Shown: one piece after another, positions 1-64,000 of the stretch
Layout: every line of letters begins with the position of its first letter
How positions within the stretch are numbered: the stretch's first letter is position 1
Assembly (NCBI RefSeq): GCF_964355755.1
Contig: NC_092679.1
Coordinates: forward strand, 17,722,932-17,786,931
Origin: Antedon mediterranea
Taxonomy: Eukaryota; Echinodermata; Crinoidea; Comatulida; Antedonidae
DNA length: 64,000 bases
Reading direction: 5' to 3'
Program-made: the position numbers and the translations under genes
The notes under the pieces: model-generated
Databases searched by the model: none
The model's input: the letters and a program-made list of their open reading frames with translations, nothing else
Told to the model about the DNA's origin: nothing

Positions 1-17
1 GATCGCTGTTTCGAAAG
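1..17 (+). CDS. HECTD1: HECTD1 exon 1 in window (3' end only)
   Basis: Only 17 nt are visible, encoding DRCFE plus two bases of a Ser codon that is completed by the next exon. A GTACGT donor follows at 18. The junction [13 protein letters not shown] matches the conserved N-terminal region of HECTD1. The start codon lies outside the window. Confidence 0.8.
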
Positions 18-3000
18 GTACGTACAGTACTGTTCCGCTATTATGAGTATGACTATTTTTTTCAATCTAAATTCTGGTCAGGCCTTTTTCTTTACACATG
101 TTGTAATAATAAAGATAGTAATGTATGCCAGATTTGTAACATTTTTTACTGTATTTGTTTATTATTATATTTATTCAATGACAGTATAATACTTAATACT
201 AAATAGAACCCTTTTAAGGGGACACCTTTGGGGCCTACAGTTACAAAGGTGTCCCCTGAATAGTGGTTGGCTGTTACAGTGTTAAAATGTACATTTGCGC
301 TTGTTTGATTTTTAAGACAATAATTGGGATGTCCCTATGTGTTCCAAAGAAAATGTTCTACTGTACTGCTATTGTATACTGGCCCAGTTTGTTTGTTTGT
401 TTTTATTGATTTTCCACACAAAATGAATATTATAATTAAGTAACAATAAACATACAAGAAAGATGTGTGGCTGGTGGGAAAATAAGTTCAAAGAACTTAA
501 AGGCTTACCCACCAGAAAAGATACAATAAACATTATCAAGTATGACGAGTAATTAATACATAGTAAGAATATAAAATAAGAAGTAAAAATACATAGTAAA
601 ATAAAAAATTTAAAAAGGTAGATAAATAAGAAAAACAGTAGTATAAGTCATTAAAATGTAATAGTAATCCCACTACCAATATGGAATAATTTGCATGTAA
701 AATGATATGAAGTAAACACATTACATTTTAAGCTTTTATTGGAAACCCAGTGCACTGTATTAAAAAGATAAAAATCACTGTCTGCTTATTGAAGGCTTTG
801 CTTTGTCCTGGTTTTCTCCTTTGTGTACAACAGAACAAAGCTTTACAGTGTGAACCAGAATAACAGGTTGTTGTACCTTGGACCTGCTTCTCCCCCCATT
901 TGATTGAACTGAAATTTAATTTAACATTATATTTAACCTTCTTTTGTTGCTGTATGCTATTATAGTTAGGTAGTATAGTAACAGTTGCTTCTCTTCTATA
1001 TTAGTTCAGCATAGTATTCCTATTTACACTAGCTATGTGTGAACCCATGGTACTTTGTGCTGTGTTTCAGACTAACGTACTTAAAGTAATATAGTTTGTG
1101 ACAGTCTGAGTAAACACAGTTACTTATTTTACATATCAATACGATTGAGTGAAAGCTGTACTGTACAACACAGTACAGTTAGTAGGCTACATACATTCTT
1201 CTCAAAGGTTTTATATGTGGTTATGGACAAAAGAGTGGGAAACCACCTGGTGGTACAGTATACATACAGTACAGGTACATTGTTTTGAAATATAGATACA
1301 CTTTTATAATCCAATAAATTTAATTTTCACTCATGTATAAATTTACGTAAGGGCACAATTCCGTAAATCGTGAGTTCTAGAATATTTACTCGATGGTATA
1401 TAAATTTGTTTCGTACAGTACTTTTGGTACTGATTTTAACCACCTGATGTAACCCTGTTTACTAATTAAATTGAGTTAGATAATTAGTTATTGACAATTG
1501 AAACGAATTTAGGTTCAACAATTTGCCCCAAATGGGATGTTTTCTGATCGTGGTATACACCGTCTAATAGATGTTGTCCATCTTGAAAAATACCCGCACA
1601 ATAATATGAGGATGCTTCGCATTTACCTATCTCCTTCTACAATAATTGTTTTTAATAGCTGAAGACCGGTTGAACAGCTCAAGTACAGCATCATAATGTT
1701 GAAAACCGCCGATTTTCTTTAAAAAAATACTATTTTGATAGATTTAATATACATTTATTTTTACAAATGTATTGATTTGCAATGAATGGAACATTCCAAT
1801 CTGTCAGTTTCTCCCAGTTTAACACAAGTAGGTAAATTTATTGGCCCTTAGGGATAAACTTACGTAAAACCTTTACTGTAGATACAGTATTGCAATTTAT
1901 TTTGACAATACTGTAAATACGTATTAACAATTTTTGGTCGCCATTTGAATGGCAAATTTCTTACTGTGAGTGTGGGTACTGACACTGTTATATATATAAA
2001 CACATACAGATAAACTTTATTACTGACAGTTGCTTCTCAACGTTGGTATTAATAATTACAAAAAAATATAGACGTTGTAGTTGGTGTATCGTTACAAGTT
2101 CCTGTACTTTACTATTTCAATAGACTATGTGACAGTTTTAACAAGGTATTAAATTATGTTTTATTGTATATTATGTGGTTTATTATTTATAGGCATATAA
2201 AACATGAAAACATATTTCGTTACTGAGTAGATAAGAATATATTAAAAAATGTTTCCTCTTTGTACCCATCCTCTTCCTCATCCCTCAACCCTAATTTTAT
2301 ACAAAACACAAATTGGGTAGTTTAAATGAATCTCATTTTGTGACAAATTTCTGATGTTGATCTGTTGATGATTTACAGTAAACTGTGATGATTTGAAAGT
2401 GTAAGAGTATTCTGTCAAATTACAGTACCATCTAATGTCAGTGTCCCTAACCTCTCACTATTATGACTTATTTAACAGAACGTCATTATTACCATGGTTT
2501 ATTTTTAGTACATTCATCTTAATCTGAGGAACACCAATCCCAAAAATAGTTTAAAAGTATATAATCGACTCTCCCAATACCGGACTCTCTGAAAACCGGA
2601 AACTCTCCCAATATCCGAATTCATTTTTACCTTTAAAAACACATTTTAAACACCAGACTTCATGGAAAACCAGACATATTTTGCCAGCCCAGGTGTCTGG
2701 TGTGAGAGAGTTGACTCTGTCAAAAGTACTATCACTGTACAGTACTATAGTTTATACATTTTTGACAACACACTATTAATAATGTACAGTATTCACACCA
2801 GCAGCGTTCATACTTATGCGATCGTTCATATTTACAGCAGCCATTGTTTCTTATGCACATGACTTATCAACAACTGTTAATGACTTCTGAGTCATAAATT
2901 AAGTGCTCATCATAACAAGTGATGATCTCAAATGTTTCATTTGTTATTAGTATAAGAATTGAACTGAAGAAGACTTTTATTTAGCACATTTTTAAAAGTG

Positions 3001-6000
3001 TACAGTATATTGGGTTTGGAATTATTATTTATGTTTAAATGTAGATGTACATTGTTCCCCCAAAATCATGAAAAATAAAGATTTATAAAGTCAGACTAGG
3101 TCATTTTTAATGAAATTATTCACTTCCATAAGAAAAAAAGATAAAAAAAACACAATAATTTCACTTACACTACAGTATAGAAAAGACAAAATTAAAAATT
3201 AAATTTAACCAAAAAGAGAATTTAAAATTTTTTTCTTTAAATTACAGTTTTCTCTGGTAAATATTTTTTTTTTCGATCCAATTTTTGGTCAAATTGAAAA
3301 ATTATTATGTGATATTAAAATAGCATATTCAGTGCAGTTGCATGTACTGTACAACAATTATACAAATAACAATTAAAAAGTCAAGGATATTAATTAATTT
3401 TATAGAATAATTAAATTTTATGAAATTGACTATACGGTATTGTAGAATACAAAAAAATATATAATTTAATTTGTAGAATGCATTTTAATAAGTTCAGGTT
3501 TAATTGGTACTGTCCTTGTAAAGAAATAGCCTATTCTAGGCCGATGTCAGTCTATCCCGTTATTTATTACAAACTGCTATGTTTACATTTCCATATCTAT
3601 TCATGTAAAATGCAGTCAATCTTACAGTTTATAATTATGCCATGTTCAAAATGTCATATAACGTTAAATCAAGCTTCGCAGAAAATCATCCAGCCATTGT
3701 TTTATCGGCCAAACATTATTTGGGACACACAGTCACAATGGCCTCCTTGCTAACAATAGGGACTTTACGAAACATGACGGTTAGAGGAGGACGAAGAATA
3801 TCCTGTGTTCGTTAGAGCGTGAAATCATACAGTCAACATAGCCTTATTTATTAGTTACGCACCGTTGCACGAAGACGACGACCGGCAGTCTCTCCCATGT
3901 CTCGTGGTGCGGGGCCCTTCTGAATCGCTTGACTCTGGTGATAAATCATAAGCCTAGCCTTCCTAGCTAGGGCCTCGCATTCAAACACCGCTTTTAACAC
4001 AGCCATTTTAACCCAATAAACATTTTATTTCATTAAACAATTAAATTAGAAGTTCAAATATTATTTATTGTTTTGAAAATTCCATGTTTAAGTGTAATTT
4101 GAACTGTATATTTAAGGTTATATAATATAAATTATTTCTAGTTGTAAACAAGAAAATGGCAACTTTATCGTTCTCAAAAAGTTAAGATGACGGAATTTCA
4201 CTCTAAGCTCCGCCCACTTTGTTAAAGGTCATGCATAAATTATTCATGAACACTGTCCTGTGGTTTCCCGTCATGTTTCGTAAAGTCCCTAATAACTTAA
4301 AAGAAGCGTGATAACCCACTGATGCTCCTAAGAATCAAGGAGAGAGCTGTAGACATTGGCAAAGAAACAAAATAAAGTATTTTATTAATAAATTTAGACC
4401 TTTAGAACATGCAAGCTGATCATGACAAAAAAAAAAGTTATTATTTTAAATCTGTGGAACAGCTTGCATGGGTTTAGTTAAATTAAGGACTTACACAGTA
4501 CCCTTTTACAAATTACAGTAAATATTTAGAATAGAAAGTTTTAACAAATTCATGGTAACTGTCTGTATTCTAAAGAATACAATGTACAGTTGTGCAATAG
4601 TAGAATGATTTTATAGAATTGTAAATGGCCAGACTGAATAACAAAGCAGGGTCAATCTCAGGTTTTCTATTCTAAAGCTTGGTTCCCACTAGAACGTAAC
4701 GCAAGGACGTAAACGCAACGCAAGCGTTTTAACCAATGACAAGCGAAGTTATAGACAGTTAGCAATCACAAGCGAATAAGTCATCGCTTGTGATTGGTCA
4801 ATTCACTTGCGTTGCGTTACGTCCCTGCGTTGCGTCGCTAGTGGGAATCACGCTTTAGTAAAGCAGCTAACAATGTTGAGTTTAAAATGTCATATAGTTA
4901 CACTATGGCTGGCTTCCTGTCATCAGATGGTGCTGCATGACATAAGCTGCTAGATTAACAAGATGAATTCTAATCAGCATCGTTCATTTAATCAATGAAT
5001 ACTACTCACGGACAATACGAATATTATAAATAATAAACCAATGTTGCAACGCATACAATTTAAAATGTCTTTTAATCTAAATATTTACAGTACTCGCGGA
5101 CAGTACAAGGAGAACCTCAACACAAACAATCATAATCAAACTGACGTATGTTGCATACTATTTTTAAAGTCTTCAATTCATTCTAAATATTTAGAATAGA
5201 ATACCACTGTACCCAGTCAATAATTAGATGATAGATGTAAGGAATGACAACAATGTTTACATGGGCTGTTTATTTATATTCAATTTATTTTTAGATAATG
5301 TAATTATTATATAAAAAATTGCTGCAAAAATAATTGTTGGTTTTTAAAATATTGGATTACTATTCAATCTTAATATTTAGAATACTACTGTATTCTACCC
5401 AGTCTTGAATAATTAGATGATAGATATAAGGAATTGAAAACCATTACATTGGCTGTTTATTTATATTCAATTTATTTTTAGATAATGTAATTACTACTAT
5501 ACTAAAAAATAATATTAAAATAAGGTTTTAATACTGTTCTACGACACTCACACTAAAGTAATTTCCGTAATATTTTCGGAGGAACCATTCTCCGTCCTCA
5601 ACGGATGTTGGCTGACTGACGACTGATTGACTCCCTACTATTACGGAAATTACTTTAGTGTGAGTGTCGTAGTACAGTATTAAAACCTTATTTTAATGTT
5701 TTTGACCGATATAAATCTCTTCACTCTCGTTTAAAAAATAATAATTGTTTGTTTTTAAAATATTGGATTACTATACAATATAGCTATAGTATAATATGGT
5801 TTAATGTTTAGTGTCAGCAAATGAACGAATAAGAGATTCATACTACTAACTATACAGTTATCCCTTTCACATTGCCAGCAAAACTTTGTTTGTTATTTAA
5901 CACAACGCATTAACACAGGCGTTTAGTATACTGTAGTGTGTACGCCAGTTTTGATAGCTGATATGAAAGGGGTATACAAGTAGTTTAATTTCACTAAAAA

Positions 6001-9000
6001 CGTCTCATAGCAGTTTTCAGCATACATTACCCTGTACCACTGAGTGAAAGTTTAAATAATTTTAGAAGCACTGTATATTATTTTTTTTCAATTAAAACAT
6101 TTAATTTAAAAATTTAAATTTTGTATGGAAATATTTCACTTTTTAAATTAATATTATTAGAATTTAAATGTATTATAGTTTACTAAAGTTATACTGTTGT
6201 AGTAGGCCTACAATTTATAAAAACTATTTCTATTTTCACCTTTTATTGTCACAATATTGACATGCTATGCTGAGAATGTCATAAATAAGCCTACTGTATG
6301 ATGATTTATTCCTTGGACTTTGAATAAACTTCCAAGCTGAATATGCTTATAAGAAAATAGAGAAACGAATATAAACTTAAGAGATACTTCTACTCAACAA
6401 CACTAACATTCAGTAGAAAAGTTGATTCTCAAATTGTTGGCTACTGTATGTTCCATATATTCTTATGTATAATCCCACTTCACATTCCCTACTTTTTGTC
6501 TACTCTGATTTCACAAACAGGCATTTCCCTGGGTATAGTCCCAATATTGATGTTCGGTTTGAATGTAGGCCTCTCTCCAGTCAGTTCAGATGCTTACCAA
6601 TCATTTTTTTCCTACAAACCAGGGTTCCCTGGGTATATAGTTCCAATTTTGTGTTATTTGAGTGGGGTTATACAGTACCTACTGTACCTGTACCAGGAGG
6701 GTTAGGGAGAGGTCTAATAGGCCAATTTAATTTAATTTTGCATCTGAAAAATAAATTATTTACCCAATTAATAATAAAGATAAAAAATAAAGTTGTCTGT
6801 GTAACAATGGGATTCTGGTTAAATGTAAACCATTTATATTACAAAATCATTGTGTTGTTTTACAGCGAAAGTAGAACTACAAATGGCCAATTCAAAGTTT
6901 GATTATATTCATCTTTATTTGTCATTTTTTGACAATAACAATACAGAATATCTATTTGGAAATGTCTATGTACTGCTGTTGCCACCCATTTCTTTTCTTG
7001 TTGTACTTTGTCAGTGAGTATTCTAGTACCCTTAATACAGCGCTCTGCAAACTTTTTAATAATCTAGACACTTCGCTGTTTGTCGTAAGCTGCATATGGC
7101 TAAAATAAAGGCGCTTACTGTGCTACGCTAAAACATTTTTTTCATCAATTTCTCCAGCCACCCCGCGACCTCCAAAAATTCTGAATTTAGGTCACGGCTC
7201 ATAGTTTGCAAAATGTTGTCTTAAAATACCTGTTTTATGAGAGTCTACTTTTGTATCCCTGTATAATATATTTTTTTTTTCTCGTCTACAGTTGTCCACC
7301 ACGAACGTTTCTCCCGGCTTTGTGCAGGATATTTTTGGATGAACAAGCCCCAGATAACGTTCTTGAAGTAACTGCACGCGCCATCACCTACTACCTGGAT
7401 GTTTCCGCAGAGTGCACCCGACGTATCATTGCAGTAGATGGCGCTGTCAAAGCCATCTGTAATCGTTTGGTTGTCGCTGAGCTCTCTTCGAGGACAAGTA
7501 GAGACTTGTCTGAGCAGTGTATTAAGGTACAGATTCAGATTCGATTTATTAATTCATTCATACATATACAGAAGTACAATGATAATTGTTTTCTTGGCAG
7601 ACAAACAAAACAATACACACAATAATATTTACATTAATGATCAACATGGAACAATATAATATTTCATAAATTTTGAACTGAATTTAATACAGTCAACTCT
7701 CCCATTACTTTTGGGCAGGCCAAATGGTTTTCCAGAAAGTCTGGTATTTGGAATGTCTTTTTAATGGTAAAAAGAAATTTAGAACATTTTGAAAGTCTGG
7801 TATTAGAAGAGTTTCTGATTTTCAGATAGTCCGGTATTGGGAGAATTGACTGATGTCTGAGAACAAACACAAATTTGCGGGTGGTATTACAGTATTCTCT
7901 TGAAAGAATTATACTCGTACAGTTGTACAGTAATGTTCAGTTAGAAATATCCCCGCAAATATTATAATTTTTAACAATATACATTATATTTGTAATATGT
8001 CAATATACTATAATATTGAATAAATTTCTATGTCTGTCCATGATTATTCAACTGTTTAATCCGCAAAGAAGTAATTAAGTAGCCTGTTCTGTCTATGCCG
8101 TGTTAAAGTCATTTATCATACACAATACATAATTAATTTTACAATGGGACACAATACATACATACTAAACCGTACATGATTGTATTTGAAGGAAATGTGG
8201 ATTTATAATGCATAAATCAACAGATTGTCTTAAGCCTTGTCTACATTACAATCAAACTTTATGTGACAAAAAAAATGTGGTGTGCCGCCCATATATGAAA
8301 ATGATGATGTCATATCACAATAAAAACAATGTACTCTGGTGTTTAATCAATGTTTGAAAATACTCTAAATAAAAGGAAAATATAAAAATTTATTTTAAAC
8401 AGGAACTACTGTAAAAACAGGTTTTAATACAGATCCTTCCATTTGGAAACCCTATTAAGGCAACAATTTGTCAGGAAACAAATTAGAGGCAATGTATTTG
8501 TTAAGACTATTCAGGAGGCACCCCTATTAAGGGGACATCCTGTTAGGTACAGTAATACCCTTAATAGGGTATACTAGGGTGAATGGACTGATTAATTGCC
8601 CTTGTTGTCTTTTTACAGGTGTTAGAACTGATGTGTACCCGTGAATCAGGGTCTGTATTTGAGGCAGGTGGTCTGAACTGCGTTTTGTCATTCATCCGTG
8701 ACAATGGTAGTCAGATCCACAAGGACACGCTTCATTCTGCCATGTCGGTCGTGTCACGGCTATGTGGCAAGATGGAGCCTAGTGACACCTCGCTGGAAAC
8801 GTGTGTCCAGTCTCTGTCCACGCTTTTGAATCACGAGGATGGACACGTAAGTATTATTGTTTACTTACTATTATTTATTATTATAAGGTATATACTTACT
8901 GAAAATGTCTATTAAAATTCAAGAAAAAAAGGGTTCATTAAAAACTTCACAAATAAAAAAAAAGAAAAATTTGTATTCTTTTAACACGGATCGAACTATC

Positions 9001-12000
9001 AACATGCGCCCTCTGTGGAAAAGCTTTGCCTACTTCACTCAGTTTCCGAGTGCTTTCATTAACCTATTACCACTTTTCTGTCATCTAGCAAACTCTATAG
9101 GCATCAACACTCGTGTTTTGTATGGTGTTCGCTTGGGTGTGTGTGTAAACGCTACAGTTTTGCTAGGCGATGTAATTTGTAAAGGGGGGTATTATACTCA
9201 CTACGAATGAAACCGGGAAGCAAAAAGCAAAGCAAATTTTTCTTTTTTATTCCCAAAAAATGTGTGTAAATCATAAAATAATAATATAAAATACATACAA
9301 ACTTCATCAACAAATATTTAAAAAAAAAAGACCAAACTAAATCAGCTTTTGATATTTGAGTTTTTGTTATTGGGAGGTTACTATCAGGTTTTCTGATCGA
9401 TCAGTCTGCAATTGATTTATATGTTATAAAAGAAACTAAAGTACAGTAAAATTAAAATCTAACAAAAATAACTAATCATACTGTTGCTAAGATGGAGTCC
9501 TTAATAGTTTTCAAAACATATAACCATTTATTTACTTAGATAGTGATTTTTTGCCAAATTGAGAAATCCAATCAAAATAGATAAAAGAAAAAGAAAATAA
9601 AGTAAAATTAAAATCTAATAAAATTCAACTTATCATAATGTTACTAATAGTTTACTGATACTAAACATGTAACCATTTATTTACTTTAGATAGTGATTTT
9701 TTTAAAAATTGAGAAATCCAATAAATTGTTTATTTAACTGGTTATCATAATGAGATGGGGAGCACTTAAAAATGATTTGTAAAAACCAGCAGGTGAAATT
9801 AAAGTAAATGGCTAGATATCCATTGACCATGAGATGAAGAGCTTAGAATACTGTACTGTCCATTTAGATTGAATAGACAAGTCATGTTTAATATCATACA
9901 GTATACCAACAAGAAACTAATTTTATTCAATGATATTTGAGCATATTTTATTTGAATTTGGAAGATAAATATTTTATTTGAGTGGTAATTAATATTTAAT
10001 AATAATAAAATTCTAAATTTATATAATATCTACTTTTTATACCTCTCCCCAACGTTAAGCTCTATTATAACAGTATGTACACTAAAGAAATAGTTTTAAT
10101 AAAAAAAAAACCAAAAGAAAAATCAAGCTATGATAAACAAAACACTTACAGATTAAATGTCCTTTTTGTTTATTGCAGACAAAGGAAACAAAATACTTTC
10201 AGTCTGTTGAAATTGATTATCATTGGAATAACAAAAACATCAGGGTACTTTAAAAAATGCTTGTATATCATCATAGAGTTTAACTGTGATATTACAAAAT
10301 GCATATTTTTATACTAGCCCAAGTATTTTTTACTAAAAGGTACTAGTCCTTAGCTTAACTGGAATCTGAGGATATTTGTATTAAACCCTCCACGGCCGAG
10401 TAACACACTGGGAGATGATCCCCCACTCTTGTAAATTGTGTACAAACATGAACTATACAGAGGACCAACGGCTTTACGTCCCATCGGAAGGACAAAATAG
10501 ATGTTACTGTACATATTGGGCTACAGTACAGTAAACTCTCCCAAAACCACACTTTTCTTGAGGCCCATAAGGTCCCAAATGTGTTAATACCATTAAAAGA
10601 ATATTCCGACTTTTTCTAGAAAACCAGGCATATTATTATTGGGCCAGCCTAAAGGTGTCTGGTATTGGGAGAGTTGACTGTACTGTACTACTAAATCAAG
10701 CCTTGATTATTTTACATGAAATGTACTTGAATTGTAGTGCTACTATATTACAGAAACAGTGTTTACAAACCACATCACTTCCTTTGTGTGATGAATACAA
10801 CACTTACCAGGACAGTACAACTCTAATTTAAACCTTACGGTTTCTATTATTAGCATTTTGTTTGTTATGATTTTAATCAGCGCTAACAGAAAGAAAAATA
10901 GGCATCAGCTTCCTTTTTCAATGCAACAGAAACAAAGAAAGGATGATTCTGTTTAATAATCATCTTTAATTATTTCCTGTATGGCGGTCGTGTCTGGTGA
11001 TACAGTACCACTGATAGTGGGATTGTCACTTCCACCAGTGTTTTGTTTACTCAAGTGCGTCAGTATATTTACAGGGAATCCCCTCTACTTGTTTTCTGGT
11101 GTATTGTGACAATGCTGATATGGATCATAGTTCAATGTCACAAATTAGGTCAATATTTTTTATTGAGAATTGTGTATATCAAAACAGTGTCAATAAAAAC
11201 ATTGTGATTTGCTAGAATTAGAATATGATTTTATTTTTACATGTATCCAATACAATTGTTTATGATCCACGTAGGCCTACAGTATTTATCACAATTATAA
11301 TATAGTAGTTTAAATAATTACATTTTAGAAGTATAAATACTAATATATATTTTATAATTTCAAATGTATAAACCATTTTGACATATTCTTAAATTATGTT
11401 ATTGATATGATAACAATATTGTAATATTTCTTTAACTTTTTACCAGTGACAATACATACAGAAATGAATAGGATCTTAACTCTTTCAAGAAAATAATTTT
11501 TTTGCATCAACTATTTTCGTTCATTTATAGGTTTCTGATGGCGCACTTCGCTGCTTCGCATCTCTTGCCGACCGATTTACCCGACGTGGTATAGATCCTG
11601 CCCCATTGGCCAAGCACGGACTCACCAAGGAGCTGTTAGAGCGCCTGTCTAATTGCGGAATACCAAAATCACAGACTCTGGTTGCCAAGGGCGGCACACC
11701 AACGACGACAGCTGGTAGTACCCCAGACTCCAAGAGCAATCATAACATATCGACCGTAATAAGTTTGCTGTCTACGCTTTGTCGAGGATCGCCGGGTGTC
11801 ACTCATGTACGTATAAACTTATTAGCCTTTCTTTTTATTATTCTTTATCTGCACAATCTTCATTTCATATCAGTCAAATTAAGTGGTTAGTTTTTACAGT
11901 AATAGTGCAAAAAGATAGATATGTCAAAGTTGCAGTCCCATTTGCCCAGGAAAACTAACCGTTTGTTTTGCAATACATTTCTTTACTTATCTAAAAATGA

Positions 12001-15000
12001 CATAAATATATTCACCTAAAATGTTTTTCTGTATTCACACTCCGGACAATGATCAAAGTATATATTGATTGATATATTGATTAAAAAGTCAAGAATTTTT
12101 CAGAACTATATGTGGTGTAAAATAAAATGTTTGTGTTGTGCCTCCTTCATAAATTAAATGACCCACTTGTTTCATGTTTGTCATAGAGATATACTCTATG
12201 TTTTTCATGAATAAATCCAATCCAAATAGGCAAATCTATCTACTAAATTTAAGAGTCAGCTGTGTTCATAGAAAAAATACGTGTTTGTCTGATTTGCAAT
12301 TAGAGTTCGAATTCCGCGTAATGTTGAATTAAATTTATCAACGGTTCATTTTAAGCATTCTTTTCCTTCATATATTAAATTTGATTTTCATTACATCTTT
12401 TCCTTCATATATTAAATTGTATTTTTATTATGAATATAAACTTGGAGTAATTCGTTCTATTTATTATTTTCAAGTTCATTGAGAAGGTCAAGCCCTTTGT
12501 TTACATTGCTTATACAGTACAAGTTCATAAATTAGCTTTGTTCACATTCTTGATGGCTTTCTCATCAAGGGCATTGTTTTCTACTCAAGTCTAAAAATAT
12601 CCTGGAATGTTTACTGATTATTTTAAATAATAATGATAATATACTAGATTTGAACTTATCACCAAGATGAGTTCTACCCCATTTCTGCAAAATATAACAA
12701 CTTGTTGTAACCAGGTTTGCATTTTGTGAATACAATTTTGTTTTTTCCGGGAGAAAAACACACCGATTTCTCATAGTTCACGTATATGTATGTTCATGTA
12801 TGAAAACGTGTAATAAATTGGGAGATCAAACCATTTTTATGCAGATGTGAAAATGGTAAATATTAGGTTTTGTGGGAAATGTAAATGTACTTTGTAATAC
12901 ATGTGCAGAATCGTGTATATATATACTAAATTTATGAGTAGATGTATGCGTCGGGGAAGATTGGTATAGTGTTAAATCTGTTAACAGCATAGGTGACATA
13001 AGAAGATTAGACCCACTTAAGTTTTTATATTAATCATTTTAAAAAAGGCAAAGTATAATATAGATAGAAAAAATATTGAAAATGAAGATAAAGATTTTCA
13101 ATATTTATGTTCATAGTGCCAAAGATTGTCATTCTTTTATTATAGTTTTAATGTTGTTTGTTTATTTTATTTTATTTTTTTTCTTAATGTTCATTTTATT
13201 GTTATGCTTCCTATGTTTAAAGGCTTTTTTAAAATAATTTTTAAATTGATTAGAGTATTGTAAATTCGATTACTAAATATTGTTTTCACTATTTTTTTAA
13301 AGGATTTATTGCGATCTGAGTTACCAAACGCAATTGAGAAAGCCCTGCAGGGAGATGAAAGGTTGGTAGTTCAATTATATCAGAAAATATCAACTTGAAA
13401 CAATATGTTTTAAATGATATAATGTTTCTTTATCTAAGACTTAGGGTATCATATACAGAGAAGTTGACTTGAAAAATATAACCTCTGTCGGGGTTTTATT
13501 GTTCATTGTTTTTAGGACAGTGTTTAATATTACATGGATTAGTAACAAACCTGTGTTGTCTTTTGTCATTTAAGTAAATTTTAATGTCCCAATAATTAAA
13601 AAGGTTTTTTGTTTTTGAATTTGTTTTTAAAAGATTGGATTTGTAGCTTGGTGGTTAGGAAGCTTGGCTAATGATCCTACAGTAGGGTAGTAAGCTCAAA
13701 TCTTGTCAGATGTCGGAATTATTTCTTATTTCAAAAAACAACTCTCAAAGATTATTATTATTAATTATTATTGTGTAGAGTATTTAACCACCTATTCCTC
13801 ATAGGAGAATACGATATAACTCTCCTTTGGAACACCCCTATTAAGGGGACACATGTGACAATATATGGCCAACCCCTTTTCAGGGACACCTCTAAAGGCA
13901 CAATTTGTTGTGTCCCCTTAATAGGGGTTCTAATAATGATAAACAGTAATGTGTCTCTGTTTAGTTGTGTCTTGGATACAATGTGGATTTGCTAATAATG
14001 TTTCTATTTGAAGGGAATCTTTGTTGGGTCCTTAAGGTGTCCCCTTAATAGAGGTTTTACAGTACTAAATACGTTGTAATGTATCTCTGATTAGATGTGT
14101 CTTGGATACAATGCACCTCATTGATTTGCTAATGGTGTTTCTATTTGAAGGGGCATTTTTTTAGATCCTGAATGTGTCCCATTAATAGAGGTTTTACAGT
14201 ACTAATAAATTGTAATGTATCTCTGATTAGGTGTGTTTTGGATACAATGTGGATTTGCTAATAATGTTTCTATTTGAAGGGAATCTTTGTTGGGTCCTTA
14301 AGGTGTCCCCTTAATAGAAGTTTTACTGTATTAATAAACTGTAATGTATCTCTGATTAGGTGTGTTTTGGATACAATGCGTCTTGTGGATTTGCTAATGG
14401 TGTTGCTGTTCGAAGGACGTAAAGCACTGCCTAAAACCAGTATCACTATCGGAGGGTCTACCCGCATGTCGGGATTAAGAAGACTTGATAGTTCAGGTGA
14501 ACGCTCTCATCGTCAACTTATTGAATGTATACGAAGTAAAGATACGGATGCCTTGATTGATGCTGTTGATACTGGAGGTAGGAAATATTAATTTAAATAC
14601 TAGTTAAGCTCTGTCTACACTATCAAACTAGTGTGATGTGACCAAATATGGTAAATGACATCATCGTGTCCATATATTGGCACATCACATATTTCTGTCA
14701 CATATAATTTGATAGTATAGACTGAGCTTTAAATTAATTTCTTCTATACCATTCGTAAGTCTCACTTTGTAGAAAGCTTTTTTTTTTTTATTTCATAAAA
14801 TCTTAGTTTTTATTTAAGTGTTTATTTTCAAATGCAATATCTGGAGAGAACAAATAATTGTGATGCTTGTTTTTATTCCATTCCATCATTTATGTACAAA
14901 TACAATGTTTGTAAATTCAATTGAAAAAATAATTTCTTTGAATGTTGATCAGTTTATGTTCTACAATACAAAGTCTCAGCAATACCCTTCATTGAGACAT

Positions 15001-18000
15001 AGGTAAATTTGAATAGAGCCTAGCTGTTTTGTGCATGGACACATGTGAAAATAGTGTAACAAAACCAGTTTACTGTCTAATGTTTGAAAGTTACAATGCA
15101 TTCTCTATACCAAGCAAATAATTTTATATATTTGTACAGCTTTTGAGGTGAATTATATGGATGATGTTGGACAAACACTCCTTAACTGGGCATCTGCCTT
15201 TGGTACACAGGAAATGGTGATTATCTTTTATTATACAATTTTATCCTGTTTTACTTTTACTTTCTGTGTTATCAATAGGATTCAATACATTCTTTATGGG
15301 TGTGTGCATGTGGGTGTATTGTTTTAAACAAAATGAAAAAACCAATAGCTTTGATTGTTATTTTAATGAGGCAAATGAGAATATGATGTAATTCCTATTT
15401 TGGTGATTTTGGTCTCAACTGCATTAATTAAAACATAGAAATAAATACCTTTGAAAATTAAATATGTATGTATATAATATGATTGCAAGTTGTCTGTTGC
15501 AAGGGCAGAAAATGTGTCAATATTTATTATTATAATACGATATACTGTAATTCTTATTTTGGTGATTTTGGTCTTAACAGTTATGCTTTAATAAAAACAT
15601 AGAAATAAATAGAGTACCTTTGAAAATATAATATGTATGTACCGATTGCAAGTTTTATGTCAAAAAAAAGAAAATGGGATAATATTGAAATTTTAAATTA
15701 TGAGCGCAATAAAGGAAATATATCAAAATTTGTTTACATCTAATTTCGAATAAGATTACTGATAGGGATATTTATCATTTACCACTGGTAACAAAATCTG
15801 GGAAAGATTGTTTAAAAACATCAATTTATTTAAGGGATTAGGTTGATTTTTTACAGATTAAGTTGATTATTATCATGTAGCCGCTTTCGTTGGTGACTGT
15901 AATCTGATGTTAGCATCTCTGTTCATAATTGATATAATTGTTTATATTAATTTTCTGATACCATGATAATATTACAGGTTGAATTTTTATGTGAACGTGG
16001 TGCCGATGTCAACAGAGGACAGCGTTCTTCTTCACTTCATTACGCTGCATGCTTCGGCCGACCCCAGGTCGCAAAGGTCAGTCCTAAATAAGTCAAATAT
16101 TAAGATTTAAAAGATTATACTTTGATTTTAGAAAATAATTCAATCCATATTTTGGTTATTAATAATCCGTTTATCAGATTTTAACAATATTTATTGGTCA
16201 ATATTGAATTCACAATTCTGTGTCTTACATTTAAAGTTACTCGTTTTATATTTCCCTGTTGGTTATTTCCCTGTTTGCTGTTCCACTGTTTAGTATTGTA
16301 CACTCTTTGTAGACATTGTAGACAATCCTCTCTTTAGTATAATATTTTGAAAATACTTTTTGCAGACTTTACTTCGCCATGGAGCCAATCCTGATCTTCG
16401 GGATGAAGATGGTAAGACCCCGTTAGATAAAGCACGTGAGAGAAACGACGAAGGGCACAGAGGGGTTGTACAGGTGCTCCAGTCACCAGGTAATGAAGTT
16501 TTTTTTATTTTTATAAGATTTACATTCACATGCACAAACAACTAGATGCTAATCATTGGCCTGTGGCCAGATTCATCATTCACACTTGAGCTAAGGGAAA
16601 CACCTTTAAAATTAAATAAATCTCCTCTCTAAAGCTTGGTCTACACTATCAAACCAGTTTGACAAAAAAAGTGTGATGTACCCAAATATGGCAGTGATAT
16701 GCCCAAATATGGTAGTGATATGACATCATCATGTCCATATATAGGATATCACATTTTTTTGTCACATAAAGTTTGATAGTGTAGACAGAGATTAAAGATG
16801 TGTGTGCATTTGTGTTTGTACAAAAAGGGATAAATAAGGGTTATCGCAAATTGCATGAGCGATGCATAATGGGAAGGGTGTTGGAAGCAATAGCGCAACT
16901 ACCAGTATATAAAGTTTGTATTATACTGTGGCGCTATTTCTTCCAAACCCTACCCATCATGCATTCTGCAATTAAGTTTCTCACGAAATCAAGGTATTTG
17001 CGATAAACCTTATGATATAAGGTTAATATTATGGCTTGTAATGTGTTGTTAGCATGTAGCATGATTGTAATATTCTTACAGACAAAAGCCGAACTTGCCT
17101 CATTAACAGACGAGATTGCTTTACGACGACGAGTCTTTAGTGAATACAATTTAAGAGAAATACTTAAATATTTAAGGGAAATATCTCACTTAAGTGTGAT
17201 TGGTGAATATGGCCACCGATACCCAGGATATCATGCTAAATCGCCAGATGATTTACGTTCCCTCGGTATCTGTTATACTATGGTTGTTGAAATTAGCATA
17301 ATCCATTTTACTTGTAATCATCCTTATACATTATGGTATACCTCTTCAGGCCTCATGGCCCATAAGGCTTATAGGTATAAGTTTACTTTTTTCATTTTAG
17401 TTATGATATATTGTTCTCTTTTTTTTTTTTTATGAATGAACACAGGTGAATGGATGGTACCAGTTACCCCTACAACAACCACTACCACGACCACCACCGC
17501 TAGCCCAGCCACCAAGGAAGATGTTTCCAAAAAGGGGGAAAGTATAGTAACCACACCCAGTACACCACCACCCTCAGGCCCCAAAGGAGACCCTGAAATG
17601 GCCCCAGTGTATCTTAATAAACTATTGCCTATATTTGCCCAAGCCTTCCATCACACCATGATGCCTTCTATAAGGTGAGTGATCATGTGCTTATTCCTGA
17701 TCGTCATATCTGCTAAATTTTATTTCAAACTAATGCTTGGTTCCCACTGAGACAAAACGCAAGGACGTAAGCACAACAGAAGTGATGTGACCAATCACGA
17801 TGCGGTTGATTATTCAAACTGTTGCTTCTTATTGGTCAACTCGCTTGTGTTGCTTCTACAGTGAGAACCTCACTTAAACCGACAACATTAATCACCAATT
17901 ATATGCATTTAAAAAAAAAAATTAAAATAATCTTATTATTGATAATATGCTATTTAAATTATACATTATAAATACTATACCTCATTTCAGAAAAGCAACC

Positions 18001-21000
18001 CTAGCCTTGATCCGTAAAATGGTACATTATATATCGTATAATCAGTTATTTGAAGTGTGTGACGTAGATGCCTCTGGAGTTCACTTTGCTGCTGTATTAG
18101 TGGAGGTTTTAGCCAATGTTCTTGACCAAGAGGTAATGTATACAACACCCAGGGTGTGTTTCTTCCTCTCTCATTATTGTCTGTTGGCTATTCGTCTTGT
18201 GTAGACATTGTGTACGCTAGTCAATTCCATGATTATCTTCCGGTGGTTCGATAGTCTCTCATTGCCTTCCAATCTCAAGATCCAGGGTTCAATCTTGACC
18301 TAGTGCCAGGGTTGTAACTTACAACTTTTTCAACTCCCTAAGGCTCAAATGAGACTTAGTTTGTAACGACGATAAATTATGAAATAGTTTTTTATCCATG
18401 CTGTAATTGGCGAGTTTGTCACTGTTGGATGCATATGAATTTTAAACCAAAAAAAATAACACGCACTTTACAAATTATATTAAAATACATTGTTTACATT
18501 GTATTACAGGATGACGATGAAGGCCATTTAACCGCCCTGCAGATTATCCAAGACTTAATGCAGAAGGGACTAAACCTATTTCTAGATCATTTTGCTAGGC
18601 TTGGTCTGTTCAGTAAGGTAGCAGCCTTGACTGGGCCAATGGATGATTTAGATGATGATGCTGCACAATGTGGTGACAAGAAACAGGTAATGGAAGTGGT
18701 GTCTTTGTGGTTTGGTTGTCCTTGGTTCTAATTCTTCCTTTAACAGTATGTTAACTTCTTGTTTCTGTTCTGGATTATTACCTATTGCTAGGAGGGGTAG
18801 CTGGTTCATTTTAGTTAAAGCGATACAATTTCTTAAGGGACTCTTACCCAACATGTATCATTTTTATAATAAAAATAATATCCTGGATTTATATAGTGCC
18901 TAATGTTGTGAAACCTCTAAGCGCTAAACATTATTACCACAGTCTTTTTTTTGGATCAGACCTGTATGGAAACATACTCCCATAATATATGTTGTATTGT
19001 ATGTTATAAAAAAAATGAAACCATAAATCAAATTCTTAAAATGTATTTTCTTTCTAGGAAAAAGAAATAGTACAAATCGAAGACGCGAAGGAAATTCTGC
19101 AGGGAAGGCCGTTCCACTGGCGTGATTGGTGCCTTGCACGTGGTAGAGATTGCTTATATGTGTGGAGCGATGCTGCTGCTCTAGAGCTGTCCAATGGCAG
19201 CAATGGCTGGTTCAGGTTCATTCTCGATGGCAAGCTTGCTACGATGTACTCCAGTGGTAGTCCAGAAGGTGGCTCAGATAGTTCAGGTAAGAATAGATAA
19301 TAATTTATCTTCATTACAAAAGATAAATTGTATTATTTTTTAGGTGGTTTAATCAAGCCATAAAGGCCTGTCAACAAATTAAAAGCAGATTTACTAAATT
19401 TGCAGTCAAAGCCACAAATATCGGATTCTTTTGAAAATTGGAAAGTCTCTCAAAACCAGAGTTTTTCAAAAGATAAAAATTTCTTTTTTCACCATTAAAA
19501 ACACAGACTTCAGAGAAAACTAGATATATTGTTGAGTTGAACGTAGCAGTGTGTCTGGTAGGCCTTTTTGACATTTATCAAAGCACATGGCTCCATGATT
19601 AGAACCAATTTCTCAATAGGGATTGCATAAATATTATTAATACATATTATTAATATTTTATTTACAGAAAGCAGAAGTGAGTTCCTTGAGAAACTCCAGC
19701 GAGCTAAGAGTCAAGTAAAACAAGGTATGACAAGCCAGCCATTACTGACCCACCCAGGACCAACAAAGCTTATTGTTGGCAACTGGTCATTGCAATGTCG
19801 AAAGGATGGAGAAGTGGTCATTCACAATTCAGATGGCCAAGCGGTGAGTGGTATTCTGTGTTTTTTTAATAGTGACCACTAACAAATTAGTTATTCTCAT
19901 TTTTGGAAGAGTTTGTAAGTTCAGGTTTGTTCACTTATACCCCTTTCACACCAAAACTCCGGAGTGTCTCCGGAGACACCCCGGGGTTTATGACCATTCA
20001 AAACGTCGAGAAACTCCGGAGATACCCCTTTCACACCAACCTAGCAACTCCGGGGTTTATAAAATAAAATTGTAAATGTCGCCCTCTATTTTGTTTGTTT
20101 ACATAGCGACGATCATTAGAATCATTTTAATTAATAATATGTTTAATTTAATAATTACTTTCAAAAGTCTCAGAAGTAATATAATGTTTTATTGATACTA
20201 CTTATCATTTTTGAACCCGCTATATATGTTGTACAAATATTTAAAGTATTTTGAAATAAAACTAAAGCAATGAGTGATCGTGTGAGGATGACCTTTTGAC
20301 CCGAAACACTCCGGAGTTTGATGTTGGTACCTTTCACACCAAAACACCGGGGTGTCCCCGCAGTTCGCTCTCCGGAGAATGTTCAGCTGTTCAACCCCGC
20401 AGTTTTAAACTCCGGAGTTGCTTGATTTTACCTTTCACACCAAACAGCGGGACGTCAACTCCGGGGTGTCTCCGGAGTGTCTCCGGAGTTTTGCTTTTGG
20501 TGTGAAAGGGGTATAATACTATGCAATATATACATTATCAATTCATTTTGTTCTCTAGTAACTTGTATATGTTTTTCTTACAGCAAGCTACAATATTGCG
20601 TGAAGATCTTCCAGGCTTTATTTTCGAATCTAATCGTGGAACAAAACACTCCTTCACAGCTGAAACATCACTTGGCCCAGAGTTCTCAACAGGATGGACG
20701 GGCAAAAGAGGCAAGCGGCTTAGATCAAAGGTTGAGCAAGTCAAACAAAAGGTAAAGGTATATAAATTATAAATACTGTATACTATACTGTACTATACTA
20801 TAATGTATGGTGGTTTGATTTTTGCGGTGGTTTAATTTTGTTGGTGGTTTAATTTTTGCGGTGGTTTAATCTTCACAGTGGTTTAATTTTCATGAACCTT
20901 ACTGAGAATGGTAAAATACAAAATAATTTGTACGAGAAAATTATGGCATTTACAATATTCGATTCTTACCTGTTGTAGAAATAACTTAATTAAATAATGT

Positions 21001-24000
21001 ATTTGAAGTTGAACAAATGATTTTTGTTTCTTGAATGAAATGTTTAAGTCAGCGCTGAGTAAGAGCCAGATGATTTTTTGACTTAGTTTGTTTAATAACT
21101 CAGCCCCCATCACAGCAATGTAAATAATATATTATAATAATAATATTTATTTGGTCACCAATGAAAAATAACTGAGAGTGAGAACAGATTCTGCACGCAC
21201 TCCATACAATACAGTTAAAATAGAACCTAGAAAATGTAATACTGTTACAATATATTGTAATTGTAATGCAAATAAAACTATACATAACATGTAAATATAA
21301 TGTATATAATTATAATTACATCTTTTTATACCTTTTGTTATTATTACGAGTATTTTTAATTACAAATTTTGTGGGTTTTTTTCAGGTTAAATACCTAGCC
21401 AATGAACTATATGATGGTTACTTCAAAGCAGCAGAAGCCCATCCAAGAGGAGTTGTAGCTAAGCTAAAGGAAATTGTAGCCCAACTGAAATCAGCGTGTA
21501 CATCACATAATGACCTTACTAAGGTAAGTGCATAGTTTCAAATATGTATGTAGCGTATATAGAGTGAGTATAATCCCAGGGGCCAGCTTATAAACGTTGA
21601 TGAAAATAACTGGGTGGAATTATACTTTTCTAGTCTTGTATGAATTTAGCCCAAGTCAGAGGGTGGGATTATATTCGAGTATGAGATTATATATTCTAGT
21701 TGTGTTAGGTACTGCTATATAAATAAACACATATTCCCTTACTATTATTCTCTATACTGAATGACCTCTTCAGCCAAAGACTGTTCTCCCAGAGGGCCAA
21801 GTTATGATTAGTGGCTGTGTGTTTACTAGTACGCCGGAGTAACACCCTACTCATCTCGAAAGATGTACTAGGTTTTTTAAAGTACACAAGAGCCAGATGT
21901 GAACGTATGGTTCGAACCCTTGACGATGTTATGGCTACGTAATACGGTTCCACTGTCTTAACCGCTCAGCCACTCTGATAACCATAAATTTTCTCATGTC
22001 TTGCCAATTATATAAACATTTTTTTTTCTTACCCTAGCCCTCAGAAGGTGAAAACAGTTGGCGTGAAGAAATGAAAACTGCACTGGAATCACTTACTTTA
22101 CTACTTAAAGAAGAAGGCACTCTGTCTGCGTATGAAATACATACAAGTGGGCTGGTACAGGCATTGGTCTTTGCACTTAACAATGTAAGTTAATTTACTG
22201 AAACTAATAATGATTATCATTTAGTGTAACATTATACAAATAATTTATTGAAAATATAATTGGTCAGACGTAATTTGTACTTAATGCTAAGTACATTGAG
22301 AATACTTCACAAGTAGTTCCTCGAACCCACAACCTCCAGATCACTAGCCAGGTAGGCATACCTCTAGACCACCGAGCTTGCGATGTTGGCTAGGGGTGAG
22401 ATTCGAGCTTAAGAAATCAGGTGGTAAGGCACCAACATGACTGTAATTGTTTGTAAAGCTTTGTTCCCACTAGAACGTAACGCAAGGACGTAAATGCAAC
22501 GAAAGCGTTTTAACCAATGACAAGCGAAGTTATAGACAGTTAGCAATCACAAGCGAATAAGCCATCGCTTGTGATTGGTCAATTCACTTGTGTTGCGTTA
22601 CGTCGTTGCGTCGCTAGTGGGAACCACGCTTAACTACTGTGGTGTAGCTTTGTAGTTAGAAATAATTATAAAACTTTTCTACTAATCTTTTTCTGCAGAA
22701 TTACGATGATGTTCTACTACACGATGGTCACCTTAAAGAAAGAGTTAACTTATTTAAAGCAGCCTTCAGGGAAACAAGTGATGATGAAAGGTAAGTTTTT
22801 TAATTCACTGAAAACACTACTGGTCATATATTCCTGGTAATTTAATAGGCTTGAAAATCATGTTAAAGGATACAGTATCTATTCACTTAATTATATTTTT
22901 TTCTGCAGCATCTCTCCAGCGGTTATGTTGGTACGCAAATTTATTTCTGTGTTGGAATCTATAGAACGGCTTCCTCTCTACCTATATGATTCACCAGGGT
23001 CTAGTTACGGTTTACAGGTATGTTAACAACATTAAATGGTAGAAGTTTAAAATTAGCAAAGTGACATCTAAAACCCCTTTTAAGAGGACATCATCAAGAC
23101 CCTGCAAAGGCTAATTTGATGAGTGTCCACTGAATAGTATTTGACTGTAGTGTTGAAACATATATTTCTCCTCATCCTCTTAATAGAGCTGTCCCCTGAA
23201 TAGATGTATATGTAAGGAGAGGTTCCACTGTGTGTACTGTATATTACTGTATGTACTGTATATTACTGTATGTACTGTATATTACTGTATGTACTGTATA
23301 TTACTGTATGTACTGTATATTACTGTATATTACTGTATGTACTGTATATTACTGTATATTACTGCATATTACTGTATATACTGTATATTACTGTATATAA
23401 TGTATATTACTGTAGGTACTGTATGTACTGTATATTACTGTGTGTACTGTATATTACTGTATGTACTGTATATTACTGTATGTACTGTATATTACTGTAT
23501 ATTACTGTGTGTACTGTATATTACTGTATATTACTGTATGTACTGTATATTACTGTGTGTACTGTATATTACTGTATGTACTGTATATTTAAACAACAAG
23601 CCTATAATATGTAAAATATCTTTGAGTTAGTATTACATTACATTGAGTTGCTTAATTTGTTTTTCTCTCTTTTTAGGTTCTTACTAGGCGATTACGCTTC
23701 CGTCTTGAGAAGGCTCCGGGTGAGACGTCGCTAATTGACAGAAGTGGGCGTACTCTAAAGATGGAACCCTTATCTACAATTAGTAGTTTAGAAAGATATC
23801 TTTTGAAAATGGTAAGTGTAATACATTTGTTATTTTTAGATAGATTTAAAGGCATAGAGCAACTTGATATCTTGGAAATTAATTAATTTATAAACGTTGA
23901 AGATTAGGAAATTTGTGAGAATGAGAATAAACTGCCTCAACTAAGATTCGAACCCTGAAAACAGATATTCTACCATATTTATTATTGTAGCGTTTTAATA

Positions 24001-26804
24001 ATAAATTCCCCCTAGATATAAAAAAAAAAACTAATATTAAATATACTTCTTCAGAAAACTAAAACACAATTAATATCAAAAAGTGATAAAATACTGTAAA
24101 CATTGTATCAACATGCTTGGTAAATTGTAGATTATGGCAGTCAATGAATTCTACTACAAATAGATATGTGTAATATTATTCGAAGCTGGACGTTTAATCG
24201 AAATAAATATGGTATCTTTATGTATTATCAAACATTCCCACACTATTAGTGCTTCTGTTCAATGTAATAAATGCCTTATTTATTCAACAGGTTGCAAAAC
24301 AATGGTATGACTATGAAAGACCAAGCTTCATGTTTGTAAAGAAACTAAAAGAAAACACGCCTATTACATTTAGACACACCCATGACTTTGATGATAATGG
24401 CATCATACACTGGATTGGTACAAATGCTAAGTGAGTATGGAATTCTTAATACATATTCATACATTTCAAGCTATGTCTACACTATCAAACTAGTTTGACA
24501 AAAAAAGTGTGATGTGCCCAAATATAGTAGTGGTATGACATCATCATGTCCATATATAGGCACATCGCATATTTTTAGTCGTGTGGAAACGACTCTATAG
24601 TTCACTATGTCGGTTGGTCGGTCTGTCTGTCTGTCTGTCGGTCCGGTATCACTATGCGTTTTATCGCTTTCTGACCTTATCTTGATATCAGTTTAATCTA
24701 GCTAGGTCAATTTTTCACAGTATATTCCTTATGGCCAGGAATCAATGTGGTTATGTTTTCACGGTGCGCAATAAAAAATTACGCGGTCTACGCACGATTT
24801 AACGAAATCACGTTTGTAATCATATCTTCACAACCATGAATCACAATTAAAGAAAATTTGGTACTCATAAATTTCAGGGCATAAATCATCATATGGCAAT
24901 ACAATTACGTGCGTAGCGCATGTAACGCATGCGTACGCGCGCTTAAAATTTTCAAAATTTATTTTCGATGAAATAAGAGTACGTTTCAGGCAATTTTAAG
25001 CGTTTACAAAATTGCCATGAGTGCGCATATTTTTGCGCGCACACTGCGCGTTGAATGTTATTGCACACTCTTTTTGCCCGATTTCTGTTTTCTTGACTTA
25101 CTTTTCAACTCGAAATTACGTTATACGAGCACGTCAAAAGTGACAGGCTACGCACGTGTAAATTAAAAATATATAAATGTTTTTAAACATTTCCACATTT
25201 TTAAACATGTTCAGTAATTTCGGTCAGTATAGTTCACTATGTCGGTCGGTCTGTCGGTCTGTCTGTCGGTCCGGTATCACTATGCATTGTAGCATGCGAC
25301 TTAATGGCTGTTGGCCTTGTTTTCACATAAAGTTTGATAGTGTAGAGCTTCAGAATGAATTATGGAGTATAGCACCTAAACAGTAGCTACGTTGTTAATG
25401 AATTATGGAGTATAGCACCTAAACAGTAGCTACGTTGTTAATGAATTATGGAGTATAGCACCTAAACAGTAGCTACGTTGTTAATGAATTATGGAGTATA
25501 GCACCTAAACAGTACCTACGTTGTTAATGAATTATGGAGTATAGCACCTAAACAGTAGCTACGTTGTTAATGAATTATGGAGTATAGCACCTAAACAGTA
25601 GCTACGTTGTTAATGAATTATGGAGTATAGCACCTAAACAGTAGCTACGTTGGTACATCATTGTTTCTCAATTTCTGTAATTGTAATTAAATTGCTGACT
25701 TTGCAACAACAATTATTGACAACAATAACATGATTTTTTGTGCCAAAACAGCCCAGCTAAGTTTTATGTGTGCAAACAATTATCTAACATTTTATTGAAA
25801 TCAGTAACACTTGGTCACACTAAAGCGTGGTTCCCACTAGCGACGCAACGCAAGGACGTAACGCAACGCAAGTGAATTGACCAATCACAAGCGATGGCTT
25901 ATTCGCTTGTGATTGCTAACTGTCTATAACTTCGCTTTTCATTGGTTAAAACGCTTGCGTTGCATTTACGTCCTTGCGTTACGTTCTAGTGGGAACCAAG
26001 CTTTAGTGATCAGGCATTTGAATATCATTGTGCATGTGCACAGGCTGCTGTGTAGTTTAAATATATCAATTTTGTAATCTAATCTCTAAAATGTATTACA
26101 GAACTGCATATGAATGGATAAACCCAGGCCAGTACGGTTTAGTTGTTGTCAGTAGCTCAGAGGGTAGAACACTGCCATATGGACGGTTAGAAGATATACT
26201 TAGCCGGGATGCATCAGCTCTCAACTGCCATACTAATGACGATAAGTAAGTAATTATATATAAATACCAAACTAAAACATCTGTAAAGTATATTTAATAA
26301 TTTCGTTTAGTTTTAGTTTTTTATCATCATATTAATTTTATCTTCACCACAGGCGAGCATGGTTTGCAATAGATTTAGGATTGTGGGTAATCCCATCAGC
26401 ATACACATTACGACATGCTAGAGGCTATGGACGATCAGCTCTTAGAAACTGGTTACTTCAAGTGTCTAAAGACGGTCATAACTGGACAACCCTACTGACC
26501 CATACAGATGATTCTTCACTCAGTGAACCAGGGTTAGTTTAAAAAATTGTTAATGAATTATTTGCTTAGTTAGAGAAACATTTGTGTGGATGGAGGTCAA
26601 ATAAGTTCAAGAACTTTAAGGCTGACTCCCATTTCAAACATTATACATACAGTATAATTATAAATATGTGATAAAAAAGATAAATAAAGAAATAGAAAAA
26701 AACATGAATTAAAAAAATAATAAATAAATAAACAGAGTAGTATTCGGATATATGTGATATAAAGCAAATATGCATATGGAAATATGCAAAATAATGGCAC
26801 AGAT

Positions 26805-26840
<36 letters not shown>

Positions 26841-29800
26841 TGGAAATGTAATCAATTGTTTTTTATATTCGGGCAAGGAAAATATCATATACTAGTAATA
26901 ATATCTCCTAATTTATCAAAGATCCACTGCCACATGGCCTTTGGAACCATCAAAGGATGAGAAGCAAGGCTGGCGGCATATTCGCATGCAGCAGATGGGT
27001 AAAAATGCAAGTGGGCAGACACACTACCTATCTCTGTCTGGCTTTGAAGTGTATGGTACAGTCACTGGGGTCTGTGATGATCAATTAGGTAAGATAATAC
27101 AATTCGGTAGAAGAACTTTTTGCCTGGTCAAAGGTCAAGCATTTTGAACAAAGAGGAAGCAGTAATAAATTTACATATATTTAAATGTTTTCAGGTAAAG
27201 CAGCCAAAGAAGCCGAAGCAAACATGCGGAAGCAACGTCGTATGATTCGCTCTCAGGTACTCCGCCAAATGCTACCAGGAGCTAGGGTAGTACGCGGAAT
27301 GGATTGGAAATGGCGAGACCAAGATGGTAACCCGACTGGCGATGGGACAGTTACCAGTGAACTGCACAACGGTAAGGGTGTGTATGTTTTTATTGCGTAA
27401 AACGGTCTCTAACAGGTTACACTAGATATTTTACCCATTGATATTTGTAATGTCTCTATCATTTTAAATGGTAAAGTTTCTACTCTGCTCAATAAGCCTC
27501 AAATAAGACTTTGTTTATAAGCACGGTAAAGGTCATTCATTGGCCAGTTACTTGCCAGGTTTTATTGTTAATTTATTAACTCTATTAGGGTGGTTAGATG
27601 TGACATGGGATCACGGTGGATCCAATTCATATAGAATGGGTGCCGAAGGCAAATACGACCTCAAGCTTGCACCGTCTCACTTATTGGAGAGCTTCACAAC
27701 CAAGACAGCCAGGGTACTGGCAGCGGCACTCGTTCCTAGCCCTACTTCAAAATCTAATACTAAAGTGACGGATGGTGAGCTTGGTAAGAGTAGCATTGCT
27801 TCTGCGTCTACTTCAACCTCTAGCCTTGCCAGTATCAAGAGCAGCTCAAGTCCAAGTCTGAACGCAATGGCTTCACTTATGGATAACAGAACTGCCAGTA
27901 AAGGTACAGTGGACATTTTGTTTTTCATTTATCCACTCATTTTTATTTATCATAGTAAATCCAGCATCCCAGAAAACCTAACTTTCAGTTTTTACCAACA
28001 ACAGGCTAGGGTTATCAAAATGCGAACAGCATTAACTTTGTTAAACTTATTAATATAAAAAAAAGACTTGGGAATCTTCATTGACTCCGTTGTTTTCTAA
28101 TAATATTCTAAATGGGACAAAATTTACGAATAATGAATTGTGTGTATCTTTGCAATTATTTGCTCAGTTGTTTTTTAATAATATTCTAAATGGGGACACA
28201 AAGTAAGTAGATAGAAATGCTGATATTTCTATTTAAAAAAAATTATTAACAGAAAGAGATCATGCCTCAGCTTCAGATCTCTCATTTTCGAATGCTGCTC
28301 TAAACACGTCAGCAGTTGAGTGTGCTCTCTTGGCATCTGGTCTGAGCTCTGTACTGGAGGATGCTGCCCAGCTCAACGAAGACCTCACCAATGAAGCCCA
28401 GCAACTTGAAGACAAGGGTGCATCAGGTTCAGGTAATAGGAATGTTTATATAAACTAATAAAAGTGTATCTGTCCATGACGAATTGAAACTTACTAAATT
28501 TGTTACTTTACAACACTAGAAATATTATAGACAGAACATAATCATCACTCTCATTGTAAATAATTCCTAGCATCTAAAGCTCTGTCTACACTATCAAACT
28601 TTATGTGACCAAAAAATGTGATGTTCCCATACATAGACATGATGATGTCATATCACTACATTTTTGGGTATATCACTACCATATTTGGGCACATCACATT
28701 TTTGTTTCAAACTAGTTTGATAGTGTAGACAGAGCTTGGGTAGGACATGAACATTTAGAAGTTGATTAGGGTTTGTAATCCCAGGTAAGGTACTGCCCCA
28801 TTGTACCACGATGGTGTAATGTATACACAAGACAAACAGCTTTACATCTCGTCCAAAGGATGAGGCAATAAGAGCAAATTATCTTGCCTTTGCATTCAAG
28901 TAATATGAGACAGATAGATCTTAAACCATCCCTCTCACATGCTAGTCCGATATCCTTTACCATTACTTTATACCACTCTTATTTTTTATTTCAACAGATA
29001 CAAGAGATGCAACATCTAGTATGAGTGTGAGTGTTCCTAACTTGAGTAGTACTCGAGATGCAGTTGCTGGCTTGATGGAGTCTGTGCTCTTGCACCGAAC
29101 AGTTGCTTCTGCAAACAATTTCTCTAACAACCGTGGAAGCACTTTCCCTTCAAGTTTTGTAAGGTTTCCAACTGGCTTACCAAATAGTAAGAACTAGTAA
29201 ATTTCTTTACTTTACAAAAGTATATCTTGACGTCTGTCTATACTATTAAAATAAGGTAGTGATATGATGAATGAATAACCAGGGGATATAATAAACTTTT
29301 CATTCTAGCTTTGTTGACCAGTGCACAGAGTGCCCCTAACCTTCCAGCAGTAACCACCTCATCTGCAAGCTTTGGGATAGCCAACGTGACTACCAGTGTA
29401 GCTCCAAGATCTAGCTTAATGCCGGCAACCAGCCTAGCATCAACATCCAGCGAGAGCGACAATGATTTTTCCGACTCGTGCCGCACCAGCTCGTTCCTGG
29501 GTGATCTTGAAGATGAAGATGAATTCTGTCAAGATGTTGAAGATATGGATGATGATGAGAACGAGGATGATAGTGATCATGATTATGAAGCTGGCATTGT
29601 AAGTCAACAATTATTTTTTCTTTATTTTATTTACTTATTTATACTGTGTATGTTGTACAATGCATGGTGCAAATAACCCAACTCGCCTAAAGTGACTTGT
29701 TCAAATCTTGTTAAATTACCATTAGGGAGCTGTTGACCTAGGAACTACATTGCATAGACATTGAGACTTTCTTCCTTACTTGATTTCTTGACACTGTTTT

Positions 29801-32800
29801 GGCTGGTCCTAGAACCTGATACACAAATTTGAAGCTACCTATTAAGAAACATATACAACAGTACTATTTTAGTAAAATTCTATAACTTTTAAATTATTTT
29901 AACATTACTTTGTTTTATCCTAGGAGGACGATTATGATCCGCGTGGAAGAAGAAGAACATGGGATGATGAACACGTACTTAAGAGACAGTTCTCAGCACT
30001 TGTTCCTGCATTTGATCCTAGACCTGGAAGAACTAATGTCAATGCTACAACTGATCTGGAGATACCACCACCTGGTATATATTATATTCAATCTATTTAG
30101 TAAAGTAAAGGACTTACCTGAAAAAATTGCACCCCTTAAATGAAATGGAATCATCTTGATATACTAAACCTTCTGTATACGTATTTTTTTATTGTAAACT
30201 AATTTTTTTTTATTTAACCTTATTTATAGAGAGTGGCCCTAAACATCTTATGCTGACAATCAAGGGGCCCTCATGTATACAGATGTGATAAATATATCTA
30301 CATCTGAAAATCTTAGAGATATTTATTTTTCTTTTGTGTCACAGGCTCGCCAGAAACATCTTTTGTAGCAGAGGCAGAATCGGCACCAGCACCCAGACTG
30401 GCACTCTACCTACGTGGACCAGGCTTACCAGGGGTAAGTTCCTTACAACAAGCATCTTTTTTTTTTTTTAACTCTATATAATGCAGAATTTCAATTTTAT
30501 TTTTAATTACACTTGAAGGTTGTTCTGAAACTTGTTGACTATTTACAGGTAACTGAAGTTGAGACGTTTTGTGGTGATCCAAATGCCCCAGTGTTTAGAT
30601 ATGTTCAAAACCTTTATCACTCGACTGGATCAGGCGTCAAACTGGACAAGCTTCGCAGAATTTGGGAACCAACTTATGTGTAAGTTTACAAACCTTTCAA
30701 ATCTACTATAAATGTTTAATACCTTTATCAATTAAAGAGCCGTAAAATAATATATAATTCTTGTTTCCTTCATCTAGTGTGGTGTACCGTGAACTGAAAC
30801 ATGAAGATGGCCAACCAGGAGACTTAGAAAACACTGGTGTAAGTAAACATTGCATACTTGATTGATTTGTCTATAGCGCCCTCTATATTTTTATTATAAT
30901 TATATTTTCACCCACAAGTAGTTTTTTGACAAGAATTCATATTTAAGGCATAAAACAAAAAATCAGCTAAAAAATTAAATTAATTAATATCGGACGACCT
31001 ATTTTCAATTGATGCTGTGTTTAGGCAACTTACAATTTTTGTTCTAGGCCTAATGTAATTTAGCCTTAAATGACTCCTCTTGTTCCTGTCAGTTTTATAT
31101 GAGACTCATAAGAAGACATAATAATTGTGTATATTTACTTTACAGGGACGTTGGTCTACATCCTTTGTTGAACAGCAAGTTGGCTCAGATCAGCTACCCA
31201 AGTCTGAACTGATTGCCTACCTGCAGCAAAATGCTGATATCCAGTTTTTAAGAAGATGGAAGCTGATTGGTTCGTCAAAGGGTATACGGAAAAGCCGAAA
31301 TTGCTCTCAGCTAGTTGCTGCATATAAGGTAAGTCTTTTAGGCTCTGTCTACACTATCAAACTTTATGTGACAAAAAAATGTGCTGTGCCCATATATAGA
31401 CATGATGATGTCATATCACTACCATATTTGGGCATATTGCTACCATATTTGGGCACATCACACTTTTTTGTCAAACTAGTTTGATAGTGTAGACAGAGCT
31501 CTAGATTAATATTTTTCGATTAATTAGTTATTTAGCGGCTATATCCTAAAGTATATAAATGGGTTTTTTTAATACGAGTAAATGTACTTGGCTAACTAAC
31601 TACAATACTAATATTCTGTTACAGGAATTCTGTAGGTTAGGCTTTAAGCCTGTTACTAGCCGAACACGTCATAGAAGTGGACGTGTCTTAAATGAAACTG
31701 ACTGTGAGGTCATACATAAAAATGAGGTGTCAGCCTGCACAGTTGATGAGGTGTTACACCTCCTACGGATACTGTTTGCTCTTGCCACTGATGTATCAGA
31801 AGCTGGTAAAATTGAAGGTAAATTAGTAAAAATGTAATATTTCAATGGGTATGAATCCCTGCAAATAATAATATTGATTGTTATATAGCGCTTATTGCAC
31901 AATGCTTCTAAGTGCTTCACATTATTACCCCAGTAATATTGTTGTTTTTGTTGTTGATAAAACACGTATGGAAACATACTCCCATAATGCAGTTAGTAAT
32001 CAGCGCACAGTTATGCCTTTTTTTTATACACCTGGGTGGAGAGAGCTAAACATAAGTATAGTGTCTTGCCCAACGATACCACAATCAGTAATCCAACAAA
32101 CTACACCACATGCCCTTATGGTTCTCACCAGCTTATTAAAATTCAGGCAATCTTCTATTAATATATTTCACAAAATATGAATTTCTATAATCTAATAAGT
32201 GGGGTTATTATCAATGTAATATAATAATATAATCAACCCAGTATAAATATATATTTCAATCAATTCAATCAATCAATGTTGTTGCAAAGGTTTATACTTG
32301 ACTATAAACACACAATAGAAACGTTATACCCGGAGCCACCCTTTAAGCTCATGTTATGATGTATGATACCCAAATAGAACTAACTGATTTATGTTTTCAT
32401 TTACTGTTTTCTATGTGTAGGAGCTGATAATCATCAGTTCTCTGTTCCTATTGATGAATTTGTGAGCAAGAAAATTACTACAAAACTTGTACAACAAGTT
32501 CAGGTAACTAGAGTATTTATTTTTATATATTCTACCTTGTTATATTGTACCTTTTTATTATCAATATTTGTAATAAGTAAAAGGTAAAGGTGACTCCTAT
32601 ATTCATTCTGTTAGGAGCTCAATATACTAAGCCTCTGCACATATATTTGTGTACCAAATAATTGTGATTGATGAAGTGATTGTAAGTGATAAAGGAAAAG
32701 CTCTAAAAGCCAAAGTGAATAAAAGCATGTTGGTTTTTTGTAGGATCCCCTGGTGTTGTCCAGCTCTGCCTTACCAACCTGGTGTGAGAAGTTGACCAAT

Positions 32801-35800
32801 CGATGTCCAATGCTGTTTCCCTTTGAAACAAGACAGCTATATTTTACATGTACTGCATTTGGCGTATCAAGGTAAACATCAGAATTTGTATTACTTTGTT
32901 TTGTAAAAATCACCAAATGAGTACAGTAGCCTTAAAATAAAAAAATAATTTTCTTTTTTCATTATAGAGCAATTGCCTGGCTGCAGCAGAAGCGTGATGA
33001 GACTGTTGATCGTGTGCGACCTCTGTCATCACGTCGAGATGACCAACATGAATTCAGAGTAGGACGTTTAAAACATGAACGGGTCAAGGTGCCACGAGGC
33101 GCACAGTTGCTCGACTGGGCTCTGCAAGTGATGCGGTTGCACTCTGATAGGAAATCTATTTTAGAGGTAAATTAGAATATTATACAGATATTGCCTGGTT
33201 AGAGGTGTAATATAACATTTGATATCTTCAGATTTTTGTTATTGTATTGCTTGCTTGCTTTTGGCGAATCAATTTCAAATATAAGTATTGGAACAGTTGC
33301 AAATTTGAAAAATCTATCTACATATTATTATTTATTATCACTATCAGGTGGAGTTTCATGGAGAGGAGGGTACAGGTCTAGGCCCAACATTGGAGTTCTA
33401 CGCATTAGTATCAGCTGAACTGCAACGCAAGAGCCTTGGCATGTGGATGTGTGATGATGACCATCCTGATGACCAGGCTAGGGAGGTATTTTTTTTGCTT
33501 TTGTGTTGATTTTGAAACTCATTGGGGTACGTTGATACCTGAATTAAAAAATGTTAAACCTAGACTTAGTGTCCACCTAGCTACAAGAGTAGTGTGTTGT
33601 GGATTGTGGAGGAAATAATATTGACAATTAATTACACTCCATGTCCTTTTAGTTACAAATTATCCCATTCCTTTCCACGTAAAGGGCCACATAAAATTAT
33701 CTCTCAGTTTAATGTTAACATGACTATAATGTAATATACTATGCTAAACAAATAATGACATATTTTATTGTTTGTTTTAAGGTTGACATTGGAGATGGAA
33801 GAAAATCTCCTGGATACTACATCCAGAAAGCCTCCGGCCTTTTCCCAGCACCACTGATCCAGGATAATGAGGACACGGAACGCATTGTGCAACTCTTTCA
33901 CTTCTTGGGAGTATTCTTAGCAAAATGTATCCAGGATAAACGAAGAGTAGACCTCCCTCTATCTCGACCCTTCCTCAAGTTAATGTGCCTCGGAGAGGTC
34001 GGCAGCAATATTCAACTCGTCTGCAATAACCCTATCCGCGATTCAGATGCATATTCCGTTGATAACGTGTCGGAAGCGTCTTTAGAAGACCTAAACGAAC
34101 TCATTTCTGAGATCTCGTTAGAAGAACCCGAATCAAAATCCGAGCTAATATACGGCGACCCGCCGAAAGCGCGAACACCAGCTTGGTTTGCGGGACTTTT
34201 AACGTGGGAAGATTTTGAAGTGATCGATCCGCACCGTGCAAGATTTTTGCTGCAATTACGAGAACTTGTGAATAAGAAACGTAGAATTTTAACCGATAAG
34301 ACTTTGAGCGATGAAGAACGAAACAATGCAATACAGGACCTTTCTCTGGAATCAGATGATACATCAATACCACCTTATAAACTAGAAGATTTAGGGTGAG
34401 ATTTTTTTCCATTATTGCTATTCCATAACAATTGAAAAAACTGATTATAGTAATCCACATTTGTAATTTTACTCGGCAAATTGCTCCAGATTCTTGGTCA
34501 AGCTACGGACAACGAGTGGTCAGCAAATGTCTTTCACTTGTGGGTTGCGCTTGACCGTGTTTTTCCGTATGGAAAACAGTAGAGTAGTAGTACATTTAAT
34601 AAATGTCATATATCATTTAATAATAAAAAATGTTTTATATTTAATCTAAAAGGCTGACATTCCAATTTAACCCGTCATCGCGTGTGCATGGATACAGTAC
34701 CTATGACTTGAAACCCAACGGTGAAGAAGAAATGGTGACAATAGACAATGCAGAAGAGTTTATAGACTTGCTACTTGAGTTCTGTCTTCATACTGGTATA
34801 CGAAAACAGATGGAGGCATTTAGAGGTACTGTAACCACACTTGTTTTTAAATACATACCTGTATAAAACATATACAGATTTTGGTCTGTCCTGGAAAATC
34901 TATAAATGTATTTCTCTGTATTGTTATGACTGGGGAAGCTTTGTTAGTCGGATCCTGGCTACTGTTTATTGCCATTTTTTATGCAGAAAATGTCTATAAC
35001 CTATTCTTGTATTGGTAAAGGGTGAATATTAAAGAACAGTATTGATGCAAAGTTTTGAGCAGATATGCTGTAATCAAGTCAAGGAGTGTTTTGCCTCCCT
35101 GTATTATTCATACAATTCCCGACAACTCCCAGTCTACTCAGCTGTAAATGAAAATTCTCTAGGGAGGCTAAGGCGGTGTGGAAAGGAACTGGCCACCCTA
35201 CTACATAATGCTGAGGCTTATTAAAATGAGCTCCTAACAGCTCATTCCCCTATTATGTGTTCAGAAATGACCTTATGTCATTTAACATCCCTGTAAATCT
35301 CAATAATTCTGTAATAGGCTCAAACAGGACATGTTAATTTGATTGTGATTTTGTATTCCTTTGTGTTCCTTTTCAGACGGGTACAACAAGGTGTTCCCAA
35401 TGGATAAACTACATGTATTCAATCCCGGAGAGCTACAGACCATCATGTGTGGTGATCAAGCACCTACCTGGACAAGAGAAGATGTGCTGAATTATACAGA
35501 ACCAAAGCTTGGATACACCAGAGAAAGGTATGTTGACGACAGTGGCATAACGAAGATGCCTGATGCCCCTGATTTAGGAACTCTGAGTGGCCCTCCAACG
35601 CTGTAGAGCTCCCTGGTCTAGGGACCCTCCAACGCTGTAGACCTCCGCCATTTTTAACATATTTTAATATCTGTTTTCTTTCTCTTGCCCTGTTCTATGG
35701 GCCGTGTAAGCTTGGGCCACTGAGTTTAACGAGGGAGTGCTCATAGCCATTACACCACTGATTAATGACTAGAAACATGAGCAAATATATATGTGGAATG

Positions 35801-38240
35801 TGTTTCAGCTAAAATGTTTTCAGCAGGTCTATTTTAAAGCCTTCCACTGTAGTTAATGTTGGATAGAAAAAACCCAATGTCATATATTCATGGATGGCGT
35901 TTGATTTCACCTAAATTTCTTTCACCATGCCTATTGCGCATTTTAAGGCCTTCCCATTGTGCATAACATCCCAGGCTAAAAAACTGGATTTTGCGACTAA
36001 CCTCCAAAATTTTAGAAACCAATGCTAAAATACACACTGTTAAGGATTGAGATAAATAAATTAAGGGACAACAAATGTGTACCGCCAAACCAAAACCAGG
36101 CGTTTGTCGGCAGCAAGGGATTTCTGTAAAATGCTTCTGAATGTGTAAAACCTATATCTTGACCATTTTTAGTTTTTTAAATAATCTTACAGAAAATTTA
36201 CCGTAGATTCCAAAAATCTATGTATTTTAAAGAAATTATAAGTATAAATCAATGAAAATAACATTTTAATGAGACCCCCTTTTTCGTCTTTGGTGAAAAA
36301 ATCAAGTTCTATTCTGTAATTTGTGTCTATTTCTAACCAACTTTTACATCTTTGATTATGAGAAGACCCCTTAATGTGTGGTATTTTTAGAAAGCTCGTG
36401 AAAAAATCTTTCCAAAGATAAAGGTTGTAGGTCATGTAAAATAATAGTATAGCCAATCAAACACATTCTTTAATAACCTTTTGGTATAAGCAAACCAGTC
36501 TTGTTGCTACGGAATCCTGAAACAGGCAATTTGATTGGCTAACAGAGTGGCTCAAGTCATTGAAGCGTTAAATTTGCCTTTAACAGTTATTCAAAGTACA
36601 CTGAGGAAGCGGTAAGGTTTTAACAAAACTTTCTTACTGTAAAAAACATTCAATATTAATTCATACTTGCTATTTATGCATCCTAGATAATAATAAAACA
36701 ACAAAGAATAGTTTAATGATTTATATAATATGAAAAGTAGAAATATTGGCTTCACTAGCGAATCATAAACAACAAGAGGTTAGAAAGTACGAAATGACTT
36801 TCTAGCGCGACACACTCAGTTTGGTGAACACAGAAACACTTTTGATCAAAATATTAGGCCTAGCCTAGGCATAAGATAAAAGATGAACTGTATGCCAGCT
36901 TAGTACTTCAAGTTAGCCTAGTAAAACCACCTAGCATACCTTGGTCTAGGCCTAGCCCAAAAAAAAATGATTTTTAAATGTGTTTAAAAAAGTTTAATTT
37001 AATTTTTCATTCTGTTTTCAGATCTTGATTGGTATACTGTAATGTAATACCAATAGTTTTGACAGTGGTGGTGATGCTGTTGCTACTTTCTCTTCTCAAA
37101 GAACTCCAATATGGTGATACGGTGCTTAATATAACTTTACAAAAATGACTTTGATTCTGATGATACATGACACATGTATTCTATTATGCAACGTAACCCT
37201 GAATAAAACCGTGAAATAATTGTATCGAAAAATATGTATGTATTTAAATGACCCGGCACAAAAGATGATAATACTGTTGTTGTAATACGCAGCCTAAAAT
37301 GACCAAAATTTTATAATTTAAAGTGTACCAATTGTAAATAAATTTAAACACATCAAACACAATCAACTGTCTGTGTATCATTAATTTTAGTTCATTTCTA
37401 TGTGTTGTATTTTTATTGTCACTTTATTAATAGTACTTATTTATAGTTATTACAAGCCTCACACATAACATAAGTTTAGTAAAAAAAAGTTTACTAACGT
37501 ATGTTGTTATTTGAAGTCTCATTTGACAATGTTAATGTTACTGGATTTCTTTGAAAATTTCAATGATTATAGAAAAATGTATTAGTTACATTTGTGCTAA
37601 ATTTCAAAGTCATAGGTATACTAGAAGTTAGCGTTGTCAAGGTGAACATGAGTCGCTGTCTGCCAGCACATTTAAACTTCCTGTTTGAACTATTGTTTAT
37701 CTTTGAATGCATTTTTCACTGCTTAATAAAAATGAATTCTTACTTGTATTTCTTTACTTATTGTATCATAACTCTAAAAATACTTGACCAAATTGAATAA
37801 TTTTTTCAGTATTTTAAAGCAAATTATGTGCTCTGTACAAATATCTTGAAAACTCAAAATGTCACATTTACGACAAATGCCTGGTTTTGATTTGGCTGTA
37901 CACAAATTATTAATTTAATCCAGGATCTTCTAATATAAATGATTTTCTTGACTTTAGCCCTGGATTCCAAAGGTTTGTCAACCTGATGTGTCAGATGGAC
38001 AAAGATGAGCGCAAAGCCTTCATGCAGTTCACCACTGGCTGCTCATCACTGCCACCAGGCGGCCTAGCCAACCTTTACCCTCGTCTCACAATTGTTCGTA
38101 AAGTCGAGGCCGATGATAAGACCTACCCGTCCGTGAACACATGTGTGCATTACTTAAAACTTCCGTGCTACTCAAGCGAAGAAATAATGAGAAAAATGCT
38201 GAAAGCTGCAACAACAGAGAAGGGTTTTCATCTAAATTAG
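1..38240 (+). CDS. HECTD1: HECTD1, HECT-domain E3 ubiquitin ligase (gene span, 5' partial, 43 exons)
   Basis: The product is a very large E3 ubiquitin ligase that takes ubiquitin from an E2 onto a catalytic cysteine and passes it to substrates; known animal orthologues act in the cytoplasm in development and signalling. Forty-three exons chain with matching phases into 2477 codons and a stop at 38238-38240. Human HECTD1 is about 2610 aa, and only about 40 N-terminal residues are missing here, left of the window. Window-protein landmarks: helical/ARM-like region 1-270, ankyrin repeats about 275-445, SUN-like domain about 1072-1235, MIB/HERC2 domain about 1240-1325, Ser-rich and acidic linkers about 1330-1640, small helical domain about 1745-1850, HECT domain from about 2020. 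The catalytic Cys is in the [12 protein letters not shown] motif (codon 38040-38042), and the protein ends in the conserved EKGFHLN tail. Family assignment is near certain from gapless similarity across most exons; isoforms and the 5' end are unknown. Confidence 0.97.
203..270. repeat. Family D (CCCCTATTAAGGGGACAC-type) relic
   Basis: ACCCTTTTAAGGGGACACC is followed closely by the inverted copy GGTGTCCCCTGAATAGTGG, forming a short foldback. Related pairs occur at 8445-8580, 13828-13932, 23070-23210 and 40640-40675. Confidence 0.5.
410..730. repeat. AT-rich dispersed repeat with AAGTTCAAGAACTTAAAGG head
   Basis: AATAAGTTCAAAGAACTTAAAGG followed by a GGCTTACCCACC-like stretch and about 200 bp of A/T-rich sequence resembles 26590-26840 in intron 23. 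This looks like two copies of a retroelement 3' end, but no coding part is present. Confidence 0.4.
2562..2720. repeat. Family C MITE-like element
   Basis: Starts ATCGACTCTCCCAATACC and ends GAGAGAGTTGACTCTGTC, which are inverted ends. Interior blocks (AAAACCAGACATATT, GGTGTCTGGT) recur at 7689-7852, 10524-10687 and, degraded, 19420-19570. Confidence 0.6.
3758..4290. mobile_element. 533-bp non-autonomous TIR element
   Basis: AGGGACTTTACGAAACATG (first bases of a 23-bp terminus, 3758-3780) is repeated as a perfect inverted copy ending at 4290. TA or AAT on both sides may be the target duplication. The interior has a GC-richer left half and an AT-rich right half with no coding frame of note. 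A cut-and-paste MITE is the simplest reading. Confidence 0.65.
4674..4857. mobile_element. Family B palindromic MITE, copy 1
   Basis: The ends are TTGGTTCCCACTAGAACG and CGCTAGTGGGAATCACGC, with near-complete internal foldback symmetry (AATCACAAGCGA / TCGCTTGTGATT). Close copies lie at 22455-22632 and, in reverse orientation, 25821-26005. Confidence 0.75.
5183..5780. repeat. Tandem duplicated block, second copy split by a foldback insertion
   Basis: A block running from TATTTAGAATA through TAGATGATAGAT and GGCTGTTTATTTATATTC to TTTTTAAAATATTGGATTACTAT occurs at about 5183-5366 and again from about 5367. The second copy is interrupted at about 5510 and resumes at about 5731. The interruption is the foldback at 5514-5697 with short flanks. 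Confidence 0.6.
5514..5697. mobile_element. Foldback (long inverted repeat) element
   Basis: The left arm, from ATTAAAATAAGG through CACACTAAAGTAATTTCC, is mirrored by the right arm GGAAATTACTTTAGTGTG through CCTTATTTTAAT. The arms are about 55-60 bp around a roughly 65-bp centre. It sits inside the second copy of the 5.2-5.8 kb duplication. Confidence 0.7.
5861..5978. repeat. TIR relic related to the 19.9-kb element
   Basis: TTATCCCTTTCACATTGCC at the left and ATATGAAAGGGGTATAC at the right are inverted. They share the CCCTTTCACA / TGAAAGGGGTATA ends with the CCGGAG-rich element at 19936-20515. Confidence 0.45.
7292..7526 (+). CDS. HECTD1: HECTD1 exon 2
   Basis: Acceptor CTACAG, donor GTACAG; 235 nt, entering with one base and leaving in phase 0. 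It encodes [28 protein letters not shown] and [16 protein letters not shown], part of the conserved N-terminal helical repeat region. Confidence 0.95.
7689..7852. repeat. Family C MITE-like element
   Basis: AGTCAACTCTCCCATTAC and GGTATTGGGAGAATTGACT are inverted ends enclosing AGTCTGGTATT blocks. It lies in HECTD1 intron 2. Confidence 0.6.
8231..8322. repeat. Family A MITE, truncated
   Basis: CCTTGTCTACATTACAATC, then CTTTATGTGACAAAAAA and GATGATGTCATATCAC; the right terminus is missing. Confidence 0.5.
8445..8580. repeat. Family D elements (two overlapping relics)
   Basis: CCCTATTAAGG, CACCCCTATTAAGGGGACAT and CCCTTAATAGGG occur within 130 bp in intron 2, just before exon 3. Confidence 0.5.
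8619..8846 (+). CDS. HECTD1: HECTD1 exon 3
   Basis: Acceptor TTACAG, donor GTAAGT; 228 nt, phase 0 at both ends. Encodes [18 protein letters not shown] through [11 protein letters not shown], matching the N-terminal helical region of HECTD1 nearly without gaps. Confidence 0.96.
10385..10500. repeat. Dispersed repeat with GCTTTACRTCYC block
   Basis: CACATGAACTATAC-like sequence followed by GGCTTTACGTCCCATCGGAA resembles 28795-28870 (CAGCTTTACATCTCGTCCAA). Probably an old SINE-like family; no intact promoter boxes were seen. Confidence 0.35.
10524..10687. repeat. Family C MITE-like element
   Basis: TACAGTAAACTCTCCCAAAA and GGTATTGGGAGAGTTGACTG form the inverted ends; the interior contains AAAACCAGGCATATT and GGTGTCTGG. 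Confidence 0.65.
11531..11806 (+). CDS. HECTD1: HECTD1 exon 4
   Basis: Acceptor TTATAG, donor GTACGT; 276 nt, phase 0. Encodes [20 protein letters not shown], then [11 protein letters not shown] and [18 protein letters not shown]. The middle ([16 protein letters not shown]) is a low-complexity spacer, as in other HECTD1 proteins. Confidence 0.96.
11807..13302 (+). other. HECTD1 intron 4
   Basis: AT-rich with no repeat family or exon that I recognise. A short direct repeat (TCCTTCATATATTAAATT) occurs twice near 12363-12420. Confidence 0.6.
13303..13361 (+). CDS. HECTD1: HECTD1 exon 5
   Basis: Short 59-nt exon with acceptor TTTTTTTAAAG and donor GTTGGT. Encodes [19 protein letters not shown] plus two bases of Arg completed by exon 6. 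The ...[13 protein letters not shown] junction is conserved in HECTD1. Confidence 0.93.
13644..13707 (+). repeat. tRNA-derived SINE-like fragment
   Basis: TAGCTTGGTGGTTAGG resembles a Pol III A box and AGCTCAAATCTTGTC a degenerate B box, about 35 nt apart, as in tRNA-derived SINE heads. Confidence 0.4.
13828..13932. mobile_element. Family D MITE, intact foldback
   Basis: ACACCCCTATTAAGGGGACA and TGTCCCCTTAATAGGGGTTC are perfect inverted ends of an element of about 100 bp. Its right-end sequence is also part of the 130-bp tandem unit that follows. Confidence 0.65.
13951..14344 (+). pseudogene. Three tandem partial copies of HECTD1 exon 6 with acceptor sites
   Basis: Starting at 13965, 14095 and 14231, three copies repeat the first 55-65 nt of exon 6 (TGTGTYTTGGATACAATG, then TTTGCTAATRRTGTTTCTAT). 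Each follows a TCTCTGWTTAG-type acceptor, with spacing of about 130, 136 and 129 bp to the next. Copies 1 and 3 lack seven bases present in the real exon, which shifts the frame. Copy 2 keeps length and reads [19 protein letters not shown]. None has the rest of the exon or an obvious donor. The spacer carries a family D end (GGTGTCCCCTTAATAGAGG). I read them as partial exon duplications, probably not spliced productively. Confidence 0.85.
14360..14577 (+). CDS. HECTD1: HECTD1 exon 6
   Basis: Acceptor TCTGATTAG, donor GTAGGA; 218 nt. Encodes [20 protein letters not shown] and [20 protein letters not shown], then [13 protein letters not shown]: the end of the helical region and the start of the ankyrin repeats. 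Its 5' third is duplicated three times just upstream. Confidence 0.96.
14606..14729. mobile_element. Family A MITE
   Basis: AAGCTCTGTCTACACTATCA at the left and TTTGATAGTATAGACTGAGC at the right, with interior GGTAAATGACATCATC and GGCACATCACAT. It lies in intron 6. Confidence 0.75.
15140..15216 (+). CDS. HECTD1: HECTD1 exon 7
   Basis: Acceptor TGTACAG, donor GTGATT; 77 nt. Encodes [20 protein letters not shown] and FGTQEM, an ankyrin repeat helix pair. Confidence 0.95.
15384..15690 (+). repeat. Tandem duplication of about 160 bp in intron 7
   Basis: Two copies share TTTTGGTGATTTTGGTCT, AACATAGAAATAAATA, ACCTTTGAAAAT and ATGTATGTA...GATTGCAAGTT in the same order, starting near 15384 and 15545. 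Non-coding. Confidence 0.6.
15978..16076 (+). CDS. HECTD1: HECTD1 exon 8
   Basis: Acceptor ATTACAG, donor GTCAGT; 99 nt, phase 0. Encodes [20 protein letters not shown] and [13 protein letters not shown], a canonical ankyrin repeat. Confidence 0.96.
16366..16489 (+). CDS. HECTD1: HECTD1 exon 9
   Basis: Acceptor TTGCAG, donor GTAATG; 124 nt. Encodes [20 protein letters not shown] and [19 protein letters not shown], the last ankyrin repeat. Confidence 0.96.
16632..16792. mobile_element. Family A MITE
   Basis: AAGCTTGGTCTACACTATCA and AAGTTTGATAGTGTAGACAG are inverted ends. The interior has two CCCAAATATGG blocks and ATGACATCATCATG. Confidence 0.75.
16833..17013. mobile_element. Foldback element of about 180 bp
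   Basis: The left arm (AAGGGTTATCGCAAAT, GATGCATAATGGGAAGGG, GGAAGCAATAGCGC) is mirrored by the right arm (GCGCTATTTCTTCC, CCCTACCCATCATGCAT, ATTTGCGATAAACCTT). Confidence 0.7.
17446..17674 (+). CDS. HECTD1: HECTD1 exon 10 (threonine-run linker)
   Basis: Acceptor AACACAG, donor GTGAGT; 229 nt. Encodes EWMVPVTP, an uninterrupted run of nine Thr, a Pro/Ser/Lys-rich linker, then [20 protein letters not shown] and the start of the next helical block. The linker is a variable acidic/basic stretch in vertebrate HECTD1, so its different composition here is expected. The Thr codons ACN form a simple-sequence tract at about 17469-17499. Confidence 0.94.
17733..17877. repeat. Family B MITE, degraded
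   Basis: GCTTGGTTCCCACTGAGAC and ACAGTGAGAACCTCACTT are inverted ends; GCAAGGACGTAAGC and CCAATCAC persist internally. Confidence 0.5.
17991..18132 (+). CDS. HECTD1: HECTD1 exon 11
   Basis: Acceptor ATTTCAG, donor GTAATG; 142 nt. Encodes [20 protein letters not shown] and [20 protein letters not shown], a helical-repeat segment after the ankyrin block. Confidence 0.95.
18238..18345 (+). repeat. tRNA-derived SINE-like fragment
   Basis: GGTGGTTCGATAG (A-box-like) and GGGTTCAATCTTGACC (B-box-like, 18286-18301) stand about 45 nt apart, followed by a CAGGGTTGTAACTTACAAC tail. Confidence 0.4.
18510..18686 (+). CDS. HECTD1: HECTD1 exon 12
   Basis: Acceptor ATTACAG, donor GTAATG; 177 nt, phase 0. 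Encodes [20 protein letters not shown] and [20 protein letters not shown], then an acidic tail. Confidence 0.96.
18868..18990. repeat. Dispersed repeat (AAGCGCT / CATTATTACC type)
   Basis: TTTATATAGTGCCTAATG, CTAAGCGCTAAACATTATTA and TATGGAAACATACTCCCATA match the same blocks at 31862-32130 in intron 35. The blocks look like an old SINE-like family. Confidence 0.5.
19058..19286 (+). CDS. HECTD1: HECTD1 exon 13
   Basis: Acceptor TTTCTAG, donor GTAAGA; 229 nt. Encodes [20 protein letters not shown] and [20 protein letters not shown], one of the most conserved blocks of HECTD1 outside HECT. Confidence 0.97.
19420..19570. repeat. Family C element, degraded
   Basis: AGTCTCTCAAAACCAGAG, ACACAGACTTCAGAGAAAAC and GTGTCTGGTAG echo the family C interior; the ends are eroded. 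Confidence 0.4.
19668..19843 (+). CDS. HECTD1: HECTD1 exon 14
   Basis: Acceptor TTTACAG, donor GTGAGT; 176 nt. Encodes [20 protein letters not shown] and [20 protein letters not shown], ending HNSDGQA. Confidence 0.95.
19936..20515. mobile_element. CCGGAG-rich 580-bp TIR element
   Basis: TATACCCCTTTCACACCAAA at the left and TGGTGTGAAAGGGGTATA at the right are inverted ends. Clusters of CTCCGGAG and CCCCGG with repeated CTTTCACACCAAA blocks fill both arms; the centre (about 20060-20280) is AT-rich. A possible TA target duplication flanks it. It is much richer in GC and CpG than the intron around it. Confidence 0.75.
20584..20751 (+). CDS. HECTD1: HECTD1 exon 15
   Basis: Acceptor CTTACAG, donor GTAAAG; 168 nt, phase 0. 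Encodes [20 protein letters not shown] and [20 protein letters not shown], then a basic KRGKRLRSK segment. Confidence 0.96.
20808..20893 (+). repeat. GGTGGTTTAATTTT short tandem repeat
   Basis: Five units of about 18-20 bp (GGTGGTTTRATTTTTGC) run in tandem within intron 15. Confidence 0.7.
21386..21523 (+). CDS. HECTD1: HECTD1 exon 16
   Basis: Acceptor TTTCAG, donor GTAAGT; 138 nt, phase 0. Encodes [20 protein letters not shown] and [17 protein letters not shown]. Confidence 0.95.
21775..21985 (-). repeat. tRNA-derived SINE (minus strand)
   Basis: On the minus strand, TGGCTGAGCGGTTAAGAC (A box, 21955-21972) and GGTTCGAACC (perfect B box, 21909-21918) are followed by a body containing AGTAGGGTGTTACTCC and CACAGCCACTAATCATAAC. 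That body recurs on the plus strand at 54025-54150. The spacing fits a tRNA-derived SINE better than a working tRNA gene, because no cloverleaf closes. Confidence 0.65.
22038..22184 (+). CDS. HECTD1: HECTD1 exon 17
   Basis: Acceptor ACCCTAG, donor GTAAGT; 147 nt, phase 0. Encodes [20 protein letters not shown] and [18 protein letters not shown]. Confidence 0.95.
22317..22385 (-). repeat. tRNA-derived SINE head (minus strand)
   Basis: Reverse complement reads AGCTCGGTGGTCTAGAGG (A-box-like) then GTGGGTTCGAGGAAC (B-box-like), about 35 nt apart. Confidence 0.5.
22455..22632. mobile_element. Family B palindromic MITE, copy 2
   Basis: Nearly identical to 4674-4857, including AACCAATGACAAGCGAAGTT and ATAGACAGTTAGCAATCACA; the ends are TTGTTCCCACTAGAACG and CGCTAGTGGGAACCACGC. 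Confidence 0.75.
22699..22790 (+). CDS. HECTD1: HECTD1 exon 18
   Basis: Acceptor CTGCAG, donor GTAAGT; 92 nt. Encodes [20 protein letters not shown] and [10 protein letters not shown]. Less conserved than its neighbours, as expected for this segment. Confidence 0.92.
22909..23017 (+). CDS. HECTD1: HECTD1 exon 19
   Basis: Acceptor CTGCAG, donor GTATGT; 109 nt. Encodes [20 protein letters not shown] and [17 protein letters not shown]. Confidence 0.95.
23070..23210. repeat. Family D relic
   Basis: ACCCCTTTTAAGAGGACATC and GAGCTGTCCCCTGAATAG are degraded inverted ends. Confidence 0.4.
23229..23589 (+). repeat. 19-bp tandem array (TATGTACTGTATATTACTG)
   Basis: About 360 bp of 19-bp units mixed with 10-bp TATATTACTG half-units, in HECTD1 intron 19. 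The unit carries no stop in several frames, so long repetitive open frames appear, but they are array artefacts. Confidence 0.9.
23677..23811 (+). CDS. HECTD1: HECTD1 exon 20
   Basis: Acceptor TTTTTAG, donor GTAAGT; 135 nt, phase 0. Encodes [20 protein letters not shown] and [20 protein letters not shown]. Confidence 0.96.
24291..24430 (+). CDS. HECTD1: HECTD1 exon 21 (leads into SUN-like domain)
   Basis: Acceptor CAACAG, donor GTGAGT; 140 nt. Encodes [20 protein letters not shown] and [20 protein letters not shown]. Confidence 0.97.
24468..25349. mobile_element. Family A MITE split by a 0.74-kb CpG-rich insertion
   Basis: The left half (AAGCTATGTCTACACTATCA to GGCACATCGCAT) ends near 24578. 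The right half (CACATAAAGTTTGATAGTGT) resumes near 25322. The insertion begins and ends with the same block (TATAGTTCACTATGTCGGT, GTCTGTCGGTCCGGTATCAC) at about 24597 and 25227, in direct orientation. Its middle is rich in CG (GTGCGTAGCGCATG, GCGTACGCGCGC). Confidence 0.7.
25354..25653 (+). repeat. 43-bp tandem repeat, 7 copies
   Basis: The unit starts AATGAATTATGGAGTATAGC and continues with CACCTAAACAGTAGCTACG and a GTTGTT junction. The copies are almost identical; the fourth has GTACCTACG in place of GTAGCTACG. Confidence 0.95.
25821..26005. mobile_element. Family B palindromic MITE, copy 3 (reverse orientation)
   Basis: Begins AAGCGTGGTTCCCACTAGCG and ends ACGTTCTAGTGGGAACCAAG; the interior matches the reverse complement of copies 1 and 2. 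Confidence 0.75.
26102..26245 (+). CDS. HECTD1: HECTD1 exon 22 (SUN-like domain)
   Basis: Acceptor ATTACAG, donor GTAAGT; 144 nt. Encodes [20 protein letters not shown] and [20 protein letters not shown], the start of the SUN (SAD1/UNC-84-like) galactose-binding-like fold. Confidence 0.96.
26353..26532 (+). CDS. HECTD1: HECTD1 exon 23 (SUN-like domain)
   Basis: Acceptor ACCACAG, donor GTTAGT; 180 nt. Encodes [20 protein letters not shown] and [20 protein letters not shown], core beta strands of the SUN-like domain. Confidence 0.97.
26590..26840. repeat. AT-rich dispersed repeat plus (AAT)n microsatellite
   Basis: ATAAGTTCAAGAACTTTAAGG parallels 476-500 in intron 1 in its first bases, and is followed by A/T-rich sequence. 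An AAT triplet run occupies about 26806-26836. Confidence 0.45.
26922..27088 (+). CDS. HECTD1: HECTD1 exon 24 (end of SUN-like domain)
   Basis: Acceptor TATCAAAG, donor GTAAGA; 167 nt. Encodes [20 protein letters not shown] and [20 protein letters not shown]. Confidence 0.96.
27195..27371 (+). CDS. HECTD1: HECTD1 exon 25 (MIB/HERC2 domain, first half)
   Basis: Acceptor TTTCAG, donor GTAAGG; 177 nt. Encodes [20 protein letters not shown], then [20 protein letters not shown]. The WKWRDQDG signature marks the MIB/HERC2 domain, a known protein-binding module of ubiquitin ligases. Confidence 0.97.
27589..27903 (+). CDS. HECTD1: HECTD1 exon 26 (MIB/HERC2 second half and Ser-rich linker)
   Basis: Acceptor CTATTAG, donor GTACAG; 315 nt. 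Encodes [20 protein letters not shown] and KYDLKLA, closing the MIB/HERC2 domain, then a Ser/Thr-rich disordered linker. The Ser-rich part is shorter than in mammals. Confidence 0.96.
28253..28432 (+). CDS. HECTD1: HECTD1 exon 27 (linker)
   Basis: Acceptor TTAACAG, donor GTAATA; 180 nt in phase. Encodes a low-complexity segment ([20 protein letters not shown]) and [14 protein letters not shown]. No strong similarity to vertebrates; called by phase continuity, codon composition and splice sites. Confidence 0.85.
28577..28737. mobile_element. Family A MITE
   Basis: AAGCTCTGTCTACACTATCA and TTTGATAGTGTAGACAGAGC form intact 20-bp inverted ends; the interior has GATGATGTCATATCACTAC and GGGCACATCACAT. 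Confidence 0.8.
28998..29186 (+). CDS. HECTD1: HECTD1 exon 28 (linker)
   Basis: Acceptor TCAACAG, donor GTAAGA; 189 nt in phase. Encodes [20 protein letters not shown] and [16 protein letters not shown], resembling the Ser/Asn-rich linker of HECTD1 (human SVPNLSSRE, then NATNN). Confidence 0.9.
29309..29598 (+). CDS. HECTD1: HECTD1 exon 29 (acidic linker)
   Basis: Acceptor ATTCTAG, donor GTAAGT; 290 nt. Encodes [40 protein letters not shown] and a D/E-rich run ([20 protein letters not shown]), the acidic stretch conserved in HECTD1. Confidence 0.96.
29924..30074 (+). CDS. HECTD1: HECTD1 exon 30
   Basis: Acceptor ATCCTAG, donor GTATAT; 151 nt. Encodes [20 protein letters not shown] and [20 protein letters not shown], strongly conserved. 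Confidence 0.97.
30345..30433 (+). CDS. HECTD1: HECTD1 exon 31
   Basis: Acceptor GTCACAG, donor GTAAGT; 89 nt. Encodes [20 protein letters not shown] and [10 protein letters not shown]. Confidence 0.93.
30549..30679 (+). CDS. HECTD1: HECTD1 exon 32
   Basis: Acceptor TTTACAG, donor GTAAGT; 131 nt. Encodes [20 protein letters not shown] and [16 protein letters not shown], matching the [10 protein letters not shown] motif upstream of the helical domain. Confidence 0.95.
30778..30838 (+). CDS. HECTD1: HECTD1 exon 33
   Basis: Acceptor CATCTAG, donor GTAAGT; 61 nt. Encodes [20 protein letters not shown], the start of the small helical bundle domain. Confidence 0.93.
31146..31328 (+). CDS. HECTD1: HECTD1 exon 34 (helical domain)
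   Basis: Acceptor TTTACAG, donor GTAAGT; 183 nt, phase 0. Encodes [20 protein letters not shown] and [20 protein letters not shown], the basic helical bundle known from human HECTD1. Confidence 0.96.
31341..31500. mobile_element. Family A MITE
   Basis: GGCTCTGTCTACACTATCAA and TTGATAGTGTAGACAGAGCT are the ends; GATGATGTCATATCACTACC is in the centre. It begins only 12 bp after the exon 34 donor. Confidence 0.8.
31625..31817 (+). CDS. HECTD1: HECTD1 exon 35
   Basis: Acceptor TTACAG, donor GTAAAT; 193 nt. Encodes [20 protein letters not shown] and [20 protein letters not shown]. Confidence 0.95.
31862..32130. repeat. Dispersed repeat (TATATAGCGCTTATTGCACA type)
   Basis: TTATATAGCGCTTATTGCAC, CATTATTACCCCAGTAATA, TATGGAAACATACTCCCATA and ACACCTGGGTGGAGAG, then GTGTCTTGCCCAACG. 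It shares three blocks in order with 18868-18990 and is the longer copy. Confidence 0.6.
32421..32503 (+). CDS. HECTD1: HECTD1 exon 36
   Basis: Acceptor GTGTAG, donor GTAACT; 83 nt. Encodes [20 protein letters not shown], conserved upstream of the HECT domain. Confidence 0.95.
32744..32871 (+). CDS. HECTD1: HECTD1 exon 37
   Basis: Acceptor TTGTAG, donor GTAAAC; 128 nt. Encodes [20 protein letters not shown] and [13 protein letters not shown]. Confidence 0.97.
32968..33166 (+). CDS. HECTD1: HECTD1 exon 38 (entry to HECT domain)
   Basis: Acceptor ATTATAG, donor GTAAAT; 199 nt. Encodes [20 protein letters not shown] and [20 protein letters not shown]. Confidence 0.97.
33174..33235. repeat. Fragment of the 51.5-kb foldback family
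   Basis: ATTATACAGATATTGCCTGG and TTAGAGGTGTAATATAACAT match the left arm of the foldbacks at 51459 and 52357 (ATACAGATATTGACTG, TTAGAGGTTAAATATAAG). Confidence 0.5.
33348..33485 (+). CDS. HECTD1: HECTD1 exon 39 (HECT N-lobe)
   Basis: Acceptor TATCAG, donor GTATTT; 138 nt, phase 0. Encodes [20 protein letters not shown] and [20 protein letters not shown]. GEEGxGxGPxxEFY is the HECT N-lobe hallmark. Confidence 0.98.
33782..34395 (+). CDS. HECTD1: HECTD1 exon 40 (HECT N-lobe, largest exon)
   Basis: Acceptor TTTTAAG, donor GTGAGA; 614 nt. Encodes [50 protein letters not shown], then a variable acidic insert, and [20 protein letters not shown]. The last two-thirds use CpG-containing codons (CGCGATTC, GGCGACCCGCCG) more than neighbouring exons. 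It is far longer than any other HECTD1 exon here. Confidence 0.97.
34653..34825 (+). CDS. HECTD1: HECTD1 exon 41 (HECT)
   Basis: Acceptor CTAAAAG, donor GTACTG; 173 nt. Encodes [20 protein letters not shown] and [19 protein letters not shown]. Confidence 0.97.
34826..35376 (+). other. HECTD1 intron 41
   Basis: Holds a small open frame (35042-35224, 60 codons) with no family I recognise and no phase-compatible splice sites. Adjacent AATGAGCTCCTAACAGCTCATT is a short palindrome. I suspect an old repeat. Confidence 0.4.
35377..35527 (+). CDS. HECTD1: HECTD1 exon 42 (HECT)
   Basis: Acceptor TTTTCAG, donor GTATGT; 151 nt. Encodes [20 protein letters not shown] and [19 protein letters not shown]. 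Reading through the donor stays open for 26 more codons, to a stop at 35604-35606. Confidence 0.97.
35528..37957 (+). other. HECTD1 intron 42, 2.4 kb
   Basis: Begins with a 26-codon open extension of exon 42, then a direct repeat (GGACCCTCCAACGCTGTAG / GGCCCTCCAACGCTGTAG). An inverted pair, TATAGCCAATCAAACA (about 36430) and CAATTTGATTGGCTAACA (about 36525), suggests a small MITE. AGGCCTAG-rich sequence lies at 36855-36960. The rest shows nothing recognisable. Confidence 0.55.
37958..38240 (+). CDS. HECTD1: HECTD1 exon 43 (HECT C-lobe, catalytic Cys, stop)
   Basis: Acceptor ACTTTAG; 283 nt to the TAG stop. Encodes [40 protein letters not shown] and [18 protein letters not shown], ending GFHLN. 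The Cys at codon 38040-38042 is the ubiquitin thioester acceptor of the HECT family; the C-lobe appears intact. Confidence 0.98.
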
Positions 38241-38299
38241 ACCGGTCATAAAAACAATGTAATCTAAAGATTGTTTTAACATTGTGTGTGTATCAAAAA

Positions 38300-38305
38300 A
38301 ATAAA
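38300..38305 (+). terminator. Candidate poly(A) signal of HECTD1
   Basis: AATAAA lies 60 nt after the stop. Further AATAAA hexamers occur at 38750-38755 and 38778-38783, so longer 3' UTRs are possible. No transcript evidence. Confidence 0.4.
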
Positions 38306-38384
38306 GTGTTAAATATGTTATTTAAACCGGAATAGGTGAAAAATACTAATACTATTTTACATAATTTTGAAAGACATCAAGCTA

Positions 38385-38500
38385 TTGCTACTTGGCGCAA
38401 TGCAATTGAGAGTTGACCAATCACAAGCGACAATTCAGGTTATCCATCGTGTTTTAATTGGTCACTTGGGTGTTGCGTCCAAGTGGTAACAAAACTTTAA
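38385..38500. repeat. Family B MITE, degraded
   Basis: TACTTGGCGCAATGCAATTG, GACCAATCACAAGCGAC and TTGGTCACTTGGGTGTTGCG, then CAAGTGGTAACAAAACTTTA, echo the family B ends and centre. Confidence 0.5.
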
Positions 38501-39058
38501 TAATCATAAAAGGAACCATTTAATTACAAATACCAGTGCAAATATAAAAACAACCTACATTAATACATTATATTAGTAAATGAATTGATTCTAAAGAGAT
38601 ATATTTATTTTAAATTTTAAATAACATAATATGTGCATGTAATGACGGTACACTATTTATTGTGGTGAGTTTTATGCTAATGTCTCCACATGCTTTGAAT
38701 AATGAATTAAGCAGATCAGATGAAACGTAATTTGCATATTTACATTTTCAATAAATAATATATTAAAAGGTGTGTGAAATAAAGTGGCAGTGAAGTAAAT
38801 ATACTTTAAAATGTATATATGCATATGTATGCGATTCAAACTTGGTATTGACTTAGAAGAGAAATCCAGGATATTTCTTATCTGGAATTTGGATGGCAGA
38901 AATTTGTATTTATCATTTTTTTTAAATTGTGAATCAGTTAATTAGTTTAATTTATATGCTAAAAAAATTAATGAGTGAAAAAGCAATGATAGATACTGTA
39001 AGTGCTATATAATCAGTAAGTACTTCAGAAATCTCTACAGTATGTATTTATACTATAA

Positions 39059-39899
39059 TAGTACAGTACTGTAAAGGCCCTACTGTATGTACAGTACTGC
39101 AAAGGCCTCCACTGTATGTACAGTACTGTAAAGGCCCCACTGTATGTACAGTACTGCAAAGGGGCTCTTCTATACTGTATGTACAGTACTGTAAAGGGGC
39201 TCTTCTATACTGTATGTACAGTACTGCAAAAGGCTCCATTCTACTGTATGTACAGTACTGCAAAGGACTTTACTGTATGTACAGTACTGCAAAGGGGCTC
39301 TTCTATACTGTATGTACAGTACTGCAAAGGGGCTCTTCTATACTGTATGTACAGTACTGCAAAAGGCTCCATTCTACTGTATGTACAGTACTGTAAAGGC
39401 CCCACTGTATGTACAGTACTGCAAAGGGGCTCTTCTATACTGTATGTACAGTACTGTAAAGGGGCTCTTCTATACTGTATGTACAGTACTGCAAAAGGCT
39501 CCATTCTACTGTATGTACAGTACTGCAAAAGGCTCCATTCTACTGTATGTACAGTACCGCAAAGGACTTTACTGTATGTACAGTACTGCAAAGGACTTTA
39601 CTGTATGTACAGTACTGCAAAGGACTTTACTGTATGTACAGTACTGCAAAGGACTTTACTGTATGTACAGTACTGCAAAGGACTTTACTGTATGTACAGT
39701 ACTGCAAAGGACTTTACTGTATGTACTGTACTGCAAAGGGCTCCACTGTACTGCAAAGCGCTCTACTGTATGTACAGTACTGCAAAGGGCTCCACTGTAT
39801 GTACTGTACTGCAAAGGGCTCCACTGTATGTACAATACTGCATGTACAGTGACTGCTAAGGGCTCCACTGTACTGTATATACAGTATTGCAAGGTATTC
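39059..39899. repeat. Hairpin minisatellite (CTGTATGTACAGTACTGCAA) array
   Basis: Roughly two dozen units of 27 bp (…AAAGGACTT spacer) or about 37 bp (…GGGGCTCTTCTATA or AGGCTCCATTCTA spacers). Each unit contains TACTGTATGTACAGTA, a perfect 7-bp inverted repeat around TG. Spacer types alternate in a higher-order pattern on the left half and become homogeneous 27-mers at 39555-39725. Long open frames on both strands (up to 247 codons) follow from the period and repeat one peptide; I treat them as artefacts. Confidence 0.9.
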
Positions 39900-40399
39900 T
39901 AGTTATATTTACTTTTAAGAGATTTATTTTACCCTATAAACTTGACTGATTTTATAATCAGGAGATTTGCAAGAGAAAATGGCATTTTTTTTAAAAGACT
40001 GATTTTGTTAGATATTTATGATTATGCAATGTAAGCTGTAAATAGTTGGAGACTAGAACAGTAGATGTATTAAAGCTATTACTAAATTAAGACAGCACAT
40101 GTTAAAGGTTTACTTTTTATCGATAGATTTTGCTGTACAATTGTAGTTTTTGTTTTTTGGAAAGGTTAAATACAAGTACAGTATATAGAATTACTATAGC
40201 TTATGATGATTGAAACATCTAGATGTACTCACGTGTGTATTGTAGATGCTTTAATTAAAGTAAATTCATATCTAAAAACTGGACAACCTCTTTTGAGTAA
40301 TATTGATTTTATATTTTACAATTTTAAATGTTTTTATATACAGTAGAATCCCCTTTTGGGACAATTTTTTAATGAACGTAATATATATTTTAACACTAA

Positions 40400-40560
40400 A
40401 ACCTTGTCTACACTATCAAACTTTATGTGTCAAAAAAGTTTGATGTGCCTATATATGGTAGTGATATGCTTAAATATGGTAGTGATATGACATCATCATG
40501 TCCATATATGGGCACATCACATTTTTTTGACACATAAAGTTTGATAGTGTAGACAAAGCT
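40400..40560. mobile_element. Family A MITE
   Basis: CCTTGTCTACACTATCAAAC and GTTTGATAGTGTAGACAAAG are the ends; ATGACATCATCATGTCCATA in the interior. A family D fragment (GGTGTCCCCTTAATATGGG) follows at about 40645. Confidence 0.8.
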
Positions 40561-41028
40561 TAAGGCTGATCATATTCAGAGAACTCTCCTGTTCAGTGGA
40601 AACTTTCCCATGGAGCCATCAAGGAAGGGATGTTGGTTAGTACCAAGGTGTCCCCTTAATATGGGTTCCACTGTAGTATGTTAAAGGGAGAAGGTGGAGG
40701 GGACCTATGAAAATATTGTATTACTTTTGGTTATCCTGATTTGTATTGTATTGTACTACATCACACAGGTGAACCCAGCCTAATCTACATTCACCCAACA
40801 ACAAAACTCTCAACACAGAAATAGTGTAATCTATTTTGTTAGTGATTATTTTATTTATGAACACAATTTCCTTAATTATTGAGATGTTTTGCCCTGGTAT
40901 AATTGTTCTGTACTGTATACAGTACTCTGTACCATCCACTGGCGTTCACATCTCTAAACCACTTCGCTTTATGGTAGATAGTTATTCGGATTGAATTTTT
41001 TTATTTTTTTATTCTATTAATTAGCTTT

Positions 41029-42937
<1,909 letters not shown>

Positions 42938-44644
42938 AGTAGGCTTTCCCTGCCTCTTTTTTGTGGATGTTATTCCGAATAATGAAAGTAATAATAGTCT
43001 TACTCTTATATTAAAAAATTATTCAGTTTCTGGTTCTTAAATAAATATTTAAATAAAATAATTGGCTAATTTATTGACTTAGCCCAGACCCACTACATGC
43101 CTAACGGACTAGGCCAACGTTAGGTTATAATGGTGGTACCGACAAGTAACTATCTATACGTTTGTAACATCGCACTCGGACCGGTTTTAAAACATAAACA
43201 AATCCACGTGGATTTATTGTCAAAACACTTCCGTGTGTTTGTTTGTGAATAATTGCTCATGATTGACCTTTGGGCGTTGGTGGAATGTTTAATATATGCC
43301 ACTTGGATTGAAAAATGTTTTCTTTTAATTGAATATTTAATAAAAGCATAGAATAACTTTGTTTTTATTTAATTGACCTAAATGTATTTAATAAAATATA
43401 ATAATACATTATGAAATTGTGTGTGTCAAGACTGTGAATGCCATGTTGGCATAGAGCTTTTTCAACCAATATTCTTACCCCCTCTTTATTGTCAACCGTA
43501 AATCTACAAACATGCTTGTACATACCAATCCGCCTATTATGTTACAATATTTAAAAAAAACCTATTTCAATAACGTTTGATTTCAAAATGTCATTTGATT
43601 AAACGTTGTAGGTAAGTTATATTTTTGTAAAAACAAATTACTATCCAGGGGGTGGATGATAGTTGGGTAGAATTAATAAATGACGTTCCTAGACAGAAAT
43701 TAGCCAATCAGGCGTGTTCTTAGAAGAACAGTCTAAAAGTCGGTCTTTCATGTGTGTACGTATACAAGCAGCACTCAAATTTCCGGCGTACGAGGTTTTC
43801 GTGGATGATAAAGCTGGTAAGAATACTTTTTTTAAATTCTGGACCTATAATAATAAATTGCTCAATAATAATACGTATTTCAGACATTTGTAGTTCAGAT
43901 TATAGTTCACAATATGGTAGCATAGCTTTAGTTTTGTATGTGTCTTGTATTGTACGTCCACGTCGTCGTATACAAGAAAAAGGCTGGCTAGGCCACCAGG
44001 CTACACAACACTGTTGCGTTGGCACTACTCTGTACACGGCGACTACTGATGGGTCTGCTGAGTGTCAGCCTGTTTCTGTGAAGTGGGTCTATCTTATTTT
44101 TCCAAATGACATTTGGTCAGGCATAAGAACCAACAAATTCTAACCACATTTTAGGGATGTTTGTATGTACTAAATCAATCTCATAATTTTAAATGTATAC
44201 TATAAAGGCTTACCCACTTTAAATTACTTAACTTTAAATTAATTATTAATATTATGTTAAATGTTAATTTTTTTATATTTAAATTTTATTAAAGTAAGCT
44301 AAATTAACAATACTATAAAGGGAATGTATCATCTTGTAATTGTATGTTGACTGACTATGTGACATAAATTGTAGGAGTCTTCACACTTATTATATCGTAA
44401 TTCATATCTCATGGAACCCTTCATTCAATTATCTTAGACAACCCATTTGACACACATAATAAATTTGGAAAGTGGATTTACTCTCTGACGTCTTCAGACA
44501 TGATTTTAAACCTGTAAACTTTCTTGTTCAATTTCAAAAGATATTGTACAGCCTTATTTTTACAACTGTATAATTATAATTTATTTGTTTTCTTGTTTGA
44601 TCTTAGAAGTTTTAGATAGTCTGCAGATCATCTGGAATATTTGA
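42938..44644. promoter_or_regulatory. Divergent ENOPH1 / p180 intergenic region and probable 5' UTR exons
   Basis: ENOPH1 starts leftward at 42937 and p180 coding begins rightward at 44645. A probable non-coding first exon of the p180 gene ends at 43816 (GATAAAGCTG followed by donor GTAAGA). A probable second one begins at 44607 after GATCTTAG and carries the ATG. The segment 43690-43820 is GC-richer than its surroundings. No TATA box or other core element is claimed. The 129-codon open frame at 43754-44143 has no recognised family and crosses the proposed donor. Confidence 0.45.
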
Positions 44645-45272
44645 ATGGAAGATATAGCAGGCAAACTAGTGGCAATGGATGTTTACGAGCCTCAGACGTT
44701 TGCCTTGATGGTTTTTGGTGGATTTTTCATCATCTCAAGTTTGGTGTACCTCGTCTCTGCTTTTGGAACAACCGAGAAGAGTTATGAGGAGGCTATTGCC
44801 GAGCAGCGTGCTCATATGGAGAACGAAAAGCATGCTAAGTCCGATGGCAAAAGTAAAAAGAAGCCATTCAATGCACGTAAGAAGAAGAAACCAGAAAGTA
44901 TGCAGGAAGCACAAGTGATAACCCCAACTCCAGTTGTGATACCTGTTAATGATGTCCCAGTGGCACCAGTGAAGCCGCAGAAAGTGCAGAAACAGTCACC
45001 TAAACCCAAAGCTGACAGTGATGCAAAGCCAGTAAAGAAAGCCAAATCTTCTGAAGAGAAAACGACTCCTAAGCCTAAGAAAGAGGCAAAGAAGCCTGCG
45101 CCAGTTGTAGTTGAAGAGTTCATTCAGAAAGCGGTTGATAAGCAAACCTTTGCTGCTCCTCCACCTCCGCAACCAAAGAAGGTGACTGAGGTACCAGTTA
45201 AGGCAGCTCACAGTGAGCCTGTGAAGAGTGAACCTTTAAAGGTGAAGGCTAAGAAGGAGACCACAATTTCTG
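44645..45272 (+). CDS. RRBP1: p180/kinectin exon 1: TM anchor and basic domain
   Basis: 628 nt from ATG to donor GTAAGA. Encodes the membrane anchor ALMVFGGFFIISSLVYLVSA and a Lys/Pro/Ala-rich basic cytoplasmic domain. Read-through of the donor continues 25 codons to a TAA at 45347-45349. Confidence 0.93.
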
Positions 45273-48200
45273 GTAAGATATCAATTTCTCCTATACATAT
45301 TAGGGAGCTTTCGTTCGATTTTCCCAACTTGCCTCCATACACACAATAAATTGACATGGCCTAGGTAAGTCTTCAAAATCTCCCTATAATTAATATTTAA
45401 TTATAACAAATAAACTGTAGGATGCTGGGTTAGCTAAAATTGATAATTATTAAAAATTATGTGTATTGGGGTTTAATATTGTTTAATAATTATGTTAACA
45501 AATCTGGAGACGTGACTGACAGCTACTGGATATAAACCTACAAATCCTATATCATACAAAGCACCGAAAATTAACTGATTCTAGAATAGTGAACACTAAA
45601 AGGTATTCCCTAATGAATAGCAATAGGAAAACATAAAATTGTCAGTAACAGGTGGACTGGGGAAAAAAATCTCCACCAGTAGCAATCCTACAACAGATGT
45701 TGCTACAATCATCCCTTGTTGACTGTAATTGAAGGCTAATATTAACTCACTACGAATAGTAAATTTAATTATTAAATTTCTATTTATATGCTCATTTGTT
45801 TTGAAAATCAGGTTCTTGTTTCATTTATAGTTTTAAATTTAGTACTAACTTTTGTTACCAAACAATTCAATACAGACATTTTTGTGAAAGGGTTTTTTTT
45901 TTAAACGGTTACACAGTATTTGTTTGATTTGTTGTACTGTAATTTAATTTGCCCAAGGAGATAATTTGAAAATATGTGTTTCTGGCTTCTTTTTTTTTTT
46001 AATGCCAACTGCTAAATCTGCCTCTGTACACTACACTATACAGATTAAATACTTAATACTGTATGAGACTTGATTATAAATAAGAAAATCGCTATAAAAT
46101 ATTATTATCAATAAAGCCTTATGAATACAGTACATAAAAAACTCAAAATTCAATTTAGTTTTTTGAATAATTATAATAATAATCAGCAAAAACCTTGGCC
46201 AATGTATAAAAGATTTTTAGAAACCCAATAAGCCGTAAACAAGTCTGACTTCGCAGAATATAGCCCAGATTTAAACTTATTATTCTAATGTTACATTAAA
46301 ATACAATACTAGTGTTAGTTGTTATGACAATTAAAAACCATTGCACAAATTCTCACACAGACTGATTATATACAGTTTTTTAATAAATTATATAGAGCGT
46401 AACATTGAACAGTTGAAATGAAAACCACAACAAATTGAAATGTAAATGTTGTGTTTTTTTCTACAGTAAAGTGATGCGTCTAAATCACTGTCTAAAGCTC
46501 TGTATATACATTATCAAACTAGAAATGACAAAAAAAAAGTGTGATGCACCCAAATATGGTATTATTATTATATATCATTATGTCCATATATTGGCACATC
46601 ACATAGTACTGTAGGCCATCCTGGATATACTTTACTGTAGTAGTATATGATGAGACATAACCTCTCACTATTGGGGAGTACAGTAGTAGGCACTTCATTC
46701 CAATGAACGAATGAATTTTTAGATATAGGGATTCAGTAGAATGATTTAAAATTGGAGTAAACAATATCAATTGTATACTGTAATTGTCACGATAGCCAAA
46801 CTAAATGATCAAGCCTTATCCATCCATGTGGGTTTTGAGGTTCCCCTTTTCCTGTCTATGCCCGACTGGCCTACTGTAGCTGTTTTCACCATTTGTAAGA
46901 AAAAAACGAACCCATTAATTAAATCAATTTCATTGGTCTATTTTTTTAAAACAAGAAATACAGTCCATTTGTTTTTCCCGGAAAAAAAACACCTGGTATT
47001 ACAGTAGCTAAGATTCCTAATGATCGTTGACCAAAAAGAATTTTTGTCAATGATTTTAATGAAAAGGAAAAATTTTGAAGCAAAAATATCTTTCATTGAC
47101 AGGAAGTAAATTTGCGTTACAATTATACTTGTTAATGTGATTCTTCCTGAAGGCAGTGTTTACACATCCTGTCCTGAGTAAACAACAAGTAACCATGAAT
47201 GCTTGCTAGATCAACTGAAATCCACTTTTTGTAGTTCGACAAATTTAATACCACTATTTTCTAATGTAAATTAGATTAGGATTCACAAGCTAATCTAACT
47301 ATAATAACTGATAATCTACAGTACAGAAAGAAATTACTGCTTCGTATCTACGCGTAGGCTTTCGTAGGTAGATCGTAGGTAGAACGTAGGTCATTGTTCT
47401 CTCCTACGATGTATTGTTTGTAGCCTACGATGTATTGTTTGTAGCCTACGATGTATTGTTCTCTCCTACGATGTATTGTTCGTAGCCTACGATGTATTGT
47501 TCTCTCCTACCTACGATGTATTGTTCGTAGCCTACGATGTATTGTTATGAAATCTAGGCTACGCCTCGATCGTAGGGTGGTTCGTAGAAGCATGGAAAAT
47601 GCAAACAAACAATGTATTGTTTGCTAATTAAAATCCTACCTAAAGATAGTAGGTCAATTTTTGTAGCCGCCCTACATCGTAGGTAATTGTTCTCTCCTAC
47701 GATGTATTGTTTGTAGCCTACGATGTATTGTTTGTTATCCTAATTTGGACGGAAATCCGCCGACGAAACGACATCGGGCCGGTGGAAATCAGCTCACGTA
47801 GAGAGAGTCGAGGCTAGGTTAGGCCTAGCTAGCCTGTTTCGGCGGCCTACACTATAAATTATTTATTCCTACCTTGTTGGGTTAGCGAATTATAAAAACA
47901 ACGACAACTAGGCTAGGACACCAACAAAATATATGCAAAATAAATATATATTCCATATTAAGATTTAACATAAATAAATAGGCCTTTTAAAATGATTACG
48001 ACATGTATAAAGAAAAAGGCCCGACCAGAATTTGGAGGGGAAAAAACATGTGAGCTGAGCAGTTTAAAGAGAGTATTATGTTTCATGTCATGTGACACAA
48101 AATCCAGGTACACGATCTTAATTACTGTTTTATTGTCGTCAGACGGTAGCCACCCTAAAAAAAAAACATGTGAGAGATTGCGGTAAGCAGAGAGTATCGC

Positions 48201-51200
48201 GTTTCATGCCAAGTGACCCAAAAAAAAACTAGGTCTGTATTAATTACGGTCGTTCTGTCGGCAGTCTTTTTGAACGACCGATTGAACGCCCTGATGCTAT
48301 ATTTAGAATGAATTGTTTACGATCTTTTTTTCTCGGCATCGTTTCTGGATGGGACGTTCGCTATATTATGTTTATTAGTTGGCCTGTTCGTTGCGGTTCA
48401 CCTGTGTTGGATCGTGTCTCTCTCTACGTTATACATCGTGGGAAATTTATATTTGCCGTTGAGTAGGTAAACACGCACGAAGGAAAATATTACGATTAAA
48501 AAATATTATTTATTTTTTATTAATTTACAACTTTGTCCTCCGCCAATTAAATTTAACACATTAATTTCACACCTTACTTCACTAAGAACATCGTAGGGTT
48601 GTTTATTTTGGTTACGAACTCCCTACGAAGTTCAGAACGTAGCTCATTGAAAGTTGTTTATTGAGGTTACGAAGCCAAACAATGGAACCTACGAAGCCAA
48701 CAACGTAGCCTACGTTCTATCTACGAAGCTACTTCGTAGGTAAAGTTGCAGTATTTTCTTTCTGTACTGTATTTCACATTACAAAGGGTCTTGCCTTATC
48801 AGTATTCATATTGATTTTGTTTAGTGCAATTATACAGTACTTTGTACTTTTTCTTGGTTTTCTGTATATAATCTTCACATTTGTCAATGTCATTGTCACA
48901 TATTCAATGTCTAGTTTAATGTCTAACTGTATTAATAACACTGTAGTATAAAAAAACATTCATGGCATTCAATCCTCCTCTTATTTGACCAGATATTGAA
49001 ATAAAGAAATGTACAGTATCTACTAACTAGTGTATACTGTAATGTATAATTTAATGTAATTTTTTAAGGATGGCGAAATAGAAGGTAAGTTATTCTTCCT
49101 CTGTCACATTTGCCTCATTTGAATACATGGTCACACTAGACTGAACAACCATGCTGTCATAATTGACGTGACTATCGCAACCAAAATGTTTGGTCGAGTG
49201 GAAAAGGGTTTACTATGACACTGGAACCCTGGGTTCGAGGTCTATCAATAGCGTGTTTTTTTTTTAATAGAGATTATTTAAAGGGTTAGGTTAAGTACAT
49301 AGAAGGTAATCTCTTTTTCTGTCTCTAGGCAAATGTGACCGAGCAAGAAAAGATTACGAAATAGGATGTAGTAAAGTACAGTAACTCAAATATAGACTAG
49401 TAAAATTAAAATAAAAAAGAAATTGATGCCTGTGGCCTTGTTCACCATTCACACTTAGGCTAAGGGAAACACTTACCCTTTACAATTATTGAGTTTAAGT
49501 GAAATACTTAATATTCAAAGGAAATATCTCACTTAAGTATGATTGGTGAATACGGTCACTATCAGTATACAAAAATTTGGTCGTGAGTGACCTATCTTAA
49601 TATATCACAGGTCATTCAACTGATTTTATTAATTATTATTGGAAGGCTCTTGAATTATATATTATTATTAATATTAATTACTTAACAAATTAAGGTTAGT
49701 AATTAATAATTTGGGACTTTAGCAATTATTGCTATTATTTTGTATGGTTTGTTTAATGATCTATGCATTGTCTCTCATTTATGCATGCTATTATTAGTCA
49801 TAGAAGCATTGAATAGAGACTTCAATACTGCTCTTTCATTAAATCAATAATTCCCCCTTGGTGTACAGGCCATACTGTTTGAACTTGCTTGCATATAATA
49901 CTTATGCGAAATGTGTGTTTTGTCTTTTAAAAGCATCCTCTAAATAGGGATGTCATTGATTCCATTCGTTTATTTTTAATGTTCTTGATTTACTGATAAA
50001 TATACAGTAGGCCTACTAACTACAAATGTTGCCAAAATGAAAATGTAAAATATGTACAGTATCCATTTAGTATTTAGGCTTTAATGATTTAGAGAAATAC
50101 ACTATTGATTATAGGCTTGTTGAATTGGAACAATAATTACCATGCAAAAGATAGGAAATTAGGTTATGCAGATATTTCACAATGTTTGCATCCTCACCCT
50201 GATCCCCCAACCCCCACCAGTTACTATACAGTAATTTCAAAATATTTGATCTGCCGCCACTTTAGTTTTGGAGTAATTTTGATGCGCATTCACACTACTT
50301 TTTTAGGGTTCTCTCTTTTCCAGAAGTATACTTGTTTGGCTTTAAATGGCTCAAGCACACCTTTCAGACATTGTGATGAGTTTGATAATGACATTCTTGA
50401 CATTATAACAGATAATATGTGAACTTGAGGTATTTGAATGATTCAAGATGCCCAATGCATACAAATTAGCTAATAATTCCCCTACTACATTCTGCTAGAC
50501 TTGCTAAATTAGACATGATCGACATTAACACTGGCAGGCAGAAATAATTATATGACGTTAAATAGGACAAAGTAAAAAAAAATGGAATTTGTAATGTTTC
50601 TTTCAGCATAAATCCAGGGACTGGCAAATATGGATCTATTTACTAGATTAATGCATGGCACTCTAGCCTGTCAGAAACCATTGCAATACAGTACTGTATA
50701 CAAGTACTATAATTTAGCACTGTTCTGTACTGTATATCCCTGCTGTTTGGGGATATTTACTTTTTCTGTTTTCTATCACTAGAGAGTATTACTAAAGTTA
50801 ATAATGACATACTACTAGTACTACTGTAGTTTATAAAGGAAATCTGTATATACTACAGTAGATATTATTGTTGTTTTCATTATTTACTGTAAAGGTCTGT
50901 CCATGAAGACAGCCAATATCAGTATTATTATATTATTGTTTTATTATTATTTTAAACCTCAATATTATTGATTTATTTATGACATTTTTGTATGTTTTTT
51001 TTTTCCTAGCTTCAAGTGGTTCAGTAAAGACCGTGGTGGCCACTATCAAAGCGGCTCGTCTAAATGACAAGGAGATCCAGCAGATAGTTGATACGTTGCT
51101 TAACAAACAAAATGGCTCTGGGAATGCTGATCAATGGACTATGGTAAGTTGTTTAAAGCCCGTTTCTATTGAGAAAATATGCTTTTATTATTGAGCTAAT

Positions 51201-54200
51201 GACATCTTTAGGCTTTGACGCGAATTTACACAGACGCGGTTCGTTTAGGGAGAAAGCTTGTCCCACGTAGAATCTGTACCTATCCTCGCTTTGTGTAAAT
51301 GGTCATAAGGAATACCATACTGTAGATTCTATATTGTTATTACCGTTGCCACTGGTCTGTGTAAATTGCCCTTTTGTTACAATATTCACTTATTAACACT
51401 CACTTAATTAAAGGAAAAAACCGTAAGATAAATAAAAATCTGGAAATATGTTAATGGAATAATATACAGATATTGACTGCTTAGAGGTTAAATATAAGAT
51501 TTGACATCCCCTCGGGAATGATATTAAGTTCTCGGGGAATATATATTTCCCTCAGCGCGGATGGCAAATCTTATATTTAACCGATATAAAAGGCAATATC
51601 TGTTATATTATATAGCCAAGAACAAGTCTGCTGGGTTGGGTGAAGCTAGGCTAGGCCTCCTATAGTATTTGTATTGTATTAATTTAAACAAGCCTGCCAA
51701 GACACCTACCTTGCGAAGAATAATATACAGATAATTACTAATTAATGATTCCTTGGCAATAAAATATTCACTTAGGCCTGGGTCGTTTAAATTAACAGAA
51801 GAATTTCCATCAATAAGCCTATTAATAATAATATTATAATCAGGTAGGCCGAATAAACAATTCGTCTTCTTCTCGATCTTCGAGGAGCCGAATCACCGGA
51901 TGTTCAGCGCGTACTAGTTACTAGGTTACTGTGAGTGAGTATTGACCAATCACAAACGGTGTTTCATCACATTTAGGGTGGACTTATAACAAATGAGGGC
52001 GCTATGTATGCATAGCTTAAATAGTTTAGAAGATTAATTTCTTCAAGCAAATTCCGTGGCGCAGCGGTTGAAGCGTTGTCTTGTGATGGAGTGACAATTG
52101 CATCGGAAGTTCAAGACCAGTAGATGACTTTTGTTTATTTATCGGCAAACGCGAGTGTTGCACACGAAAATTACACAGTCAATATCATCGTACTCGAGAA
52201 TTTATATGATTAATGACAGGGGACACGATAATTACGTGAAAATTACAAAGTCAATATCATCGTTCTCGAGGATATATACGATTTACGATCCTCGCAGCGG
52301 TAGTCATGTGATGCAGTTTCAACCAATCACGTTCGCGTATTTACATAGGCTATGTAATATTATACAGATATTGACTGTTTAGAGGTTAAATATAAGATTT
52401 GACATCCCCGAGGGAATGATATTATGTTCGAGGGAATATATATTTCCCGAAGCGCCAGCTGAGGGAAATATATATTCCCCGAGAACTTAATATCATTCCC
52501 GAGGGGATGTCAAATCTTATATTTAACCGATATAAAAGGCAATATCTGTTATATTATATAGCCAAGAACAAGTCTGCTGCTGGGTTGGGTGAAGCTAGGC
52601 TAGGCCTCCTATAGCCTATACTATAGTATTTGTATTGTATTTAAACAAGCCTGCCTAGACACCTTACCTTGCGAAGAATAATATACAGATAATTACTAAT
52701 TAATGATTCCTTGGCAATAAAATATTCACTTACTTTAGACCTAGGTCGTTTAAATTAACAGAAGAATTTCCATCAATAAGCCTATTTATTAATAATAATA
52801 ATATTATAATCAGGTAGGCCGAATAAACAATTCGTCTTCTTCTCTTCGAGGAGCCGAATCACCGGATGTTCAGCGAGTACTAGTTACTAGGTTACTACCG
52901 TGAGTATTGACCAATCACAAACGGTGTTTCATCACATTTAGGGTGGACTAATAACAAATGAGGGCGCTATGTATGCATAGTTTAAATAGTTTAGATGATT
53001 AATTTCTTCAAGCAAGCTACGTGGCGCAGCGGTTGAAGCGTTGTCTTGCGATGGAGTGACAATTCCACCCGAGTTCAAGATCGAGTAGATGACTTTTGTT
53101 TATTTATCGGCAACGCGAGTGTTGGCACACGAAAATTACACAGTCAATATCATCTAATTACGCGAAAATTACACAGTCAATATCATCGTTCTCGAGGATA
53201 TATACGATTTACGATCCTCGCAGCGGTAGTCATGTGATGCAGTTTCAACCAATCACGTTCGCGTATTTACATAGGCTATGTAATATATTAAAATATATAT
53301 TGACTTGTGAAGTGAAATACTTGACATTTAATAATTAGGATTGGTGATCAGTAGGACCACTGAATCTGACTTTATTCCATACATTAACTTTATATCTGTT
53401 TTTTTAAATTATTTGAACGTTTTTGAATCCTCCCCTGGGGACATAAAATATTGCATTGAGTCACATTGCGCCAATCTAATTTTCAGAGACAAATGTCTGT
53501 AAATGCAATGCTTCCATTTATATGAGTGGCTTGCAATCCGCATTATACTTTCTTGGCTCTCAATCATTAAGTAAGATTGAAAGCTATGATGATTGCATTT
53601 AATATTTTGTGCATCCATGTTCTTGGAAAACAAATGTTAATATAGAAACATTTAATTATCATATCTAATGAATGAACGTTGTATACATTTTTTTTATTCT
53701 TTTGAATTTATGAATTTACAAGATTATTGACAAACCAAGTAGTCTTCCCAACGCAAATTTAAACAATTTATTTATCTTTCCGAGTTTCTTATTTAATCTG
53801 AATCATTTATTCAATTCAAATATGCAGTATTTGTATAATTTCCTATTTGAATAGAATTCATTTTTATTAATATGTTATTTCATTCTATTCGAATTAATTT
53901 ATTATGAAAGTTATTTAATGGCATTCTACTGATTCTGAAAGCCTATTACAACTTACAGTACATACTGTACAGTAATTATTATTTTGAGCTGATTTACATT
54001 TATTAATGAATTTTATATTTAAATGGGGCTTAGGGTGGCTTAGTAGTACTGTAGTAGTACTTTACATCTCTCAAGATGAGTAGGGGGTTACCTTGGTATA
54101 CTAGTACACACACACAGCCACTGATCATAACTGGGCTCATTGTGCAATTGGGACTAGACCATTTTAAAAGTGTTTTCCACCTGTTGGTCCCATCCTACAC

Positions 54201-57200
54201 TAAATGTGTGTTATAGTATGTCTATTTTTTTGGATGTACATCTTAGTGAGAAGTTGAAAAAATAAATAAAAAGGTCAGTTATGAATTGTTTTTTTTGGTA
54301 CACTTAGGCTAATCAGCGATCTGATCCTATGTCCTCCCTCAAGAGACAACTGCAGGAAAAAGAGCAACAGTTACATAACGGTAAGTAAAACATGCAATCA
54401 GGAAACCTTTGTCATTTTCTATACAACTGTTAAGTGTTATCTATTTCTTGCTTAGTTCGCATAAAATTATCAGATAAAGTCAACATGGAGTGTTATCAAA
54501 TTGTTCTGTATCCAAAAAGATCGAGATTTTTTTTTTATCAAATGAGTTAGTTATATAGTTACTATAAATTTAGTATGGTTTTTTCCATATCTCTCTAATT
54601 ATGTCTTGCTTGTGTGTTGGACGGCCATAAAGCAATGATATGAGCTTTCCTCTTTAAAAAAAAGACTAATAAGAACCTGTAAATATTTATTTTTATGTTA
54701 ATGAGAAAATGCATTTTTTTTAAATTAAAACATATTTCTACTAAAACCGTACACACTATTCTTTGCAGGTTGATACCATTACTTGGTATTATTTAGAATT
54801 CCCAGGGTAGTAAAATATCTATGGGGTGATCCATTGAGATTAAACTTGATGGATCTTTAACCCCTTCATTACTTCCAGGCTTAAAATATAAGAAATTCAC
54901 AATTGAGAAGTAGCATAAACTATAACAAATTTTACAAAAGAATTGTGCACAATTTTACAATGATTTTGGGACATTTTTATGTCAAATCACCATATAAAAT
55001 TTGACGAACATGATGTTTAAAAGGTCCTTCGGGGTGGGGGAATGACCCTCAAGTTTTCCACTCAGCAAAATTTCAGCCTAGCACCCATCCAAAAAATATT
55101 AGGATAACTAAAACTTTTAGATTCACCCACCTGTACGATTATGATACCTACGGCCGGCCGCTAGATGTTTTATTGATGGTATTTGATATTTTTATCTTAC
55201 AGAGATCTTGTCAACCCAGGCTTCGGCTCAAAAGGTGAAAGAGATGCGTAATGAACTTGCACAAGAGAAGCAGCAAACAATGAAATCAGACATGGATCAC
55301 AAAACCAGGATATCTTCATTGGAAAAGGACATACAGGCATTACATCTACGAATGTCACAGGTGCATATTCAAATTTATTCAAATATTGCTAGATGTTTTG
55401 CATACACTGTACACATTTAATAGTAAAATGAAATTATCGAAACCATGCTTATTTTGAAACATGATGTCATCTGTCAAACATACGAAATTATATTTAAATA
55501 TATGAAAACAAATAGTGTCTGGTGAGATTTGACATCTTTGACCTGCCTTCTTCCGAACCCTCATGCTGAGCCTACTTCCTGCAAGCACTGGTCACTTCTA
55601 AAAAATGATATTAATTGCCTTCACTTTCATGTTCTCTATAAATAGCAATAAAAAACAATTTTAATAACTAGGCTAAATTTACACTGTAAAATCCTTTCAT
55701 TTTTGTAGCTTTTTGATGTTTTTTACAACATTGTTAGTGAGATAAAATTGAGAATTTAGTTCCCCATGACCATGAGGTATATTTTTATATAATTATAGTG
55801 GAGCTGTACCTTAGTGGTTCACATGCTTACCTTACAATCCCAAGGTTCAGACTCTTTCTACTCTCCAACTCCAGTAATACTTAGTTTATAACTATGATTA
55901 TAAGTTTTAGTTTATGCTTGCTGTCATTTTCTGATTCGTTTAACACGAATAGCTATTTGCTTTGGTGTTGTTTTTGTGTAAAATTTACCAAAATTAAAAT
56001 AGGTTTTATAATCTTATAAATAATGGAGAGACATGCCCTTTGGCGATAGTTGTCTTTGACAGCTCTTGTCTCTCCTCAGTTCTCCCATTTTATGTTTCAC
56101 TGAAGAAAAGAATAAATAAATATTGTTGTATTGGTGGCGCATACAAGATTGATTTATATAGAAACATGTTTGTTATTTCTATATAGACTCACGAGCAGCA
56201 TTCTAAAGAGGGCGCCAGTTACCAATTGAAGATCAAACAATTACAGGCTATGGTTGATGAGAGCAACTCCGGAGTGATCCAGAAACTGAGAGAAGAAAAC
56301 AACATGCTAAAGACGGAGGCCAACAGAAGTGTTGCAAAGTAAGACAAAAAAGATAAAATGCATCTTTTTAATAACCATTATTCTATTGATGGCATAACAA
56401 AGACAATAGACATTCATGTTTCATATGTTTATCTAAATTCAGAATTAACATACAGTATACTGTAGACACACCCATAAATAAGGCTAAATAAAAGTTTGAA
56501 TGTATATGTGTATATGTATACTATCAGTCTGATCCCCATCTAAAATTAAATAACAAACAACATGAAAATGCCAATCAAACTTTAAGTGAGATATTTCTCC
56601 TAAATATTATGTATTTCAATTAACTTTAATTTACAGCCACAGGATTATAGCCTGGACATAATTTGAATTCCCACTTGCAGTAAAAAATTACTTATCATCT
56701 AAATAAATACTAATACTTATTGCATATTATTGTATTAAATTACAACTAAAACTTGATACAATCTATGCATGTAAATGATTTCTAAGTAGGCAGAATTATC
56801 ATAATATTAGACAGCAATTTTGTTGGTAAAAGTCTAGTCAGCACATGCTAAGCTCAAAATGGCTTTGCCTAGACTTGATTAATGTCTAGACCTAGTGGAC
56901 AAATGATTGCTCTCATTACTAGGAAGTTGCTGTCAGAACATGCTGAGCACATTAGTGTTGGCCTAGCCAGCGGCAAAATCATCTTTTTTTTTTAACCCGA
57001 CATATATGACACATCAGCTCGTTAAAAAAAAATTAAAATTCATAACAAAACCATACATCCTCTTTCAATTCCAAAATAACCATGTGCTACGTACCTCATG
57101 AGTCACCATCAGTTTTCTTTTTTTTTTATTAACAGAAGATCTAAATAACTAAATAATTTCAGATCAAATAAAACAGGGATAACTTTATTTTGAGTTATAT

Positions 57201-60200
57201 TTGTTTCACTTTTTATTAATTCAATTATTTTATTTTTTATTAATTGAACATTTTTATTTATAAATATTTGAATACTAAATTGAAATGATTTTAATCTGTA
57301 CTGTTACAGTTTGAAATCTCTACCTACTAGTTCGATAAAGAGGTTATTAATTTAATGTTCAGACCACAATTTTTGTCAAAAGACTTCCTTGTGATGTTAG
57401 GATTATGAGTCATACATATCTTTTTACAAAATAATTACATTGTAGTAAATCTTAGTTTGCTTTCGAATTCTTTGTGTTTCTGAAATGTAAAATTGTTTAT
57501 TGGGGTTCTTTTTTTTAATGTGTATTGTCATATAATATCTATACTGTAAGAGAAAAGGAGAGTTTGTACATTGTTTTTATACAAATTGTTGCTTCAGGAA
57601 TATTGCATGCAAAGTTTTAAATCACATTTGAACATAAGGGATTTGGTAATCTCAACATATTGAATGATTTTTCCTGCATTTGCAACTAATAATTAATTTT
57701 TTTTTTTTAACCACAAAAAAAAAAATGAATTCAAATTCAACAAACATTTATTTCATCAAATGCCATACAACTAATGCAATGCATAAAATGAGGACCAACT
57801 TAACTTGTCTCAGTTGGCCCTTAAACATGGTTACAAAAAATAAAGAGCAAGTGAGAATATGAAGCATTAGTAATGATATAATAAACAACTTGAAATTATA
57901 TAAAAATGTGCTTTTTCTAGGAAAGAACAGTTGATGGGAAATGAGCTAGCTCGCCTGCAGGCTGAGAACAGTAAGCTTCAATCGCAGTTGTCTGGGAACA
58001 AAGACCATAGCCGCAAGACTGACGACCTTCGACACAACTACGAGAGCCGAATTGGACAACTAGAACAACAGTTGCAACAAGTACAAGTTAACCATGTATG
58101 TTTTTCCTTTATTTAATAAAAATGCATTTAACACTGTCTACACTATCAAACTTTATATGACAAAAAAATGTGATGTGCCCATGTGGACACGATGACATCA
58201 TATCACTACCATATTTGGGCACATCACACTTTTTTGATAGTGTAGACAGAGCTTTAGACAATAACCTTCATTCATGTCTTGTTTAGAACGAAAAGGAGAA
58301 TATGCTAAGCAAGAGGCTAGAAGAGATGAGCTCAGAACTGCGTACAGCAGATGATCAGAAGTCCACCCTTGCTAGAGAACTTGAGGCAGCCCAGAAATCT
58401 GCCAAAATGGCTGCTACGGAGGCCGATAAAACTAAAAAGCAGTTTCAAGAATTACAAAAAAGCAATAGCGGCGAGTCAGAGGCTTACACCAATTTGGAGA
58501 GCAAGTTAAAGGTTCGTTTTTCATATTAATTATGTAAAAATTACCTGAAAAATCTATGTGCTTTTCAGTACCTGTACTGTAGTAAATACAATTATTCTGG
58601 AAGTTCAAAACAGTACAAAATGTCTTTATTATCTGAGAAATTACATTGCTGATGGAAGTCACAGAAAAGATACATTTTTAAACTAAAAAATGTAATGTGC
58701 CCATATATACACGTTGATGTCATATCACTACCATACTACTAGTTTGATAGTGTGGATGGAGCTTAACATGCATTTTTTGTCAAAATAAATTAACAACAAA
58801 TTCTATTCTCATCTATACAAGTTTATCTATCTCTGTATTGCAAGCGATCAACCATAATTTGTGTTAATATATATTAGACCAAACAAAGTTGGGTTGATTA
58901 TGAGAAAAGGATCATGTCCCAATAATTGTTGTGGATTTGCTTTGAAAATAAAATTAATTGATAAGATGGGACATTCTTTAGGTAGTTCTTCGTGAGAAAG
59001 CAGACTTGGATGCTAGGCTGGGCAATGTGCAGGCCCACTTTGCCCAGGAGGAGCGCAAGTTCACAGAGACGCTAAAGCGTCTTAAGGTCTGTCTTCAAAT
59101 GGCTGTTGTTGTCACAATGCTTTGTTTAGTAGCTTTATGTGGTGTTTTGCTGTTCTAAGTACAAAAAAAATATGTGTTACGTTTTTATTTTTTTTTTAGA
59201 CTTTCATTTGCAGGAAATGCTTATCAAAATTCTTCATAAAAAAATATTCATAACTTTGGCTGTTGTATTTTTATTTTAAACTCTACCTACACTACTATAT
59301 GGTTGGTTGGAATATAACACACATTCATTGAATATGTTCTTTACTGACCCACCTGGGATAAAACCCACCCATTCCCATGTTTGGATTATCTACAAAATTG
59401 TACAATAAAAGAAGAATGACTGTGTGTGGTGCTTAATAAATATTTCTTTGTTTTGTATCGTTAAAAGTTTGTTAAACTACCTAAACTACCACTAATCCAT
59501 GCTACAGTATGTTTCTATGAAGGAATCCACTTCAATTTGCTCTGTACAGCAATATTATACTGTTTATAACACAAAATATATGTTGTCCTCTGTACAGCCT
59601 AGATATTGCAATAGCAATTTTGGATCACCAGTTTTAGCCAGAATCCCGGTATAATTAATTTTTTTATTGCCTTGTAAAGAATGATTGATGATTCCTAATA
59701 ATCAATATAAAAAATATTAAATTACATTACAGAGTATTAAAATGTCACAAAATTAAGAATTTTATAAATCCAGGATATGATTATTATTATTATAAAATAG
59801 TTTTTGAAGCTGATATTCTTCATGTAAACATTGACGCTTAATTCAAATTTATTTTCTATAATTTCTTTGCAAACCACTCTTTTGTTTTTAATGTTTTAAT
59901 TTGGTAAGTTTATTCTATATTTCTTTTTATTTTCAGTTTTAATTTCAGTTATTCATCCATTTATCTTTATCATTCTAGTTTAGTGTCTATTGCAGGCTTT
60001 CACTCAATCAGAGGTTCCTCCAATTATAGGCCCCAACCAATTTTCAAGATTTTCCCAAAATGCTCCCTTATTTGGCTTCTCCAATCAAAAACTTTAATTT
60101 GCTATCACTTCTGTGACCTGGATGTGCGACCTGGATAGGCAAAAATATTTTATGACCGCTATCGAGTCGGTCAATACTGCATAAGCAGTGTGTCGTGAAA

Positions 60201-63200
60201 ACGAAAAGGTAGCTATAGGCCTATGAAATTCTGGTCCTGTTAATACTAATACCGTAATTCTTAATTATTTACTACATTTTATATACATTTTTATACAGTT
60301 TTTGCAGTAGATTGGAATTAAATACTGAATAAATTGCTTTAAATTCCATGCAAGCTACACATTGCTGTAGTTATTTTTCTTCTTTGCTTGCTTTCTTTTT
60401 GCTATTCTTGTCTTCTCGTTGTACCTGGGTATTATCGCATCATTATGATACTACGAAAGTAAATCCTTTCATTGCCATGTGGATTTTGTCACTTAGCATG
60501 GATTTATTTCTTGCCTTTTTATTTGATTTCCTTGCAGTTATTTATGCTTACTATTGCTATCATGGTGGCTCGATTATTTTACATGTGCATGTGTGTATTT
60601 TATTTTTCATTTGTGGTTATTATGATGCAACTACTGGTGTATTGTTGAATTGCAAAATTAATTGTCAGTGAATATATATTAAATATATATTTATTTAATA
60701 TACTATACATAATATTGTTAAAACATTGTTGAATTTGTATTTGCACGGATCCAGGGAAGAACAACCTCAGTGGTTAAATAAAGTTGTAAAGAAAATAATG
60801 TATTTCAAATTTAGCTCAGTATCGCTAGTAAATCAATCAATTTTTTTTAAATTAAAAATGACTAATCACCTGATGTTTAGCAGATCAGTTTGTTGTTTTG
60901 TTTTTTTTTAATATAAAAATGATTTTGTATTCAGGTACATTTTTAATTTTATTTATTTCATTTTACTTTTATTTTGGAAACGGACGTCCATAGTTACAAA
61001 ATCAATTGCATAGATAAGTTTAAATAAAAAAGGAAAAAAAAAAAGACACCAGTATCAGATCATCTCAGGATCTCCCATTATTTTGTTATGGAGCCTGGAT
61101 TATTCAAATGATGATGCTATAATACATTTCATTTTTGTATTATTCAAACTATTATATTTTAACAATTTTTTTTCATTTATTCTTATGCATTATTTTAATC
61201 AAGGTAATTGTTATTGTTTAATTTTGTAATCATAAAATATTGACTGTTTCTATTTTATTTAATAGGATGCAAATGAACAGAATGATGAACTGAAAGACAA
61301 ATTGAAATCTTCAGCGGATCAGTTAAATAGCCGAGAGAAATCCACTATTGAAAAAGAGAAACAAATACAGGTAATATAAAAAAAACAACAATTTTGTTAG
61401 TTAGTTAAATTGCCCTTTTTTAATACACATCCAACAGCCAGAAACTTACCAATTACAGGATGGGTAAACTATTTTATAATTTATCGTGCTTATAGACGAA
61501 GTATTTTTTTAGGTTTAGTGAGTGGAGTATAAAGAGTGGTGAGTTACATCCCTGACACAAGGTCAGGATTGAACCCTTGACATCAAGATTGGAAAGAAAG
61601 CATGTTAACCATACAGAATAGAAATGTTAGAAATATCTGAAATAACTTATTCTTTTATTTTCAGGATCAAAAAAATCAAATTAGTTCATTGAATAGCCAA
61701 GTTTCAGAGCTTAAGAAGAGCTTAGCAAACAAAACAGAATCTGACAGTGCCATTAATGGACAGGTCAAAGAGACAGAGTCATTGTAAGTTTTTACCTTTA
61801 ACCGTTCATGTCTCTGTATAGCATTTAAGACTCCTTTTACACTGCTTTTAAGCTATGTAAAACATACATATATTGCATATGTGGATGTACGTACAAGTTT
61901 GATTCATGTTCAGGGTCACTGAATTGATAACGGAACTTAACCTCAACAGGTTAAATGTTACCATAATTTAAGCACTCCGAAACTGAGCAAAATACTGCGA
62001 AGTGCACCTATATTGAAGATAAAGATAACTCAAGATTTAATTGGCTTTCTTAAATAAAAACATACAACTTTGTTTGTATCCATCCAAAATTTAAAACTCA
62101 TGTCCTCACCCATGGTGTTCAATATTCTGTATTGTAGAAAAAGTTTCTTGAATACACAAAACAATGCAGGTCTTTAGAATATTTTTTTGATATTAAATTC
62201 TGGTTGAGAGTAGAACCTGACGGATTCAGAATTCAACGAACACCATTTGATGATAATTTTACTTTATTTGCAGATTAAAAGAAAAAGAATCAATAATTAC
62301 TGATCTTCAAGAAAAAGTTGGTTCCAGTCAATCCGAACTTGAAAAGCTTAAGGCAGAGGTAGATAAGCAGAAGAAAAAAAATGATGTAAGTAATATATAT
62401 TTAATTTTGTTAACATGAAGGCAAATAATGAATTTTGTTAACATGAAGGCAAATAAAAAATCATAAAAAATGAAGGGCTTTTGAATACGTTTACTGTACT
62501 GACTGAAGTAAAGCCATTCCCATTTAACATGAAATATAGCCAAGACAACCCATTTACAATCACCTCACTAAACTCATAGCCAGCCTGAATCTCCGTCAAT
62601 CAATGTTCTCGTTATTTTATGTTGTTTAAAGCTCTGTCTACACTATCAAACTAGTTTGACAAAAAAGGTGTGATGTGCCCAAATATGGTAGTGATATGAT
62701 GTCATCGTGTCCATATATCGGCACATCACATTTTCACTTAATGTTTGATAGTTTTAGACAGAACTTAATGTTGTTATAATTGTCATCATTATTAACAAAC
62801 ATGAATAAGTATATATTATTAGTACTTTTAATAATAGTTTAATTATTGGTATGTATGAAAGGGTGTACAATACAAACAGTTTTAGTAGGAAACAATCGCC
62901 CTTTCTTCTGTATTCTATGCCTAGGCCCTACGAGATAAAAACTGGAAGGCAATGAATGCCATCTCAGCTTCAGAAAAAGCCTGCGAGGAGAAAGTGTCCC
63001 AGGGACTAAAGGATCTTAAGGTAGCTTGTAACATTGTTAATATTGAAAAATGTTATGTAAATTTTGTGGCATGTTGGGTGGAGTAATGTTTTTATTATAT
63101 TTATGAATATCATAATTATTGCACAAGGTTCATAAGTAACAATGTTCTTAATGTTTATTTACTATTATTACTATAAAGATTTTCGTTGATTTCTTCTCAA

Positions 63201-64000
63201 TTTGCATTTAGATTTTTGTTTTTAATTTTCTGTTCATGGGAAAATATCATTACCACATATAAAAAAAATCTCTGAATTTCACAATCCATGTGCCGTATTT
63301 CAAATTTGTTAGAAAGTCAACGAGCAGAAAGATTACACATTTTATTTTGTTATACAAGTGTCATTTTTACACCTCAACTTGAACTGCGAGGCTGCGAAAT
63401 TTTCCACTTTCTATATGTTACATTTAATGTTGATAAAGTTTGCACAGAGAATCTTGGACATACGTTGTGGCGTATGGATTGTGAAATAGGAGAACAGCAC
63501 TGGTTCATAGCAATTGATAATATTAAACTACAATATATCCTCGAGTATAATCGATTATGATTATATTGCTAGTAGGTCTATCCCATATTTGGGCTTGCCT
63601 GTCACACGCTTTGCTAGTTTGGCTGTAGTGCTCTTTCCAATATTTTTCAATTTGTTATTATATAGTATATAATTTTCTTAATTTTTGGCTGAAAAAATAA
63701 GAGTTTGAATAAACAAATTTGAAAAAGAAGTCTTTTTGCTACAGTATGAATGTTTGTATATAAAAACTGTACTGCAGATGCTATCATAAATAATGTACTG
63801 TAAGTGTGCCACACTTTCCTCCAAGATATTCACAGGAGAGCTATAAACGAGTATTAAAATCACAACTAAATCCATAAGACTCGTTCTAGATTCTATAACG
63901 TTCGTTTCAACACTTTTAATGTTTTCTATATTGCGAATTATTTATTAGCAATAAAGAAAAAATTTATCCAAATATCACACTTTATTTTTTGCTAATGCTT
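44645..64000 (+). CDS. RRBP1: p180/kinectin-family ER coiled-coil protein (gene span, 3' partial)
   Basis: Member of the ribosome-binding protein 1 / kinectin family: an ER membrane protein with a short lumenal N-terminus, one transmembrane helix and a long cytoplasmic coiled coil implicated in ribosome, mRNA and microtubule association. Twelve coding exons give 694 residues before the window ends. Residues 11-19 (MDVYEPQTF) align with the vertebrate N-terminus. A hydrophobic helix spans about 19-40, followed by SYEEAIAEQRAHME and a long Lys/Pro-rich basic segment to about 209. Heptad-rich coiled coil runs from about 235 to the end. ALRDKNWKAMNAISASEKAC matches the RRBP1/KTN1 signature around NWKAM. 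The decapeptide repeats of mammalian RRBP1 are absent, so the protein is equally kinectin-like; I use RRBP1 only as a family label. The alternative start Met11 (44675) has the better Kozak context. Confidence 0.9.
46493..46610. repeat. Family A MITE, right end lost
   Basis: AAGCTCTGTATATACATTAT, CAAACTAGAAATGACAAAA, GATGCACCCAAATATGG and TTGGCACATCACAT are present; the right terminus is replaced by unrelated sequence. Confidence 0.65.
47317..48771. mobile_element. 1.45-kb foldback/TIR element with internal CCTACGATGTATTGTT satellite
   Basis: TACAGTACAGAAAGAAATTA (left) and TTTTCTTTCTGTACTGTA (right) are inverted outer ends, possibly with TA target duplication. Inside each end lie CGTAGG/CCTACG-rich inverted arms (GTAGGTAGAACGTAGG left, CCTACGTTCTATCTACG right). 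Between them, 47397-47545 and 47685-47735 carry tandem units CCTACGATGTATTGTT alternating TCTC and YGTAG linkers. A 123-bp imperfect duplication (ACATGTGAG, GAGAGTAT, GTTTCATG) occurs at 48043 and 48166. No transposase frame is present. Confidence 0.8.
49098..49345. repeat. Short TIR pair enclosing a tRNA-like SINE head
   Basis: CTGTCACATTTGCC (left) and GGCAAATGTGACCG (right) are inverted. Inside, TGGTCGAGTGGAAAAGG (A-box-like, 49191) and GGGTTCGAGGTC (B-box-like, 49231-49242) are spaced as in a tRNA-derived promoter. Confidence 0.5.
49430..49558. mobile_element. MITE with CTGTGGCC/GGTCAC ends
   Basis: The left end (CCTGTGGCCTTGTTCACCAT, CACACTTAGGCTAAGGG) mirrors the right end (CTCACTTAAGTATGATTGG, TGAATACGGTCAC). 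Two halves of the same element flank other insertions in HECTD1 intron 9. Confidence 0.65.
51010..51143 (+). CDS. RRBP1: p180/kinectin exon 2
   Basis: Acceptor TTCCTAG, donor GTAAGT; 134 nt. Encodes ASSGSVKTVVATIKAARLND and KEIQQIVDTLLNKQNG, the helical region before the coiled coil (vertebrate STVGSMVF... counterpart). Confidence 0.9.
52054..52118 (+). repeat. tRNA-like Pol III promoter, unit 1
   Basis: TGGCGCAGCGGTTGAAGCG (A box, 52057) and AAGTTCAAGACC (B box, 52107-52118) with about 40 nt between. The same pair is in unit 2 at 53022 and 53071. The arms do not fold into a full cloverleaf, so I call a tRNA-derived SINE head, not a tRNA. Confidence 0.55.
53020..53082 (+). repeat. tRNA-like Pol III promoter, unit 2
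   Basis: TGGCGCAGCGGTTGAAGCG (53022) and GAGTTCAAGATC (53071-53082). Unit 2 reads TGCGATGGAGTGACAATTCC between the boxes, slightly closer to a tRNA than unit 1. Confidence 0.55.
54025..54150 (+). repeat. SINE body related to 21775-21985
   Basis: ACATCTCTCAAGATGAGTAG, GGGGTTACCTTGGTATACTA and CACAGCCACTGATCATAAC match the reverse complement of the SINE in HECTD1 intron 16. Confidence 0.55.
54308..54380 (+). CDS. RRBP1: p180/kinectin exon 3
   Basis: Acceptor CACTTAG, donor GTAAGT; 73 nt. Encodes ANQRSDPMSSLKRQLQEKEQ then QLHN; the DPxxxLKRQLxEKE motif is conserved in RRBP1 and kinectin. Confidence 0.93.
54381..55202 (+). other. p180 intron 3
   Basis: AT-rich; no repeat family or exon recognised. 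A palindromic CGGCCGGCCG stands out at about 55152. Confidence 0.5.
55203..55360 (+). CDS. RRBP1: p180/kinectin exon 4
   Basis: Acceptor CTTACAG, donor GTGCAT; 158 nt. Encodes ILSTQASAQKVKEMRNELAQ and SDMDHKTRISSLEKDIQALH, coiled coil with regular heptads. Confidence 0.92.
55361..56186 (+). other. p180 intron 4
   Basis: At about 55800-55870 a SINE-like head (CTTAGTGGTTCACATGC, then CCAAGGTTCAGACTC) is visible. Nothing else recognised. Confidence 0.45.
56187..56338 (+). CDS. RRBP1: p180/kinectin exon 5
   Basis: Acceptor TATATAG, donor GTAAGA; 152 nt. Encodes YQLKIKQLQAMVDESNSGVI and QKLREENNMLKTEANRSVAK, matching the RLQQENSILRDALN region of RRBP1. Confidence 0.93.
56339..57920 (+). other. 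p180 intron 5
   Basis: AT-rich. A relic of the CTCACTTAAGT-type MITE (AACTTTAAGTGAGATATTTC) lies near 56578. No exon recognised. Confidence 0.5.
57921..58095 (+). CDS. RRBP1: p180/kinectin exon 6
   Basis: Acceptor TTTCTAG, donor GTATGT; 175 nt. Encodes KEQLMGNELARLQAENSKLQ and YESRIGQLEQQLQQVQVNH, coiled coil. Confidence 0.93.
58132..58255. mobile_element. Family A MITE
   Basis: CACTGTCTACACTATCAAAC and TTTTGATAGTGTAGACAGAG; the interior has ACGATGACATCATATCAC. It nearly fills p180 intron 6 (58096-58286). Confidence 0.8.
58287..58511 (+). CDS. RRBP1: p180/kinectin exon 7
   Basis: Acceptor TGTTTAG, donor GTTCGT; 225 nt, phase 0. Encodes NEKENMLSKRLEEMSSELRT, LARELEAAQKSAKMAATEAD and SEAYTNLESKLK. 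Confidence 0.93.
58681..58765. repeat. Family A MITE, left end lost
   Basis: ATGTAATGTGCCCATATATA, GATGTCATATCACTACCAT and AGTTTGATAGTGTGGATGG. Confidence 0.6.
58982..59086 (+). CDS. RRBP1: p180/kinectin exon 8
   Basis: Acceptor CTTTAG, donor GTCTGT; 105 nt, phase 0. Encodes VVLREKADLDARLGNVQAHF and AQEERKFTETLKRLK. Confidence 0.92.
59087..61265 (+). other. p180 intron 8, 2.2 kb
   Basis: No repeat family recognised. Open frames at 60348-60671 and 60726-60911 lack family resemblance and in-phase splice sites. An additional phase-0 exon cannot be excluded. Confidence 0.5.
61266..61370 (+). CDS. RRBP1: p180/kinectin exon 9
   Basis: Acceptor TTTAATAG, donor GTAATA; 105 nt, phase 0. Encodes DANEQNDELKDKLKSSADQL and NSREKSTIEKEKQIQ. 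Exons 8 and 9 are both 35 codons, exactly five heptads. Confidence 0.92.
61540..61620 (-). repeat. tRNA-derived SINE-like head (minus strand)
   Basis: Reverse complement has CTGTATGGTTAACATGC and GGGTTCAATCCTGACC about 35 nt apart, fitting degenerate A and B boxes. Confidence 0.4.
61665..61783 (+). CDS. RRBP1: p180/kinectin exon 10
   Basis: Acceptor TTTTCAG, donor GTAAGT; 119 nt. Encodes DQKNQISSLNSQVSELKKSL and ANKTESDSAINGQVKETES. Confidence 0.92.
62274..62385 (+). CDS. RRBP1: p180/kinectin exon 11
   Basis: Acceptor TTTGCAG, donor GTAAGT; 112 nt. Encodes LKEKESIITDLQEKVGSSQS and ELEKLKAEVDKQKKKND; the KKKND end corresponds to VKNND in RRBP1. Confidence 0.94.
62628..62767. mobile_element. 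Family A MITE
   Basis: AAGCTCTGTCTACACTATCA and TGTTTGATAGTTTTAGACAG; the interior has CCCAAATATGGTAGTGATAT. Confidence 0.8.
62925..63020 (+). CDS. RRBP1: p180/kinectin exon 12 (last in window)
   Basis: Acceptor TGCCTAG, donor GTAGCT; 96 nt, phase 0. Encodes ALRDKNWKAMNAISASEKAC and EEKVSQGLKDLK. RxKNWKAMxA is the most diagnostic stretch for the RRBP1/kinectin family; the gene continues beyond 64000. Confidence 0.95.
63021..64000 (+). other. p180 intron 12 (open at right edge)
   Basis: A 90-codon open frame at 63288-63560 has no recognised family and no phase-0 splice sites; otherwise AT-rich with nothing recognised. Confidence 0.45.

Follow-up and report, generated by a model that had tools for sequence, protein, structure and literature searches.

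Partial copies of exon 6 with splice acceptors and MITE-like sequence in a tandem array of the Antedon mediterranea HECTD1 gene

A stretch of 64,000 nucleotides from Antedon mediterranea (contig NC_092679.1, positions 17,722,932 to 17,786,931, forward strand), hereafter called the window and numbered from its first letter, was analyzed. The window is AT-rich and lies on a 25-Mb contig; the genome searched comprised 354 Mb in 18 contigs. A HECT domain was found in two ORFs of the window's gene, and typed joins of window exons gave matches to MIB_HERC2 (3.5e-21) and Sad1_UNC (2.9e-18), both above the cut-off. The ankyrin match of the typed joins was weak (best 5.1e-5, under the Ank_2 cut-off and barely over that of Ank_4). 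A PDB search returned TRIP12 as the match for the HECT part and no convincing match for exon 6. Ankyrin, Sad1/UNC, MIB_HERC2 and HECT in one gene correspond to the domain order of HECTD1, and by this order together with the domain content the host gene was identified as HECTD1.

The features around intron 5 (13362-14359, approximately 1 kb) are listed below. A slash within a motif marks a boundary.

13303-13361, + strand: HECTD1 exon 5, 59 nt, with the donor AAG/GTTGGT at 13361, which fits the frame
13828-13932, + strand: degraded MITE-like element of intron 5 that shares its right end with unit 1; the left limit is uncertain
13910-14378, + strand: tandem array with a period of about 129, from TRF and shuffles
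13910-14036, + strand: unit 1, with MITE right end, intron end, acceptor 13964, exon copy and MITE interior, from the alignment
14037-14173, + strand: unit 2, with acceptor 14094 and exon copy 14095-14139, ambiguous on to 14151, without deletion, stop at codon 24
14174-14302, + strand: unit 3, with acceptor 14230 and exon copy 14231-14268, ambiguous on to 14280, with the 7-nt deletion of unit 1
14303-14359, + strand: head of unit 4, with MITE right end and the acceptor region of the real exon 6
14360-14577, + strand: real HECTD1 exon 6, 218 nt, frame open from acceptor to donor, joined in frame with exons 5 and 7

TRF reported the array with a period of 129, 3.6 copies, 82% match and a score of 640, and no array of period ≥50 occurred in 100 dinucleotide shuffles of 13500-14700. 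When the 22 hand-marked exons were compared with the window by BLASTN, extra matches were obtained for exon 6 only, at 14096-14151 (84%), 14231-14280 (79%) and 13966-14014 (77%), all within the first 57 nt of the exon. The genome search with exon 6, in which one candidate place was scored, returned this locus only; besides the real exon it listed copies 2 and 3, whereas copy 1 was absent from the matches. The first-pass annotation had proposed three partial copies of exon 6, each behind an acceptor, in front of the real exon; this was confirmed by TRF, BLASTN and alignment. Its four acceptors (13964, 14094, 14230 and 14359, at spacings of 130, 136 and 129) were likewise recovered, and aligning the units bore out the 7-nt deletion and the spacer common to copies 1 and 3.

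The unit had further been described as exon start plus flanking intron. The exon part held (45 nt secure, up to 57), but the plain-intron part did not, nearly half being MITE. Specifically, each unit runs from the MITE right end through an acceptor-bearing intron piece of approximately 30 nt and 45-57 nt of exon 6 into MITE interior. In copies 1 and 3 the exon part is reduced to 38-50 nt by the 7 missing nucleotides; in unit 1 it is secure over 13965-14002 and ambiguous on to 14014. Behind acceptor 14230, unit 3 has the GTGTGT with which the real exon begins. The copies span at most positions 1-57 of the 218 in exon 6, so the array is not a whole-exon duplication with acceptor and donor.

The MITE-like element at about 13828-13932, the older copy, has fully complementary arms of 20 nt (13834-13853 and 13909-13928) and aligns with 14 dispersed copies; it is short, dispersed and has inverted termini, as expected of a MITE. 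A genome search with 13951-14590, in which 40 of 230 candidate places were scored, gave at least 49 matches besides its own locus. Those listed all fell at query positions 52-135 or 318-401 (window 14002-14085 and 14268-14351), which are linker plus right end of the dispersed element, and none fell in exon sequence. The 21-nt right-end word of the MITE has 134 exact copies in the genome, compared to 0 for the reversed control. Judged by eye, the MITE copies finish with ...TACTG/TA, which suggests a TA target, and the element is presumably pogo/Tigger-like.

Exon origin is secure for 45 nt only, up to 14404 in the real exon, and the next 12 nt are ambiguous with the MITE. Three of these last 12 letters are common to the copies but different from the exon, and two of the three were judged by eye to fit the MITE copies. 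A reading of the 12 letters as simply MITE was softened, as exon and MITE are too alike there to tell. By eye, the exon-MITE joint lies within two imperfectly alike stretches, CTGTTCGAAGG in the exon and CTATTAAAGG in the MITE. The exon/MITE junction of the array resembles dispersed MITE copies such as those at loci L007, L009 and L016.

Identity among the units is a mosaic. Copies 1 and 3 have an identical tract of 81 nt (13972-14052, + strand, and 14238-14318), whereas 12 of 74 sites differ between the heads of units 1 and 3 (MITE end, intron and first 19 exon nt). The remainder of these units (exon middle, tail and linker) differs at 0 of 53 sites (Fisher p 0.0013 against the heads, with a boundary picked after the alignment was seen). 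Five of 76 sites differ between heads 2 and 3 as well as between heads 3 and 4, and eight of 76 between heads 2 and 4. Over exon and head, units 2 and 4 differ at 16/114 sites; linkers 1 and 2 differ at 9/22. The head of decoy 3 (we refer to the three upstream acceptors as decoys 1 to 3) is the most similar to the real one, with 0/19 differences in the exon start. A single duplication of a dimer of approximately 265 bp, as had been suggested, is contradicted by the 81-nt identity of copies 1 and 3 beside 12/74 differences upstream and by the 16/114 differences of copies 2 and 4, and this simple history was rejected. The identity tract next to a diverged head points to conversion or (repeated) unequal exchange as the likely source of the copy 1/3 mosaic.

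Splice sites were scored with a matrix built from sites marked by hand in this gene (21 acceptors and 17 donors; a few unclear boundaries were omitted). The acceptors at 13964, 14094, 14230 and 14359 scored 2.74, 0.56, 2.50 and 2.50, respectively. The four similar acceptors of the first-pass annotation are real, decoys 1 and 3 matching the real site in score. The real exon 6 acceptor ranks third from the bottom among the 21, whose leave-one-out scores span 1.4-14.1, and its score is reached by 9.7% of 2,095 other AGs. Besides the decoys, six AGs in intron 5 outscore it (13924, 13515, 13633, 13438, 13897 and 14164). The exon 6 donor at 14577 scores 9.3. Given the weak real acceptor, the acceptor alone cannot select exon 6; probably the exon body and donor 14577 do.

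Donors at the exon/MITE linkers are poor (0.2, -3.9 and 0.2, vs 3.1-12.1 for the 17 marked donors). AAT/GTGGAT at 13982 and 14248 scores 3.4. TAG/GTGTGT, which overlaps acceptor 3 at 14230 and acceptor 4 at 14359, reaches 7.6, and the notion that the copies are without any donor was dropped on account of it. With such donors, decoy exons could in principle span 14095-14230 (136 nt) or 14231-14359 (129 nt).

A stop would be met at codon 11 after splicing to decoy 1 or decoy 3, and at codon 24 after splicing to decoy 2. The open frame earlier ascribed to copy 2 is thus weakly founded: it stops at codon 24, and its end FLFEG lies in possible MITE sequence. In its favor stands a slight third-position bias, as 5/7 differences from the real exon, counted by eye, are at third positions (p 0.045); the bias could also come from silent changes of the real exon itself. 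Given the stop, there is no need to regard copy 2 as a coding exon or an alternative one, and this reading was rejected.

To place the array in context, 20 random 4-kb stretches, one of them all N, were screened. Eight arrays (period ≥50, score ≥150) were found in 76,000 readable bases; they occurred in 6/20 stretches and covered 8% of bases, mostly from stretch L027. Positions 1138-4000 of this random control are mostly a satellite of approximately 311 bp (106 + 205) with 96% match. Tandem units of this MITE end plus flank also occur at loci L003, L004, L006 and L007, which were chosen for multiple matches and show recurrence, not frequency; in the genome search the flanks of L006 and L007 matched their own loci only. 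As tandem arrays are common here and arrays of MITE end plus flank recur, the HECTD1 array is ordinary in kind. Clustering was seen at 5/67 loci of this MITE vs 3/64 of another MITE (p 0.72; first 100 places of 134 and of 8,038, with the 64 loci counted strand-wise and six two-ended elements counted twice). The MITE as a special driver of tandem duplication was rejected on these counts.

Further repeats were observed in the window. Just past exon 6, another inverted-repeat element occupies 14606-14729 in intron 6; its 24-nt end, AAGCTCTGTCTACACTATCAAACT, has 8,038 exact copies in the genome, and it also occurs in arrays (42- and 92-bp steps, C1). A 43-bp tandem repeat at 25354-25652 (7 copies) is recent, to judge from its 99% match. 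Positions 39081-39892 hold a complex nested array of TACTGTATGTACAGTACTGCAAAGG-like units with periods of 49 to 132, and a 41/62-bp tandem repeat of CCTACGATGTATTGTT units lies at 47393-47546. At 23187-23630, two overlapping frames are open across a short-unit tandem repeat and are not gene-like.

Tandem exon duplication can give rise to mutually exclusive exons. The HECTD1 copies share with these the tandem exon sequence with acceptors, but they end after 45-57 of 218 nt, carry stops and are without the donor of the exon. A literature search on duplicated splice acceptors found no like case, which is not proof of absence. In the available parts of two reviews, MITEs are described as giving rise to tandem arrays, and the routes proposed include short matches and unequal exchange (PMC9659126, PMC12628747). 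A MITE part in a tandem array is common to those cases and to ours; the arrays in these parts of the reviews consist of the element's own sequence, whereas the HECTD1 unit adds single-copy host DNA (acceptor and exon start). The HECTD1 array adds to the MITE-array cases one whose unit includes the edge of a host exon. As to recursive splicing, the portion available of one study describes annotated RS-exons as frequent in deuterostomes (PMC6224609). Like the RS-exons in the available parts of PMC6224609 and PMC8605326, exon 6 has a partial donor at its start, and a strong donor is recreated at the exon-exon junction (9.36 on our 17-site matrix, which is not the MaxEnt threshold of the paper). 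With this score for AAG/GTGTGT, exon 6 looks like a putative RS-exon, array or no array. Compared to those RS-exons, the HECTD1 decoy sits in a short intron, its only good donor is the overlapping one, and it is known by motif alone.

What was observed is the tandem array with its MITE part, the identity mosaic, the splice scores and the stops; from these we infer a joining route, low use of the decoys and neutrality; a neutral tandem duplication of MITE part, intron end and exon start, with decoys mostly unused, is the probable explanation. A MITE-like element would have come to lie in intron 5 with its right end approximately 30 nt before the exon 6 acceptor. Local tandem duplication may then have joined a point in exon 6 (around CTGTTCGAAGG) to a point in the MITE (around CTATTAAAGGG), the two matching imperfectly, which would yield a repeat unit of MITE right part, intron end, acceptor and 45-57 nt of exon 6. 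The array would have expanded to four heads and been partially homogenized via conversion or unequal exchange, leaving the whole exon with its good donor attached to the last head only. Since the acceptor itself is weak, exon 6 would be chosen mainly by its body and donor 14577; most likely, the decoys are neutral and see little use. Counting against neutrality, decoys 1 and 3 (2.74 and 2.50) are not separable from the real acceptor (2.50) by score, decoy-exon donors reach 3.4 and 7.6, and copy 2 shows the third-position bias.

The same scores bear on the idea that the copies are regulatory poison exons, with splicing to a decoy causing an early stop and decay and so tuning the HECTD1 level. 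Every decoy route does meet an early stop, acceptors 1 and 3 are on a par with the real one in score, and acceptors 3 and 4 are each followed by a donor-like GTGTGT. Yet any decayed copy is expected to contain stops, the copy/MITE linkers offer poor donors, and tandem arrays are a common feature of this genome. Such scores also carry little weight here, given that six other intron 5 AGs outscore the real acceptor; we consider poison exons unlikely. Still less likely is that decoy 3 acts as an intronic ratchet site, corrected by a second splice to 14359 because exon 6 starts with the partial donor GTGTGT. The exon 5-6 junction (13361/14359) scores above 12/17 leave-one-out donors and is the top of 8 junctions, and AG/GTGTGT is kept at decoy 3 and not at decoys 1 and 2. 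Against this, the head of decoy 3 is merely the closest to the real head, an intron of approximately 1 kb needs no stepwise removal, and GT-initial exons are common (7/21 marked acceptors). An assembly or polymorphism artefact, with one unit in most individuals, would be in line with the identical tract of copies 1 and 3 and with the single assembly; it is very improbable, as the units differ by substitutions and indels, unlike the misassembly of one sequence, and the array takes up less than 500 bp within a 25-Mb contig. Copy number polymorphism of the array is possible.

It would be quite surprising, from the motifs, if duplication of an RS-exon start had produced a chain of dual acceptor/donor sites (AG/GTGTGT at 14230 and 14359) that makes the array a splice-fidelity buffer or a kinetic delay for HECTD1. 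If so, a wrong splice to decoy 3 would be self-erasing, with the recreated donor re-splicing to 14359 to give the right mRNA. Decoys 1 and 2, having lost the GT, would give stops; self-erasure would be confined to decoy 3 because only this decoy keeps the motif.

The locus is a clear natural example of a working splice acceptor that a tandem repeat has multiplied several times ahead of a conserved exon. Should RNA data reveal that, of these near-identical acceptors, precisely the last is used, the locus would offer a test of how far exon body and donor, as opposed to the acceptor, determine splice choice; otherwise, the array would represent ordinary repeat turnover.
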